Under the pieces are notes generated by a model. It ran no database searches. It was given only the letters and a program-made list of their open reading frames with translations, and had not been told where the DNA came from. Below are positions 1 through 59,861 of a DNA stretch of 59,861 bases, piece after piece (the stretch's first letter is position 1; each line of letters begins with the position of its first letter). Origin of the DNA: an uncultured Pelagibacteraceae bacterium. Lineage in GTDB: Bacteria; Pseudomonadota; Alphaproteobacteria; Pelagibacterales; Pelagibacteraceae. Both the position numbers and the translations under genes were made by a program. The DNA lies in assembly GCA_902593445.1 (NCBI GenBank), contig CACJIJ010000003.1, positions 1-59,861 of the forward strand, written 5' to 3'.

Positions 1-798
1 CTATTTGGAACTAATTGGAGTCCTCAAAGAGCTTTTGTGAGAGATGCCTCTTCAATTACAGATGCGGAGTTTGAAGAATTAAAGGACGCCTTTGGATTTA
101 TTCCCTTAATTGCTGGAACAACTTTTATTGCTTTTATTGCAATGTTAGTTGCTGTTCCAATTGGACTTTTTTCAGGAATATATATGGCTGAATACGCCTC
201 ATTAAAAATAAGAAGGATTTCAAAACCAATAATCGAAATTCTAGCAGGCATCCCAACAGTTGTTTATGGTTTTTTTGCAGCTTTAACAGTTGGACCCTTT
301 TTTAGACAGATCGGTGAAAATTTTGGTTTAACTGTTTCATCAGAAAGTGCTTTAGCAGCAGGATTGATAATGGGTATAATGATTATCCCTTATGTCTCGT
401 CTTTATCAGATGATGTGATTAATTCTGTTCCTCAGTCACTTAGAGACGGTTCATATGCAATTGGTGCTACAAAATCTGAAACAATTAAAAAAGTAGTTAT
501 ACCTGCGGCTTTACCTGGAATAATAGGTTCTATTCTGTTAGCTGTATCAAGAGCAATAGGTGAAACTATGATAGTTGTAATGGCCGCTGGTTTAGCTGCT
601 AACCTTACTATAAATCCACTTGAATCAACTACAACCATCACAACTCAAATAGTTATGATATTGGTAGGTGACCAGGAGTTTGATAGTCCAAAAACACAAT
701 CCGCTTTTGCGCTTGGATTAACACTATTTATAGCAACTTTAATATTAAACTACATTGCACAAAGGGCTGTTAAAAAATATCGAGAAAAGTATGACTAA
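1..798 (+). CDS. pstC: Phosphate ABC transporter permease PstC (5' partial)
   Basis: Inner-membrane permease subunit of the high-affinity phosphate importer PstSCAB. The reading frame is open from base 1 (LFGTNWSPQ...), so the gene begins before the window; the track's start at 37 is only an internal GTG. The visible part has several hydrophobic membrane segments and the cytoplasmic coupling (EAA-type) loop GSYAIGATKSETIKKVVIP, which docks on the PstB ATPase. Its 3' end overlaps pstA by 8 bp, the usual pst operon arrangement. The PstS binding protein and the PhoR kinase are not in the window and may lie upstream. The family call is secure; the N-terminus cannot be seen. Confidence 0.96.
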   Translation, partial: LFGTNWSPQRAFVRDASSITDAEFEELKDAFGFIPLIAGTTFIAFIAMLVAVPIGLFSGIYMAEYASLKIRRISKPIIEILAGIPTVVYGFFAALTVGPFFRQIGENFGLTVSSESALAAGLIMGIMIIPYVSSLSDDVINSVPQSLRDGSYAIGATKSETIKKVVIPAALPGIIGSILLAVSRAIGETMIVVMAAGLAANLTINPLESTTTITTQIVMILVGDQEFDSPKTQSAFALGLTLFIATLILNYIAQRAVKKYREKYD

Positions 799-2053
799 AG
801 AACAAAGATTAAAAAAAAGGCACAACGCTGAAAAAAGATTTAGATTTTATGGTCTAGCATCAATATTTTTTGCTTTATTATTTGTCTTGATACTAGTGCA
901 TAATATTTTTTCTAAAGGTAGTTCTGCGTTTATGAAAACTGCAATAAAAGTTGAGGTTTACTTTGATAAAGATCTTCTTGATTTAGAACCTGGAGCCTCT
1001 GAAGAAGAAATTTTAGAGGCTGATTTTTTTGATATTACTATAGAAAGTTTACTAAAAGTATATCCAGCAAAAAATTTGGAAGAAGAAGATGCACTTATTG
1101 AGCTTTTTACAACAGATGCTGAAATAGAAATTAAAAAAGCATTTTTAAACAACAAAAATTTAATTGATAAAAAAATCAATTTAGAAATCACTGCTTCTGA
1201 TGATATTGATCAATTACATAAGGGAAATTATCCAAGAGATATACCCGAAGATAGACGAAGAATTTCTAATTTTCAGCTAGAAATTTATGATGCGTTAGTA
1301 GAAAATAAAACAATCACAAAAAACTTTAATAATTACTTTTTCAAAAATGGAGATTCAAGAGATCCAGAAATAGCTGGTATTGGGGGTGCTCTTGTAGGTT
1401 CATTTTACAGTATTTTAATTTGTTTGTTGTTGGCATTTCCAGTTGCAGTATTAGCCTCGATTTACTTAGAGGAATTTGCACCAAAAAATAAAATCACTGA
1501 TTTTATAGAAATAAATATAAATAACTTAGCTGCTGTACCTTCAATTGTTTATGGTTTATTAGCTCTTCAAATACTTTTAGCTACAATTCAATTACCAAGA
1601 TCCACACCTTTAGTAGCAGGTATTACTTTAGCGCTTATGACCCTGCCTAGAATAATTATTCCTTGTAGAGCTTCTTTGAAGGCAGTACCACCATCAATAA
1701 GAGAAGGTGCGTTAGCAGTAGGTGCATCAAAATTTCAATCTGTTTTTCATCATGTAGTTCCATTAGCATTACCTGGCACTTTGTCAGGTACTATTATTGG
1801 ATTAGCACAAGCATTAGGAGAAACAGCTCCATTAATTTTGATAGGGATGGTAGCTTTTGTTGTTGATATTCCATCAACACCAATTGATCCTTCTTCTTCT
1901 TTACCTGTCCAAGTATATTTGTGGTCTGAGTCCGCTGAGAGAGGATTTGTTGAGAAAACATCAGCAACAATTATGATGTTATTAAGTTTTTTAATTGTAA
2001 TGAATTTTTTAGCAGTATACTTAAGACAAAAATTTGAGAAAAGATGGAACTAA
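791..2053 (+). CDS. pstA: Phosphate ABC transporter permease PstA
   Basis: Second membrane permease of the phosphate importer. I chose ATG 791 ([15 protein letters not shown]) over the track's 755 because 755 lies well inside pstC and its extra residues look unrelated. The protein is 420 aa, about 120 longer than the classical enterobacterial PstA. One early membrane helix (about residues 18-40) is followed by a charged, probably periplasmic segment to about residue 190, as in the long alphaproteobacterial PstA forms with a DUF3333-type region. The permease core follows, with the coupling loop [20 protein letters not shown]. The stop overlaps the pstB start, so translation is probably coupled. 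Confidence 0.95.
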
Positions 2054-2814
2054 TGGAAAACGTAAAAATAAAATCAAAAAATTTAAATGTCTACTATGGT
2101 GAAAAACAAGCTTTATTTGACGTAAATTTGGATTTAAACGAAAAAGAAGTCACAGCTTTAATTGGTCCATCTGGATGTGGGAAATCTACTTTCATCAGAT
2201 GTATTAACCGGATGAACGATGTAATCGATATTTGCAAAGTCTCTGGAAACATTGAAATAGATGGTGTTGAAATCAATGACAAAAATTTAGATGTGGTATC
2301 TTTAAGAGAAAGGGTAGGAATGGTTTTTCAAAAACCAAACCCATTCCCAAAAAGTATATATGATAATATTTCTTATGGTCCAAAAATTCATGGAAAAGGT
2401 GAAACTAAAAGTGAATTAGATGAAATTGTGGAAAATAGTTTAAAGAAAGCTGCATTGTGGGAAGAAGTTAAAGATAGACTTGATGAACCAGGTACAGGTC
2501 TATCAGGTGGTCAACAGCAACGTCTTTGTATTGCAAGAGCAATTTCTGTAAATCCTGAGGTTATATTGATGGATGAACCTTGTTCAGCTTTAGACCCGAT
2601 AGCAACAGCAAAAATTGAGGAATTAATAGATGAGCTTAAAAAAACCTATACTATAGTAATTGTAACTCATTCAATGGCACAGGCAGTTAGAGTTTCACAG
2701 AAAACAGGGTTTTTTCATCTTGGTAAACTAATTGAAGTAGGCAAAACAGAGAAAATTTTTAAAAATCCTGACAATAAAATGACACAAGACTATATTACAG
2801 GTAGATTTGGATAA
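2044..2814 (+). CDS. pstB: Phosphate ABC transporter ATP-binding protein PstB
   Basis: ATPase that powers phosphate import through PstC/PstA. The Walker A motif GPSGCGKST (near residue 40), signature LSGGQQQR (near 155) and Walker B VILMDEP (near 175) are all intact, followed by the switch histidine in VTHSM. The length of 256 aa is normal. Two starts are possible: ATG 2044 inside the pstA end, or ATG 2053 formed by the TAATG overlap with the pstA stop. The 2053 start would give MENVKIKS and is equally plausible. It is followed after 3 bp by phoU. Confidence 0.97.
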
Positions 2815-2817
2815 ATT

Positions 2818-3510
2818 ATGAGCAACGAGCATACAGTAAAATCTTATGAAGAAGAATTAAGATATTTAATAGACTCTGTAATAAAAATGGGAAGTTTAAC
2901 AGAGTCTCAATTAGTTGACTCTATGGATGCAATTATCAAAGTAGATAAAGACTCGATTGATAAAATTATTAAGAGCGATGATGAAATTAATAAGTTTAGA
3001 TCTAAGATTGATACTCAAATAATGACTTTGTTAGTAAAGCGAGCGCCAATGGCAATAGATTTAAGAGAAACAATCAGTTCATTGAAAATTTCTCAAGATT
3101 TAGAAAGGATTGGTGATTTATCTAAAAGTAACGCAAAAAAAGTTAAGCCTCTTCCATTAGATTTGCCAGAGGAACTTTTAGGAAATTTAAAAAGACTAGG
3201 AGAATTAGTAATTAAACAATTAAATGACGTACTAGATAGTTACGTTAACAAAAACTATGATAAAGCAAAAGAAGTATGGGAAAAAGACGAACAAGTAGAC
3301 GATCTTACTTATATAGCCATGGAAAGTGTAATTGATTTTCTTTCAAAAGATAAAAAAAATTTAGATTTTTCTACTCATTTAATTTTTGCTACAAAAAATC
3401 TAGAAAGAGCCGGTGATCATATAACTAATATTGCTGAGTCAATATGTTTTTTAATTAAAGGCGAGTATCTAAAAGGAAGTAGACCTAAAGGAAAAGTTAT
3501 TGAAAAATAA
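2818..3510 (+). CDS. phoU: Phosphate signalling regulator PhoU
   Basis: Cytoplasmic helical protein that links the Pst transporter to the PhoR/PhoB two-component system and restrains Pho signalling when phosphate is plentiful. The 230 aa contain two PhoU repeats, each with its metal-binding E/D motif: DLERIGDLSKSN near residue 95 and NLERAGDHITNIAES near residue 195. The gene sits 3 bp behind pstB and 2 bp before phoB, so it belongs to the same operon. Confidence 0.95.
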   Translation: MSNEHTVKSYEEELRYLIDSVIKMGSLTESQLVDSMDAIIKVDKDSIDKIIKSDDEINKFRSKIDTQIMTLLVKRAPMAIDLRETISSLKISQDLERIGDLSKSNAKKVKPLPLDLPEELLGNLKRLGELVIKQLNDVLDSYVNKNYDKAKEVWEKDEQVDDLTYIAMESVIDFLSKDKKNLDFSTHLIFATKNLERAGDHITNIAESICFLIKGEYLKGSRPKGKVIEK

Positions 3511-3512
3511 AA

Positions 3513-4193
3513 ATGAATGGTAAAATATTTATTATTGAGGACGAACCTTCAATAATTCAATTAGTTCAACATAATCTTGAAAAAAACGGTTTTATAGTTT
3601 CATCATCAGTAAATGGAAATGATGGTTTAAAAGAATTGAAAAAGTTTCAACCAGACTTGCTTTTATTAGATTGGATGCTGCCCGATCTTTCAGGAGTTGA
3701 AATTTGCAAAAATATTAGAAAAGACACTAGTTACAATAATTTACCTGTGATTATGTTAACGGCTAAAGGTGAAGAAGAGGATAAAATAAAAGGTTTAGAT
3801 AGCGGCGTAGATGATTATTTAACTAAACCTTTTAGTTTCAATGAACTTATGGCAAGAATTAAAGCAGTTCTAAGAAGATCTAACCCTAATACGGTATCTG
3901 ATAATTTAGAGTTTGAAGATATAGTCTTAGATAGGATTGAAAAAAGAGTTTATAGAGATAAAAAAGAGATAAAACTTGGACCTACCGAATTTAGGTTATT
4001 AGAATTTTTTTTAGTAAATCCCAAAAGAGTTTATTCACGAGACCAAATTTTAGAAACTGTTTGGCCTAACAATATAAATGTCGAAAGTAGAACTATTGAT
4101 GTTCATATCAGAAGATTAAGAAAATCAATTAATATTCAAAATAAAAAAGAATTTATTAGAACTGTAAGATCCTCTGGTTATTCTTTTATTTAA
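3513..4193 (+). CDS. phoB: Phosphate regulon response regulator PhoB
   Basis: OmpR-type response regulator that activates phosphate starvation genes. The receiver domain (about 1-120) has the acidic pocket EDEP, the phospho-acceptor Asp53 in LLDWMLPD and the conserved lysine in LTAKGEE. The C-terminal winged helix (about 130-226) has the typical RVYSRDQILETVWP and TIDVHIRRLRKSI motifs. It is last in pstCAB-phoU-phoB, an order in which the regulator is made with the transporter that signals to it. The cognate kinase PhoR is not in the window. It converges on the next gene with an 8 bp gap. Confidence 0.95.
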   Translation: MNGKIFIIEDEPSIIQLVQHNLEKNGFIVSSSVNGNDGLKELKKFQPDLLLLDWMLPDLSGVEICKNIRKDTSYNNLPVIMLTAKGEEEDKIKGLDSGVDDYLTKPFSFNELMARIKAVLRRSNPNTVSDNLEFEDIVLDRIEKRVYRDKKEIKLGPTEFRLLEFFLVNPKRVYSRDQILETVWPNNINVESRTIDVHIRRLRKSINIQNKKEFIRTVRSSGYSFI

Positions 4194-4201
4194 AATTTAA
4201 T

Positions 4202-5083
4202 CTAATTTTTTTGTAGTTCATAGATAGAAACGTAGTGTTTCTTCTTAGGCAGTGGGATTATGGTTGGAACTTTAGTTAATCTTGGTTTTATCGATTTATT
4301 TCCTACAATAATATTTTTGTCATAATTTTCCAAATCAACCTCAGGATGAGGGTTTCCATCATTAATTAGAGGCCATGCATCACAAGCTCTATAACCAAAT
4401 AAAATTAAGGGTCTCGAGTTATTCATTTGATTGTGTCCAGAACCATGAACTGATCTACAATGAAAAAATACTACTGTTCCTGCTGTCCCAGTTATAGAAA
4501 CACTATCTTTGGTTCCTATTTTATTTTTCTTAGTGTCTATTTTTCCAACAAAATAATTTTCTTTGTTGTGGTGGCTGTACAATTTCTTTTTGTGTGAATT
4601 CTTTATTATTTTAAGTGGCCCATTTTTTTCATCGCAATCATCTAAATATATACCAACTGTGATCAAATCATCATTGGTATGTGGGTAAAAAGCCCAATCT
4701 TGGTGCCATCCAATTTCACTTCCTTTTTTCTTATTTGGTAGTTTAAAATTTAATTTACCTAGATGAAATCTAACTGTTCCACCTAACAATTTTTTAGCTA
4801 TGGATATAATCCTTTTATCTCTAGATAATTCATAGAAAACTTTATGTCTGTTCTGAGGATTATTTAGTCTTAAAATTTCTTTATTTTTTGAAGAACCTGA
4901 ATTGTATACAAAATGGTAGTTATCATAGGACTGAGTTCCATTTGTACCATTACCTTTTTTTCTTTTTTTTTCTTTAGAAATTACTTCATTAACAATTTTA
5001 TTTATTTTATTTATCTTTGATTGAGAAATTAGATTTTCTTTAACTAGAAAGCCATTTTTTTTAAATAAATTTAAATCATTCAT
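4202..5083 (-). CDS. PhyH-family Fe(II)/2-oxoglutarate dioxygenase
   Basis: Probable non-heme iron, 2-oxoglutarate dependent oxygenase of the phytanoyl-CoA dioxygenase (PhyH) family. The facial triad can be read as His127 and Asp129 in GWHQDWAFYPH plus His213 in SVHGSGHN, with Arg224 (NNSRPLILFG) as the likely 2-oxoglutarate anchor. The 293 aa length fits the family. It has no close functional neighbours: the Pho operon converges on it and znuA lies upstream in the same direction. The substrate is unknown; members of this family hydroxylate lipids, compatible solutes or phosphonates. The Pho-side location makes phosphonate oxidation imaginable, but nothing in the sequence proves it. Confidence 0.82.
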   Translation of the reverse strand: MNDLNLFKKNGFLVKENLISQSKINKINKIVNEVISKEKKRKKGNGTNGTQSYDNYHFVYNSGSSKNKEILRLNNPQNRHKVFYELSRDKRIISIAKKLLGGTVRFHLGKLNFKLPNKKKGSEIGWHQDWAFYPHTNDDLITVGIYLDDCDEKNGPLKIIKNSHKKKLYSHHNKENYFVGKIDTKKNKIGTKDSVSITGTAGTVVFFHCRSVHGSGHNQMNNSRPLILFGYRACDAWPLINDGNPHPEVDLENYDKNIIVGNKSIKPRLTKVPTIIPLPKKKHYVSIYELQKN

Positions 5084-5168
5084 AAAGTCAGATTATGAAA
5101 GAAAATAAATCTTCTTTAAAATAAATACAATGTTTTTTGTGAGATTAAATAACAGTAATAATTATTTG

Positions 5169-5202
5169 TTAATCCGAGAATTTAAAAAAATTCCCGGATT
5201 AA
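5169..5202 (-). terminator. Hairpin terminator candidate downstream of znuA
   Basis: A 15 bp inverted repeat, TTAATCCGAGAATTT / AAATTCCCGGATTAA, with a 4-base loop lies just past the znuA stop. The single A-C mismatch on the plus strand becomes a permitted U-G wobble in the minus-strand RNA, so the hairpin is perfect only for transcripts coming out of znuA. The downstream U-tract is weak, so it may be an RNA-stabilising 3' end rather than a strict intrinsic terminator. Confidence 0.6.
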
Positions 5203-5215
5203 ACCTAATTTTAAA

Positions 5216-6304
5216 TTAACAACCTTTGAAAGATGCAGACATATTTCTAATTAAATTGAAATATAAGTCTTTTCCTGGGTCTAATGTTGCTCCTAATGGG
5301 TCAACTACTCCAGTTTTAATATTCATATCTTTTGCGACAGCTTTAATAATATCAGGGTTAAATTGAGGCTCTGAGAACACACAAGCAACTTTATCGTGCT
5401 CAATTATCTCTCTGATTTCTGCTAATTGTTCTGCACCAGGCATCACATCTGTGTTAACAGTAAAAGCACCTAATATATTTACATTAAATCTTTTCTCAAA
5501 ATATTGATAAGCATCATGGAATACAATTGAAGCAACACTGCTACTTAAATCAGTCATTACATCAATTGTAAGTTTATCAATTTCTTGTAAAGCTTTAGCT
5601 AAATTACTTTTGTATTTAGCTTCATTTTTTGGATCATTTTCAATTAAATGTTCTGCCATTTCATTTAACATAGCTTTTGCATTAATTGGGTCCAACCAAA
5701 TGTGTGGATCAAATTCACCATGCGCATGTCCATCATGATCGTCATGTCCGTGGTCGTCATGATCATCTTCTTTTTTACCATGATCGTCATGATCGTGGTC
5801 ATCTTCTTTTTTCCCATGATCATCATGGTCGTGATCATCTTCCTTTTTACCGTGGTCATCATGTCCATGGTCGTCATGATCATCCTCTTTTTTACCGTGA
5901 TCGTCATGTCCGTGATCATCATGATCATGTTCGTCAAAAATATTTCTTTCTCTAAATTTTAATACTTGCAATCCTTTAGTCTCCATTAATTCAATTTTTT
6001 CTGCTTTCTTAGCAATTGAACTCAATGGTTTTTCTAAAAAACTCTCTAAATCTTCACCAACCCAGAATATTAGGTCAGCATTTTGAAGCATTTTTGCATG
6101 AGAAGGTTTCATTGCAAATCCGTGTGGAGATGCATATCCATCAACTATTAAATCAGGTTTAGCAATACCATCCATTAAGTAACTAGCTAATGAATGAATT
6201 GGTTTAATAGAAGCAACTACTTTTATTTCAGCATTTGCTGGTGTAAAGAATGTTAGAATTGATAATATTGAGAATATAAGTGGTATTTTTTTAATATTTT
6301 TCAT
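5216..6304 (-). CDS. znuA: Zinc ABC transporter substrate-binding protein ZnuA with His-rich repeat
   Basis: Periplasmic zinc-capture protein of the ZnuABC importer. An N-terminal signal peptide ends near residue 25 (TPANA|EI). Metal ligands visible are His61 (ASPHGFAMKPSH), His201 (DPHIWLDP) and His262 (VFHDAYQYF), with an acidic partner near the C-terminus (VDPLGATLDPG). Between the first and second ligands, residues 125-196 form an extraordinary His/Asp loop made of repeated GKKEDDH(DDHG)H-type units. Such loops in ZnuA help gather zinc, but this one is long at about 72 residues. Divergent to znuCB-zur, sharing a promoter region with two Zur-like boxes, so expression is presumably switched on by zinc shortage. 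Confidence 0.95.
   Translation of the reverse strand: MKNIKKIPLIFSILSILTFFTPANAEIKVVASIKPIHSLASYLMDGIAKPDLIVDGYASPHGFAMKPSHAKMLQNADLIFWVGEDLESFLEKPLSSIAKKAEKIELMETKGLQVLKFRERNIFDEHDHDDHGHDDHGKKEDDHDDHGHDDHGKKEDDHDHDDHGKKEDDHDHDDHGKKEDDHDDHGHDDHDGHAHGEFDPHIWLDPINAKAMLNEMAEHLIENDPKNEAKYKSNLAKALQEIDKLTIDVMTDLSSSVASIVFHDAYQYFEKRFNVNILGAFTVNTDVMPGAEQLAEIREIIEHDKVACVFSEPQFNPDIIKAVAKDMNIKTGVVDPLGATLDPGKDLYFNLIRNMSASFKGC
5717..5932 (-). repeat. In-frame tandem repeat encoding the His/Asp metal-binding loop of ZnuA
   Basis: About 216 bp of degenerate tandem repeat inside znuA. It encodes four units beginning GKKEDDH, of 15, 12, 12 and 15 residues (long form GKKEDDHDDHGHDDH, short form GKKEDDHDHDDH), flanked by further HDDHGH blocks. 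All length changes are multiples of three, so the frame is kept. The near-identical DNA copies suggest recent expansion or contraction by slippage, so the copy number may vary between strains. Open frames on the opposite strand here are artefacts of the repeat. Confidence 0.9.
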
Positions 6305-6323
6305 AATAAGTAATTTAATTGGT

Positions 6324-6356
6324 TGTTATAATATAACGTTATGTAATAATATAACA
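6324..6356. promoter_or_regulatory. Paired Zur boxes in the znuA / znuCB-zur divergent promoter
   Basis: Two similar near-palindromes, TGTTATAATATAACG (6324-6338) and TGTAATAATATAACA (6342-6356), lie head to tail 18 bp apart in the 71 bp between the divergent znuA and znuC starts. They match the general form of the Zur operator (TGTTATA-N-TATAACA). They overlap TATAAT-like -10 sequences, so zinc-loaded Zur bound here would block both promoters. The regulator itself is encoded at the end of the plus-strand operon. Confidence 0.82.
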
Positions 6357-6375
6357 TTTATAAGTCAAGCAATAT

Positions 6376-7122
6376 ATGAGCTCAGAAAATAGTACATTAG
6401 TAAAATTAAATAACGCTGGTTTTAAACAAAATGATAAATGGCTAGTGGAAGGTGTTTCATTAACTGTTAAAAAAGGAAAAATTGTTACACTTATTGGACC
6501 TAATGGCTCAGGAAAAAGTACTACCGCAAAAATTGCATTAGGAATTTATAAAAACATAGAAGGAAGTGTTGAGAAATACACAAATAAAGTTGGATATGTT
6601 CCTCAAAAAATATCTATTGATTGGACATTACCGTTAAGAGTTTATGATTTTATGCTTCTAACAGAAAATATTAAAGATGAGGCAATTGATGAAGCACTTA
6701 CATTAACAGGTGTTATCCATCTTAAGAATAAAAATTTAGGAAATTTATCAGGTGGTGAATTTCAAAGAGTTTTAATCGCAAGAGCAATTTCAAAAAAACC
6801 TGAATTATTAGTTCTTGATGAACCAGTTCAAGGTGTTGATTACACTGGAGAGATTGCTTTGTATGAATTAATAAAAAGAATTTCTGATACACTTAATTGT
6901 GGAATTCTATTAATCTCACATGATCTACATACAGTCATGACTGCAACAGATCATGTCGTTTGTTTAAATGGTCATGTTTGTTGTTCAGGTACACCAATGG
7001 ATGTTGCTAAAAATAATGAATATAAAACCTTATTTGGTGAACAGGCATCTCAAATTCTTTCTGTATATGAACATAAACATGATCACGTTCATTCGGATAA
7101 AGGTGAAATAAAGAAAAACTAA
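6376..7122 (+). CDS. znuC: Zinc ABC transporter ATP-binding protein ZnuC
   Basis: ATPase of the zinc importer. It shows Walker A GPNGSGKST (near residue 41), the signature LSGGEFQR (near 130), Walker B LLVLDEP (near 152) and the switch histidine in LISHDLH. The C-terminus carries a small His-rich tail (EHKHDHVHSD), as often seen in zinc transport components. It is first in the znuC-znuB-zur operon, 1 bp before znuB, and starts 20 bp downstream of the second Zur-like box. Confidence 0.95.
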   Translation: MSSENSTLVKLNNAGFKQNDKWLVEGVSLTVKKGKIVTLIGPNGSGKSTTAKIALGIYKNIEGSVEKYTNKVGYVPQKISIDWTLPLRVYDFMLLTENIKDEAIDEALTLTGVIHLKNKNLGNLSGGEFQRVLIARAISKKPELLVLDEPVQGVDYTGEIALYELIKRISDTLNCGILLISHDLHTVMTATDHVVCLNGHVCCSGTPMDVAKNNEYKTLFGEQASQILSVYEHKHDHVHSDKGEIKKN

Positions 7123-7123
7123 T

Positions 7124-7927
7124 ATGTTTGATGATTTTTTTATAAGAGCACTAATTGCAGGTTTGGGAATAGCTTTAGTAACTGGACCTCTTGGTTGTTT
7201 TGTTGTTTGGAGAAGATTATCTTACTTTGGCGATACATTAGCTCACTCAGCTTTACTTGGTGTAACTTTGGCTTACTCTTTTGAATTAAACATTGCTCTT
7301 TCAGTATTTATTATTTCATCTCTAATTGCATTGATTTTAATTCAATTACAGAAGAAAACTAATTTACCTGGTGATGCTTTGCTTGGTCTATTGGCGCATT
7401 CTTCTTTAGCTGTTGGATTAGTAGTAATAGGTTTTTTAACATTTATTCGTTTTGATATTATGGGACTTTTATTTGGTGATATATTAGCTGTAACAACTGA
7501 TGATTTATTAGTCATCTGGACTGGTGGAGCTGTAATTTTACTAGTTCTAAAATTAATTTGGAAACCATTGTTTGCATCTACAGTTAATTATGAGTTAGCA
7601 GAAGCAGAAGGGCTAAACCCTGATAGAGCAAAAGCTATTTTTACAATTCTTATGGCCGCTGTAATAGCAATATCAATTAAAATGGTAGGTTTATTATTGA
7701 TTACAGGTATGCTTATTATTCCAGCAGCGATGGCTAGAAATATTTCTAATAGTCCACAAAAGATGGTTTTATTTTCAATAATTGGCGGATTATTATCAGT
7801 GTTGTTAGGACTATTTTCATCTTTAGAATTTAATACATCATCTGGGCCTTCAATAATCATGGCCGCTTTAGTCTTATTTATATTGTCTTTACTTAATATT
7901 AAACAATCGATTAAATTGAAAAACTGA
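7124..7927 (+). CDS. znuB: Zinc ABC transporter permease ZnuB
   Basis: Inner-membrane channel of the ZnuABC importer, ABC-3 family. The 267 aa are almost entirely hydrophobic, with about eight membrane segments. The family-typical N-terminal stretch GPLGCFVVWRRLSYFGDTLAHSALLGV and the GLLLITGMLIIPAAMAR segment are present. It follows znuC by 1 bp and is followed after 24 bp by zur. The 129 aa ORF on the opposite strand is a shadow of this gene. Confidence 0.94.
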   Translation: MFDDFFIRALIAGLGIALVTGPLGCFVVWRRLSYFGDTLAHSALLGVTLAYSFELNIALSVFIISSLIALILIQLQKKTNLPGDALLGLLAHSSLAVGLVVIGFLTFIRFDIMGLLFGDILAVTTDDLLVIWTGGAVILLVLKLIWKPLFASTVNYELAEAEGLNPDRAKAIFTILMAAVIAISIKMVGLLLITGMLIIPAAMARNISNSPQKMVLFSIIGGLLSVLLGLFSSLEFNTSSGPSIIMAALVLFILSLLNIKQSIKLKN

Positions 7928-7951
7928 TAACTAATTGATAAGAATTTAAAA

Positions 7952-8350
7952 ATGCAAAAAGAATATAATCTTTCCAAAAATCAAAAAATCATTTTTGATC
8001 TTATTGATAAATCTGGTGGGCCTATGAAGGCTTATTCAATTCTTTTTAATGTTCAAAAAAAAGGAATTAAAGCACCACTACAAGTTTACAGAGCTTTAGA
8101 TAAGTTAGTTGAAATTGGAAAAATTCATAAGATAGAAAGTAGAAATGCCTTTATTGCTTGCCAAAATTCTAGTTGTCAAATTTCAAAAGCTACCGCTTTT
8201 TCAATTTGTGAGAGTTGTGAAAATGTATCTGAAATAAGTAATTCAAAACTTTCAAAATATTTATCTAATTTTTCAGATAACTCTGGAATGAAATATAGCA
8301 AATATAATTTAGAATTTTTTGGTTTATGTAAAAAATGTAAATCAAAATAA
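7952..8350 (+). CDS. zur: Fur-family zinc uptake regulator Zur
   Basis: Zinc-sensing transcriptional repressor. The 132 aa protein has an N-terminal winged helix (about 1-80, including QVYRALDKLVEIGKIHKIES) and a C-terminal dimer/metal domain with cysteine pairs CQNSSC, CESC and CKKC that could hold structural and regulatory zinc. Its place directly behind znuCB supports Zur rather than Fur or PerR. The paired boxes upstream of znuC imply autoregulation. Its TAA overlaps the next ATG (TAATG). Confidence 0.88.
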   Translation: MQKEYNLSKNQKIIFDLIDKSGGPMKAYSILFNVQKKGIKAPLQVYRALDKLVEIGKIHKIESRNAFIACQNSSCQISKATAFSICESCENVSEISNSKLSKYLSNFSDNSGMKYSKYNLEFFGLCKKCKSK

Positions 8351-9348
8351 TGAGTACAGTTTCATTAACTTTAAACGAAATATTTGAACTAGCTAAAAAA
8401 ACTCTTTTAGCTAATGGTTGTAATGATGAAACAGCATCAATTTTATCAGACCTAATTAGAAACGCTGAAAGAGATGGTTCTGTATCACACGGTTTATTTA
8501 GATTGCCAGCTTATGTAACAGGCCTTAAAGGTGGAAAGATAAATGGAAAAGGGAAACCTGAAGTAAAAAAAATATCTCCATCAGTAATTAAAGTTGAAGG
8601 AAATAATTGTTTAGCTCCTGTTGTTTTAAATAAAGGATTGCCTGAACTAGTAAAAACTGCAAAAGAAAATGGTGTAGCTGTGTTAGCAATAAATAATTCA
8701 CATCATATGGCTGCTATGTGGCCTGAGACAGAAAAATTAGCAGAGGAAGGTTTAGTTGCATTTGCTTGTACATCTTACAAGCCTGCTGTTGCACCTGCTG
8801 GTGCAATAAAGCCATTATTTGGAACAAACCCAATTTCTTTTGCTTGGCCACGTCCAGGTAAAACACCAGTTGTTTATGATATGGCAACAGCTTCAATGGC
8901 AATGGGAGAAGTTCAAGTTGCTAAAAGAGAAGGGCACAAAGTTCCACTTGGAACTGGTTTAACTAAAGATGGTAAAGAAACAACTGATCCAGGTGAAATT
9001 GCTGATGGTGGAGTTTTATTACCCTTTGGTGGTTACAAAGGATCTGCAATTGCAATGATGGTAGAATTAATGGCAGGTGCGTTAGTTGGTGATAATTTTA
9101 GTTTTGAAACAGCAGCTAAAGATAATAATGATGGTGGTCCCCCAAGTGGTGGTGAATTCATACTAGCTATTAACCCAGATAAAACATCAGGTACTAATTG
9201 GCAAAAACATGCTGAGGAATTTTTTGAAAAAATGAAATCAATGGGTGAAGTAAGATTACCAGGTGAAAGACGTCATAAAAATAGAATGGACACTGGTCCA
9301 AGAAATATTAACGAAGAATTAGTAAATAAAATTAAATCTTTAAGCTAA
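8350..9348 (+). CDS. Malate/L-lactate dehydrogenase-superfamily ketimine reductase (DpkA-like)
   Basis: NAD(P)H-dependent oxidoreductase of the Ldh_2 superfamily, 332 aa. The segment NNSHHMAAMWPE and the motifs PLFGTNPISFAWPRPG and LLPFGGYKGSAIAMMVELM resemble delta-1-piperideine-2-carboxylate / delta-1-pyrroline-2-carboxylate reductases, which return cyclic imino acids from D-lysine, D-proline or hydroxyproline breakdown to L-pipecolate or L-proline. Alternatives in the superfamily are malate, sulfolactate or ureidoglycolate dehydrogenase. The start overlaps the zur stop by one base, so it is co-translated with the zinc operon, but I see no zinc-related motif in it. It converges on xthA with a 9 bp overlap. 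Confidence 0.75.
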   Translation: MSTVSLTLNEIFELAKKTLLANGCNDETASILSDLIRNAERDGSVSHGLFRLPAYVTGLKGGKINGKGKPEVKKISPSVIKVEGNNCLAPVVLNKGLPELVKTAKENGVAVLAINNSHHMAAMWPETEKLAEEGLVAFACTSYKPAVAPAGAIKPLFGTNPISFAWPRPGKTPVVYDMATASMAMGEVQVAKREGHKVPLGTGLTKDGKETTDPGEIADGGVLLPFGGYKGSAIAMMVELMAGALVGDNFSFETAAKDNNDGGPPSGGEFILAINPDKTSGTNWQKHAEEFFEKMKSMGEVRLPGERRHKNRMDTGPRNINEELVNKIKSLS

Positions 9349-10116
9349 ATTAATCTCAATAGGTGTGTGATCAGAGGGTTTTTCTCTTCCACGTGGATCT
9401 TTATTAATATTAATATCTTTAATTTGATCAATTATTGAGTTTGATACTAAAAAATGATCAATTCGCATCCCATTATTTTTTTGCCATGCACCTCTCATAT
9501 AATCCCAAAATGTATATCCTTCTTTATCATCATAAAAATGTCTGTAGACGTCATTAAAACCAAGATTGATCATTTCTCTAAATTTTTTTCTTATTTCAAG
9601 TCTGTATAAAGCATCGTCTTCAAAACTTTTAACATTATAAACATCTTCTGCAGAAGGGATTATGTTGAAATCACCAGCTAAAATAATATTTGAATTTTTT
9701 TTAGATAAAGTTTTTAATTGTTTAATTAATTGATCAAGCCAATTTTTTTTATAATCATATTTTTCAGTATCTACAGGATTACCATTAGGGGTATAAATAT
9801 TAATTAATTGTATATTTTTTTTCTTATGTTCAAATTCAGCTGAAATTATTCTTGATTGTTTTAATTTATCCTTAATTAAATCTGTTTTGACATTTTTTAA
9901 TTTATTTTTTGAGATGATTGCTACACCATTATAACTTTTTTGACCAAATACATGGCTTTCATAGTCCATTGATGAAAAATCATCATATGGAAAGTTAATA
10001 TCTTCAGTTTTAATTTCCTGCATCATTAAAATATCAGGTTTATATTTTAATAAATAGCTTTTGATATTTTCAATTCTTGCTCTTACCGAGTTTACATTCC
10101 AAGATGAAATGAGCAT
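9340..10116 (-). CDS. xthA: Exodeoxyribonuclease III
   Basis: Class II AP endonuclease / 3'-5' exonuclease for base excision repair. Family motifs run in order: LISSWNVNSVRARIENI at the start, MMQEIKTED (metal Glu), GDFNIIP, MRIDHFLVS and the catalytic SDHTPIEI at the end. I moved the start from the track's 10146 to ATG 10116, because the family begins right at this SSWNVNS strand and because ATG 10116 makes a TAATG overlap with the erpA stop. The resulting 258 aa is the normal family length. Confidence 0.93.
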   Translation of the reverse strand: MLISSWNVNSVRARIENIKSYLLKYKPDILMMQEIKTEDINFPYDDFSSMDYESHVFGQKSYNGVAIISKNKLKNVKTDLIKDKLKQSRIISAEFEHKKKNIQLINIYTPNGNPVDTEKYDYKKNWLDQLIKQLKTLSKKNSNIILAGDFNIIPSAEDVYNVKSFEDDALYRLEIRKKFREMINLGFNDVYRHFYDDKEGYTFWDYMRGAWQKNNGMRIDHFLVSNSIIDQIKDININKDPRGREKPSDHTPIEINLA

Positions 10117-10433
10117 TAAAGTGAGAAAGAAACTCCACAACCACATGAAGATTTGGTTTGTGGATTAGATATTTTGAATTGTTCACCTATAAGTTCAGAA
10201 ACATAATCAACCTCAGACCCTTTAAGTAAATCAGCTGATGTTTTATCAATTAAAATATTTTGATAATTTAAATCATCATCTTGTTTTGATTTATCAAAAG
10301 TAAATTCGTATTGGAAACCAGAGCACCCTCCACCTTTAATAGCGATTCTAAAGAATGATCCTTTGTCTTTTTTCGATAACAAATTATCTATTTGTTTTAA
10401 CGCTTTATCCGTAAATTTAATTTCTTTAATCAT
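10116..10433 (-). CDS. erpA: Iron-sulfur cluster insertion / A-type carrier protein (ErpA/IscA family)
   Basis: Small A-type Fe-S carrier (HesB family), 105 aa, delivering clusters to apo-enzymes. The three ligand cysteines are present: Cys37 in GGGCSGFQYEF, and Cys97 and Cys99 in the C-terminal SSCGCG motif. It is coupled to xthA downstream. The family call is firm; whether it is functionally ErpA or IscA cannot be decided from sequence alone. Confidence 0.88.
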   Translation of the reverse strand: MIKEIKFTDKALKQIDNLLSKKDKGSFFRIAIKGGGCSGFQYEFTFDKSKQDDDLNYQNILIDKTSADLLKGSEVDYVSELIGEQFKISNPQTKSSCGCGVSFSL

Positions 10434-10455
10434 GTCTCAACACTGATATTACTAA

Positions 10456-10461
10456 TATAAT
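10456..10461 (+). promoter_or_regulatory. Candidate -10 element for the dgt-argS operon
   Basis: A perfect TATAAT sits 22 bp upstream of the dgt ATG, in the 50 bp spacer between the divergent erpA and dgt genes. No convincing -35 hexamer stands at 16-18 bp. The match alone is weak evidence in such AT-rich DNA; position and divergence are what make it worth listing. Confidence 0.35.
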
Positions 10462-10483
10462 ACTTAATTATTTAAATTAAAGG

Positions 10484-11602
10484 ATGAAAAAAGACACTTT
10501 GTTAGGCGTATTTAAAAGTAAAGGTAGACTTAATAAAGAAGCTAATTCAAAATATAGATCTCCTTTTCAGCGTGACAGAGATCGTATAATTCATAGCGCA
10601 TCATTTAGAAGATTAAAGCATAAAACCCAAGTATTTGTTAACACAGAAGGGGATCATTTTAGAACTAGGATTACTCATTCAATTGAAGTTGCTCAAATAG
10701 CAAGATCAATTGCAAAATATCTAAAATTAAATGAAGATTTAGCTGAAACCTTAAGTCTTGCGCATGATTTAGGTCACACTCCATTTGGCCATGCAGGAGA
10801 GGATGCTCTAGATGAATGTATGAAAAATTATGGTGGTTTTGATCACAATCTACAGACACTAAGAATAGTTATGTTTTTAGAGAATAAATATTTTAAATTT
10901 GCTGGACTAAACTTAACTCTTGAAACTTTAGAAGGACTTTTAAAACATAATGGACCAGTAGATGATATAAGCATGATCAATAAACTAATTGGTTTAAAAG
11001 TTTTCAAGAATAAAATTAAATTTAATACTTATCCATCATTAGAAGCTCAAATATCAGCCATATCAGATGACATTGCATATAATAATCATGATATTCAAGA
11101 TGGAATTAAAGCAAACCTATTTAAACTTGAGGAATTAGTTGAATTAGATTTTTTTAAAGACATTTATCAAAAATATAAAAACAAAATTAATAAAAAAAAT
11201 TATAAAATTGCTATTTATCAAATCATCAGAGACTCGATTGATATTATGATTAGAGATTTATTAAGTAATACTGAAAAAAATATTAAAAAATTAAAAATTA
11301 AGTCATTGAAAGATGTATCAAAATCAAATCAATTAATAGTTTCTTTTTCAAGTAAAATAGAAAATTCAGAACAAGAAATCAGATCATTTTTAAGACATAG
11401 AATGTATGACAATAAATCAGTACTTAATAAGAATCAAAGAGGTAAAAGTATAATTGATAAATTATTTAAAATAATTAAATCAAATCCTAGAAAATTTCTA
11501 ACCAAAGAGCAATTGACTAAAGACAAATATAGAGCTATTTCAGATTTTATATCTGGTATGACAGATAGATATGCTATTAACCTTTATAACGATAATAAAT
11601 GA
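10484..11602 (+). CDS. dgt: Deoxyguanosinetriphosphate triphosphohydrolase-like protein
   Basis: HD-domain dNTP triphosphohydrolase, which converts dNTPs to deoxynucleosides plus triphosphate. The metal-binding residues are seen in FRTRITHSIEVAQIARSIAK (His), LAHDLGHTPFGHAGE (HD plus His) and ISDDIAYNNHDIQDG (Asp). At 372 aa it fits the shorter type-2 Dgt-like group common in alphaproteobacteria. It begins a plus-strand operon and overlaps argS by 4 bp, a conserved alphaproteobacterial pairing. Confidence 0.92.
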   Translation: MKKDTLLGVFKSKGRLNKEANSKYRSPFQRDRDRIIHSASFRRLKHKTQVFVNTEGDHFRTRITHSIEVAQIARSIAKYLKLNEDLAETLSLAHDLGHTPFGHAGEDALDECMKNYGGFDHNLQTLRIVMFLENKYFKFAGLNLTLETLEGLLKHNGPVDDISMINKLIGLKVFKNKIKFNTYPSLEAQISAISDDIAYNNHDIQDGIKANLFKLEELVELDFFKDIYQKYKNKINKKNYKIAIYQIIRDSIDIMIRDLLSNTEKNIKKLKIKSLKDVSKSNQLIVSFSSKIENSEQEIRSFLRHRMYDNKSVLNKNQRGKSIIDKLFKIIKSNPRKFLTKEQLTKDKYRAISDFISGMTDRYAINLYNDNK

Positions 11603-13332
11603 ATATTTTTGAATTATACCTAGATAAAATTAAATCCATTATTGTTGATCTTAGTAAAAAAAATCAACTTATAGTTCCAGAAAGTTTTAATGGCATTAAT
11701 GCGGAGATACCACCTCCAAAATTTGATTGTGATATTTCAACTAATGTTGCAATGGTTTTATCTAAACTAAATAAAACTTCTCCAATAGAATTAGCTGAAA
11801 AACTTGCGCCTGAAATTAAAAATAATGATGATCAAATAGACAATATATCCGTTGCTAAACCTGGTTTCATAAACATTAAATTTAAGCCATCTTTTTGGTC
11901 GAACTTTATTAAAGAAATTATTGATAACGGTGAAAAATTTGGAATTAATGAGAAAGAGAAAAAAAATAGTTATCTGGTTGAATTCGTGTCAGCTAATCCT
12001 ACAGGGCCATTACATGTTGGTCATTGTCGAGGAGCTATCTTAGGTGATGTTATATCTAATGTATTAATATTTAATAAACACAAGGTTACAAAAGAGTATT
12101 ATGTAAATGATTATGGTAATCAGATTATAAATTTTACAAAATCTGTATACTTTAGAATTAGGGAGGTAAAATTTAACGAAACATTCCCTCAAGATAACCC
12201 TGATCTATATCCAGGAGATTACCTTATCGATTTTGCAAAAAATATAGTTTCAGATAATTCAGAACTGAATTTTGATGATTATGAGGAAATAAGCGACAAG
12301 TTAACAGCTTTATCTATAGAACAGGCTCTACTTTTAATAAAAAAGAACCTTAAGAGCTTAGGAATTAACCACGATAATTTTGTTAGTGAAAAAAGCATTG
12401 TTTCAAACAAAGAAGTAGAGAGTGTAATAAAATTTTTAGAGAAAAATAAATTTGTATATAAAGGAAAAATTAAAGCTCCAGCTGGAGAAGACGATAAAAA
12501 CTGGGTAGAACGAGAACAGCTACTTTTTAAATCTACTGATTTTGGTGACGATAAAGATAGAGCATTGCAAAAATCTGATGGAGCTTGGACTTATTTTGCA
12601 AGTGATGTTGCTTATCACAAAAACAAAGTAGATCGTAAATTTGATTATTTAATAAATATTCTTGGTGCAGATCATGCTGGTTACATCAAAAGAATTTCAT
12701 CCTCAGTTGAAGCTTTATCAGGAAAAAAAGATAAATTGATCTGTAAAATTAGTCAGCTTGTAAAATTAATCAAAGACAATAAACCCTTTAAGATGTCTAA
12801 AAGAAAGGGTGACTACATTACAGTTGATGATTTAATTAAAGAAGTTGGAAAAGATGCAACCAGATTTATCATGCTCAACAGAAGTAGTGATGTAGAGTTA
12901 GATTTTGATTTTGATGCAGTAAAAGAAAAATCAAAAGATAATCCGTTATATTACGTCCAATATTGTTATGCTAGAATTTCATCTGTGTTTAGACATATTG
13001 GTAAAGATTTAAATTCAAATATTGAATTAAATGATTTTAGTTTTGAATATTCAAATGATGAAATTAAAATTTTAAAAAAGATTTCAGAATGGCCCAAATG
13101 TATTGATGCAGCTAGTTCAAAATTAGAACCACACAGAATACCTGTTTATTTATATGATCTGGCTTCAGAATTTCATTCATATTGGAATCTTGGTAAACAA
13201 ATTCCAGAAAAAAGATTTATTAATGATCAAAAAACAGTTTCACCTGATAAATTAATTTTTTTAAAAGCAATATCTAACGTTGTAAAATCAGGAATGCATA
13301 TAGTAGGTGTAGATACACCAGATAAAATGTAA
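11599..13332 (+). CDS. argS: Arginyl-tRNA synthetase
   Basis: Class I synthetase charging tRNA-Arg, 577 aa, normal length. The N-terminal additional domain (about 1-110) is followed by SANPTGPLHVGHCRGAILGD with the HIGH-type signature HVGH. KMSKR appears in PFKMSKRKGDY, and the C-terminal helical anticodon-binding domain contains YYVQYCYARISSVFRH. The stop overlaps the next ATG (TAATG). Confidence 0.97.
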   Translation: MNIFELYLDKIKSIIVDLSKKNQLIVPESFNGINAEIPPPKFDCDISTNVAMVLSKLNKTSPIELAEKLAPEIKNNDDQIDNISVAKPGFINIKFKPSFWSNFIKEIIDNGEKFGINEKEKKNSYLVEFVSANPTGPLHVGHCRGAILGDVISNVLIFNKHKVTKEYYVNDYGNQIINFTKSVYFRIREVKFNETFPQDNPDLYPGDYLIDFAKNIVSDNSELNFDDYEEISDKLTALSIEQALLLIKKNLKSLGINHDNFVSEKSIVSNKEVESVIKFLEKNKFVYKGKIKAPAGEDDKNWVEREQLLFKSTDFGDDKDRALQKSDGAWTYFASDVAYHKNKVDRKFDYLINILGADHAGYIKRISSSVEALSGKKDKLICKISQLVKLIKDNKPFKMSKRKGDYITVDDLIKEVGKDATRFIMLNRSSDVELDFDFDAVKEKSKDNPLYYVQYCYARISSVFRHIGKDLNSNIELNDFSFEYSNDEIKILKKISEWPKCIDAASSKLEPHRIPVYLYDLASEFHSYWNLGKQIPEKRFINDQKTVSPDKLIFLKAISNVVKSGMHIVGVDTPDKM

Positions 13333-13592
13333 TGCTAAAAGAAATTAAGTATTTAATATTTATTCTTGTAATTGCTTTATTTATTTTTTTGACTGGTAAA
13401 TATTATTTTTCAGATGAAAATAAAAAAAAATCATACAGATCTTATAAAAACAATGATGAAAAAATTAAATTATATTCAGAAAATTTACCAGTTTTGGAAA
13501 ACGATACACAAAATGTAATAGAATACGTTAAGCAAACAAACAAAAAAAAGAAAAAAAAGTTTAATTTTTGGAAACTTTTAGAGAATGATTAA
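13332..13592 (+). CDS. Small single-pass membrane protein of unknown function
   Basis: An 86 aa protein with one N-terminal membrane helix (about residues 7-27, YLIFILVIALFIFLTGKYYF) and a short, very lysine-rich remainder (TNKKKKKKFNFWKLL). I do not recognise a domain. In many alphaproteobacteria this slot between argS and nagZ holds a larger SPOR-domain membrane protein. This one has the membrane anchor but no room for SPOR, so it may be a reduced remnant of that gene (inference from position only). The start overlaps the argS stop and its end overlaps nagZ by 8 bp, so it is almost certainly translated. Confidence 0.65.
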   Translation: MLKEIKYLIFILVIALFIFLTGKYYFSDENKKKSYRSYKNNDEKIKLYSENLPVLENDTQNVIEYVKQTNKKKKKKFNFWKLLEND

Positions 13593-14535
13593 GAATAGAA
13601 GAGCTTTTATTGTTGGTTTAAAATCTTCAACATTATCAAATAAAGAAATAACCTTTTTAAAGAAATATAAACCATGGGGTATTATTTTATTCTCAAGAAA
13701 CATAAGTTCAATTGAACAAACTAAAAAATTAACTGATAGAATAAAAAGGATATTTAAAGACAAAAAATACCCAATATTAATTGATCAAGAAGGTGGAAGA
13801 GTAAATCGATTAAGTAAAATTATCTCATTTGATAATTTGACTTCTGAATATTTTGGTAATTTATTTACAAAAGATAAGAAAAAATTTAGTATTATTTATA
13901 AATTATTTATTGATAAGACTTCGTATTTGCTTAAATCAATCGGTGTTAATATAAATACCGTTCCTGTTTTAGACCTTCGGGTTAAAGGAGCTAGCAACAT
14001 TATTGGTGATAGGTCTTTTTCAAAAAATAAAAAAAATATCTCTAAAATTGGAGATATTTGTATTGATTATTTTCATGAAAATTCCATTGGAACTGTGATA
14101 AAACACGTACCAGGGCATGGTTTAGCTAAGGTAGATAGTCATAAATTTACTCCTGTGGTTACAAAAAACTTAAATTATTTGAATAAAAATGATTTTTTTC
14201 CATTCAAGAAAAAACAAAGCTATTTTGCAATGACAGCGCATGTAATTTATCGAAGTATTGATAAGTTAAATACAGCTACACACTCTAAAAAAATTATAAA
14301 TTTAATTAGAAATAAAATTGGCTTTAAAAACATTTTAATTTCAGATGATTTATCAATGAAAAGTTTAAAAGATGATTTAAAAACCAATACAATCAAAACA
14401 TTTAGTGCAGGTTGTAATCTTGCTCTTCATTGTAATGGAAAAATGTCTGAAATGAGGGTAGTTGGTGATAATTCACCAAAGGTAAACAATTTTATTATTA
14501 AAAAAACATCTCAATTTTACAAAATTTTAAGTTAA
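13585..14535 (+). CDS. nagZ: Beta-N-acetylhexosaminidase (GH3), NagZ-like
   Basis: Glycoside hydrolase family 3 enzyme that removes N-acetylglucosamine from cytoplasmic muropeptides in peptidoglycan recycling. Signatures include LIDQEGGRVNRL, GDRSFSKN, KHVPGHGLAKVDSH (with the catalytic His/Asp loop) and ISDDLSMKSL with the nucleophile Asp. The 316 aa lack any signal peptide, which agrees with a cytoplasmic NagZ. It starts inside the preceding small membrane gene and is followed by scpA, as in other alphaproteobacteria. Confidence 0.9.
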   Translation: MIKNRRAFIVGLKSSTLSNKEITFLKKYKPWGIILFSRNISSIEQTKKLTDRIKRIFKDKKYPILIDQEGGRVNRLSKIISFDNLTSEYFGNLFTKDKKKFSIIYKLFIDKTSYLLKSIGVNINTVPVLDLRVKGASNIIGDRSFSKNKKNISKIGDICIDYFHENSIGTVIKHVPGHGLAKVDSHKFTPVVTKNLNYLNKNDFFPFKKKQSYFAMTAHVIYRSIDKLNTATHSKKIINLIRNKIGFKNILISDDLSMKSLKDDLKTNTIKTFSAGCNLALHCNGKMSEMRVVGDNSPKVNNFIIKKTSQFYKILS

Positions 14536-14544
14536 TATCTAAGC

Positions 14545-15288
14545 ATGACCATTTCTGATTCTGCATTATTTAATGTTGATATTAATAACTATAATGGTCC
14601 TCTAGATGTACTTTTAGATTTAGCTAAAGCTCAAAAGGTAGATCTTGAAGAGATATCAATTACTAAGTTAGCAGATCAATTTCACGATTATATTACAAGA
14701 GAAAAAGATTTAAATTTAGAAATTGCTTCTGAATATTTATTGATGGCAACTTGGTTAGCATATTTAAAATCTAAATTGTTACTTCCGGGAACACCGGAAG
14801 AAGAATTTAAAGTTCAAGAAGTCGCTGAAAAATTAAAATTACAACTTAAAAAATTAGAATTAATAAGATTACTTTCCGAACAAATGCTTAAGAGAAAAAG
14901 ATTAGGAAGAGAAATTCGATCAAGAGGAATGAAGGGAAATATAAGATCTATTTATAGTACTGAGTATAATTTAAGTTTATTTGAACTTCTTAAGTCATAT
15001 TCAACAATTATTATGACCAAGGACTTTCAAAAAATGAACATTCCTAAATTACCAGTATTTACTGCAGAGGATGGAATTAAAACGATAAGAGAATTTTTTG
15101 GAAAATTAATTGATTGGAAAAAGTTAGATGATTTAATTCCTAAAAATTTTAAAAGTGGCTCAAAATATAAACGCACGGGAAAAGCAGGAATATTTGCTGG
15201 ATCGTTAGAGTTAGTTAAAGAAGGAAATTTAACTATGAAACAAGATAAGTTATTTGATGATATATATGTAAAGGAAAATAATGATTAA
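14545..15288 (+). CDS. scpA: Segregation and condensation protein A
   Basis: Kleisin subunit of the SMC-ScpAB chromosome condensin. The N-terminal signature YNGPLDVLLDLAKAQKVDLEEISI and the helical EYLLMATWLAYLKSKLLLP region are typical. The 247 aa length is normal. The start codon is 9 bp past nagZ, and the end overlaps scpB by 8 bp, so the two condensin partners are made together. Confidence 0.93.
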   Translation: MTISDSALFNVDINNYNGPLDVLLDLAKAQKVDLEEISITKLADQFHDYITREKDLNLEIASEYLLMATWLAYLKSKLLLPGTPEEEFKVQEVAEKLKLQLKKLELIRLLSEQMLKRKRLGREIRSRGMKGNIRSIYSTEYNLSLFELLKSYSTIIMTKDFQKMNIPKLPVFTAEDGIKTIREFFGKLIDWKKLDDLIPKNFKSGSKYKRTGKAGIFAGSLELVKEGNLTMKQDKLFDDIYVKENND

Positions 15289-15982
15289 AAAAGAAAAAAT
15301 TACAAAAGATAATATTGTTAAATTTCCGTCTAAGTTATCTGATTTAGAAAAAGAAATTGAAGCAGTTATTTTTGCTGCTGCTGAACCATTAGATGTTGAT
15401 ACAATTGAAAGTAAAGTTACTAAAAAAGGTAGCGTCTCTAAATCATTAGAAAAGTTGCAACAAGAATACTCTAAACGTGGAATTAATCTGGTTTGTATAA
15501 AAGAAAAGTGGTCCTTCAGAACTTCTCCTAACTTGTCAAACATCATGTCACAAGAAAGAACGGTTGAAAAAAAACTTTCTAGAGCTGCAGTGGAGACTTT
15601 AGCAATAATTGTTTATCATCAGCCTGTTACTAGAGCAGAGATTGAGGAGATAAGAGGAGTTGCATTTGGAACGAATACTCTTGAAATATTGATGGAACTC
15701 AACTGGGTGAAACCAGGTGGTCGTAAAGATGTACCAGGTAGACCAATTCAGTATGTTACAACTGATGAATTTTTAAGTCATTTCAATCTTCAAAAATTAT
15801 CTGATTTACCAACAATTGATGAATTAGGTGCTGCTGGATTAATTGATAGTTCTAGTATTGATAATGCAATTTTTGGAACAGGAAAATTCTACAAAGAAAA
15901 ACAAGAAGAAAAAAAAGAGGATATTTATTCCAATATTGATGAGATGCTAAATAGCACCCTTGATACAGAGGAAAAAGATTAA
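15281..15982 (+). CDS. scpB: Segregation and condensation protein B
   Basis: Winged-helix kleisin-binding partner of ScpA in the SMC condensin. Recognisable segments are EAVIFAAAEPLDVDTIESKV, LSRAAVETLAIIVYHQPVTRAEIEEIRG and WVKPGGRKDVPGRPIQYVTT. The 233 aa include an acidic, Lys/Glu-rich tail after about residue 200. It lies between scpA (8 bp overlap) and tatA (47 bp gap). Confidence 0.94.
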   Translation: MIKKEKITKDNIVKFPSKLSDLEKEIEAVIFAAAEPLDVDTIESKVTKKGSVSKSLEKLQQEYSKRGINLVCIKEKWSFRTSPNLSNIMSQERTVEKKLSRAAVETLAIIVYHQPVTRAEIEEIRGVAFGTNTLEILMELNWVKPGGRKDVPGRPIQYVTTDEFLSHFNLQKLSDLPTIDELGAAGLIDSSSIDNAIFGTGKFYKEKQEEKKEDIYSNIDEMLNSTLDTEEKD

Positions 15983-16029
15983 CAAAAAAGTAACTTTTAA
16001 ATTAATCATAAAAAGGTTATAAGTTTTTC

Positions 16030-16230
16030 ATGAGCATAGGAATTTGGCAAATAGCAATCGTAGTTATATTAGTAGTCTTATTATTTGGACGAGGTAAAAT
16101 CTCTAGTCTAATGGGTGATGTAGCTAAGGGAATTAAAAGTTTCAAAAAAGGAATGGCGTCAGATGTTACTGACGATACAGGGCCAAAAAATATATCCGAC
16201 GAAAATAAAGACTCAGAAAACAAAGATTAA
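16030..16230 (+). CDS. tatA: Twin-arginine translocase subunit TatA
   Basis: Pore-forming subunit of the Tat pathway, which exports folded proteins. The 66 aa protein has an N-terminal membrane helix ([19 protein letters not shown]), the FGRGK hinge and an amphipathic helix ([16 protein letters not shown]), then a charged tail. tatB and tatC follow at once. The preceding 47 bp contain no clear promoter, so read-through from scpB is likely. Confidence 0.93.
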
Positions 16231-16235
16231 ATCAC

Positions 16236-16457
16236 ATGCCTACTATTGGTTGGTTTGAGATATTAATTGTTGTTGGTATAGCAATCGTTGTTCTTGGTCC
16301 AAAAGATTTTCCAATCATGTTAAAGAAAGCAGGTTCTTGGATAGGGACTGCAAAAAGATATGTGAGCAACATTCAAAATGAAGTTTCTAATTTAGAAATT
16401 GATGATGAAAAAATTGATAATGAGATAAAAAAAGAAACTAAAAAAGATGAGCAATGA
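16236..16457 (+). CDS. tatB: Twin-arginine translocase subunit TatB (short)
   Basis: Tat receptor-complex subunit. The sequence MPTIGWFEILIVVGIAIVVLGPKDFP has the TatB-type Glu in the membrane helix and the GP hinge, followed by an amphipathic helix. At 73 aa it is much shorter than most TatB proteins, which carry long cytoplasmic tails, so this is a trimmed version. It overlaps tatC by 11 bp. Confidence 0.87.
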   Translation: MPTIGWFEILIVVGIAIVVLGPKDFPIMLKKAGSWIGTAKRYVSNIQNEVSNLEIDDEKIDNEIKKETKKDEQ

Positions 16458-17217
16458 AGAAAATGAAGGTGGATTTGTTAGCCATCTAACAGAGCTAAGA
16501 AAAAGATTAATACATAGTTTTGTATTTTTAATAATCTTTTTTGTTATTTGTTATATATTTGCAGAACATATTTACGGTTTTTTAGTTGATCCATTTGCTC
16601 AAGCTGTAAAAGATGATGGATCAGATAGAAGGCTTATTTTTACAGCCTTACAAGAAACTTTTTTAACGTACATTAAAGTATCTTTTTTCACCGCTTTTTT
16701 TGTGACTTGTCCATTTATTCTAATGCAAATATGGAAATTTATTGCACCGGGTTTATATAAACATGAAAAGGTTGCGATACTCCCTTATCTTGTATTAACA
16801 CCCATCCTTTTCTTTTTAGGCGGCATGCTTGTTTACTATTTGATAATGCCTCTAGCTATTAAATTTTTTTTATCATTTGAAAGTACAGGGATGTCTACAA
16901 GTCTACCTATTCAATTAGAAGCCAAGGTAAATGAATACTTATCACTCGTTATGAAATTAATTTTTGCATTTGGAATAAGTTTCCAACTCCCTATAGTCTT
17001 AAGTTTATTAGCTAGAATAGGTGTTGTTGACAGTCAATTTCTAAAAGAAAGAAGAAAGTACGTAGTAGTAATTATATTTGCTGCTGCTGCATTACTAACA
17101 CCGCCAGATCCAATTACTCAAATAGGTTTAGCTATTCCATTATTAATTTTATATGAATTATCAATATTTTCAGTAAAATTTATAGAAAACAAAAATTTAG
17201 AAAAAACTGATGCATAA
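16447..17217 (+). CDS. tatC: Twin-arginine translocase subunit TatC
   Basis: Polytopic Tat receptor that recognises twin-arginine signal peptides. The conserved N-terminal SHLTELRKRLI, the periplasmic loop region with LYKHEK and FLGGMLVYYLIMPLA, the VMKLIFAFGISFQLPIV segment and the LLTPPDPITQ motif are all visible in 256 aa with six expected membrane spans. A likely client of the system, the M48 protease with an RRKFL signal, is encoded elsewhere in this window. The stop overlaps serS by 8 bp. Confidence 0.96.
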   Translation: MSNEENEGGFVSHLTELRKRLIHSFVFLIIFFVICYIFAEHIYGFLVDPFAQAVKDDGSDRRLIFTALQETFLTYIKVSFFTAFFVTCPFILMQIWKFIAPGLYKHEKVAILPYLVLTPILFFLGGMLVYYLIMPLAIKFFLSFESTGMSTSLPIQLEAKVNEYLSLVMKLIFAFGISFQLPIVLSLLARIGVVDSQFLKERRKYVVVIIFAAAALLTPPDPITQIGLAIPLLILYELSIFSVKFIENKNLEKTDA

Positions 17218-18469
17218 TTTAAAAGAAATTAGAAAAGATTTTTCAAAATTTGAAAAAGATCTTAAAAATCGCTCAGTTAAAATTGATTTTAATAATTTAC
17301 AAAAACTCGATGAGTTAAATAGAGATTTAATTCAAAAGAAGGAAAATTTAGAAAAAGAAAAAAAAGATATTTCAAAATCTAAAGATGAAAGTTTATTTAA
17401 AAAATCTAAAGAGATATCTACAGCATTAGAGAAGATTTCTGAGCAACAAAAAAATACTAAAACTGAATTAGATAATATTTTGTCAAGCATACCAAACATT
17501 CCACATCAAGATGTTCCAAATGGAAAAGATGAAAATGATAATGTGGAAGTTTTAAAAGCTGGGAAAGTTCCTGAATTTGATTTTAAACCTAGATCTCATT
17601 ATGAACTTGGTGAAAATTTAGGCATGCTTGATTTTGATCTAGCAACAAAAACTACTGGATCAAGATTTGTTTTTGTTAAAAAAGAGCTAGCATTATTGGA
17701 ACGAGCTTTATCTAATTTTATGCTGGATACTCATATTGTTCAAAATGGCTATCAAGAAATCTCACCTCCATTGATAGCTTCAGAAAATACAATGTACGGA
17801 ACAGGACAATTACCTAAATTTGAGAACGATCAATTCGAAATAAAATTTGATGAAGGATCTGATAGAAAATATTTAATTCCAACCGCTGAAGTAATATTAA
17901 CAAACATTGTTAAAGACAAAATTGTTGATCAAAAAGATTTACCAATGAGATATGTTGCTTCAACCCCGTGTTTTAGAAAAGAAGCTGGCAGTTATGGTAA
18001 AGACACAAAAGGAATGATTAGACAACATCAATTTTATAAAGTTGAAATGGTAAGCATTGTCGAAAAAGAAAATTGCTTAGAGGAACTTGAGCGTATGACA
18101 AATTGTGCAACTGATTTATTAGACAAATTAGAATTACCTTATAGAAAAGTTATTTTATGTTCAGGTGATATGGGTTTTAGTGCAGAAAAAACATATGATA
18201 TTGAAGTATGGTTACCGTCAGAAAACAAATATCGTGAAATATCATCATGCTCATCTTGTTCAACATTCCAAGCTCAAAGAATGAAATCAAGATATAAAAA
18301 CAAAAATAAAGAAACTGTTTTTGTTGGAACTTTAAATGGCAGTGGTTTAGCCGTAGGTAGAACTTTGATAGCAGTATTAGAAAATTATCAACAAAAAGAT
18401 GGTTCAATCATTGTTCCAAAGGTACTGCGACCCTATATGAATAATTTAGAATTGATTTCAGCTAAATAA
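17210..18469 (+). CDS. serS: Seryl-tRNA synthetase
   Basis: Class II synthetase charging tRNA-Ser, 419 aa. An N-terminal antiparallel coiled coil (about 25-110, rich in Lys and Glu) binds the long arm of tRNA-Ser. The catalytic core shows motif 2 (TPCFRKEAGSYGKDTKGMIRQHQFYKVEMV) and motif 3 (LNGSGLAVGRTLIAVLEN). A cognate tRNA-Ser(UGA) lies further on in the window. It ends the tat-serS run; a 55 bp spacer with its own signals precedes yajC. Confidence 0.96.
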   Translation: MHNLKEIRKDFSKFEKDLKNRSVKIDFNNLQKLDELNRDLIQKKENLEKEKKDISKSKDESLFKKSKEISTALEKISEQQKNTKTELDNILSSIPNIPHQDVPNGKDENDNVEVLKAGKVPEFDFKPRSHYELGENLGMLDFDLATKTTGSRFVFVKKELALLERALSNFMLDTHIVQNGYQEISPPLIASENTMYGTGQLPKFENDQFEIKFDEGSDRKYLIPTAEVILTNIVKDKIVDQKDLPMRYVASTPCFRKEAGSYGKDTKGMIRQHQFYKVEMVSIVEKENCLEELERMTNCATDLLDKLELPYRKVILCSGDMGFSAEKTYDIEVWLPSENKYREISSCSSCSTFQAQRMKSRYKNKNKETVFVGTLNGSGLAVGRTLIAVLENYQQKDGSIIVPKVLRPYMNNLELISAK

Positions 18470-18471
18470 AG

Positions 18472-18520
18472 TTGTTTTAATCATATAGATAGTATAAATA
18501 TTCACATAATTTATAAGGAG
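18472..18520 (+). promoter_or_regulatory. Candidate promoter and strong ribosome binding site for yajC-secDF
   Basis: The serS-yajC spacer has TTGTTT (18472-18477) and TATAAA (18493-18498) separated by 15 bp, slightly short for a classical promoter. A full AAGGAG Shine-Dalgarno (18515-18520) stands four bases before the yajC ATG. Such a clear ribosome site is rare in this window, where most starts are coupled to the gene ahead. Confidence 0.4.
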
Positions 18521-18524
18521 ATTT

Positions 18525-18818
18525 ATGGAAGGCTCAGGAATAGGACAATTTATACCGTTAATTTTAATTTTTGTTATTTTTTATTTTTTCTTAATCAGAC
18601 CACAACAAAAAAAAGTTAAAGAGCACAAAGCCATGGTTGAAAGCCTTAAAAGAGGTGACAAGGTAGTTACTTCAGGAGGAATTACAGGTAGAGTGGAGAG
18701 ACTTATAGATAATGATAAAGTTGAAGTAGAAATTGCAGAAAATGTAAAAGTTGAAATAGTTAAATCAACTGGAATTCAAAGTCTCGTTAATACAAATACT
18801 CAAGAAGTCAAAAAATAA
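18525..18818 (+). CDS. yajC: Preprotein translocase subunit YajC
   Basis: Small single-pass membrane protein of the SecDF-YajC accessory complex. The 97 aa include a membrane helix (IPLILIFVIFYFFLIRPQQKK) and the conserved cytoplasmic GDKVVTSGGITGRV motif. It lies directly ahead of secD and secF. Confidence 0.95.
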   Translation: MEGSGIGQFIPLILIFVIFYFFLIRPQQKKVKEHKAMVESLKRGDKVVTSGGITGRVERLIDNDKVEVEIAENVKVEIVKSTGIQSLVNTNTQEVKK

Positions 18819-18832
18819 TTATTTTTATTTAA

Positions 18833-20386
18833 GTGCTTTATTTTTCTAAGTTAAGAATTTTATTTATAACAATATTTTCTGTTTTATTTATTTTAATTGC
18901 TTCTTCAAATCTTTTTAAATTTGATGATAGCTTTTTTGATAAAAAAATAAATTTAGGTTTAGATTTGCAAGGTGGATCTTATCTTTTACTTGAAATAGAT
19001 AATGAGCCTGTAATTGAGCAAAAATTACAAAACCTAACAACCACAATCAGAAACTACTTTAAAGAAAAAAACATTAAAATAAATAATATAACAATTGAAA
19101 ACCAAAATATTTTTTTCAATGTAATTGATAACGATAAACAATCTATATTAGATGTTTTTCAAGATGAAAATAGTGATCTTAACCCTTATTACCCAAGATT
19201 TAAATCACATCAGCTAGAAATTGAAGATACAGGCTTAAACATTAAGGTTAATTTTTCAAAACAAGGTTTAATTAAACTTAAAACATCATCACAAGACCAG
19301 GCTATAGAAATTGTTAGAAGAAGAGTTGATGAAGTTGGTACTAACGAACCTAATATTCTTAAAAGAGGAAATAATCGTATTTTAGTTGAACTTCCAGGAT
19401 TAGATGATCCAATGAGAATCAAATCATTACTTGGTAAAACAGCAAATCTTACTTTTAGATTTGTAACTAATGATGAAAATGATCGTTTTGGTGTTGAAAA
19501 TTTAAAATTTGAAAATTCGCTTGAAGAAGCAACTGTTAGTAAAAGAATTATAATTAGTGGAGAAAATTTATTAGATGCTCAACCGAAAATGGATACACAA
19601 AATAATCAAACTATTGTTTCATTTACACTAGATAGGGTAGGTGCAAAAAGGTTTGGTAAAGCAACATCAACTGGAATTGGAAAACAATTAGCAATTGTTT
19701 TAGATGGAAAAATTATTAGTGCTCCAGTTGTAAGAGATACTATTGCAAGTGGTTCAGGTCAGATTAGTGGAGGCTTTACTTTTCAATCTGCTACAGATTT
19801 AGCTTTATTATTAAGATCTGGAGCATTGCCAGCACCACTCGAAATTATTGAAGAAAGAACTGTTGGCCCAGATCTTGGACAAGACTCAATTAACGCTGGG
19901 ATGATAGCTTTAGCAATAGGATTTATGTTGGTAATATTTTTTATGTTTGTTAAGTACAAATTTTTTGGATTAATTACTAATGTAACTCTAATAGTTAATT
20001 TATTTATACTTTTAGGTGTTTTAACCCTGTTTGAAGCTACTTTAACACTACCCGGTATTGCTGGTATCATTTTAACTGTAGGTATGGCAGTTGACGCCAA
20101 TGTATTAATATTTGAGAGGATCAAAGAAGAATTAAAAGATGAGACCAACAACATTTTAGCTTTTGATGGTGGTTACACCAAATCAAGAACTGCTATTTTA
20201 GATGCCAATATCACTACATTATTAGCAGCAATAATCTTATTTTTTATGGGTTCAGGACCAGTAAAAGGTTTTGCTGTTACATTAGGAGTTGGAATATTTA
20301 CAACATTATTTTCAGTTTATTTTATAGCAAGATTATTTACGAGTATCTATGTTGCTAGAAATAAAGATAAGGAAAAATTAATCTAA
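18833..20386 (+). CDS. secD: Protein translocase subunit SecD
   Basis: RND-type membrane protein that uses the proton gradient to pull secreted proteins through SecYEG. The start is GTG at 18833, 14 bp after yajC. Features are one N-terminal helix, LGLDLQGGSYLLLE, a large periplasmic region containing VDEVGTNEPNILKRGNNRILVELPG, and five further helices with GMAVDANVLIFERIKEEL. The 517 aa length is normal. Its TAA overlaps the secF ATG (TAATG). Confidence 0.96.
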   Translation: MLYFSKLRILFITIFSVLFILIASSNLFKFDDSFFDKKINLGLDLQGGSYLLLEIDNEPVIEQKLQNLTTTIRNYFKEKNIKINNITIENQNIFFNVIDNDKQSILDVFQDENSDLNPYYPRFKSHQLEIEDTGLNIKVNFSKQGLIKLKTSSQDQAIEIVRRRVDEVGTNEPNILKRGNNRILVELPGLDDPMRIKSLLGKTANLTFRFVTNDENDRFGVENLKFENSLEEATVSKRIIISGENLLDAQPKMDTQNNQTIVSFTLDRVGAKRFGKATSTGIGKQLAIVLDGKIISAPVVRDTIASGSGQISGGFTFQSATDLALLLRSGALPAPLEIIEERTVGPDLGQDSINAGMIALAIGFMLVIFFMFVKYKFFGLITNVTLIVNLFILLGVLTLFEATLTLPGIAGIILTVGMAVDANVLIFERIKEELKDETNNILAFDGGYTKSRTAILDANITTLLAAIILFFMGSGPVKGFAVTLGVGIFTTLFSVYFIARLFTSIYVARNKDKEKLI

Positions 20387-21276
20387 TGATCGCTTTTAAC
20401 AAATATTATAGTCACTTTAATTTATTATCTTCTATTTTAATTGTTGTTTCATTATTGTTATTAATTTTTAAAGGACTTAATTTTGGAATAGATTTTAAAG
20501 GAGGTACTTTAATTGAACTAAGAGCTTCAGACTCTAAAATCAATGTTAGCTCATTAAGAGATAGATTTAACCAAATGGATTTAGGAGATGTTTCTGTCAA
20601 AAAGTTTGGTAATGACACTGATTTTCTTGTTAAATTTGAAAATAAGGATAATAAAAAAAATATCATTGAAGAAATTAAAACAAATTTAGATAAATCTTTT
20701 GGTAATAACTATGATTTTAGAAGAGTTGAGAATGTTGGTCCAAAAGTAAGTGCCGAGCTATTAAAATCAGGCGTAATTGCTATATCTTTGTCTTTAGCAT
20801 TAATGCTTATTTATATATGGATAAGATTTGAGTGGCAGTTTAGTCTAGGAGCTATTCTAGCATTATTTCACGATGTCATTGTAACATTAGGAGTTTTTTC
20901 TTTATTTAGCTTAGAAATAAATTTATCAATTATCGCGGCTGTACTTACAATTGTTGGATATTCTATGAATGATACGGTAGTGATATTTGATCGTGTTCGA
21001 GAAAATTTAAGAAAATATTCAGATATAAAGATTTTTGAATTAACTAATATTTCTATTAACGAAACACTGTCTAGAACAATTATAACATCAGCAACAACAT
21101 TACTAGCATTATTAGCAATTTATCTATTTGGTGGTGAGATATTAAAAGGATTTTCACTTGCAATGATACTTGGTGTTATTTTTGGAACTTATTCTTCTAT
21201 TTATATAGCTAATACAGTTTTAGTAAGATTAAGAGTTTCACAAAAAACAGTCTTAAGGGAAGACGATCAAAAGTAA
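20386..21276 (+). CDS. secF: Protein translocase subunit SecF
   Basis: Partner of SecD in proton-driven protein export. The 296 aa protein has an N-terminal helix, GIDFKGGTLIELRA, a small periplasmic domain and a five-helix core with the signature VGYSMNDTVVIFDRVRENLR. It ends the export operon and is followed by a 61 bp A-rich spacer. Confidence 0.96.
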   Translation: MIAFNKYYSHFNLLSSILIVVSLLLLIFKGLNFGIDFKGGTLIELRASDSKINVSSLRDRFNQMDLGDVSVKKFGNDTDFLVKFENKDNKKNIIEEIKTNLDKSFGNNYDFRRVENVGPKVSAELLKSGVIAISLSLALMLIYIWIRFEWQFSLGAILALFHDVIVTLGVFSLFSLEINLSIIAAVLTIVGYSMNDTVVIFDRVRENLRKYSDIKIFELTNISINETLSRTIITSATTLLALLAIYLFGGEILKGFSLAMILGVIFGTYSSIYIANTVLVRLRVSQKTVLREDDQK

Positions 21277-21295
21277 AAAAAAAATAATAAAAAAT

Positions 21296-21334
21296 AAAAA
21301 ATTACATTATAATATATAAGTTGTTGTAATTTTT
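21296..21334 (+). promoter_or_regulatory. Inverted repeat around a TATAAT element upstream of acetoacetyl-CoA synthetase
   Basis: AAAAATTACA (21296-21305) and TGTAATTTTT (21325-21334) form a perfect 10 bp inverted repeat. A TATAAT (21308-21313) lies between the arms, and the next ATG is three bases past the right arm. It could be an operator framing the promoter, or by chance a weak secF terminator. The low GC content makes chance palindromes common. Confidence 0.4.
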
Positions 21335-21337
21335 ATT

Positions 21338-23302
21338 ATGAATAAAAAACTTTGGGAACCATCAAGTATATTAAAAAAAAATTCAAATCTGTTTAGGTTT
21401 GAAAAATTTATATCAAATAAATATCATAAAAATTTCAACAAAAATTATCAAAAAATTCATAACTGGTCAGTGCAAAATCCAGGAGATTTTTGGAATAGTG
21501 TATGGGATTTTTCTGAAGTTAAAGGTGAAAAAAAAAAAATTAAAATTAAAAAGTCAAAAAAATTCTATAAAAATATTTTTTTACCAAATTCTAAATTAAA
21601 TTTTTGTGAAAATTTACTGTCAAAAAATAATAATGAAAAAGCAATTACTTTTATCAGTGAAAATGGTTATCGAGAAATAAAAAATTGGAAGCAATTAAAT
21701 AAAAATGTAAAAAATATTTCCAATTTTTTAAGAAAATTAAATATTAAATCTAAAGACAGAATTGCAGCATATATGCCAAATACCTCTGAAACGGTAGAAG
21801 CTTTTTTGGGAACTGTTGCTATAGGATCTATATGGTCATCTTGTTCACCTGATTTTGGAATAAATGGTGTTATTGAAAGATTTTCTCAAATTAGACCAAA
21901 AGTTTTAATTATTACTAACCAGTATTTTTACAATGGAAAAAAAATTAATGTTATTGAGAGAGTTCCTGACATAATTAAAAAAATACCCTCAATTAAACAC
22001 TTAATTATTGCTAAATACCCTGGTCAAGCAAATTTAAAAAAAATTCCAAAATATAAAAGTATCAAAACTTATAATTGGAAACATATCATTAAAGGAAATG
22101 AAAAAAATTTTAAATACAAGAAATTTAATTTTGAACATGATCTAGCAATACTTTATTCTAGTGGCACAACAGGTAAACCAAAGTGTATTTGTCATAAGAA
22201 TGGGGGCGTTTTACTTCAGCATTTAAAAGAACATCAGCTACATTGTAATGTAAAAGAAAATGATAATGTTTTTTATTTCACAACATGTGGATGGATGATG
22301 TGGAATTGGCTTATTTCAGCATTAGCTTCAAAAGCATCAATTGTATTATTTGATGGTTTTCCAATGTATAAAAAAGAGGATTTACTTCTTAAAATTGCTG
22401 ATAAAGAAAATATAACTTTATTGGGTGTAAGTGCAAAATATATTGATACTTTAAGAAAATCTAAAACAAATTTTAAAAAAATTCATAAATTATCTAAACT
22501 AAGAACTATCTGTTCTACTGGTTCCCCTTTATCTGAAGACAGTTTTGAATATGTTTATAAAAATATCAAAAAAGACGTCCACTTAGCATCTATTTCAGGT
22601 GGAACCGATATAGTCTCTTGTTTTGTTTTAGGAAATTTATACCAAGCTGTTTATTCTGGGGAAATTCAAAATAAAGGACTAGGTATGGATGTAAGGGTAT
22701 TTAATGAAAAAGGTAAATCTATTTTAAATAAGAAGGGTGAACTAGTTTGCATAAATCCTTTTCCATCAATGCCATTAAAATTTTGGAACGATCATAAGGA
22801 TTCTAAATATAAAAAAGCGTATTTTAAAAAATATAAAAATATTTGGCATCATGGTGATTATGCAAAAATAACAAAAAATAATGGATTTATAATTTTTGGA
22901 AGGTCAGATACTACATTGAACCCTGGTGGTGTGAGACTAGGGACTGCTGAAATTTATTCTGAAATTGAGAGATTTAAAGAAATTAAGGAATCTTTAGTTG
23001 TTGGACAATCTTGGGATAATGATGTTCGAATAATTTTATTTGTAATTTTAAACCCTAAATACAAACTAAATGAAAACTTAATAAAAAAATTAAAATTACA
23101 AATTAGAAAAAATGCATCTCCAAGACATGTGCCTCGTAAAGTACTCCAAATAAAAGATATACCAAGAACTAAAAGTGGTAAAATTGTAGAATTAGCTGTT
23201 AAAAATACAATTGATGGTAATGAAATAAAAAATAAAGAAGCTTTAGCTAATCCAGAGTCTTTAAAACAATTTAAAAATATTGAAGAACTAAAATTTAATT
23301 AA
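21338..23302 (+). CDS. Acetoacetyl-CoA synthetase
   Basis: ANL-superfamily ligase (acetoacetate + CoA + ATP), allowing acetoacetate or ketone-body carbon to enter metabolism. The N-terminal segment KIHNWSVQNPGDFWNSVWDF and the 654 aa length are typical of acetoacetate-CoA ligase rather than acetyl-CoA synthetase. The AMP-binding loop ILYSSGTTGKPKCI, the hinge GRSDTTLNPGGVRLG and the C-terminal catalytic lysine region PRTKSGKIVELAVK are intact. It stands alone, converging by 4 bp on the next gene. The substrate is inferred from family resemblance. Confidence 0.87.
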   Translation: MNKKLWEPSSILKKNSNLFRFEKFISNKYHKNFNKNYQKIHNWSVQNPGDFWNSVWDFSEVKGEKKKIKIKKSKKFYKNIFLPNSKLNFCENLLSKNNNEKAITFISENGYREIKNWKQLNKNVKNISNFLRKLNIKSKDRIAAYMPNTSETVEAFLGTVAIGSIWSSCSPDFGINGVIERFSQIRPKVLIITNQYFYNGKKINVIERVPDIIKKIPSIKHLIIAKYPGQANLKKIPKYKSIKTYNWKHIIKGNEKNFKYKKFNFEHDLAILYSSGTTGKPKCICHKNGGVLLQHLKEHQLHCNVKENDNVFYFTTCGWMMWNWLISALASKASIVLFDGFPMYKKEDLLLKIADKENITLLGVSAKYIDTLRKSKTNFKKIHKLSKLRTICSTGSPLSEDSFEYVYKNIKKDVHLASISGGTDIVSCFVLGNLYQAVYSGEIQNKGLGMDVRVFNEKGKSILNKKGELVCINPFPSMPLKFWNDHKDSKYKKAYFKKYKNIWHHGDYAKITKNNGFIIFGRSDTTLNPGGVRLGTAEIYSEIERFKEIKESLVVGQSWDNDVRIILFVILNPKYKLNENLIKKLKLQIRKNASPRHVPRKVLQIKDIPRTKSGKIVELAVKNTIDGNEIKNKEALANPESLKQFKNIEELKFN

Positions 23303-23901
23303 TATATATTTTGTGCTGCCACCATAGAAAGTAGCATTGGTAAAGATAAAAGTGTATTCGTTCTTGAGAATAACATTGCTGTCTTTGCAGATTTAGCTTT
23401 AGTTTCAGGATCAGTTTCAACTATTCCCAAAGCTCTTTTTTGATTTGGCCAAATTACAAACCAAACATTAAACGCCATTATTATACCTAGCCACATACCA
23501 ATACCAATAGCTGTATGCTTGGGTACACCCGAACCTACACTTAAAGTCATGGCGTCATGCAGATACCCGTTTAGCAGTGCAAGAATTAATCCAGAAAGAA
23601 CAGTTAAAGCAGCAGCCCATCTGAAATAAAATAATGCTGCTGGAGCAATTACTTTACCTATTGCAGGTTTTTGTTCATCAGGAATTTTACCCATATTAGG
23701 AATTTGAACGAAATTGAAATACCAAAGCAGTCCAATCCACATAATAGCTACTATCACATGAATATATCTAAATAACCAACTCCAGAATAGAGTGTCAAAT
23801 GCAATACCGTCATTAAGATAGAACAAGCCAAGAAATAATATAATGGCAAGAGCTAATGAAGCGTGAATTGTTTTTGATAATGATGATAATAAATTACTCA
23901 T
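23299..23901 (-). CDS. PuuD-like urate hydroxylase N-terminal domain membrane protein
   Basis: A 200 aa polytopic membrane protein with about five hydrophobic helices. The segments FRYIHVIVAIMWIGLLWYFNFVQIP and GMWLGIIMAFNVWFVIWPNQKRALG resemble the membrane domain of PuuD-type urate oxidases. In full PuuD proteins this domain is fused to a C-terminal cytochrome c; here the protein stops after the membrane part. No purine degradation genes are nearby, so the substrate is uncertain. Histidines in the helices could bind heme. Confidence 0.68.
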   Translation of the reverse strand: MSNLLSSLSKTIHASLALAIILFLGLFYLNDGIAFDTLFWSWLFRYIHVIVAIMWIGLLWYFNFVQIPNMGKIPDEQKPAIGKVIAPAALFYFRWAAALTVLSGLILALLNGYLHDAMTLSVGSGVPKHTAIGIGMWLGIIMAFNVWFVIWPNQKRALGIVETDPETKAKSAKTAMLFSRTNTLLSLPMLLSMVAAQNIY

Positions 23902-23951
23902 GATTCCAAAACAATATACACTAATTTTAGGTTATTTTTAAGTTGATAATT

Positions 23952-26804
23952 TTAATTTAATAAATTTTTTAAAAATTGCCCAGTATAACTCTCCTTAACT
24001 TTACAGACTTCTTCAGGTTTACCCTCAGCGACAATATTTCCACCCTTAATACCACCTTCAGGTCCCATGTCGACTATGTAGTCAGCTGTTTTAATTACAT
24101 CTAAATTATGCTCAATAACAACAACAGTATTTCCAAGCTTTACAAATGTATGAAGAATTTCTAAAAGTTTTTTAATATCATGTTGATGCAAACCTGTTGT
24201 TGGTTCATCTAAGATGTACATTGTTCTACCAGTAGATCTTTTTGATAGTTCTTTTGCAAGCTTAATCCTTTGAGCTTCACCTCCAGAAAGAGTAGTAGCT
24301 TGTTGACCAATTTTTATATAGCCCAATCCAACTTTTTTAAGAGTTAATAATTTTGTTTTTATATTAGATATATTTTCAAAATACTCACACCCTTCATCAA
24401 CTGACATATCCAAAACATCAGCAATACTTTTACCTTTAAATTTTATTTCTAAAGTTTCTTTATTATACCTAGTGCCCTTACATTCATCACACTGTATATA
24501 TACATCAGGTAAAAAATGCATTTCATATGTAATCACACCATCACCTTCGCAAGCTTCACATCTACCTCCTTTAACATTAAAGGAAAATCTTCCTGGTTTA
24601 TAACCTCTAGTTTTGGACTCTGGTAAACTTGTAAACCAATCTCTTATAGGCCCAAAGGCCCCTGTGTAAGTTGCTGGATTTGATCTAGGTGTTCTTCCAA
24701 TAGGAGATTGATCTATATCAATTATTTTATCAATTAATTCTACACCCTTATAACCTTTAAATGACTTAGGTGTTTTTCTTGCCTTATTATTTAAAGTTAA
24801 ATTTAAGGCATGAAATAGAGTTTGTAATATTAGAGTAGATTTACCACTACCGGAGACACCAGTAACACAGGTAAAGGTTCCGGTTGGAATTTTAAGATTA
24901 ACATTATTTAAATTATTTCCACTTGCACCATTTATTTCAACAAACCTTCCATTTTTAGCTAAACGTCGTGATCTTGGAATTTCAATTGTTTTTTTATTAG
25001 CAAGATATTGACCAGTAATACTGTTTTTATCTTTTTTAATTTCTTGATATGAACCCTGGGCTGTTATTTGACCACCATTACTTCCAGCTTCGGGACCTAG
25101 ATCAATAATATGATCTGCATTTTCCATTGTTTCAGTATCGTGCTCAACAACAATTACAGTATTCCCTAGATCTCTTAATCTTTTTAGAGCATTTATAAGT
25201 TTAACGTTATCTTTTTGATGTAAGCCTATTGAAGGTTCATCTAAAACATACAATACACCTGTTAAACCAGATCCAATTTGTGAAGCTAACCTTATTCTTT
25301 GAGCTTCACCGCCTGATAAAGTTCCAGACTCTCTAGATAATGTTAAATAGTCTAAACCGACGTTTAGAAGAAAATTTAATCTTTCATTTATTTCTTTTAA
25401 AACATGTTCGGCAATTTTAAATTGTCTTTTATCAAGATTTTGTTCTAAATTTTTAAACCATTCTGCTGCATCCAAAATAGATTTTTTTGTTACTTCACTA
25501 ATATTAAGGTCATTTATTTTAACACATAAAGCTTCCTCTTTTAATCTATCACCATTACATGCTTCACATGCTGTATCAGATTGATATTCAGCAATGGCTT
25601 CTCTTTTCCATTCGCTATCAGACTCTAAAAATCTTCGTTCAAGATTATTAATTACACCTTCAAAGGTTTTTTTGTAGGAATATTTCTCATATCCATCATC
25701 ATAATTAAATTTAATCTCATCTTCATCTGAACCATAAAGAATAATATCTTTAATTTTTTTAGGTAATTTTTTCCATTTTTCATCTAATGAAAAACCGTAA
25801 TGTTTTGCTAATGATGCTAAAGTTTGTGCATAATATAATGTTGTAGATTTTGACCAAGGCTCTATTGCGCCATCAGCTAAGCTTTTTCTTTCGTCAGGTA
25901 CAACCAAATTTGGATCAACATTTAATTTCATACCTATGCCTTCACATTCTTCACATGCTCCGTAAGGACTATTGAATGAAAATAATCTTGGTTCAATTTC
26001 TTCAATTGTAAATCCGCTTTCAGGACAAGCGAATTTGGTTGAGTAAATTAATTTTTCAATTTTTCTAAATTTTTGAGGAAGTGTTTCATCTTCATATTCT
26101 ACAAAAACTAAGCCGTTAGCTAAATTTACAGCCGTTTCAATACTTTCAGCTAATCTGTTACCAAGTTTTGAATTCAAAACTATTCTATCGACTAAGACTG
26201 AAATATCGTGTTTAAGTTTTTTATCTAGATTGGGTGATTTTTCTATATCATATAAAACATTATCAATTTTGATTTTTCTAAAACCTCTTCTTTTGTAACT
26301 TAAAATATCTTTTTTATATTCACCCTTACGACCTCTTACTACTGGCGCATAAATGTATATCGTAGATTTTTTGGGTAATTTTTTAACTAAATCTACTATT
26401 TGTGTAATTGTTTGAGATGTTATTGGTTTACCTGTAAATGGTGAGTAGGGGATACCTGCTCTAGCATATAAGACCCTCATGTAATCATAAATTTCTGTTA
26501 CAGTTGCAACAGTAGATCTTGGGTTTTTTGATGTATTTTTTTGTTCTATTGCAATAGCAGGACTTAATCCTTCTATTAAATCAACATTTGGTTTTTTCAT
26601 TTTATCTAAAAATTGACGTGCATAGGCAGATAAACTCTCTACATATCTTCTTTGACCTTCTGCGTAGATAGTATCAAAAGCTAAAGATGATTTTCCTGAC
26701 CCTGATAGACCCGTTATGACCACAAATTTGTCTTTTGGAATCTCTACTGTAACATTCTTCAAATTATGTTCTTTAGCGCCCTTAATAACTATCTTTTTCA
26801 TCAT
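23952..26804 (-). CDS. uvrA: Excinuclease ABC subunit A
   Basis: DNA damage sensor of nucleotide excision repair, 950 aa. Two ABC ATPase halves are seen: Walker [13 protein letters not shown] with signature [12 protein letters not shown], and [12 protein letters not shown] with [12 protein letters not shown], each followed by its Walker B ([20 protein letters not shown]). The C-terminal zinc finger (CEAC ... CDEC) is complete. The N-terminal one reads CPES ... CEEC, with Ser in place of one Cys, a substitution I believe is common in alphaproteobacterial UvrA. The start is MMKK, with either Met possible. Divergent from ssb. Confidence 0.97.
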
Positions 26805-26850
26805 AATTTTAGTTGCTTTGAGTTAATAAAATTAATATTCAGAAGAATTG

Positions 26851-26859
26851 TGATATAAT
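26851..26859 (+). promoter_or_regulatory. Candidate extended -10 promoter for ssb
   Basis: TGATATAAT matches an extended -10 element (TGnTATAAT) 33 bp upstream of the ssb ATG, in the 88 bp region shared with the divergent uvrA. No good -35 is present, as is allowed for extended -10 promoters. I did not find a recognisable SOS (LexA) box here. Confidence 0.45.
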
Positions 26860-26892
26860 TCTAATTAACTAATTTAACAAATATTAAATATT

Positions 26893-27342
26893 ATGGCTGG
26901 AAGTTTAAATAAAGTATTATTAATTGGTCGTTTGGGCGCAGATCCTGAAATTAAGCAAATGGTAAATGGCAAAAGTGTAGCCAGATTAAGCCTTGCAACA
27001 AGTCAATCCTGGAAAGATAAAAACACTGGTGAAAGAAAAGAAAAAACAGAATGGCACCGTGTAGTTGTATTTAACGAAGGTTTGGTAAATGTTGTTCAAC
27101 AATATTTAAAAAAAGGGGCTCAGGTTTATATTGAGGGACAACTTACGACAAGAAAATGGAAAGATGAACAATCAGGACAAGATAAATACTCAACTGAAAT
27201 AGTTATACAAGGGTATAATTCTTCGCTCACAATGTTAGGCGGAGGTAATTCTGGCGGTGGAATTCAAAATGACACAATTCAACAAAACAACATTGAAGGT
27301 TCTTCACAAGTGTCAGATATTGATGATGAAATTCCATTTTAG
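26893..27342 (+). CDS. ssb: Single-stranded DNA-binding protein
   Basis: Protects and organises single-stranded DNA in replication and repair. The 149 aa protein has the OB-fold start [18 protein letters not shown], the WHRVVVF and [11 protein letters not shown] motifs, a flexible Gly/Asn/Gln linker and the acidic tip DIDDEIPF that recruits partner proteins. It is divergent from uvrA and followed after 5 bp by gyrA. Confidence 0.96.
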
Positions 27343-27347
27343 TTTCT

Positions 27348-29927
27348 ATGAAAAATACTGAAGAGTTTAAAGATAAAAATATAAAATTAATCTCAATGCA
27401 TGATGAGATGAGCTCATCATACCTTTCTTATGCAATGAGTGTAATTGTAAGTCGTGCACTGCCTGATGTAAGAGACGGATTAAAACCTGTTCATAGAAGA
27501 ATTTTATATGCAATGTACAAAGGTGGATATGATTGGTCAAAACAATTTAGAAAATCTGCAAGAATAGTCGGAGATGTAATTGGTAAATATCACCCTCATG
27601 GTGATCAGTCTGTTTATGATGCTTTAGTTAGAATGGTGCAAGATTTCTCTATGAGCTTACCGTTAATTCAAGGACAAGGAAATTTTGGTTCTATAGATGG
27701 TGATCCAGCAGCAGCAATGAGATATACTGAAACTCGTTTGTCAAAAGTTTCTCAATATTTAATTGACGACATTGAAAAAAATACAATTACTTTCAAAAGC
27801 AATTATGATGAAACCGAGAAAGAACCTAGTGTTTTACCAGCTCAGTTTCCAAATTTATTAGTAAATGGAGCTGGTGGTATTGCTGTTGGTATGGCAACAA
27901 GTATACCTCCCCATAATTTAGGTGAAATTATTGATGGTACTTTGGCCTTAATTGATAATAAAGATATTAAAATTAAGGAATTGATGAAACATATACCTGG
28001 TCCAGATTTTCCAACTGGTGGTGTAATCATAGGTAAAGATATAATTAAACAAGGATATAATAATGGAAGAGGATCCTTTAAGATTAGGGGTGAAATCTCA
28101 ATTGAACAACAAAAAAATGGACGTGAAAGACTTGTAATAACTTCTATACCGTATCAAGTTAACAAATCTGTTTTAAACGAAAGAATTGCTCAATTAGTAA
28201 GAGAAAAAAAGATTGAAGGAATAAGAGATATTAGAGATGAGTCTAACAGAGAAGGTATTAGGGTAGCAATAGATTTAAGAAATGGTGTTGAACCAGAAAC
28301 TATAAAGAGACAATTATACAAAAATACTCAAATAGAGAGTTCATTTGGTTTTAATACTTTAGCAATTGTTGAGGGAAAACCACAAACTTGTACACTAAAG
28401 GATTTTTTATCTAATTTTTTAACTTTTAGAGAAGATGTAGTTATTAAGAAAACTAAATTTGATCTTCAAAAAGCTGAGGATCGTGCTCATATACTAATAG
28501 GATTATCAGTTTCAGTTGAAAATTTAGATAAAATAATAAAAATTATTAGATCATCTAAAACACCTGATGATGCTAAAATATCAATTCTAAAAACCAAATG
28601 GAAAATAAATAAATCACAAAAATTAATTTCTTTAGTAGAGGGAAAAAAAGGTAAAAACCTTTATTCTTTATCTGAACCACAAGTTTTAGCTATTTTAGAA
28701 TTAAGACTTCAAAAATTAACTGCATTAGGAATAAATGAGATTGAAGTTGAAATTAAAAAATTAGCTGAACAAATCACTAAATATAAAAAGATTATTTCAT
28801 CAAAAAAGGAACTTTTAAAAGTAATCAGTGAAGAATTAAAAAATATTAAAGATAAATTTGCTATACCAAGAAGAACAAAAATTATAGATGCTGTCTTAAA
28901 TTATGATATTGAGGAAACTATCCAAAAACAATCAGTAATAATTACAGTTACATTACAAGGGTACATAAAAAGAGGTTCGTTAGATAGTGTAAAAAAACAA
29001 AAAAGAGGCGGTAAGGGAAAGTCAGGTATAACAACTAGAGATCAAGACTCTGTTGTTCAAACATTATCTGTGAATACTCATACTTCAGTTCTCTTCTTCT
29101 CTACTGAGGGTTTAGTTTACAAAATAAAAGCATGGAAAATCCCAGAGGGTTCATCATCATCAAAAGGGAAATCTTTATTTAATATTTTACCATTAAAGAG
29201 TCATCAAGCAATAAGCTCAATTATGCCAATGCCAGAGGATGAAACCGACTTAAAAAATTATCAAATTATTTTTGCTACAGCACAAGGTAAAGTAAGAAAA
29301 AATAGTTTAGAAGATTTTTCATCAATTAATGCATCAGGTAAAATAGCAATGAAATTGGATAATAATGATAAAATTGTTGGTGTAAAAATTTGTAAAGATG
29401 ATCAAGATGTAATTTTAAGTACAAAGTTTGGTAAATGTATAAGATTTGAGGCTAAAAAATTAAGAGTCTTTAAAGGCAGATCATCAAAAGGAATTAAAGG
29501 TATAGAGCTAGCACCAAATGATCAAATTGTTTCTTTATCAGTAATTGATAATGATAAAACAAAAAAAAATGGAAAAAAAACAAAAGATGAAAAATCTGAA
29601 ATAATAGCAAAAGAAAGATTTGTTTTATCTATAAGTGAAAATGGTTATGGAAAAAAAACATCACATTTGGATTATAGAGTTACAAATAGAGGTGGAAAAG
29701 GAATTATAGGAATAGTAAATTCACCAAGAAACGGAAATATTACTTCATCATTTCCTGTTTTTGAAGGTGATGAAATTTTAATTTCTACTAACAAAGGCAG
29801 GGTTATACGAGTTGCTGTAAAAGAAATTAGAACTGCTGGTAGGAATACTCAAGGTGTTAGAATTATTAAGTTGTCAGGTGAAGAAAAAGTTGTTTCCTCA
29901 ATTAAAATTGATGATAATTTGATTTAA
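27348..29927 (+). CDS. gyrA: DNA gyrase subunit A
   Basis: Breakage-reunion subunit of gyrase. The catalytic tyrosine lies in [12 protein letters not shown] (about residue 125). The QRDR-like helix reads [16 protein letters not shown]. The C-terminal beta-pinwheel contains the gyrase box [11 protein letters not shown], which separates GyrA from ParC. The 859 aa length is normal. It overlaps coaD by one base (TAATG). The domain near 29560-29600 has a lysine-rich insertion between blades. Confidence 0.96.
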
Positions 29928-30421
29928 TGAATAAAACAGCTATCTACCCTGGAACTTTTGATCCAATAACTTTTGGACACATAGATGTTATAAAAAAATC
30001 ATTAAAATTATTTGACAAAATTGTTGTAGGTGTTTCTGATGAAAGTAATAAAAATTACCTCTTTAGTTCCGAAGAAAGAATAGAAATAGTAAATAAAGCA
30101 TTATTTAAAGATCTAAAATTAAACAAAAAAAAAATAAAAGTAGTTTCTTTTGGCTCATTAACCACTGATTTATGTAAAAAATATAAATCAAACATCATTC
30201 TAAGAGGTTTGAGAGCTGTATCTGATTTTGAATACGAATTTCAATTAGCTGGAATGAATAGAAAATTAAACCAAAATATAGAAACAATTTTTTTAATGTC
30301 TGATGTAGAAAATCAAATTATCTCGTCAAGATTTGTAAAAGAAATTGTTAAATTAAAAGGCAACATAAGAAAATTTACTACCAAAAGTACAATTAAATCT
30401 TTAAAAGAAAAATATGAGTAA
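29927..30421 (+). CDS. coaD: Phosphopantetheine adenylyltransferase
   Basis: Penultimate step of coenzyme A synthesis (4'-phosphopantetheine + ATP to dephospho-CoA). The 164 aa nucleotidyltransferase has YPGTFDPITFGHIDVI with the (T/H)xGH motif, ILRGLRAVSDFEYEFQ, and ISSRFVKEIVKLKG near the end. Coupled to gyrA upstream and overlapping the next gene by 8 bp. Confidence 0.95.
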   Translation: MNKTAIYPGTFDPITFGHIDVIKKSLKLFDKIVVGVSDESNKNYLFSSEERIEIVNKALFKDLKLNKKKIKVVSFGSLTTDLCKKYKSNIILRGLRAVSDFEYEFQLAGMNRKLNQNIETIFLMSDVENQIISSRFVKEIVKLKGNIRKFTTKSTIKSLKEKYE

Positions 30422-30974
30422 AATTTTTATTAAAATACTTATTTTATTTTTTTTAATTACTAATCAATCAATAGCTGAGGAGAATATAATGATATTAAAA
30501 TTAAAAGATGGTAACGTTAAAATTGAATTATTTGAAGACATAGCACCAAATCATGTAAAAAGAATTAAGGAATTAGCGAATAGCGGCAAATATGATAATG
30601 TTGTTTTTCATAGGGTTATAGATGGATTTATGGCTCAAACAGGAGATGTAAAATTTGGTAATTCAGAATCTACAGATTTTGATCTCAAAAAAGCAGGTAT
30701 GGGTGGATCAGATTTTCCAGATTTAAAGCAAGAATTCAATAGTCTTCCACATGATAGAGGAACTCTATCTATGGCAAGATCTCAAGATCCTAACAGTGCA
30801 AACAGTCAATTCTTTATTTGTTTTCAACCAGCTCCATTTTTAGATAGACAATACACAGTTTTTGGAAAAGTTATTGAAGGAATGGAATTTGTAGATAGAA
30901 TTAAAAGAGGTGACCAAAACAATAATGGTGCTGTAACCGATCCTGATAAAATTATTAGTTTCAAATCAGAATAA
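30414..30974 (+). CDS. Peptidyl-prolyl cis-trans isomerase (cyclophilin), exported
   Basis: Cyclophilin-type protein folding catalyst, 186 aa. Signature segments are VVFHRVIDGFMAQTGD, GTLSMARSQDPNSANSQFFI and FLDRQYTVFGKVIEGM. An N-terminal signal peptide (KIFIKILILFFLITNQSIAEE) with probable cleavage after SIA places it in the periplasm. An internal ATG at 30489 would give a cytoplasmic form, but the coupled overlap with coaD favours the exported start. Followed after 8 bp by tgt. Confidence 0.93.
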   Translation: MSKIFIKILILFFLITNQSIAEENIMILKLKDGNVKIELFEDIAPNHVKRIKELANSGKYDNVVFHRVIDGFMAQTGDVKFGNSESTDFDLKKAGMGGSDFPDLKQEFNSLPHDRGTLSMARSQDPNSANSQFFICFQPAPFLDRQYTVFGKVIEGMEFVDRIKRGDQNNNGAVTDPDKIISFKSE

Positions 30975-30982
30975 TTTTATTA

Positions 30983-32095
30983 ATGGCATTAAAAAATTTT
31001 GCCTTTAACGTTTTAAAAAATGATAAATTTGCCCGATGTGGTTTAATTGAAACTCATCGTGGAAACATACATACGCCTGCTTTCATGCCTGTAGGGACAC
31101 AAGCTACAGTAAAGGCTTGCACTATAAATGATATAAAAAAAACTGGTTCAGAAATTATACTTTCAAACACATATCATTTAATGATAAGACCTGGTGTGGA
31201 AAGAATTCAATCTGCGGGAGGACTTCATAACTTTATGAATTGTGATCTCCCTATATTGACCGATTCTGGTGGCTTTCAAGTAATGTCTTTATCAAAATTA
31301 AACAGGATTGATCGTGAGAAGGGGGCAATTTTTAATTCTCATGTTGATGGAAAGAAATTTTATTTAAGTCCTGAAGAAAGTATTAGGATACAATTGGGCT
31401 TAAATTCAGACATAGTAATGATAATGGATGAGTGTCCTAAAAAAACAAATGATTATAATGTTATAAAGAAATCAATGGATCTTTCTCTTTATTGGGCTGA
31501 AAGATCTAAAATAGCATTCGGTGATAATCCTCACAAAGCTTTGTTTGGCATTGTTCAAGGAGGTCTTTTTAAAGATTTAAGATTAAAATCTCTTCAAGAA
31601 CTAATTAAAATTGGTTTTGATGGTTATGCGGTAGGAGGATTGGCTGTAGGAGAGTCGCAAAATGAAATGTTTAATGTTTTAGATGATATTAAGAAATATT
31701 TACCTATTGAAAAGCCGCACTATTTAATGGGTGTTGGAACACCATCTGACATTTTAGGTGCTGTCAAAAGAGGTATAGATATGTTTGATTGTGTTTTGCC
31801 AACCAGATCAGGACGAACAGGTTTAGCGTTTACTTGGAATGGTCGAATAAATATTAAAAATAATAAATATCAAAATGACAACACTCCTTTAGATCCAGAT
31901 TGTGAAAATCTTAATTTAAATAAATATTCAAAAAACTATTTGAATCATTTATTTAATACTAACGAAATTCTTGCTTCAATGTTGCTCACTCTACATAATA
32001 TTAATTTTTATCAGGAATTAATGGCTTTGATCAGAAAAAATATTAATGAAGGTACTTTTGATCAATTTCATGATAAATACATTGATAAGTTGTAG
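30983..32095 (+). CDS. tgt: Queuine (preQ1) tRNA-ribosyltransferase with altered zinc site
   Basis: Exchanges guanine 34 of GUN-anticodon tRNAs for preQ1 in queuosine synthesis. The 370 aa TIM-barrel has both catalytic aspartates, Asp94 (LTDSGGFQVMSL) and Asp269 (MFDCVLPTRSGR). The C-terminal structural zinc site is degenerate. The family pattern CxCxxC plus His appears here as Cys307, Asn309, Leu312 and His338 (DPDCENLNLNKYS ... TLHN), so two of three cysteines are gone although the surrounding sequence aligns well. Stability without zinc, or binding of another metal, would be needed. It is last in ssb-gyrA-coaD-ppi-tgt. Confidence 0.94.
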   Translation: MALKNFAFNVLKNDKFARCGLIETHRGNIHTPAFMPVGTQATVKACTINDIKKTGSEIILSNTYHLMIRPGVERIQSAGGLHNFMNCDLPILTDSGGFQVMSLSKLNRIDREKGAIFNSHVDGKKFYLSPEESIRIQLGLNSDIVMIMDECPKKTNDYNVIKKSMDLSLYWAERSKIAFGDNPHKALFGIVQGGLFKDLRLKSLQELIKIGFDGYAVGGLAVGESQNEMFNVLDDIKKYLPIEKPHYLMGVGTPSDILGAVKRGIDMFDCVLPTRSGRTGLAFTWNGRINIKNNKYQNDNTPLDPDCENLNLNKYSKNYLNHLFNTNEILASMLLTLHNINFYQELMALIRKNINEGTFDQFHDKYIDKL

Positions 32096-32125
32096 AACTG
32101 GTAGAGATTTAGTTAAAATTGACAT

Positions 32126-32155
32126 TTGAAAAAAAATAATAATTCTGTATATAAC
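32126..32155 (+). promoter_or_regulatory. Candidate promoter for tRNA-Lys
   Basis: TTGAAA (32126-32131) and TATAAC (32150-32155) are 18 bp apart, ending 24 bp before the tRNA. A TTGACA (32119-32124) nearby has no partner at correct spacing. This is a motif match only, in the 84 bp tgt-tRNA spacer. Confidence 0.4.
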
Positions 32156-32179
32156 AATTATTCAATTTGAATATTTTGG

Positions 32180-32255
<76 letters not shown>

Positions 32256-32264
32256 CTTATTCAA

Positions 32265-33092
32265 TTAGCTTAGCTCAATTGGTGGATAATCCATAATTAC
32301 CTCGTTCATCCATTCATTCAACTGTTTAATCCGTGTATCAGAAGATGGATGAGTGCTCATAAATTGTGGTGGTTCTTTTCCTTTATTAAATTCTTTCATT
32401 CTTTCCCAAATTTTTACTGTTTCTCTAATATCATAGCCAGAAAGTGATGAAAAAATCATACCAAGATAGTCAGCTTCACTTTCTTGTTTTCTATTAAAAG
32501 GATTCATAATCCCTAATTGCGCAAGTAAACCAACCGTATCCATTCCTGTTGTCCTGTTAATGTCTGAAAGTATTCCACCGCTAGCGATATCTATAATTCT
32601 TGCTCCAGTATTTAACAAAACACCTCTACTAGCTCTTTCGACTGAATGTTTAGCAACAGCATGAGCAACTTCATGACCCATCACAGCAGCTAAACCATTT
32701 TTATTTTTAGTTACATCTAATATACCAGTATATACTGCAATTTTTCCTCCAGGCATACACCAGGCATTTCTTACTTTTTTGTTATCAATTAAAATATATT
32801 CCCAATCAAAATTTATTGTTGGGTCATTTAAATTGGTTCTATAAAAATATTCGCTGATCGAATCTTCCATTCTTTTTCCAATTTCTTTTATTTCTCCTAA
32901 TGTTTTAGTATCATCGCTCATTTTCTCTTTTTCTTTTATTTTTTCATAAATTTGAGCAGCTTGAGCATTTAACTTAGCTTCAGGAATAATTTTCAATTGT
33001 TTTCGATCGGTTATAGGAGCGGTAGAACAAGAGTGCAAAAGAAGACTTCCACAACCGCATCCCACATATGTCAAAAATTTTCTTCTATCCAT
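32265..33092 (-). CDS. M48-family zinc metalloprotease, predicted Tat-exported lipoprotein
   Basis: Membrane-anchored Ste24-like peptidase, 275 aa, probably for envelope quality control. The zinc motif HEVAHAVAKHS (about residue 140) and the third ligand glutamate in ESEADYLG are intact. The N-terminus DRRKFLTYVGCGCGSLLLHSC combines a twin-arginine RRKFL motif with a lipobox-like LLHSC, suggesting Tat export as a folded metalloprotein followed by lipidation. tatABC is in the same window. Minus strand, ending 9 bp after tRNA-Lys. Confidence 0.88.
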   Translation of the reverse strand: MDRRKFLTYVGCGCGSLLLHSCSTAPITDRKQLKIIPEAKLNAQAAQIYEKIKEKEKMSDDTKTLGEIKEIGKRMEDSISEYFYRTNLNDPTINFDWEYILIDNKKVRNAWCMPGGKIAVYTGILDVTKNKNGLAAVMGHEVAHAVAKHSVERASRGVLLNTGARIIDIASGGILSDINRTTGMDTVGLLAQLGIMNPFNRKQESEADYLGMIFSSLSGYDIRETVKIWERMKEFNKGKEPPQFMSTHPSSDTRIKQLNEWMNEVIMDYPPIELS

Positions 33093-33123
33093 AACTACTT
33101 AAAATTGATATTAATATTTTATC

Positions 33124-33201
33124 ATGAATCTTAATAACAAAATTCTAATTGTATTATTTATCATTGCAATTGTTTTTGTTGTATACGCTAGTTATAGTTA
33201 A
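33124..33201 (+). CDS. Putative 25-aa single-pass membrane peptide
   Basis: A short ORF too small for the track: MNLNNKILIVLFIIAIVFVVYASYS. It is almost entirely one membrane helix with a short positive N-terminus. It lies 8 bp before the DUF502 gene and could act as a small membrane protein or leader. No homology can be judged at this size, and AT-rich DNA often encodes hydrophobic stretches by chance, so the call is tentative. Confidence 0.4.
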   Translation: MNLNNKILIVLFIIAIVFVVYASYS

Positions 33202-33209
33202 TATTAAAT

Positions 33210-33827
33210 ATGGCAAAAAAAGGCTCAAAAAAATCTTTTTCATTAACTTTAAGAAATTATTTTATTGCTGGTGTTGTTGTTTTAATACCAATTGGTTTTA
33301 CTTTGTATTTAACTAAAGTTTTAATAGGCATCTCATCTAATTTAATTCCTAAAAATATTAATCCAAATAGTTATTTGCCATTTAATATTCCTGGAGTTGA
33401 AATTGTTATTTCAATTTTACTAATTACTATTGTTGGTGGACTTTCATTGTCATTTTTTGGAAGAAGAATTCTTAAATTGATAGATGATCTATTCAAAAGA
33501 ATTCCATTTTTAAGAACAGTTTATTCTGCCGTTGTGCAGATGACAGAAACTTTTTCCAAAAAAGATGATGGAAAAAAAAGTGTAGTTTTAATTGAATATC
33601 CAAGAAAAGGAGTTTGGGCTGTTGGTTTTGCTACAAAAGAAAATAAAGGGGAAATGGCTCAAAAAACTGGCAAAAATTTAATTAATGTTTTTGTACCAAC
33701 TACACCAAATCCAACAAGCGGGTTTTTATTAATGTTCCCAATAGAAGACGTTATATATTTAAATATGTCTTTTGAGGAAGCATCTAAATTTATAGTTTCA
33801 GCAGGAACCTCTACCAAAAAAACTTAA
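33210..33827 (+). CDS. DUF502 family membrane protein
   Basis: A 205 aa protein with two membrane helices (about 18-38 and 65-88) and a C-terminal soluble region. The segments IPFLRTVYSAVVQMTETF and FVPTTPNPTSGFLLMFP are characteristic of DUF502. The biochemical role is unknown. It converges on recG with a 4 bp overlap; DUF502 beside recG and sdhE is a pattern I associate with alphaproteobacteria (from memory). Confidence 0.85.
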   Translation: MAKKGSKKSFSLTLRNYFIAGVVVLIPIGFTLYLTKVLIGISSNLIPKNINPNSYLPFNIPGVEIVISILLITIVGGLSLSFFGRRILKLIDDLFKRIPFLRTVYSAVVQMTETFSKKDDGKKSVVLIEYPRKGVWAVGFATKENKGEMAQKTGKNLINVFVPTTPNPTSGFLLMFPIEDVIYLNMSFEEASKFIVSAGTSTKKT

Positions 33828-35881
33828 GCAATATCATTTATGATATCAGCTCTATCGTATAGTTTTATTAAAGGTTTAAACTTTCTTATATCTTCATTAG
33901 AATTTTCAATTCTTCTGATTTCTTTTTCAGCTAATAAGAAAAGATCGCTATTCTGAATTGGATCTGCTAACTTAAAATTTTTTATACCACTTTGTTTAAA
34001 TCCCAAAATATCCCCAAACCCTCGTAATTTCATATCTTCTTCAGATATTAAAAAACCATCATTAGTGTCTTTTAAAATTTTTATTCTTTTTTTCGCGTTT
34101 TCGCTTAGATTTGATTTAAACATTAATATGCATGTAGAGTCTTTATCTCCACGACCAACTCTACCTCTTAATTGATGAAGTTGAGATAAACCAAATTTGT
34201 TTGCATTTTCAATTATAATCGTATTTGCATTTGGAAAATCAATACCAACTTCAATAATCGTGGTAGAAACCAGTATCTTAAATTTATTATTTAAAAAGTT
34301 ATTTAGTATTTCATTTTTTTCATCCACATCAGTTTTTCCATGAAGTAAACTTACTTGATTTGGAAACTTGCTTTCTAAATATTCATACTTTTTTACAGCT
34401 GATGAATGATCTAATTTTTTAGATTCTTCAATTAATGGACAAACCCAAAAAATTTGATTTCCTAAGTTAATTTCTTTTTTTATAAATTTTAAAACATCGT
34501 CAATTTTAACCTCTAATTTACTATACGTCTTAATTGGTTTTCTATTTTTAGGTTTTTCTCTAATTATTGAAATATCCATATCACCATAAATTGTCATTGT
34601 TAGAGTTCTAGGTATAGGTGTTGCTGTCATTAATAATACGTCACAATTTGGTCCACCTTTGTCTGACAATCTTTTTCTTTGATTCACTCCAAACTTATGT
34701 TGTTCATCTATAATTATTAATCCTAATTTTTTAAAAATTACTTTTTTTTGAAATATTGCATGTGTTCCAAAGATAATATCAATTTTATTATTTTCTAATT
34801 TTTTATGAATTTCTTTTTTTAATTTATATTCAGATTTTCCAGAAATAAGATCTATATTTATATTTTTAGGAAATATTTTTTTTGCAAGATTAAAATGTTG
34901 TCTTGCTAGAATTTCTGTTGGAGCCATAAAGGCAACCTGGAAACCAGAATTTATGCTATTTATTGCTGCTAAAAGAGACACTACTGTTTTTCCACTACCA
35001 ACGTCTCCTTGCAAAAGTCTAAACATTTTATTTGGTGAAATTAAGTCATTGTTTATTTCGTTAAGTGTTTTTTTTTGATCACCCGTAAGTGAAAAATCTA
35101 ATTTATCTATTATAGAATTTTGTTTATTTAAATTAATAACTTTATTTTTTTTTTTAATTTTTCTTATTTTTTTCCTTATTTCAGAATTAACAAGAAATGT
35201 TGAAAATATTTCATCAAAAGCAAGTCTTTGATAGAAATTTGATTTATAATTTCCAATATTTTCAGGTTTGTGCAATTCTTTAATAGAGCTATTCCAACTT
35301 ATATTTTTAAATTTAGATAAAATACTTTTAGAGTGCCATTCGTTAAAAACCGGCAAATTATTGATTATTTGATTTATGATTTTATTATATATTTTTTCAG
35401 AAATACCTTCTGTTAACGAGTATTTATTATGAGTTTGTTTGATTAAAGAAGAATCCTCAGAAACATATTTTGGATTGGTGATTTGATATTTATTTCTAAA
35501 ATAACCTATTTTACCACTAACAGTAATTTCTTTTCCTAAAGGAAGTATTTTTTTAATATAACCTTCGTAACTATTAAAAAAAATACAATCTATTTCACCA
35601 GTTTCATCACTACATATAACTCTATTTGGTAATTTCCTTATTCTTGGAAAGTTATACTTTTGTGGAATTATATTTACTGTTTGTATTTCACCAATTTTTA
35701 AATCTTTTATTTTTGATGATAAGCTTCTATCTGTATAAGATTTTGGAAGTTTACATAGTAAATCAAATAAATTATTAATATTTTTCTTCTTTAATAAATT
35801 TTTTGTTTTAGTTCCCACACCTTTTAAAGAACTTAAATCTGACAATAAATATTCATAATTTGTTTTATTATTCATTAACAA
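33824..35881 (-). CDS. recG: ATP-dependent DNA helicase RecG
   Basis: Branch-migrating helicase for stalled forks and recombination intermediates, 685 aa. An N-terminal wedge/OB region (about 1-240) is followed by helicase motifs: LLQGDVGSGKTVVSL (I), DEQHKFGVNQR (II), LMTATPIPRTL (III) and the C-terminal QLRGRVGRG (VI). The two near-adjacent starts MLM leave either Met possible. Divergent from sdhE with only a 19 bp gap. Confidence 0.95.
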   Translation of the reverse strand: MLMNNKTNYEYLLSDLSSLKGVGTKTKNLLKKKNINNLFDLLCKLPKSYTDRSLSSKIKDLKIGEIQTVNIIPQKYNFPRIRKLPNRVICSDETGEIDCIFFNSYEGYIKKILPLGKEITVSGKIGYFRNKYQITNPKYVSEDSSLIKQTHNKYSLTEGISEKIYNKIINQIINNLPVFNEWHSKSILSKFKNISWNSSIKELHKPENIGNYKSNFYQRLAFDEIFSTFLVNSEIRKKIRKIKKKNKVINLNKQNSIIDKLDFSLTGDQKKTLNEINNDLISPNKMFRLLQGDVGSGKTVVSLLAAINSINSGFQVAFMAPTEILARQHFNLAKKIFPKNINIDLISGKSEYKLKKEIHKKLENNKIDIIFGTHAIFQKKVIFKKLGLIIIDEQHKFGVNQRKRLSDKGGPNCDVLLMTATPIPRTLTMTIYGDMDISIIREKPKNRKPIKTYSKLEVKIDDVLKFIKKEINLGNQIFWVCPLIEESKKLDHSSAVKKYEYLESKFPNQVSLLHGKTDVDEKNEILNNFLNNKFKILVSTTIIEVGIDFPNANTIIIENANKFGLSQLHQLRGRVGRGDKDSTCILMFKSNLSENAKKRIKILKDTNDGFLISEEDMKLRGFGDILGFKQSGIKNFKLADPIQNSDLFLLAEKEIRRIENSNEDIRKFKPLIKLYDRADIINDIA

Positions 35882-35900
35882 CTAATATATTCTAATTATT

Positions 35901-36164
35901 ATGATCAACATAGATGAATTAAAAAAAAAAATTATTTACCGATCTAATTATAGAGGTACAAAAGAAATGGATAATCTTTTGGGTGCATTTACAAAAAAAT
36001 ATATAAATAATTTAAATGAGAACGATCTAATTGATTTAGAAAAATTACTTAATATTGATGACACTAATTTGTATAAATTTTACAATGGTTTTAAAACCGA
36101 TTTTGAATTTGAAAATAACAATATCAATTTCTTATATAAAAATTTTGACTATACACAAAAATGA
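35901..36164 (+). CDS. sdhE: FAD assembly factor SdhE
   Basis: Small helical protein (87 aa) of the SdhE/SDHAF2 family that promotes covalent flavinylation of succinate dehydrogenase. The hallmark RGxxE motif is in YRSNYRGTKEMDNLLGAF. The C-terminal half is divergent. Divergent from recG; its TGA ends exactly next to the CCA end of the convergent tRNA-Ser. Confidence 0.88.
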   Translation: MINIDELKKKIIYRSNYRGTKEMDNLLGAFTKKYINNLNENDLIDLEKLLNIDDTNLYKFYNGFKTDFEFENNNINFLYKNFDYTQK

Positions 36165-36254
36165 TGGCGGAGAGACTGGGATTCGAACCCAGGAAAGAGT
36201 TGCCCCTTTGCCGGTTTTCAAGACCGGTGCTTTCAACCGCTCAGCCATCTCTCC
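36165..36254 (-). tRNA. tRNA-Ser (anticodon UGA)
   Basis: A 90 nt class II tRNA on the minus strand. The acceptor GGAGAGA pairs with TCTCTCC, the anticodon arm is CCGGT-CTTGAAA-ACCGG (TGA), a long variable arm follows (CAAAGGGGCAACTCTTT region), and the T arm is CTGGGTTCGAATCCCAG. CCA is encoded. The 66-67 aa ORFs predicted across it are shadows. Confidence 0.97.
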
Positions 36255-36339
36255 GTGAGCAAGGTTTTATAATTATAATTATTTAATTCAACTATAAAAT
36301 AGTCTAATAATTTATTAATTACTTGTAATAAGAAATCCA

Positions 36340-37218
36340 ATGAATAAAGAATTTAATAAAGGCCTATTACTTGCAGGATTTGGATCTTTTTGGTGGGGTT
36401 TTTTTGGTGTTATTTATTTTAAATACATTGCTTATATTGGATACATTGAATTGGTAGTTCATAGATGTCTTTGGACGGCTTTTATATTAATATTTACAAC
36501 TTTTTTTTTTTCTAAATGGAGAATTTTTTTTAAAATTATAAAAAGTAAATCAAATTTATTTTATTTATTTATTTCAGGTTTTTTAATTTTTATTAACTGG
36601 GGTGTTTGGATATATGCTATTGCTACTAATAGAATTATTGATGCAAGCTTTGGATATTTTATAATGCCTATTTTAAGTGTAATGTTGGGTTATTTTTTTT
36701 TTAATGAAAAACTTAACAGAAAAAGAATTTTTTCAATTCTATTAGTGATTTTATCAATTCTTTTTTTAATAATAGTAAGTATTAAATCATTACCATGGGT
36801 TGGTTTAATTGTAGCTTTCAGTTGGGGGTTTTACAATCTAGTAAGAAAAAAAATTAATGTAGATACTGATGTTGGTCTTCTTATAGAGAGTTTATTTATA
36901 CTTCCATTTGCATTGATTATTTTTTATTTAATAACAAATAAAGGATACAACGATTTTAGACTCTCAGATCCTTCTATGATGCTATTTATTTTCCTAGCTG
37001 GACCAATGACGGTTATTCCTTTGTTTTTATATGTGAGAGGGGTTGAGCTATGCGGTTTAGGACCAGCTGGAATGATTTTTTATATTACACCTACTTTTCA
37101 ATTTCTATTAGGATATTTTTATTACAACGAGCCTTTTTCAATAACAAAATTAGTTAGTTTTATTTTTATATGGATTGCTGTAATTATATATTTAAAGGAT
37201 TTAGATGAAACAAATTAA
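36340..37218 (+). CDS. rarD: EamA-family transporter RarD
   Basis: Ten-helix drug/metabolite-superfamily permease, 292 aa. The start NKGLLLAGFGSFWWGFFGVIYFKY and the segments VVHRCLWT, NWGVWIYAIATNRIIDASFGYFI and GVELCGLGPAGMIFYITPT fit the RarD subgroup, whose substrate is not settled. It overlaps the following lytic transglycosylase by 14 bp. Confidence 0.88.
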   Translation: MNKEFNKGLLLAGFGSFWWGFFGVIYFKYIAYIGYIELVVHRCLWTAFILIFTTFFFSKWRIFFKIIKSKSNLFYLFISGFLIFINWGVWIYAIATNRIIDASFGYFIMPILSVMLGYFFFNEKLNRKRIFSILLVILSILFLIIVSIKSLPWVGLIVAFSWGFYNLVRKKINVDTDVGLLIESLFILPFALIIFYLITNKGYNDFRLSDPSMMLFIFLAGPMTVIPLFLYVRGVELCGLGPAGMIFYITPTFQFLLGYFYYNEPFSITKLVSFIFIWIAVIIYLKDLDETN

Positions 37219-38206
37219 GATTTCTCTGCTATTTATTTTAATTTTAATCAATTGTTCATTTGCAGATATCAATAAAGACTTTGAAAACTGGAAAATGGAT
37301 TTTAAAAAGTTAGCTTTAAAAAATAATATTTCAGAAAAAACTTTTGATTTAGTCATGTCTAATACTAAATTTTTATCAGATGTAATTAAATATGACAGGT
37401 ATCAACCCGAGTTTTATGAAGATACCAAAACTTATATTTCAAAAAGAACATCATTAAAAAAAGTGTCTTTTGGCAAAAAATTTTATGAAAAAAATTCAAA
37501 ACTAATTAATGCTGTAGAAAATAAATTTAATATTGAAAGAGAATTGTTACTAGCATTAATGGGGATAGAGACAAATTTTGGGACATATGTTGGAAAAATG
37601 GATATCTTATCTTCTTTGGCAACTTTAAGCTTTGATAAAAGAAGATCAGAGTTTTTTACAAATGAATTATTAACACTCTTAAGATTAATAGAAAATAGTC
37701 AAATTGATTATAAAAAATTATACGGATCTTGGGCCGGCGCATTTGGATTTTTTCAATTTATGCCATCTACAATGAAAAATTATGCCATTGATTATGATGG
37801 AAATGGATATATCGATTTAAAAAATAATAATGATGCTTACGCTTCAGCATCAAATTACTTAAATCAAATAGGCTGGAAAAGTAATAATCCTTGTTTCTAT
37901 AGAATTGAATTATCTAAAGATATACCAAGTAAATATTTAAATATTTCTGCAAAAAAACTTCATGATAAAAAAAAATTAAAATATTTTAGAAAATATATTA
38001 AAAATAATGACGAAATTGATATTAAGTATAATAAATTCAATGTGGCTATTATTACTCCAGATAAAGATATCATACCTGACGCAGAAACTTTGAATCCGGC
38101 TTATATCGTATTTGATAACTATGAAATAATTTTAAAATGGAATAGATCATTGAGATTTGCTTTGGCTGTATGTACATTGAAAAATAAATTTGAAAATGAA
38201 CTTTAA
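37205..38206 (+). CDS. Lytic murein transglycosylase (MltB-like)
   Basis: Periplasmic peptidoglycan-cleaving enzyme, 333 aa, with an N-terminal signal peptide (ISLLFILILINCSFAD). The catalytic glutamate sits in LLALMGIETNFGTYVG, and the family block GSWAGAFGFFQFMPSTMKNYAIDYDGNGYIDL follows. The lipobox is not convincing, so it is probably soluble. It starts the wall and replication run; the next gene, an RlpA-like lipoprotein, overlaps by 17 bp. Confidence 0.9.
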   Translation: MKQIKISLLFILILINCSFADINKDFENWKMDFKKLALKNNISEKTFDLVMSNTKFLSDVIKYDRYQPEFYEDTKTYISKRTSLKKVSFGKKFYEKNSKLINAVENKFNIERELLLALMGIETNFGTYVGKMDILSSLATLSFDKRRSEFFTNELLTLLRLIENSQIDYKKLYGSWAGAFGFFQFMPSTMKNYAIDYDGNGYIDLKNNNDAYASASNYLNQIGWKSNNPCFYRIELSKDIPSKYLNISAKKLHDKKKLKYFRKYIKNNDEIDIKYNKFNVAIITPDKDIIPDAETLNPAYIVFDNYEIILKWNRSLRFALAVCTLKNKFENEL

Positions 38207-38957
38207 AAAACTTATTTTACTTTTTTTAATATTTTTTACATCTGCTTGTAATCAATTTGATAAGAATAATAAATCTTTAGTTTATATTAGTGATCAAAAA
38301 TATAGTAATACTGGTTTTACTTTAATTTATAAAGATAAGTTAAAAAAAGAAAAAAAAATATCTAAGAAAATTGATAATAGATCTCTTTTAATTTTTCATA
38401 ACAAAATTAAAAAAAATTCATTTGTTAAAATTACAAATCCTGTTAACAATAAAACAGTCATAGCAAAGGTAATCTCTAATAATGTTAAATTTTCTGATTT
38501 TTATAATTCAGTAATTTCTCAACGGATTGCTGAGGAATTATTTCTTGATCCCATGGAACCTTATATAGACCTTGTTTTAATTTCAAATAACTCAACATTT
38601 ATAGCAAAAAAAGCAAAAACTTTTGATGAAGAAAAACAAGTTGCAGAAAAAGCCCCTGTTGATGGCATAACTATAGACAATTTAGGTTTAGAGAAACAAA
38701 AAGAAACAAAAATTAAAAAACAAAAATTTTTATACTCAATTAAAATTGCAGATTTTTATTACAGAGACTCAGCAGAAAATATGATTATTAGAATAAAAGA
38801 TGAAACAAATATTAAAAATTCTTTAATAAAGAAACTGTCAAAAACTAAATATAGGGTATTATTAGGTCCATTTAATGATATAAAAAAACTAGAAAAATCA
38901 TTTAATGAAATAAAAGTATTAAATTTTGAAAACATTGAAATACTAAAAGATGCATAA
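38190..38957 (+). CDS. rlpA: Degenerate RlpA-like lipoprotein with SPOR domain
   Basis: Outer-envelope lipoprotein, 255 aa, lipobox FTSAC (Cys20); ATG 38196 is an alternative start. Residues about 65-130 resemble the RlpA double-psi barrel (FVKITNPVNNKTVIAKVI ... SQRIAEELFL). The family's active motif NDRGPF reads SNNVKF here, and the upstream ASWYG and TAAH motifs are missing, so transglycosylase activity is doubtful. Residues about 185-255 look like SPOR (YSIKIADFYYRDSAENM ... YRVLLGPF), which binds denuded septal glycan. Identity rests largely on the mltB-rlpA-dac order typical of alphaproteobacteria. Confidence 0.7.
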   Translation: MKMNFKKLILLFLIFFTSACNQFDKNNKSLVYISDQKYSNTGFTLIYKDKLKKEKKISKKIDNRSLLIFHNKIKKNSFVKITNPVNNKTVIAKVISNNVKFSDFYNSVISQRIAEELFLDPMEPYIDLVLISNNSTFIAKKAKTFDEEKQVAEKAPVDGITIDNLGLEKQKETKIKKQKFLYSIKIADFYYRDSAENMIIRIKDETNIKNSLIKKLSKTKYRVLLGPFNDIKKLEKSFNEIKVLNFENIEILKDA

Positions 38958-40101
38958 AACAATATTAACAATAATTTTTTTTACTCTATCATTTATAAAT
39001 TTCTCAAAAGCAAATTTTGATGTAAAAGCGAGAACTGCAATACTGCAGGATTACCATTCAGGTGAAATACTTTTTGAAAAAGATGCAGACAGAAAAATTT
39101 TTCCAGCATCAATGACTAAAATAATGACTTCTATAATTGCATTTGACTTAATTAAAAGTGGAGAACTTAGTCTAAATGATAAATTTATAGTCTCAGAAAA
39201 TGCATGGAGATTATCACAATCAGGATATTCATCTATGTTTATAATGGTTGGAGATGAAATTTCTGTAGAAAATTTATTAAAGGGCATAATCATTTCATCT
39301 GGTAATGATGCATGTATTGCTTTAGCAGAAGGTATAGCTGGTACAGAAGAAGAATTTGCTTTTTTAATGACTGAGAAAGCAAAAGAAATTGGTATGGAAA
39401 ATACAAATTTTTCGAATTCTTCAGGTATAAACGCACCCGATAACCTTTCTACAGTTAGAGACATTATGATTATGTCTAGATATTTAATTAAAAATTATCC
39501 AAAATTTTATGAATATTTCAAAGAAACTGAATTTACCTGGGAAAGAACTGGCGGTGACCCAATAACACAAGGTAATAGAAATCCTTTACTTTACAAAAAT
39601 TTAAATGCAGATGGAATTAAGACAGGTTATTTGTCATATGAAAAATACTCTTTAGCTTCGTCGATTAATAGAAATGGTAGAAGGCTTATTGCTGTTGGAA
39701 GTGGATTTACCTCAAAAAATTCAAGGTCGAAAGAAAGTACAAAACTTTTAACTTACGGATTAACCAATTTTGATCTTGTTAATATTGCTAAAGCAAATGA
39801 GCCTTTTCATAAAGTTGATGTCTGGCTTGGTAAAGAAAACACTGTTAATACATATTTAAAAGAGGATTTATACAAAACAATAAAAAAAGCAAAAAAGAAG
39901 CTTTTAAAAGTTTCAGTAATATATGATGGCCCAGTAGAAGCACCAATTAAAAAAGATCAAAAAATAGCAACTTTAAAAGTTGTATATGATCAAGAATTAG
40001 TTGGTGAGTATGATTTATTATCATTTAAAGAAATAAAAAAAGTTAATTTTTTTACTAGACTTATCAGATCAATAAATTATTTAATTTGGGGCGATGTATA
40101 G
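38950..40101 (+). CDS. D-alanyl-D-alanine carboxypeptidase
   Basis: DD-peptidase of the S11 family (DacA/DacC-like), 383 aa, trimming pentapeptides of peptidoglycan. A signal peptide precedes ANFDVKAR. The active-site triad motifs are SxxK in PASMTKIM, SGN in ISSGNDACIALAEG and KTG in GIKTGYLSYEK. A C-terminal beta domain and a final amphipathic membrane-anchoring stretch (FFTRLIRSINYLIWG) are present. Overlaps rlpA and tmk by 8 bp each. Confidence 0.93.
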   Translation: MHKTILTIIFFTLSFINFSKANFDVKARTAILQDYHSGEILFEKDADRKIFPASMTKIMTSIIAFDLIKSGELSLNDKFIVSENAWRLSQSGYSSMFIMVGDEISVENLLKGIIISSGNDACIALAEGIAGTEEEFAFLMTEKAKEIGMENTNFSNSSGINAPDNLSTVRDIMIMSRYLIKNYPKFYEYFKETEFTWERTGGDPITQGNRNPLLYKNLNADGIKTGYLSYEKYSLASSINRNGRRLIAVGSGFTSKNSRSKESTKLLTYGLTNFDLVNIAKANEPFHKVDVWLGKENTVNTYLKEDLYKTIKKAKKKLLKVSVIYDGPVEAPIKKDQKIATLKVVYDQELVGEYDLLSFKEIKKVNFFTRLIRSINYLIWGDV

Positions 40102-40708
40102 AAACCCAATCATCGTCTTTGAAGGCATCGAGGGCAGTGGTAAAAGTCATCATATAAAAAAAGTATCAAAATATTTAGAAAAAAAAAAAATTAGCCATAT
40201 TAAAATTAGAGAACCTGGTGGAAGTTTAAACTCTGAAAAAATAAGAAAATTAATTTTAAATAAAAAATCTGATTTTAATATCAAAACTGATTTACTTTTA
40301 TATTTAGCTGCCAGAAGTGAAAATATTAACCTAATAAAGAAATACTATAAGAAAAAAATTATTTTGATAGATAGATTTACCGACTCCACCATTGCATACC
40401 AGCATTTTGGAATGGGTGTTAATTTAAAAATTATAAATATAATAAATAAATTTTTATTAAAGGATATCAAAATTAATTTTACCTTTCTTAATGTTGTTGA
40501 CAAAAAAAATCTTTTTCTAAGATTAAAAAAAAGAAAATCTTTAAATAGATACGACAAATTTGATATGAAATTTTATAATAAAGTACAAAAAGGTTTTTTA
40601 AAGTTAGCTAAAAGAGATAAAAAATCTTATAAAATAATTGATTCAAATTTGGAAATAAAACACAACGAGAATTTAATTATAAAAGAACTAAATAAATTAA
40701 TTAAATGA
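40094..40708 (+). CDS. tmk: Thymidylate kinase
   Basis: Phosphorylates dTMP to dTDP. The 204 aa P-loop kinase has FEGIEGSGKSHH, the DR(Y/F) motif REPGGS ... DRFTDSTIAYQHFGMGV, and a lysine/arginine-rich lid (RLKKRKSLNRYDKFD). It is coupled on both sides, 8 bp into dac and 4 bp into holB. tmk-holB is a conserved replication pair. Confidence 0.93.
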   Translation: MYRNPIIVFEGIEGSGKSHHIKKVSKYLEKKKISHIKIREPGGSLNSEKIRKLILNKKSDFNIKTDLLLYLAARSENINLIKKYYKKKIILIDRFTDSTIAYQHFGMGVNLKIINIINKFLLKDIKINFTFLNVVDKKNLFLRLKKRKSLNRYDKFDMKFYNKVQKGFLKLAKRDKKSYKIIDSNLEIKHNENLIIKELNKLIK

Positions 40709-41634
40709 ATTTAAATTCTTCAACACAAACAAATTTGTTTGGGCACGAAAAAATTTTTAATGATTTATCTTTATTATATAAAAAAGAAAAATTACCTAAT
40801 AAAATTCTTTTATCTGGCGATAAAGGTATAGGTAAATCAACATTAGCCTATCATTTAATCAATTCTATATTATCAGAAAATGAAGAATATCCTTATAATT
40901 TTAAAAATAATATTATTAATTCTGAAAACAAGTCTTACAAATTAATACAAAATAGATCTAATCCAAATTTTAATCTCGTTAATGTTATAGAAGACAAAAA
41001 AAATATTGATATCGATCAAATAAGAGAATTGATAATCCACTTAAACAAATCTTCATTTAATAAAAAACAAAGATTTGTTTTAATCGACAATATTGAACTA
41101 TTGAATATTAATTCTATTAATGCTTTATTAAAAATTTTAGAGGAACCTAATAAAAATATAAATTTTATTTTAATTAATAATAATAAAAGAATACTTTCTA
41201 CACTTAAATCAAGATGTTTGAATTTTAAACTTAATTTAACAAAAAATCAGTCTATAAAAATTGTTAATCAAATACTCAATGATGATATTAATAACATTGT
41301 TAACAATGAATTATTTGATAATTATGTAACGCCAGGTAAATTACTTAAATTAATAAAGTTATCTGAAGAATATAATTTAGATCTTTTAAATTTTGATTTA
41401 AAAATGACTCTTAAATCTATTATTAGAGAAAAAATTTATAAAAAAGATAAATCAATAATTGCGATAATTTATTCTTTTATTGAACTTTACTTTAGAAATA
41501 ATATATCTATAAAAAATATTAATTTAATTAAATCATATCATTATTTTTTAAAAAAAATTAACAATACAAAAATTTATAATTTAGATGAAGAAACATTGTT
41601 TATTGAGTTTGAAGATAAAGTATTAAATGGATAA
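40705..41634 (+). CDS. holB: DNA polymerase III delta' subunit
   Basis: Clamp-loader subunit, 309 aa. It has a P-loop (LLSGDKGIGKSTLAYHLI) and the sensor region KQRFVLIDNIELLNINSINALLKILEEP followed by STLKSRC (SRC motif). The protein is very Lys/Asn/Ile-rich, as expected from the base composition. Located between tmk and metG with 4 and 8 bp overlaps. Confidence 0.88.
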   Translation: MNLNSSTQTNLFGHEKIFNDLSLLYKKEKLPNKILLSGDKGIGKSTLAYHLINSILSENEEYPYNFKNNIINSENKSYKLIQNRSNPNFNLVNVIEDKKNIDIDQIRELIIHLNKSSFNKKQRFVLIDNIELLNINSINALLKILEEPNKNINFILINNNKRILSTLKSRCLNFKLNLTKNQSIKIVNQILNDDINNIVNNELFDNYVTPGKLLKLIKLSEEYNLDLLNFDLKMTLKSIIREKIYKKDKSIIAIIYSFIELYFRNNISIKNINLIKSYHYFLKKINNTKIYNLDEETLFIEFEDKVLNG

Positions 41635-43168
41635 AAATTTCTATATAACGACTCCTATTTACTACCCCTCCGCAAAACCCCATATGGGTCATGCATATTC
41701 TAGTATTATTGCTGACTTTTTTGCCAGATTTAAATTAATAGATGATTATAAGGTTCATTTTCTCACAGGTACTGATGAACATGGTTTAAAAATTCAAAGA
41801 TCAGCTGAAAAAGCAGGGAAGGAGCCTCAAATATTTTGTGATCAAATTAGCCAAACTTTTAGAGATCTATCTGATACATTGAATTTATCAAATACTGATT
41901 TTATTAGAACTACAGAGGCAAGACATAAAAAAACAGTCCAGTATCTTTGGAGTGAACTAGAAAAAAATGACGATATCTATCTATCAAATTACTCTGGTTG
42001 GTATTCGGTCTCAGATGAGGCCTTTTATAATGACGATGAAATTGAGGTAGTAGATGGAAAAAAAATTGCTATATCTTCAAAATCTTCAGTTGAGTGGATT
42101 GAAGAAGAATCTTATTTTTTTAGACTCTCAAAGTGGGAAAAACCTTTATTAGAATATTATGATGCTAATCCAGATTTTATTTCTCCAGAATCTAGAAAAA
42201 ATGAAGTTATTAGTTTCGTAAAAAGTGGCTTAAAAGATCTTTCTGTAAGCAGAAAAAGTTTTTCATGGGGAATAACAGTGCCTAATAATAAAAATCATGT
42301 GATATATGTTTGGCTTGATGCACTTACAAATTATTTAAGTGCATTAAATTATCCTAATACAGATGACAATTTGTTTAAAAAATTTTGGCCAGCTTCAATA
42401 CATTTAATTGGAAAAGATATATTAAGATTTCATGCTGTTTATTGGCCTGCTTTTTTATTAGCAGCTAAAATTGATTTACCAAAGAAAGTTTATGGACACG
42501 GTTGGATATTATCCGGTGAAGAAAAGATGTCCAAATCTAAAGGGAATATTTTAGATCCTATAGAAATAATAAATAAATATGGTTTAGATCCTCTACGATA
42601 TTATTTAATCAAAGAAGTCTCTTTTGGAAACGATGGGAATATTTCTCAAGATAGATTGGAAGATTGTATAAATAGTGATTTAGCTAACAATTACGGAAAT
42701 TTATGTCAACGTGTAACAGCTTTTGCAATTAAAAATTGTGAAGGAAAAATTCCTTCTGAAATTAAATTTCAAGATGAAGATTTATTACTATTAAATAAAT
42801 ACAAGGATAATTTAAATATTATTAGATCTAAAATTGATAGTCAGAATATTAATTTTTATATCGATTATATTGTTAATTCTCTTTTTGAAGCCAACAAATA
42901 TTTTAATGATCAGGAACCATGGAAAAAAAAAGATGATAAAATTAGATTAAATACTATTGTTTACACCACATTGGAAATTGTAAGAAAAATTAGTTTTTTA
43001 TTGTATCCAATTATTCCAGAATCGTCTTTAAAAGCTTTAAAAATTTTTGATATTGATGAAAATAAAGTAAAATTAAATACAGTCACAGATAATGAGTATT
43101 TAAATAAAGGTAATAATTTAAATAAAATAGATATACTTTTTAAAAAAATAGAAAAAAAAAATGATTGA
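41627..43168 (+). CDS. metG: Methionyl-tRNA synthetase
   Basis: Class I synthetase, 513 aa. The HIGH signature is HMGHAYSS (TPIYYPSAKPHMGHAYSS) and KMSKS is in EEKMSKSKGNILDP. It is the shorter form without the C-terminal tRNA-binding extension and without an obvious zinc knuckle in the CP domain. Overlaps holB and tatD by 8 bp. Confidence 0.95.
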   Translation: MDKNFYITTPIYYPSAKPHMGHAYSSIIADFFARFKLIDDYKVHFLTGTDEHGLKIQRSAEKAGKEPQIFCDQISQTFRDLSDTLNLSNTDFIRTTEARHKKTVQYLWSELEKNDDIYLSNYSGWYSVSDEAFYNDDEIEVVDGKKIAISSKSSVEWIEEESYFFRLSKWEKPLLEYYDANPDFISPESRKNEVISFVKSGLKDLSVSRKSFSWGITVPNNKNHVIYVWLDALTNYLSALNYPNTDDNLFKKFWPASIHLIGKDILRFHAVYWPAFLLAAKIDLPKKVYGHGWILSGEEKMSKSKGNILDPIEIINKYGLDPLRYYLIKEVSFGNDGNISQDRLEDCINSDLANNYGNLCQRVTAFAIKNCEGKIPSEIKFQDEDLLLLNKYKDNLNIIRSKIDSQNINFYIDYIVNSLFEANKYFNDQEPWKKKDDKIRLNTIVYTTLEIVRKISFLLYPIIPESSLKALKIFDIDENKVKLNTVTDNEYLNKGNNLNKIDILFKKIEKKND

Positions 43169-43919
43169 TTCACACTGTCATCTTGATCACGAACCGTTAT
43201 TAAGTGACTTATCTAATGTATTACAAAGATCTAAAGATGTAGGTATAAAAAAATTATTAACCATATCAACCTCTTTTGAAAGTTTTTCTAAAGTAAAGGA
43301 AATAATCAATCTAGATGAGATAATCTATGGTACTATTGGTATTCATCCTCATGAAAGCTCTACAAACATAATTACTTCAGAACAAATCATAAAAAGTTTG
43401 AATGAAAATTCAAAAATTATTGGAATTGGAGAAACCGGTTTAGATTTTTATTACAATAATAGTGAAAAGCAAAAGCAGATAACGAGTTTTAAAGAACATA
43501 TTGAAGCGTGTATAAAAACCAATGTTCCATTAATTGTTCACTCTAGATCTGCTGAAAAAGAAACTTTTGAGATTTTAAATGAATACAAAAACAAAAATAT
43601 TAAAATTTTAATGCATTGTTTTACTGGATCAGAAGAATTCTCTAAGAAATTAATGACTTTAAATGCTTTCTTCTCAGCAAGTGGAATCATCACCTTTAAA
43701 AACTCACTAGATTTACAAGATACTTTCAAGTCAATTCCTATGGATAATATTTTAATTGAGACAGATAGTCCATTTTTAGCTCCTGTTCCCAAAAGAGGAA
43801 AAAAAAATGAACCATCATTTATTGAATTTACTGCTGCAAAATTAGCAGAGATTAAAAATATACCAAAAGAAGATCTCATTAAAAAAACTACAAACAATTT
43901 TAATAAACTTTTTTTTTAA
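43161..43919 (+). CDS. tatD: TatD-family metal-dependent hydrolase
   Basis: TIM-barrel DNase / hydrolase, 252 aa. Metal ligands are seen in IDSHCHLDH at the N-terminus, the GIGETGLDFYY glutamate, IVHSR and MHCFTGS histidines and the ETDSPFLAP aspartate. Despite the name it is not part of the Tat export pathway. It lies between metG and a metallo-beta-lactamase-fold gene, the standard alphaproteobacterial order. Confidence 0.93.
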   Translation: MIDSHCHLDHEPLLSDLSNVLQRSKDVGIKKLLTISTSFESFSKVKEIINLDEIIYGTIGIHPHESSTNIITSEQIIKSLNENSKIIGIGETGLDFYYNNSEKQKQITSFKEHIEACIKTNVPLIVHSRSAEKETFEILNEYKNKNIKILMHCFTGSEEFSKKLMTLNAFFSASGIITFKNSLDLQDTFKSIPMDNILIETDSPFLAPVPKRGKKNEPSFIEFTAAKLAEIKNIPKEDLIKKTTNNFNKLFF

Positions 43920-43928
43920 TTTAAAATT

Positions 43929-44699
43929 ATGAAATTTATCATTTTAGGATGTGGTAGTTCAATGGGTGTACCAAGACCTGATGGTTTTTTTGGAAACTGT
44001 GATCCAAAGATTAAAAAAAATTATAGAACAAGATGCTCAGCTTTAATACAAACATCTGAAGAAAATATATTAATTGACACTTCTCCTGATCTACGTCAGC
44101 AATTACTAAGACATAAAATTAAAAAAATAAATAAAGTTCTTTACTCACATTTGCATGCTGATCAAACACATGGAATTAATGACTTGAGATCATTTTTTAT
44201 AAATAGCAGAAGGCAACTTAATGTTTATGCTGATAAACCTACTTACAAATATTTAAAAAATGACTTTTCGTATATATTTAAGAGTTATTCAAAGGAGTAT
44301 CCTGCGACTTTAAAACTAAATAAATTACCAAAAAATATACATACAAGAGATAATAAAAAAAAAATTATTATTAAATCTATATTAGTTCAACATGGAACAA
44401 TTAAATCTAATTGTTTTATTATTAAAAATAAATTGGCTTATATAAGTGATGTAAGTAAAATCTATGAAAAAGATTTCAAATATTTTAAAAATTTAAAATA
44501 CCTAATAATTGATTGTTTGTGGTACAATTTTCATCCATCACATTTTAATTTAGAAACTTCTTTAGCTATAATCAAAAAAATTAAACCCAAAAATGCGATT
44601 CTCACTAATTTATCGCCAGTATTAGATTACAAAGTTCTTAAAAAAATATTACCTAAAAATATTATTCCAGCATATGATGGATTAACTATAAAACTATAA
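43929..44699 (+). CDS. MBL-fold metallohydrolase (PhnP-like)
   Basis: Metallo-beta-lactamase-fold phosphodiesterase, 256 aa. The start FIILGCGSSMGVPRPDGFFGNCDP is typical of the PhnP / tRNase-related group. The metal motif, usually HxHxDH, reads SHLHADQTHGINDLR, with Gln for the last His. A further DVS Asp and the late histidines (WYNFHPSHF) remain. The replacement may be a subgroup feature rather than a defect. Converges on the glutathione peroxidase with a 6 bp overlap. Confidence 0.85.
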   Translation: MKFIILGCGSSMGVPRPDGFFGNCDPKIKKNYRTRCSALIQTSEENILIDTSPDLRQQLLRHKIKKINKVLYSHLHADQTHGINDLRSFFINSRRQLNVYADKPTYKYLKNDFSYIFKSYSKEYPATLKLNKLPKNIHTRDNKKKIIIKSILVQHGTIKSNCFIIKNKLAYISDVSKIYEKDFKYFKNLKYLIIDCLWYNFHPSHFNLETSLAIIKKIKPKNAILTNLSPVLDYKVLKKILPKNIIPAYDGLTIKL

Positions 44700-45236
44700 A
44701 ATATTTTCTATAGCTTTAATTATTTTTTTTGACATTGGTTTTGTTATAGATGAAAATGTGTCTTCAACATTTCCTTCTTTATTAATTAAAATTTTATGAA
44801 AATTCCATTTAGGTATTGCAGATTTGCCGTGATTTTCTTTAGCCCATTTAAAAAGTTCATGAGCATTCTCACCTTTAACTACAGTTATAGTTGTAAGTGG
44901 AAAGTTAATATTAAAATTTACCTCACAAAATTCTTTGACATCTTTATTGTTATTTTTTTCTTGATTAAACGAATTAGAGGGAACACCAAGAACAATCAAA
45001 CCTTTTTCTTTATATAAATCCCACAATTCCTGTAATTCATCATATTGTTTTGTAAATCCACAATAACTTGCAGTGTTTACCACTAAAATAACTTTATTTT
45101 TGAAATTTTTAAAATTTATAGTCTCACCAGTTATACTTTCAATACTTAAATCATAAATTTTTTTTTCGTAGTTTGCTGTTACTGAAGTTTTAAAAAAAAA
45201 CATAATTATAGATAATAAAATTATTACTTTTCTCAT
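44694..45236 (-). CDS. Glutathione peroxidase family protein, exported
   Basis: Thiol peroxidase of the GPx family, 180 aa. The peroxidatic cysteine is in NTASYCGFTKQYDELQELW (Cys, not selenocysteine). The conserved GVPSNSFNQE (resolving Gln region) and KWNFHKILI (Trp-Asn) motifs complete the tetrad. An N-terminal hydrophobic segment (VIILLSIIMFFFKTSVTA) suggests periplasmic location. Overlaps nhaA by 4 bp, same strand. Confidence 0.92.
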   Translation of the reverse strand: MRKVIILLSIIMFFFKTSVTANYEKKIYDLSIESITGETINFKNFKNKVILVVNTASYCGFTKQYDELQELWDLYKEKGLIVLGVPSNSFNQEKNNNKDVKEFCEVNFNINFPLTTITVVKGENAHELFKWAKENHGKSAIPKWNFHKILINKEGNVEDTFSSITKPMSKKIIKAIENIL

Positions 45237-46414
45237 TTACTAGGTTTATTTGGAGTAAGTAATATTAAAAAATAACCAAATAAAGTAGATAACAATGATC
45301 CAGTTAGGACTCCTATTTTTACACCGTCCATATATTGAATGTTTTCAACAAATGCTAAGTTTCCAACAAATAAACTCATTGTGAAACCAATTCCAGTAAG
45401 AACTCCAACTCCATAAAAATTGTACCAACTTGTATCGTTTGGCATCTGAGCAACTTTCAATTTTATAGATACATAAGAAAATATAAAAACACCCAGTTGT
45501 TTACCAAGGAAAAGTCCTAGTACGATACCTAGAGGAACTTTATCCAACAACGAAGCAAATGATAAACCTTCCAAAGACACACCAGCATTTGCAAACGCAA
45601 ATAAAGGCATTATTCCAAAAGCTACATATGGACTGATTGCATGTTCTATTTTTATTAATAAAGAATAATCTTTTTCTTTTTTTCTATGAGGAATTGTTAT
45701 AGCCAACAAAACTCCAGCAATGGTAGCATGGATACCGGAGTTATGTGTAAAATCCCATAGGAAAAGTCCAACCACTAAATAAGGGAGGAACTTTTTAATA
45801 TTAAATTTATTAATTGTTAGCAAAACAATAAAAGCTAATAACATTAAAGTTAAATATTTAATGCTTAGATCTCCGGAGTAGAATAAGGCGATAATTACTA
45901 TTGCTCCTAAATCATCAATTATTGCTAAAGCAGTTAAAAATACCTTTAACGATAAAGGAACTCTTTTGCCTAACAAGGATAAAACTCCTAAAGAAAAAGC
46001 TATATCTGTAGCTGATGGAATTGCCCATCCATTTAATGTTTCACTGTCACCTAAATTTATGAAAACATAAAATAATGCTGGAACCAACATTCCTCCAACA
46101 GCTGCAATTATTGGCAATAAGGCTTGTTTAATATTAGATAATTCTCCTTGTAAAAATTCTCTTTTAATTTCTAACGTTACAAAGAAAAAAAATATCGCCA
46201 TTAATGCATCATTAATCCAATGTAATACTGATAATTTTAATCCAACATTATTAATACCTATGAATAAATATTTGTTTAGAGTAGTAAAATATAAATTTGC
46301 TAGACCAGAATTACTTATAAGTAATGCAATTATTGCAGCAAACAATAGCACAAGACCACTTGCAGCTTCTAATTTAAAGAACCATCTGAAAGGTTTAGAT
46401 ATATAATTAATCAT
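45233..46414 (-). CDS. nhaA: Na+/H+ antiporter NhaA
   Basis: Sodium/proton antiporter, 393 aa, about twelve membrane helices. The ion-binding aspartate pair is in FLTALAIIDDLGAIVIIALFY. Other family segments are FFFVTLEIKREFLQGEL, NGWAIPSATDIAFSLGVLSLLG and GIGFTMSLFVGNLAF. It makes physiological sense for a marine bacterium. The zinc-ribbon gene is 7 bp upstream on the same strand, possibly in one transcript. Confidence 0.96.
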   Translation of the reverse strand: MINYISKPFRWFFKLEAASGLVLLFAAIIALLISNSGLANLYFTTLNKYLFIGINNVGLKLSVLHWINDALMAIFFFFVTLEIKREFLQGELSNIKQALLPIIAAVGGMLVPALFYVFINLGDSETLNGWAIPSATDIAFSLGVLSLLGKRVPLSLKVFLTALAIIDDLGAIVIIALFYSGDLSIKYLTLMLLAFIVLLTINKFNIKKFLPYLVVGLFLWDFTHNSGIHATIAGVLLAITIPHRKKEKDYSLLIKIEHAISPYVAFGIMPLFAFANAGVSLEGLSFASLLDKVPLGIVLGLFLGKQLGVFIFSYVSIKLKVAQMPNDTSWYNFYGVGVLTGIGFTMSLFVGNLAFVENIQYMDGVKIGVLTGSLLSTLFGYFLILLTPNKPSK

Positions 46415-46421
46415 AAAAAAT

Positions 46422-46919
46422 TCAAATCAGGTCTATAATAAATAGTTTTATATCTTGCAATGTTTCAAAAAGGTTAAATAAAATAATTTCTAATCTCGGA
46501 AACACATTGATTAAAGGGTTTTTTAAAGTATCAAGCAATATAATTAATGCGACAAAAGATATAATAAAAACTACTAAATAAGAAAAAAATTTACTTCCCT
46601 TATTTTCTTTATTTATTGATGTAGTTGATTTTTTTCGATTTTCAGAAATTATTTTCTTTTTATTATAATTTTTATCTGTTTTTATTTTTTCTTGTGGTTG
46701 TTTTGCCTCTATTATTTTTTCATTTTTAGTTTCAGCTTTTGATTCTAATTGTTTACTAACGATTTCTTCATTTAACCTTAATACTTCATTATTTTCATCC
46801 TCAATCTTGTGAAACCAAACATGATTGCATGACCCACATTGCAAATCTCTACCTTCATTTGGTATTTGTGAATTTTCAATTTTAAATTGCTTGTTACAAT
46901 TTGGACAAGTAATAATCAT
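46422..46919 (-). CDS. MJ0042-type zinc-ribbon membrane protein
   Basis: A 165 aa protein starting with a zinc ribbon, MIITCPNCNKQFKIENSQIP ... LQCGSCNHVW (CxxC-x~20-CxxC), followed by a charged Lys/Glu linker and one membrane helix (about 115-135, FFSYLVVFIISFVALIILLD). Many alphaproteobacteria encode such zinc-ribbon plus transmembrane proteins; their role is not established. Confidence 0.8.
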   Translation of the reverse strand: MIITCPNCNKQFKIENSQIPNEGRDLQCGSCNHVWFHKIEDENNEVLRLNEEIVSKQLESKAETKNEKIIEAKQPQEKIKTDKNYNKKKIISENRKKSTTSINKENKGSKFFSYLVVFIISFVALIILLDTLKNPLINVFPRLEIILFNLFETLQDIKLFIIDLI

Positions 46920-46976
46920 GCTTCGTTATATACCAGATTTTAATCAAATTTCTTTCAATTTTGGCTTCTTTATACA

Positions 46977-47004
46977 TTGAAATTATCAATAACTGCTGTA
47001 TTAG
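46977..47004 (+). promoter_or_regulatory. Candidate promoter for tRNA-Pro
   Basis: TTGAAA (46977-46982) and TATTAG (46999-47004) are separated by 16 bp and end 9 bp before the tRNA, in the spacer shared with the divergent zinc-ribbon gene. Motif match only. Confidence 0.38.
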
Positions 47005-47013
47005 TACTCGGAT

Positions 47014-47090
<77 letters not shown>

Positions 47091-47096
47091 TCAATT

Positions 47097-47378
47097 ATGA
47101 GAAAAGCAATTATTTACATTCCAAATAAAAATCCAATGCAATCTGGATTAGCAAAAAAAGATAAGTGGATTTTAGAATTTAAAACAAAAGATCCATCCAA
47201 AAATCCTTTGATGGGGTGGGAAAGCTCATCTGACACCTATACAGAATTAAAATTAGAATTTTCTTCGAAAGAACTAGCAATTAGCTATGCTAAAAAAAAG
47301 AAAATTGATTTTGAATTAATTGAACCAAGAGTAAGAAAGACTGTAAAGAAATCTTATGCAGATAATTTTTTAAAATAG
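47097..47378 (+). CDS. NADH dehydrogenase accessory subunit, NDUFS4-like (ETC complex I subunit)
   Basis: A 93 aa homologue of the 18 kDa accessory subunit of respiratory complex I, present in alphaproteobacteria and mitochondria. Recognisable are AIIYIPNKNPMQSGLAKKDKWILEF, the conserved GWESSSDTYTELKLEFSS and the C-terminal basic SYADNFL. It lies 6 bp after tRNA-Pro and 3 bp before an SbmA-like gene, far from any nuo cluster seen here. Confidence 0.85.
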   Translation: MRKAIIYIPNKNPMQSGLAKKDKWILEFKTKDPSKNPLMGWESSSDTYTELKLEFSSKELAISYAKKKKIDFELIEPRVRKTVKKSYADNFLK

Positions 47379-47381
47379 TCA

Positions 47382-48374
47382 ATGTTTAGATTTTTTACTC
47401 AAAAAAATTGGTTTCTCTGGTCATGGTTAGGTTCCTTTATTATTCTTTCATCACTTTGGGTTCAGGTTGAAATAGATGTAAAAATAAATGAATGGTTTGG
47501 TGTATTTTATGATATGATTCAAAAAGCACTTGCTGAGCCAAACGCTGTTTCAATTGAAGAATATTTTGCAAGCTTGTTTTCATTTATTACATTGGCAGGT
47601 ATGTATATCGCTGTTTATGTAGCAATTAGTTTTTTTACAGCCCATTATTTATTTAGATGGAGAACAGCAATGGTTGAATGGTATCACGCTGTTTACGATA
47701 AAGCACGTAAAATTGAGGGTGCGTCTCAAAGAGTTCAAGAGGATACAATAAAATTCACAAGAATTATGGAAGGATTAGGCACAAGTTTAATAGAATCTAT
47801 AATGATTTTGATTCAATTTATTCCTATATTATTTGGCTTAAGTGTTGGTATACCCATATTTTTTTTTGGAGAATGGGAATATGGTTTAATAGTAGGAGCC
47901 TTGATTTGGACTATAGGTGGTACTGTTTTTTTAATTGTACTTGGGTTGATATTAAGACTTGTTGGTGTTGAATATGATTTACAAAAACAAGAGGCAGCAT
48001 ATAGAAAAATTTTAGTTATCGCAGAAGATGACGGCAGTGTAAGGCCAAAAAGAATCGACGAATTATTTGATGATGTTCGTAAAATTCATTTTTTAAGTTA
48101 TCTAAGATACTTATATTTTAATATTGGGCGAATTGCTTATTTACAAGCAAATGTTTTATCTGCATATGTATTTTTAGCTCCAGCAATTGTGGCTGGAGTA
48201 GTTACATTAGGAGTTATGCAGCAAATTATAAGAGCATTTGGAAGAGTTGAAGGGTCTATGCAATACTTATTAAAAGCTTGGCCAACAATTATAGAGCTTG
48301 CTAGCGTTTATAAACGTTTAAGGGAATTTGAGTCTAAGATTGAACAAGAAGATTTAATAGATGAAAAGGCTTAA
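47382..48374 (+). CDS. SbmA/BacA-family peptide transporter
   Basis: A 330 aa inner-membrane protein of the SbmA/BacA-like family. The start FFTQKNWFLWSWLGSFIILSSLWVQVEIDVKINEWFGVFYDMIQ, the ALFRW-type segment HYLFRWRTAMVEWYH and the conserved ASQRVQEDTIKFTRIMEGLG are characteristic. Members are proton-driven importers of peptides and related compounds, and in rhizobia affect very-long-chain fatty acids of lipid A. No ATPase domain is fused. Its stop overlaps glpX by one base. Confidence 0.88.
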   Translation: MFRFFTQKNWFLWSWLGSFIILSSLWVQVEIDVKINEWFGVFYDMIQKALAEPNAVSIEEYFASLFSFITLAGMYIAVYVAISFFTAHYLFRWRTAMVEWYHAVYDKARKIEGASQRVQEDTIKFTRIMEGLGTSLIESIMILIQFIPILFGLSVGIPIFFFGEWEYGLIVGALIWTIGGTVFLIVLGLILRLVGVEYDLQKQEAAYRKILVIAEDDGSVRPKRIDELFDDVRKIHFLSYLRYLYFNIGRIAYLQANVLSAYVFLAPAIVAGVVTLGVMQQIIRAFGRVEGSMQYLLKAWPTIIELASVYKRLREFESKIEQEDLIDEKA

Positions 48375-49315
48375 TGGGCATTGATAAAAAATTCATAGAT
48401 CAGTTTGTTAATATAACTATTAAAGCAGCACTAGCATCATCATACTTAGTTGGAAAAAAAGATAAAATAGCAGCAGATAAAGCTGCTGTAGACTCAATGA
48501 GATCTAATTTGAATAATTTAGATATACAAGGTCAAATAGTAATAGGTGAGGGTGAGCTAGATGAAGCACCTATGTTATATATTGGTGAAAAAATTGGAAA
48601 AAACAAAGGTCCAGAATTTGATATAGCTGTTGATCCTCTTGAAGGAACTAATTTTGCAGCTAATAATCAACCAGGAGCATTATCTGTAATTGCAATTGCA
48701 AAAAAAAATAATTTATTTAGAGCACCTGAAACTTATATGTCAAAGATATCGACTAAAGTAAAAGAAAAAAATGTAATTGATTTAGATTACACGGTTAAAA
48801 AAAATATTTTTAATTTAAGTGAATATTTAAATAAAAAACCAGAAAGTTTGACAGCATGTATTTTGGATAGACCTAGACATGAACAAATAATAAGAGAATT
48901 AAAGAAACTAAATGTTAATATCAAATTAATAACTGATGGTGATATTTCTGGAGCATTATTAGTAACAAATGAAAGATATGGTGTTGACATTTTTTTAGGT
49001 ATTGGAGGTGGTCCCGAAGGTGTTTTAGCTGCATCTGCTTTAGATGCTTTTGATTGCAGCTTTCAAGGTAGATTTTTATTTGTAACTGACAATGATAAAA
49101 TAAGGGCTAAAAAAATGGGCATAAAAGATTTTTCAAAAAAATACGAATTGAATGAAATTGTTTCCGGTGATTCATTATTTTGTGCTACGGGGATCACGAC
49201 AGGTGACCTCGTTTCTGGAATAAAATTACAAGGAAATGAATTTATTTCAGAAACATTTGTAACGCACAAATCTTCAGGATTAAAAAAAGTAATAAAACTA
49301 AAACAAAATATTTGA
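48374..49315 (+). CDS. glpX: Class II fructose-1,6-bisphosphatase
   Basis: Gluconeogenic phosphatase of the GlpX family, 313 aa. The metal/substrate motifs are IGEGELDEAPMLYIGEKIG, AVDPLEGTNFAANNQPGA and GIGGGPEGVLAASALDAFDCSFQGRFL. A SAR11-like cell relying on gluconeogenesis would use this enzyme. It is the last conserved housekeeping gene before tRNA-Glu and the polysaccharide region. Confidence 0.94.
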   Translation: MGIDKKFIDQFVNITIKAALASSYLVGKKDKIAADKAAVDSMRSNLNNLDIQGQIVIGEGELDEAPMLYIGEKIGKNKGPEFDIAVDPLEGTNFAANNQPGALSVIAIAKKNNLFRAPETYMSKISTKVKEKNVIDLDYTVKKNIFNLSEYLNKKPESLTACILDRPRHEQIIRELKKLNVNIKLITDGDISGALLVTNERYGVDIFLGIGGGPEGVLAASALDAFDCSFQGRFLFVTDNDKIRAKKMGIKDFSKKYELNEIVSGDSLFCATGITTGDLVSGIKLQGNEFISETFVTHKSSGLKKVIKLKQNI

Positions 49316-49361
49316 TGATTAACTTGATTAATTATTCAATTTACAATAAAAAGCTGTTTTT

Positions 49362-49436
49362 GGTCCCTTCGTCTATCGGTTAGGACACGTGGTTTTCATC
49401 CTCGAAAGAGGGGTTCGATTCCCCTAGGGACCGCCA
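49362..49436 (+). tRNA. tRNA-Glu (anticodon UUC)
   Basis: A 75 nt cloverleaf. The acceptor GGTCCCT pairs with AGGGACC, the anticodon loop TTTTCAT holds TTC, and the T arm is AGGGGTTCGATTCCCCT. CCA is encoded. It marks the boundary between conserved genes on the left and variable polysaccharide genes on the right, a classical island integration position. Confidence 0.97.
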
Positions 49437-49455
49437 TTATCTATTTTTTGAATTT

Positions 49456-50226
49456 TTATTTAATACAAAGATATCCTTGAAAATTTACATATTTAAATAT
49501 CACATCTATATCTTTAAATCCTGCTTTTTTTAAAAGTTGTAAATTTCCATTATGAGTAAATGGCTCCATGACACCCACTAATGACATTGACTTTCCATAA
49601 ATTTCTGTTGGATTAAAATTTTGATCTGTTTTTTCAAGATTAATTAAAAAATTCATTATATCTTGAAACCTAGAGTCTTTGCCTCGAACTTTTTCAAAAA
49701 AAACAAATCCACTTCCCCAATTCATTTTTTTATATATCAAATTTAGTATTTCAGATCTTTTGCTGGGTTTTATAAATTGTAAAGTAAATAAAGAGGTTAC
49801 AAAATCAAATTTTTTATTTGTTTTTTTTAAAAATGAATAAACATCTTCGCTATGAAAATTTATATCATGTTTTAAGGATAATTTATTTAGTCTTTTTTTT
49901 GAAAATTTACAAAAATGTGGTTCTATCTCGATGCCAGAAATCTTTAATTTATTAAGCTTTTCATGATGTAAACTAATTTTTTCTATTAAGGATCCTGTTG
50001 TGGAACCTATATCCAAATATCTCGAATTATTCTCTGTAAGAAAAAAATTACTTATTCTTTTCGTTAATTTATGACAATCACTATATCTAGGTATGGATCT
50101 TTCAATATGATCGTCAAACTTTTTTACAATATCTTTACTAAATTTCCATGAGAAATGGGTTTTATTTTTATCAATTGATGATTTTAATTTTTTCTTATCT
50201 AATTTATTATGTTTTTTTTTAGTCAT
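49456..50226 (-). CDS. CmoA-like SAM-dependent methyltransferase
   Basis: A class I methyltransferase, 256 aa. The N-terminal about 35 residues are lysine-rich. The SAM-binding loop is YLDIGSTTGSLIEKI. The segments SIPRYSDCHKLTKRIS, LFTLQFIKPSKRSEILNLIYKKMNWG and LLKKAGFKDIDVIFKYVNFQGYLCIK match the CmoA layout (carboxy-SAM synthase for tRNA uridine-34). The site where CmoA has the arginine that binds the carboxyl of carboxy-SAM (KRSM) reads GKSM, so it may use ordinary chemistry. Position beside polysaccharide genes leaves a sugar methyltransferase possible. Confidence 0.65.
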   Translation of the reverse strand: MTKKKHNKLDKKKLKSSIDKNKTHFSWKFSKDIVKKFDDHIERSIPRYSDCHKLTKRISNFFLTENNSRYLDIGSTTGSLIEKISLHHEKLNKLKISGIEIEPHFCKFSKKRLNKLSLKHDINFHSEDVYSFLKKTNKKFDFVTSLFTLQFIKPSKRSEILNLIYKKMNWGSGFVFFEKVRGKDSRFQDIMNFLINLEKTDQNFNPTEIYGKSMSLVGVMEPFTHNGNLQLLKKAGFKDIDVIFKYVNFQGYLCIK

Positions 50227-50253
50227 TTATATAAAATATTTATTATTTTTTAA

Positions 50254-51186
50254 TTACTTTTTAGAAATAATAAAGTGATCATTTTTTACATTATACAGTT
50301 CAAAATTATTATCAAATAAGTTTTGTTTCAAATTTTCAGATATGCCAGAATCAAACTCAACCAAAATATAGGTATTGTTATTGCAATATTTAATCAATTC
50401 ATAAAGAATCTGACTTTCATTTTTTAATGCATCTATATATATGATATTAGGCTCAAAAACTGATGACATAATTTCATTTACTGTTACTGAAAATTTATAA
50501 ATCATGTTATCTTTGTTATCAATAGCATCCATTACAAGACCTTTATTTCCAATGTCCTCAAATTCAGTCCAACGTTTATTTTGATTTATAACACACGGTA
50601 CAATTTTGATATCAAATTTATGTTTAATTATCATTCGATGTAAAAAATCAATATTAGAAAAATTTGGTTCAACACAAACACATTTATATTTAATTGATTT
50701 TTTTTTTGACCATTCGGCGAACATTAAACTAACTAAGCCGCTTGCAGCTCCAATTTCGATAAATTTTATATCTTTTATATTGTGTTTATTAACCAAGTCT
50801 TTCAATATAGTTAGTGCTTCTTTTTTCCAAATCAAAGATCTAATGTCGATGTCTGAATTAGAAGTGTTTACCATTAACGAAATATCAGACTCAATTATAT
50901 ATCTGCTGACTTGAGTATGAATGGCGCCAAAAGATGGTGGGAACAATATATCTAAATATTTAATTAACCTAATAAATATACTTCTTGGTAAGCTTATTAT
51001 TATACTTATTAGCAATCTGAAAAAATTTAAATTGATATCAAATGATTGTTTAGATGTATAACGGGCAAATGCTTCTAAAAACCATTTTAAAGTAAAAAAA
51101 ATCTTATTTTTTTTTTTATTATTTATCAAATCTTCACAAAATTTGATTTTTTCACTTTGGAATTTTTTTTTTAATCTATTAATCAA
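50254..51186 (-). CDS. FkbM-like SAM-dependent methyltransferase
   Basis: A 310 aa protein whose central part is a methyltransferase fold: IKFIEIGAASGLVSLMFAEW (SAM loop), CVCVEPNFSNIDFLHRMI (acidic end of strand 2) and a C-terminal ILVEFDSGISENLKQNLF resembling the FkbM pattern. The N-terminal 140 residues include hydrophobic stretches (LLISIIISLPRSIFIRLIKYL) that may associate with membrane. Such proteins often O-methylate surface sugars. It is transcribed away from the GIY-YIG/glycosyltransferase pair across a 232 bp spacer. Confidence 0.6.
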   Translation of the reverse strand: MINRLKKKFQSEKIKFCEDLINNKKKNKIFFTLKWFLEAFARYTSKQSFDINLNFFRLLISIIISLPRSIFIRLIKYLDILFPPSFGAIHTQVSRYIIESDISLMVNTSNSDIDIRSLIWKKEALTILKDLVNKHNIKDIKFIEIGAASGLVSLMFAEWSKKKSIKYKCVCVEPNFSNIDFLHRMIIKHKFDIKIVPCVINQNKRWTEFEDIGNKGLVMDAIDNKDNMIYKFSVTVNEIMSSVFEPNIIYIDALKNESQILYELIKYCNNNTYILVEFDSGISENLKQNLFDNNFELYNVKNDHFIISKK

Positions 51187-51418
51187 ATTTAATTTTATGT
51201 TTTATGTATATCCTACTGATAACTATAATTAATTATAAAAAAAGTACATGATTAAATAGATCCCTTTTGGTTTAAATAGTCTAGATTCTTCATTTATTAA
51301 AGGGTGTATTTATAAAAATTTCTAATAATATAAACATTAAAAATTATTTAAATTATTTTAATTCACAAAATATAAGATAATGATTAATGTAAATTTATCT
51401 TAAGAATTAGTTAAATTT
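51187..51418. other. Largest spacer (232 bp), divergent promoter region with inverted repeat
   Basis: No coding potential is seen. The spacer is extremely AT-rich and separates divergent island genes. It holds an 8 bp inverted repeat, TAAGATAA (51373-51380) and TTATCTTA (51395-51402), 17 bp before the GIY-YIG ATG, which could be an operator or leader hairpin. A looser CCCTTT ... AAAGGG pair lies near 51262-51304. Promoter calls are not reliable in such DNA. Confidence 0.5.
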
Positions 51419-51676
51419 ATGCCATATTATGTATATATTATTGTTTCTAAACATAATAACAGACTAATTTCCTATGTTGGCTATACCGTTAACTTGCATA
51501 AAAGACTAATTAATCATAACACTTCAAAAGGTGCTAAGTTTACTAAGGGTAGGAAATGGGATTATTTATACATAAAAGAATATAAAACTAAAAATAAAGC
51601 TATGAAAGAAGAGTATAAGTTAAAGAAAAATTACAAATTAAGAAATTATTTAAAATCTAAATATACTAGAGTATGA
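51419..51676 (+). CDS. Small GIY-YIG nuclease-domain protein
   Basis: An 85 aa protein consisting only of a GIY-YIG (UPF0213-like) domain. The paired motif appears as YYVYIIVS ... ISYVGYTVN, followed by the arginine of LHKRLINHN and a glutamate in MKEEYKLKK. Such stand-alone proteins are abundant, and their function is mostly unknown; some cut DNA. It overlaps the following glycosyltransferase by 4 bp (ATGA), so it is co-translated with a sugar gene, which is odd for a nuclease. Confidence 0.85.
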   Translation: MPYYVYIIVSKHNNRLISYVGYTVNLHKRLINHNTSKGAKFTKGRKWDYLYIKEYKTKNKAMKEEYKLKKNYKLRNYLKSKYTRV

Positions 51677-53754
51677 AAAAAGATATATTTATAATTCTAC
51701 CATTTAAAGAAAGTTTGAATCCTAAATTGGCAGGTGCAGTATCTTTATATGTTAAAGATACTACAAAATATTCAAAATTTAAAAAAAGAATACAAATTAT
51801 TTCTTCAGACGATTTAAAAGATAGATCTAAAATATTTAGAAATAAAAATTATATTATTAATTTTTGTAAAAAATATAGAAATCAAAAAATAAAAATAATT
51901 GAAATACATAATAGACCAGAGTATCTAAATTATATAAAAAAATATTTTCCTAATGCTAAGATTAATGTTGTTTTTCATAATGACCCATTATCAATAAGGG
52001 GCTCGATAAAAAGAGAGGAGCGTGAAGATATAATATCTAACTCACATAAAGTTATTTTCATAAGTAGATGGATACAACAAAGGTTTTTTTCTCAGTTCAA
52101 AAATTCAAATTTATCAAATACCATAATAATACCACATGGAGTTAATAAGTTAAAAAAAATAAATCTTAGTAAAAAGAAAAAAAATATATTATTTGTTGCT
52201 AAATTGAATAATGCCAAAGGTTACCATATTTATTGTGAAGCAGCAGTAAAATTTAAAAAATATGATCCTACATGGAATTTTATTGCCATTGGTAATGAAA
52301 CTAGAAAAAAAATTTTCCCAGACCCTAATGTTGTAAAAGAAATTGGTTATAAAAAAAATTCTGAAGTTTTAGATTACTACAAAAAATCAGAAATTGCCAT
52401 CGGCAATTCTGTATGGGATGAGCCCTTAGGTAGAATTGCAATAGAGGCGAGTAGCAGAATGTGTTTGCCAATAATTTCAAATAAAGCTGGATTGTCAGAA
52501 TCTAAAAATATAGCATTGGTTTTAAAAAAAAATGACTCATCACATTTATTTAATATCTTAAAAAAAGTTACAAAAGATAAGAATTATAGAAAACAAAAGC
52601 AAAAATTATTTTATAAAAAAAATAACTTCGAATTAACAAAAATATCAGAAAAATTGGATTTTTTAAGACAAGATTTAATTGAAAAAAATAAAATAGATAA
52701 AAAATTTAATCAGAAAAGAGTGTTGCATATAGCAAACTTTAATGAAAATGCTGACGGAAGACTTTATTATTCTTTTGCTAACAAATTAAACAACGGATTC
52801 ATTAAAAATAATTATATAGTTCAGACTATTAGCGATCGTTTTTTTTTAAAATTGAATAGATCTTTCTTGAAACCTTTTAGTAAAGTTAACAAATTTAATG
52901 AAAAAATACTAAATACACTTAAAAATTTTTCTCCTCATGTGTTGTTAATTGGCCATGTATTTAACATAAATGATGTGGTTTACAATTACTGTAAAAAAAA
53001 TAACATTAAAATTGTTTCTTGGTTTATAGACTCTATATCCTCAGAATTTTTAAGCGGAAAAAAAAGAGAATTATTTTTTAAAAATCTATCTATTGTTGAT
53101 TATTGTTTTTTAACATCTTCACCAAAAATTTTTAAAAAACATAAATATTTTAAAAAATTAAAGTTTATTCCTAATCCTGTTGATATATCGATAGATAATT
53201 ATAAAAATTTTAACGATGATAATTTAGAGTACGATGTTTTTGTGGCGATTAGTCATGGTCAAAATAGAGGTATATTAAAAAAAGGGAAGATCGATGAAAG
53301 AGAAAAATTTGTAAATGAACTTATTAATAATTTACCACAAAACAAATTTGCGCAATTTGGAATAAATAATTTTGAACCAGTTTGGGGATCAAATTATTAT
53401 CATTATCTCTCCAAATCTAAAATGGCTTTAAATATTAGCAGGGGAACTTATCAACAAAAATACTCTAGTGATAGAATTTCATCATTAATGGGCAATGGAC
53501 TTTTAGTTTTTATAAATAAAAAAACAAACTTTCAAAAAATATTCTCAAAAAAAGAAGTTGTATATTACTCAAATTCATTAGATCTATTAAAAAAAATAAA
53601 ATTTTTTTCATCTAACGATAATGAAAGAAAAAAAATAGCTAAATTAGGACATGACAAGTATCATAAATTTATGAGCAATGTAGTTGTGTCAAAATATATT
53701 ATGTCATGTATTGAACTAGAAACTTTTAAAAAACCTTTTTGGCATGCCGTTTAA
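51673..53754 (+). CDS. Two-domain glycosyltransferase (GT4-like plus CgeB-like)
   Basis: A 693 aa protein with two GT-B type halves. Residues about 1-345 resemble GT4, with the donor-binding region NILFVAKLNNAKGYHIYCEA and SVWDEPLGRIAIEASSRMCLPI. Residues about 350-693 resemble the CgeB / glycosyltransferase 1-2 group: LHIANFNENADGRLYYSFANKL, VSWFIDSISSEFLSG, FIPNPVDIS and NISRGTYQQKYSSDRISSLMGNGLLVF. It probably adds two successive sugars to a surface polysaccharide. Sugar specificity cannot be read. Starts inside the GIY-YIG gene. Confidence 0.8.
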   Translation: MKKDIFIILPFKESLNPKLAGAVSLYVKDTTKYSKFKKRIQIISSDDLKDRSKIFRNKNYIINFCKKYRNQKIKIIEIHNRPEYLNYIKKYFPNAKINVVFHNDPLSIRGSIKREEREDIISNSHKVIFISRWIQQRFFSQFKNSNLSNTIIIPHGVNKLKKINLSKKKKNILFVAKLNNAKGYHIYCEAAVKFKKYDPTWNFIAIGNETRKKIFPDPNVVKEIGYKKNSEVLDYYKKSEIAIGNSVWDEPLGRIAIEASSRMCLPIISNKAGLSESKNIALVLKKNDSSHLFNILKKVTKDKNYRKQKQKLFYKKNNFELTKISEKLDFLRQDLIEKNKIDKKFNQKRVLHIANFNENADGRLYYSFANKLNNGFIKNNYIVQTISDRFFLKLNRSFLKPFSKVNKFNEKILNTLKNFSPHVLLIGHVFNINDVVYNYCKKNNIKIVSWFIDSISSEFLSGKKRELFFKNLSIVDYCFLTSSPKIFKKHKYFKKLKFIPNPVDISIDNYKNFNDDNLEYDVFVAISHGQNRGILKKGKIDEREKFVNELINNLPQNKFAQFGINNFEPVWGSNYYHYLSKSKMALNISRGTYQQKYSSDRISSLMGNGLLVFINKKTNFQKIFSKKEVVYYSNSLDLLKKIKFFSSNDNERKKIAKLGHDKYHKFMSNVVVSKYIMSCIELETFKKPFWHAV

Positions 53755-53765
53755 AAAAAGATATT

Positions 53766-54662
53766 ATGTTTTCAATTTTAATACCTACATTTAATAATAA
53801 AGAATATTTAAAATTTTGTATTAGAAGTTTAAAAAATAATTCTGATTTTAATAACCAAATAATCTGCCATGTAAATGTTGGAGAGGATGGAACCTTAAAT
53901 TTTTTAAAGCAAAATAATATCGAATATTCATATACAAAATACAATTCTGGTATATGCGAAGGTATAAACAAAGCTGCAAAATTAGCGAAATTTGAATATT
54001 TACTTTATGCACACGACGACTTCTATTTTTGTCCAGGTTGGGACTCTATCTTATCAGAGGAAGTTAAAAAAATTGGTCATAATAATTTTTATCTTTCAGG
54101 TACAATGATGCATCAGGGTCAAATTAAGTTTAATTGTGGTAATACACCTTATAATTTTGATGAAAAAAAATTTTTAGATGAGTATAAAAATCATAATTTT
54201 TACGACTTTCAAGGATCAACCTGGGCTCCATCTTTAGTGCATAAAGATATATGGAATAAAGTAGGTGGTTTTAGTGAAGAATATTTTCCTGGAACCGGAT
54301 CAGATCCTGATTTTAATATGAAATTATGGAATATAGGAATAAGATTCTTTAAGGGTATAAATAATTTCAAAGTTTATCACTTTGGATCGATAGTTCTTAG
54401 AAAAAAGATTACAAAGGTTTCCAATAAAAAATATGGAAGCATAGGTGCAAAAATATTTCTAATTAAATGGGGTATAACTATTAAATTTTTTAAAAGATTT
54501 TATTTAAAATCAAATACAAAATATTTTAATCCACTGACAGAACCTGAAAAAAATATTATTTATTATATCAACTTGTTTAAATGTAAATTGTATTATTTTT
54601 ATTTAAAGATTTTTAAAAGAAAATTGATTAATACTATTTTTGATAAACAAAATAATAATTAA
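53766..54662 (+). CDS. Family 2 glycosyltransferase
   Basis: GT-A fold transferase, 298 aa. I prefer ATG 53766 (MFSILIPTFNNKEYLKF), which begins at the canonical first strand, over the track's 53739 inside the upstream gene. The nucleotide-sugar metal motif is AHDDFYF, and the acceptor-side motif VGGFSEEYFPGTGSDPDF has the acidic ED-type residues. The tail is basic and may touch membrane. It ends in a 4 bp convergent overlap with the next gene. Confidence 0.85.
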   Translation: MFSILIPTFNNKEYLKFCIRSLKNNSDFNNQIICHVNVGEDGTLNFLKQNNIEYSYTKYNSGICEGINKAAKLAKFEYLLYAHDDFYFCPGWDSILSEEVKKIGHNNFYLSGTMMHQGQIKFNCGNTPYNFDEKKFLDEYKNHNFYDFQGSTWAPSLVHKDIWNKVGGFSEEYFPGTGSDPDFNMKLWNIGIRFFKGINNFKVYHFGSIVLRKKITKVSNKKYGSIGAKIFLIKWGITIKFFKRFYLKSNTKYFNPLTEPEKNIIYYINLFKCKLYYFYLKIFKRKLINTIFDKQNNN

Positions 54663-55537
54663 TAGATATATTTTTTGTCAAATTTTGACCTTTTAAAGGA
54701 TGGAAAACCAAAAAAAGAACATATAAATCCTTCCACTTTGTAATATTTATACTTTACTTTTTTCGGGTTTATTAAAATATAAATAAATATTTGTAATAGG
54801 TTTAAAATTATATTTGGTAGACATACAGATAAAGCCTTAAATGTACCATAATATTTTTTATGATAGTAAAATTTAGACCATTGTCCATGCCAACCTCCAA
54901 CTAAATAAGTACTTTCTTTTTCATCAAAATTTGAAAATGTAGTTGAGTGAAGATTTAATTTAGTGTTATTTTTTTTATCCATTTTTGTATGATTATAAAA
55001 TGCATTTGTTATTAAATATAATTTGTAATCTAAAATGTTGCATTTTTTAAAAAAATCGTTTTCTTCGTAATATAAAAAAAAATTCTCATCAAAACCATTA
55101 ATTTTTTTAAATATTTTTGTTTCAAAAAGCATTGCTTGACCATTAATTTTTTTTTCTTCAACAAACAATTTATTTTTATATTTTATTTTTTTATGAATAT
55201 GTATTGGACTAATTGATCCAAATTTTTTTATTTTTTTACAAGCACTTAATAAATGATTTAGCGTATAAGTGTAAATTTTTGTATCTGGATTCATAACAAA
55301 AAAATATTTTGTTTTAATCTTTTTTGATGCACAATTTATTGCTCTTCCAAATCCAATATTTTTCCTCAAGAATATATCTACATTTTTATATTTTTGTTTT
55401 ACAATTTTTTCTAAATTTTTATCAAATGAATTTTCGATGACGATTATTTTATATTTATTTGATAATTTTTTAAGATGATGTAGAATTAAATTTTTTGATC
55501 TATATGATGGTAGAACAATAGTTAAATTTTTATTCAT
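54659..55537 (-). CDS. Family 2 glycosyltransferase (rhamnosyltransferase-like)
   Basis: A 292 aa GT2 protein: LTIVLPSYRSKNLILHHLKKL at the start, KNIGFGRAINCASKKIKTKYFFVMNPDT (the NPD form of the metal motif) and INGFDENFFLYYEENDFFKKC. This pattern resembles WbbL-type rhamnosyl/deoxyhexose transferases. A C-terminal hydrophobic segment (LPNIILNLLQIFIYILI) may anchor it. It is last in the minus-strand nucleotide-sugar cluster, so it may use the deoxysugar made by those genes. Confidence 0.8.
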   Translation of the reverse strand: MNKNLTIVLPSYRSKNLILHHLKKLSNKYKIIVIENSFDKNLEKIVKQKYKNVDIFLRKNIGFGRAINCASKKIKTKYFFVMNPDTKIYTYTLNHLLSACKKIKKFGSISPIHIHKKIKYKNKLFVEEKKINGQAMLFETKIFKKINGFDENFFLYYEENDFFKKCNILDYKLYLITNAFYNHTKMDKKNNTKLNLHSTTFSNFDEKESTYLVGGWHGQWSKFYYHKKYYGTFKALSVCLPNIILNLLQIFIYILINPKKVKYKYYKVEGFICSFFGFPSFKRSKFDKKYIY

Positions 55538-55583
55538 TTATATTAATTTGTAAATCTTTATGATTAATAATCTAAATTTTAAA

Positions 55584-56285
55584 TCAATTTAATACTCTTT
55601 TTAATTTTTTTAGATTCATTGTTTGCTTCAAAGGATAACCAATTTCTGTTTTTTTTGCCTTAATCGTATTTTTATTATGTGTCTTAGCAAAACTATAAGC
55701 TGACTTTGCTTTACCTCCTACATTAATTATTCCAAATCTATTTATCAATTTTGGTAGCATTAAAGCAACATCTTCGTGAAAAATATAATTTGAGTATAGA
55801 TTTGTATAAGCTTTTTTATGAGCAAATGGTTTTTCTGTCATTTGAATTCTTAGTACAAGAGAATTTTTATACATTAACACTGATGCTTCACCACCCATTT
55901 TTGACAAACCATAATTATTTATTGGTTTAATTCCATCAGTTTCTTTGTAATTACCTTTAGTGCATTCATAGACGTAGTTTGTTGAGAAATAAATAATTTT
56001 TATTTTAAATTTTTGACAAATTTTTACTAGGTTTGCTGTTCCTATTATATTTAAATCAATACTTTTTGAAATATTACTTTCATGTTGATTCATCGGGCGA
56101 GATAAACCAGCCGTATGTATAATCATATCTGGCTTGTTTTTTATTATGCATTTTTCTATAGATTTGAGATTAAGTATATTTAATTCCTTTTTTGAAAAAA
56201 ATTTTAGATTTAATTCTTTATTCTTTTTTTTTAAAACTTTTGCAAATCTTCCATTTCCACCAGTTACTAATATTGGTTTTCTCAT
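55584..56285 (-). CDS. RmlD-like sugar-nucleotide reductase (short extended SDR)
   Basis: An NAD(P)-dependent short-chain dehydrogenase-fold protein, 233 aa. It has the dinucleotide loop ILVTGGNGRFAKVL, DMIIHTAGLSRP, FSTNYVYE and the active YxxxK in NNYGLSKMGGEASVL. It resembles dTDP-4-dehydrorhamnose reductase but is about 50 residues shorter than usual RmlD. It would reduce the 4-keto group of the sugar nucleotide made by the upstream genes. Overlaps rfbC by 4 bp. Confidence 0.75.
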   Translation of the reverse strand: MRKPILVTGGNGRFAKVLKKKNKELNLKFFSKKELNILNLKSIEKCIIKNKPDMIIHTAGLSRPMNQHESNISKSIDLNIIGTANLVKICQKFKIKIIYFSTNYVYECTKGNYKETDGIKPINNYGLSKMGGEASVLMYKNSLVLRIQMTEKPFAHKKAYTNLYSNYIFHEDVALMLPKLINRFGIINVGGKAKSAYSFAKTHNKNTIKAKKTEIGYPLKQTMNLKKLKRVLN

Positions 56286-56806
56286 CTATATTTAATAAAA
56301 TTTTTAAAAGATATATTTGCTTTATCTTTAGCTGAAATAATTGGTTTTTTTATTGGCCATTTAATGTTTAAATCTTTATCATTCCATAAAATACCTCTTT
56401 CAAATTTTTTATCTCTATATTCTGTCATTTTATAATGTAATATTGATTCACTAGACAGGCTACAATACCCATGAGCAAATCCTCCAGGTATATAGAGTGA
56501 ATTGTTTAGTTTTTCAGATAATATTATCGAAAAATATTGGCCCATCGTTTTTGAATTTTTTCTACAATCAACAACCACATCAAAAATCTTTCCTTTTAAT
56601 ACTGTGATAAATTTACCTTGAGGTTTTTTTATCTGAAGATGTAAACCTCTAATAACATTTTTTTTAGAAAGTGAAATTATATCGAACGGAAACTTTTTTT
56701 TTATTAACTTATTTAAGAAAAGTTCTCTTGTATATCCTCTTTTATCATTAAAAGTGTCTTTCTTATAAATTTTTAATCCATTAAATTTTGTTTTTATTAT
56801 TTTCAT
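56282..56806 (-). CDS. rfbC: dTDP-4-dehydrorhamnose 3,5-epimerase family protein
   Basis: Cupin-fold epimerase, 174 aa. RmlC landmarks are intact: VIRGLHLQIKKPQGK (catalytic His), VVVDCRKNSKTMGQYFSIILSEKLNNSLYIPGGFAHGYCSLS and the tyrosine in HYKMTEYRD with ILWNDKDLNIKWP. It would epimerise dTDP-4-keto-6-deoxyhexose at C5 and/or C3. If the neighbour removes the C3 hydroxyl first, only C5 epimerisation would matter. Overlaps both neighbours by 4 bp. Confidence 0.85.
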   Translation of the reverse strand: MKIIKTKFNGLKIYKKDTFNDKRGYTRELFLNKLIKKKFPFDIISLSKKNVIRGLHLQIKKPQGKFITVLKGKIFDVVVDCRKNSKTMGQYFSIILSEKLNNSLYIPGGFAHGYCSLSSESILHYKMTEYRDKKFERGILWNDKDLNIKWPIKKPIISAKDKANISFKNFIKYR

Positions 56807-57999
56807 TTATTAATTAATTTTGTAAAAACTTTACAAATATAATTCGCATCATCAATTGACATTCCGTGATGACAACCTAAAAGAATTCCATTTTTCATAA
56901 CATCATCAGCTACCGCATTACAGTTTTTGGAAGATTTGTATATTTTGTTTCTCATAACCGGTTGTTTTAAAATATTACCCGTAAAAATTGTTCTTGTTTG
57001 AATGTTATTTTTTTCAAAATATATTTGAAGTTCTTTTCTATTAAAAAACTTATTTTTTTTAATTACTAATGGAAATGCTAACCATGGCGTCTTAACACCT
57101 TGGTACATTTCTGGTAATTTAAATAAATTATTATAATTTTTAAAAAAGGATATTAATGTTTTAAAATTTCTATTTCTTATCTTAATATTCTCTTTAAGTT
57201 TTTTTAACTGTTCTAATGCAAATGCAGCAGAAATTTCAGATGGAATAAAATTATATCCTAATTCTGAGAATACATATTTTGCATCGTATTCAATACCAGA
57301 AACCTTTATATTAAATCTTTTTTTTATACTTTCAGATTCATTAAAGGTAGCTGAAGATCTTCCCCATCCTCGAAGTAATTTTGCTTTTTCATACAATTTA
57401 TAATCATTAAAACAAACTATGCCACCTGTACCTGCTCCATTTATAATATGAGATGCATAAAAGCTATTTGTTACAATATCAGAATAATAACCAGTATTGC
57501 CTTTATTAAAGGAATAACCAATTGTATCTGCTGAGTCTTCGATCACTTTTAATTTATATTTTTTTGCTATTCTAGATATGCTTCTCCAATTAGCTATATT
57601 TCCTAAAAGATTTGGAATCATTATTGCAACAGTTTTTTTGTTGATACACTTTTCTATTTGTTTAAAGTCAGCCACAAATTTATTTTGCTCAACACCTATA
57701 AAATGAGGTACTAGCCCTAATTGATAAATGGGTGCAACAGTAGTTGAAAAAGTTAAATTTGGTGTAATAATTTCATATCCTTTTTTAAAATTTAAAGAGG
57801 CAAGTGCCAATAAATTAGCAGATGACCCAGAGTTAACCATTAAACCATATTTTTTACCAAAAATTTTGGAAACTTTTTTTTCCAAAATTTTTACATTTTT
57901 TCCTCCTGCTAAGGATAAACTATTATATTTTAAAACATTTAAAACAGCATTTATTTCTTTTTTATCATAAACTGCTCTACCGTAATAAATTTTTTTCAT
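56803..57999 (-). CDS. DegT/RfbH-like PLP sugar 3-dehydratase with His in place of the PLP lysine
   Basis: A fold-type I PLP protein of the DegT/DnrJ/EryC1/StrS superfamily, 398 aa. The PLP aspartate is Asp155 in VIEDSADTIG. Where aminotransferases have the Schiff-base lysine, the sequence reads SFYASHIINGAGTGG with His184. This Lys-to-His exchange defines the sugar 3-dehydratases E1/RfbH and ColD. The segment LRGWGR ... YDAKYVFSELGYNFIPSEISAAF aligns with RfbH, but the four Fe-S cysteines of E1 are absent (Ala157, Ser215, Ala217 and a non-Cys near 225). I infer an iron-sulfur-free 3-dehydratase acting on a dTDP-4-keto-6-deoxy sugar. Starts the rfbC-RmlD-like run, after a 110 bp spacer. Confidence 0.82.
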   Translation of the reverse strand: MKKIYYGRAVYDKKEINAVLNVLKYNSLSLAGGKNVKILEKKVSKIFGKKYGLMVNSGSSANLLALASLNFKKGYEIITPNLTFSTTVAPIYQLGLVPHFIGVEQNKFVADFKQIEKCINKKTVAIMIPNLLGNIANWRSISRIAKKYKLKVIEDSADTIGYSFNKGNTGYYSDIVTNSFYASHIINGAGTGGIVCFNDYKLYEKAKLLRGWGRSSATFNESESIKKRFNIKVSGIEYDAKYVFSELGYNFIPSEISAAFALEQLKKLKENIKIRNRNFKTLISFFKNYNNLFKLPEMYQGVKTPWLAFPLVIKKNKFFNRKELQIYFEKNNIQTRTIFTGNILKQPVMRNKIYKSSKNCNAVADDVMKNGILLGCHHGMSIDDANYICKVFTKLINK

Positions 58000-58109
58000 A
58001 AAGATTAATAATTTAAAAGTTAATGAAATTATTTATTATATTAATTTTATGAATTTTCCAACCATTTAGTTCTAAAGAGAAATTATATAGCATAATATGT
58101 TATTCTAAT
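58000..58109 (-). other. 110 bp spacer ahead of the DegT-like gene
   Basis: AT-rich, non-coding gap between the DegT-like start and the rfbA stop on the same strand. It contains the near-palindrome ATAGCATAATATGTTAT (about 58089-58105). It is the only real break in the minus-strand sugar cluster and may hold a promoter or a weak terminator; I cannot choose. Confidence 0.35.
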
Positions 58110-58988
58110 TTAATTTTTAGTTTTTAAAATTTTTTTTAGATAATTAGAATATTCACATTTTCCATAAAATTTTATTTGATTTGAAATATTTTTTTTATTT
58201 ATCCATTTTTTTATAAAGGCAATTTCCTCTAAGCAAGCAATTTTTAAACCTTGTTGGTTTTCTATTGCTTGAACAAAAGCTGAAGTTTTGTAAAAATCAT
58301 CTATAGATCCAGTATCTAACCAGGCACCACCTCTACCAATAATATCAGCATTAAGTTTATTTTTTTTCTTATAAATATTTAGTAAGTCAACTATTTCCAA
58401 TTCATTTCTTTTAGATGGTTTTAATGTTTTCGAATATTTAGACACATTTTTATCAAAAAAATATAAACCAGTTATTGCATAGTCAGAAAAAAATTTTTTT
58501 GGTTTTTCTTTTATTGAAACAACCTTATTTCGTGAATTAATCTTTGCAACACCAAATAATTCGGGATTGAAAACTTTATGTAACAATATCTTGGCACCTA
58601 TTTTTAATTTTGAGTTGTTGATTAAATTTTTGGTTAAATTCTGACCATAAAAAAAATTATCACCAAGTATTAAGGCAACATTTTTTTTATTTATAAATTT
58701 TTCTCCAAGAATAAAAGCGTCTGGCAAACCACGTGGCTTATCTTGCTCTTCATATTTAATCTTAATGCCCAAATTTTTGCCATTTGGTATTATTTTTTTA
58801 TATTGATCTAATTGACCTTTATTTACAATTATCAAAATATCTTTTATGTTGGCTAACATCAAAATTGATAATGGGTAAAATATTAAAGGTTTATCATGGA
58901 TTGGTAGTAGTTGTTTATTTACAGCTTTAGTTAAAGGACTCATTCTGGTACCTAAACCTCCAGCCAAAATTATCCCCTTATTTATCAT
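58110..58988 (-). CDS. rfbA: Glucose-1-phosphate thymidylyltransferase
   Basis: RmlA, first step of dTDP-deoxysugar synthesis (glucose-1-phosphate + dTTP to dTDP-glucose), 292 aa. Motifs are GIILAGGLGTRMSPLTKAVNKQLLPI, the DKP and FYPLS segments, YEEQDKPRGLPDAFILGE, LILGDNFFYG and WLDTGSIDDFYKTS. The length is standard. It overlaps rfbB by 4 bp. Confidence 0.94.
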   Translation of the reverse strand: MINKGIILAGGLGTRMSPLTKAVNKQLLPIHDKPLIFYPLSILMLANIKDILIIVNKGQLDQYKKIIPNGKNLGIKIKYEEQDKPRGLPDAFILGEKFINKKNVALILGDNFFYGQNLTKNLINNSKLKIGAKILLHKVFNPELFGVAKINSRNKVVSIKEKPKKFFSDYAITGLYFFDKNVSKYSKTLKPSKRNELEIVDLLNIYKKKNKLNADIIGRGGAWLDTGSIDDFYKTSAFVQAIENQQGLKIACLEEIAFIKKWINKKNISNQIKFYGKCEYSNYLKKILKTKN

Positions 58989-59861
58989 TTAGATCCAAAT
59001 CTTTTTATAATGTCTTCTTTTTTAAATGATTTAAAATATAAACTGTTATTAATATACCATACAACAGTTTTATTAAGTCCTTCATTTATATTATTTTGTT
59101 TAGTCCATTTAAGTTCTTTTATTATTTTTTTGCTATTGAGAGCATAACGTTGATCATGGCCCGGTCTATCTTTTATAAATTTAATTTTTGATTTTGTATT
59201 AAACTTATTTTTTTTGAATATTTTAAATAATTTTGAACATATGTTTAAATTATTAATATTTTCATTTGATCCAATATTATAAAACTCACCTTTTTTCCCT
59301 TTTGTATAAATTTTATGTAAAGCTTCACAGTGATCGACCACATAAATCCACTCTCTAGAGTTTTTTCCATCACCATAAATAGGTAAATCTCTATTATTAA
59401 TAATATTATAAATTAGCTTGGGTATTAATTTTTCTGGGTGTTGCTTTGGACCATAATTATTTGAGCAATTTGTTATAATTATTGGAAGTCCATAAGTAAC
59501 ATAATAAGAATAAACTAAATGATCTGATGATGCCTTGCTTGCTGCATAGGGGGATGATGGTTTATAAGGATAATTTTCTGCAGTCCTACCTTTGGCTATA
59601 TCACCATAAACTTCGTCTGTAGATACATGTATCAATTTAAATTTTTTATTTTTTTTATAATAATTTTTTACAGCCTCTAAAAGATTGTATACAGCAAGTA
59701 TATTGTTTTTAATAAAAGGGTAGGGCGTATCTATAGATCTATCAACATGAGTTTCAGCAGCAAGGTTAAATATAGCTGTAGGTTTTTCATTTGATAAAAT
59801 TTTAGAAATTCTATTTTTATTTCCTATATCACATTTAATAAATTTATAATTTTTATTATTC
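58985..59861 (-). CDS. rfbB: dTDP-glucose 4,6-dehydratase (N-terminus cut by window end)
   Basis: RmlB, second step (dTDP-glucose to dTDP-4-keto-6-deoxyglucose). The frame is open to the window edge: the portion beyond the track's 59635 (an internal TTG) reads IFNLAAETHVDRSID, a classical RmlB segment. HVSTDEVYGD, the active YxxxK in SPYAASKASSDHLVYSY, NCSNNYGPKQHPEKLIP and GDGKNSREWIYVVDHC follow. Only the N-terminal Rossmann start is missing. Overlaps rfbA by 4 bp. Confidence 0.95.
   Translation of the reverse strand, partial: NNKNYKFIKCDIGNKNRISKILSNEKPTAIFNLAAETHVDRSIDTPYPFIKNNILAVYNLLEAVKNYYKKNKKFKLIHVSTDEVYGDIAKGRTAENYPYKPSSPYAASKASSDHLVYSYYVTYGLPIIITNCSNNYGPKQHPEKLIPKLIYNIINNRDLPIYGDGKNSREWIYVVDHCEALHKIYTKGKKGEFYNIGSNENINNLNICSKLFKIFKKNKFNTKSKIKFIKDRPGHDQRYALNSKKIIKELKWTKQNNINEGLNKTVVWYINNSLYFKSFKKEDIIKRFGSK

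Follow-up and report, generated by a model that had tools for sequence, protein, structure and literature searches.

The window analyzed here, a stretch of 59,861 nucleotides, comprises one entire contig from a SAR11-type genome of 1.19 Mb (87% complete) and encodes a protein that is, with a probability of about two in three, an iron-free, PMP-dependent dTDP-4-keto-6-deoxy-D-glucose 3-dehydratase employing a ColD-type glutamate cycle. Together with its relatives, this protein constitutes a third clade among the His-type sugar 3-dehydratases that is real, conserved, and apparently new to the literature; the open-licence papers searched do not describe any CDP/dTDP 3-dehydratase devoid of the cluster cysteines. 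The two routes of C3 deoxygenation are classically illustrated by E1 and ColD, i.e., radical reduction through an Fe-S cluster and hydrolysis combined with glutamate recycling. Among the characterized cases, CDP and dTDP sugars use the iron route and GDP sugars the iron-free route (PMC8987622), a link between nucleotide and route that is broken by a Cys-free clade residing in CDP and dTDP operons.

As the original prediction had proposed from the sequence of the window, a histidine replaces the PLP lysine. Codon 184 is CAT, read on the minus strand from 57450 to 57448 within NSFYASHIINGAGTGG, and alignment with E1 (PDB 3bcx), ColD (2gms), and lysine aminotransferases puts His184 at the PLP-lysine position, where it falls on His220 of E1 and on the catalytic histidine of ColD. 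His184 is kept in 116 of 116 distinct family members and a sequencing error at this codon is therefore rejected. A pseudogene is ruled out as well, since the reading frame is open and selection on the gene is strongly purifying (pN 0.12 and pS 0.65 against a homolog of 82% identity). Also, all His-type sequences, the window protein included, join in the phylogenetic tree with a support of 100/100 versus the Lys-type sequences. Neither an erroneous codon nor a placement among lysine-type enzymes was thus found, and the comparison of sequences supports a His-type sugar 3-dehydratase over an aminotransferase.

The window protein matches the Pfam family PF01041 (DegT/DnrJ/EryC1/StrS) with 246 bits. 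On the NCBIfam model for RfbH it scores 301.3 bits, below the cut-off of 423 bits, and the four-Cys RfbH from SAR11 reaches 738 bits on the same model. An AlphaFold2 model based on a 22-sequence alignment (pLDDT 82.7, pTM 0.82) has E1 as its best structural match (E 1.9e-35, TM 0.87), followed by ColD, and with E1 as the best PDB match, at 30% identity on the model, the RfbH-like character of the overall sequence noted earlier is borne out. Active-site geometry cannot be judged from this model, because the loops 181-191 (around His184), 213-221, and 243-251 have pLDDT values below 50. PDB entry 9wvy (“putative NDP-4-keto-6-deoxyglucose-3-dehydratase”) was considered as a solved member of the family and rejected, as it scores 102 bits versus 189 for E1.

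The cluster cysteines 193, 251, 253, and 261 of E1 align with Ala157, Ser216, Thr218, and Ile225 of the window protein, the register of the last pair being approximate because the loop is gapped. All four cysteines are absent, in agreement with the original prediction, and a cysteine in loop 208-229 occurs in 0 of the 116 family members. RfbH sequences have cysteines at positions 157, 216, and 218 in 54 of 54 cases, and all 54 carry at least three cysteines in the loop. Position 157 is occupied in the family by Ala (110/116) or Cys (6/116); as a cysteine equivalent to Cys193 is present in ColD and in these six members, it is not specific for the cluster. A conserved alternative set of four Cys/His ligands was not found among the 116 members or in the group alignment, and a cluster held by other ligands was rejected, Cys376 having no conserved set of partners. 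The PLP-site residues Ser57-Gly58-Ser59, Asp155 (by its place in the fold, presumably the partner of the pyridine N1), Ser179, and Arg336 are conserved throughout, E1 and ColD included. The dehydratase-specific Gly341-Asn342 is conserved too, with a gap or Pro at this place in Lys-type sequences. All sequences of the seed alignment have Asn250, and compared with RfbH the loop following His184 contains one additional residue.

A tree of 56 sequences (LG+C20+F+G4, 1000 bootstraps) shows that the “third variant” suggested initially is a separate clade. The Cys-free family groups on its own (100/100), outside of both the RfbH/E1 clade (100/99) and the ColD clade (99/95), and cyanophage RfbH-like sequences form a further clade (100/100) that is sister to RfbH at 99/95. 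The four-Cys type of RfbH is encoded by cyanophage S-H68 and by other viruses (L212:3902-5197, L214, and L213). It is unlikely that the family descends from RfbH/E1, lost the [2Fe-2S] cluster, and now performs ColD-type chemistry. Such a history would agree with the E1 match, with Phe84, Asp158, Arg228, Asp239, the WGR motif, and the GN..QP motif, all common with RfbH (Pro98 is RfbH-like as well), with the presence of both types in RfbF-RfbG operons, and with the best tree, which pairs both clades with weak support (72/30). However, RfbH is monophyletic, and the AU test rejects trees in which the family groups with only a part of RfbH (p=0.0003), so that the RfbH ancestry assumed in the original prediction is not borne out. 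In addition, Met54, Pro80, Leu131, Phe244, Pro253, Glu255, Gly371, and His377 are common with ColD and not with RfbH, Val55 being another such ColD-like residue. Equivalents of Cys 251/253/261 are found only in RfbH and its cyanophage sisters, for which one gain suffices, and loss of a cluster is therefore less likely than never having had one. A lost cluster, though not supported, would be possible if the shared ancestor of the family and RfbH had possessed it. As alternative orders of the three His-type clades are not rejected (AU p 0.175 with ColD as sister and 0.43), one gain in RfbH is simpler than a loss in the Cys-free family, and a single gain on the RfbH stem is the simplest history under every resolution. 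We consider the chances about even that a third PLP-dependent class deoxygenates dTDP- and CDP-4-keto-6-deoxyglucose without iron, maybe representing the ancestral state, with RfbH/E1 acquiring the [2Fe-2S] cluster later. If so, C3 deoxygenation of these sugars needs no radical/reductase route.

The reviewed His-type enzymes are 3-dehydratases that have in common a PMP ketimine, the His-catalyzed loss of the C3 hydroxyl group, and a 3,4-ene intermediate, which E1 and SpnQ reduce through their [2Fe-2S] cluster; ColD needs no cluster, its intermediate being hydrolyzed and PMP regained from glutamate (PMC8987622). With no cluster in the window protein, the ColD route is the remaining one, and the absent cysteines leave the iron-free, ColD-like chemistry that had been predicted as the probable and best remaining mechanism. 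From sequence and by analogy we infer the reaction, its glutamate recycling, the substrate, the product, and the order of steps as follows. Bound PLP would be converted to PMP by L-glutamate, and PMP would condense with the 4-keto product of RmlB to a ketimine. His184 would take a proton from the C4' carbon of PMP while the C3-OH leaves, and ColD-type hydrolysis of the 3,4-ene intermediate would release dTDP-4-keto-3,6-dideoxyhexose, ammonia, and PLP in a cycle operating without a [2Fe-2S] cluster or an E3 reductase. C5 would then be epimerized by RmlC and C4 reduced by the RmlD-like SDR, the end product being a dTDP-3,6-dideoxy-L-hexose destined for a cell-surface glycan. In Campylobacter, a 4,6-dehydratase, a PLP/glutamate C3-dehydratase, a C5-epimerase, and a C4-reductase lead to an L-3,6-dideoxy sugar (PMC10440746), and because the layout is the same, the window locus would by analogy make dTDP-3,6-dideoxy-L-hexose. 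Some of the sea’s most abundant cells would accordingly be predicted to display 3,6-dideoxy sugars.

Table 1. Features of the 3-dehydratase gene and of the dTDP-sugar locus in the window.
Feature	Coordinates	Strand	Remarks
RmlB, dTDP-glucose 4,6-dehydratase	58985..59860	-	TIGR01181 363.7 bits vs cut-off 365.1; 5' part missing
RmlA, glucose-1-phosphate thymidylyltransferase	58110..58988	-	TIGR01207 349.8 bits vs cut-off 360.65
Predicted nucleotide-sugar 3-dehydratase (DegT fold, His-type, Cys-free)	56803..57999	-	398 aa, stop included in coordinates
Asp155 codon, predicted PLP pyridine-N1 partner (E1 Asp191)	57535..57537	-	invariant in all groups
Ala157 codon, at E1 cluster Cys193	57529..57531	-	alignment
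His184 codon (CAT), predicted catalytic base replacing PLP lysine	57448..57450	-	E1 His220, ColD His188
Ser216 codon, at E1 cluster Cys251	57352..57354	-	invariant in family (116/116)
Thr218 codon, at E1 cluster Cys253	57346..57348	-	alignment
Ile225 codon, at E1 cluster Cys261	57325..57327	-	alignment, register approximate
RmlC, dTDP-4-keto-6-deoxyglucose 3,5-epimerase family	56282..56806	-	TIGR01221 173.3 bits vs cut-off 155.75
RmlD-like SDR, 233 aa, candidate 4-ketoreductase	55584..56285	-	PF04321 E 8e-28

The dTDP-sugar cluster that had been recognized around the gene is real (Table 1), RmlC scoring above its NCBIfam cut-off and RmlA and the truncated RmlB just below theirs. All genes of the cluster lie on the minus strand, beginning with rmlB, which is truncated at the end of the contig, and continuing with rmlA, the 3-dehydratase gene, rmlC, and the rmlD-like gene, with overlaps of 4 bp between rmlB and rmlA, between the 3-dehydratase gene and rmlC, and between rmlC and the rmlD-like gene, and with a gap of 110 bp between rmlA and the 3-dehydratase gene. 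The RmlD-like SDR is short and its 87.6 bits on TIGR01214 are well below the cut-off of 224. The genome of the window (87% complete) contains no CDP-glucose 4,6-dehydratase and no Gmd (GDP-mannose 4,6-dehydratase) above cut-off, for which reason dTDP-4-keto-6-deoxyglucose is the likely substrate here. At a distance from this locus, an ORF at 5216-6304 of the window (minus strand) resembles the substrate protein of a metal-binding ABC transporter, contains a long His/Asp repeat (DHDDHGHDDHGKKEDD), and adjoins an ABC ATPase, a permease, and a Fur-like regulator; assigned by eye, the region is a probable zinc uptake locus.

Matches to the protein (threshold E<=1e-60) exist in 47 of 297 SAR11-family genomes surveyed, 36 of them belonging to a group A with 62-82% identity to the window protein (partly fragments), eight to a group B with 49-53% identity, and three being true RfbH with 36-39% identity, which leaves the Cys-free gene in 44 of the 297 genomes. 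The order RmlB-RmlA-(SDR)-3-dehydratase-RmlC recurs in group A, its SDR having an Epimerase Pfam domain, and in a good part of the SAR11 loci the 3-dehydratase gene has no rml genes next to it. RmlB is encoded in 30 of the 36 carriers of group A, the dTDP group, versus 141 of 250 genomes lacking any match (Fisher p 0.0018, a value that is only indicative because the genomes are related and partly incomplete). In group B and in relatives outside SAR11, the gene follows those for RfbF and RfbG, the CDP-glucose 4,6-dehydratase (TIGR02622 well above cut-off), and the product encoded downstream of it is a ThDP enzyme resembling YerE, a transketolase split into a pair of proteins, a C-methyltransferase (PF08484), or an SDR. 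The same slot after RfbF-RfbG is taken by four-Cys RfbH in other genomes, SAR11 included, and such natural pairs, with the cluster present or absent at one operon position even inside SAR11, allow testing why a cluster is used. As the substrate of YerE is CDP-3,6-dideoxy-4-keto-D-glucose (PMC12247030), i.e., the expected product of the 3-dehydratase, YerE-like neighbors fit 3-dehydration.

Given these CDP loci, the enzyme of the window might act on a CDP- or GDP-4-keto-6-deoxyhexose instead, and the rml genes might serve the synthesis of ordinary rhamnose, which RmlABC(D) alone would yield. This is rather improbable, as neither of the corresponding 4,6-dehydratases was detected above cut-off in the 87% complete genome and the 3-dehydratase gene overlaps rmlC.

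The split transketolase pair stands directly after the 3-dehydratase in CDP-glucose operons (L034:6367-8047, L035, and L038), which suggests two-carbon branching of a 3-deoxy sugar. In another locus (L044:6989-9334), a Lys-type DegT protein with the motif SFHETKN is encoded directly downstream of a Cys-free 3-dehydratase, a pair that would fit a 4-amino-3,4,6-trideoxy sugar. Where neighbors are readable, a subclade from Alphaproteobacteria, Rhodococcus, and Embleya (L197, L198, L199, and L208) is found in catabolic-looking settings, with genes for a GMC oxidoreductase, GH65, P450, IclR/TetR regulators, and a zinc alcohol dehydrogenase and with no nucleotide-sugar genes nearby. Might these be His-type enzymes for a non-nucleotide substrate?

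An E3-type reductase domain, FAD_binding_6 (PF00970), was not found in the 18 SAR11 genomes searched. It is equally absent from the SAR11 genomes with four-Cys RfbH (L040, L041, and L042 in G080, G208, and G050, of which G208 is 96% complete), so its absence does not discriminate and was dropped as proof of an iron-free route. RfbH of SAR11 must itself use a donor beyond any FAD_binding_6 reductase found, and one may ask whether the window protein is a 3-dehydratase relying on another electron carrier, or on another iron or flavin cofactor, in place of glutamate recycling. Conservation of Cys376-His377 would agree with this idea, but it is judged quite improbable: in the collected set of 116 members, which is SAR11-heavy, the only frequent cysteines are Cys376 (97%) and Cys196 (89%), a second conserved set of ligands is lacking, and ColD works without such a cofactor. 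Least credible is a true aminotransferase in which His184 or another residue replaces the lysine and a 4-amino sugar is formed, for although the protein has the DegT fold, databases name its relatives so, and SpnQ transaminates in vitro without its reductase (PMC8987622), the family groups with the reviewed His-type enzymes, all 3-dehydratases, and its YerE-like, C5-epimerase-like, and ketoreductase neighbors need a 4-keto and not a 4-amino sugar.

A 3-dehydratase of the Cys-free type is not restricted to SAR11. In a scan of species genomes, the related stretches numbered at least 566, with SAR11 accounting for all of the best 80, and members occur in other Alphaproteobacteria, roseobacters included. 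Members with 39-50% identity are located on plasmids of Roseibium, Leisingera, Palleronia, Sinorhizobium meliloti, Ensifer, Rhodococcus erythropolis, and Embleya, and below these, identity falls to about 30% at RfbH and ColD. The notion that iron-free chemistry suits an iron-poor ocean finds no support, because soil rhizobia (Sinorhizobium/Ensifer), Rhodococcus, and Embleya carry the family and because three sampled SAR11 genomes use a four-Cys RfbH; an origin by iron limitation is thus unsupported. Public records label relatives (L206:7998-9230, L207, L211, and similar ones) as DegT/DnrJ/EryC1/StrS or class I/II-fold aminotransferases, a label that is very probably wrong given the His motif, and the present analysis corrects the annotation of a gene usually called aminotransferase in SAR11, rhizobia, and roseobacters. 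Family members are present on five viral contigs, too. These virus-assigned IMG/VR contigs (L223-L227, at about 4000-5100) encode Cys-free proteins with the motifs EDSCD, SFYGSHIITAxGxGG, and WGRGVD, and on most of them a small SDR follows the 3-dehydratase gene, so that a phage-encoded 3-deoxysugar module seems possible.

Among known systems, E1/RfbH (DdhC, AscC; CDP-4-keto-6-deoxyglucose 3-dehydratase, PDB 3bcx; also the dTDP-using SpnQ type) is closest in sequence and fold. It has the fold, His220, Asp191, and the WGR and GN motifs in common with the window family, and relatives of the window protein occupy its operon slot after RfbF-RfbG. In contrast to E1/RfbH, the window family lacks the [2Fe-2S] cysteines (0/4), has a shorter N-terminus, and forms a separate clade. 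DegT/DnrJ/EryC1/StrS aminotransferases such as PseC, PerA, QdtB, and WecE have the fold and PF01041 in common with the window protein but differ from the family, which possesses His184 for Lys and the dehydratase GN motif and is split from them in the tree at 100/100. ColD (GDP-4-keto-6-deoxymannose 3-dehydratase, PDB 2gms) resembles the window family in having His for Lys and no Fe-S cluster, and by analogy the PLP/glutamate cycle of ColD and of the Campylobacter GDP-heptose C3-dehydratases would be expected for the window protein as well. Nevertheless, identity to ColD is only about 30%, the clades are separate, the setting is dTDP/CDP and not GDP, and the loop reads WGR..RF in the window family whereas it is AHGWTRNLP in ColD.
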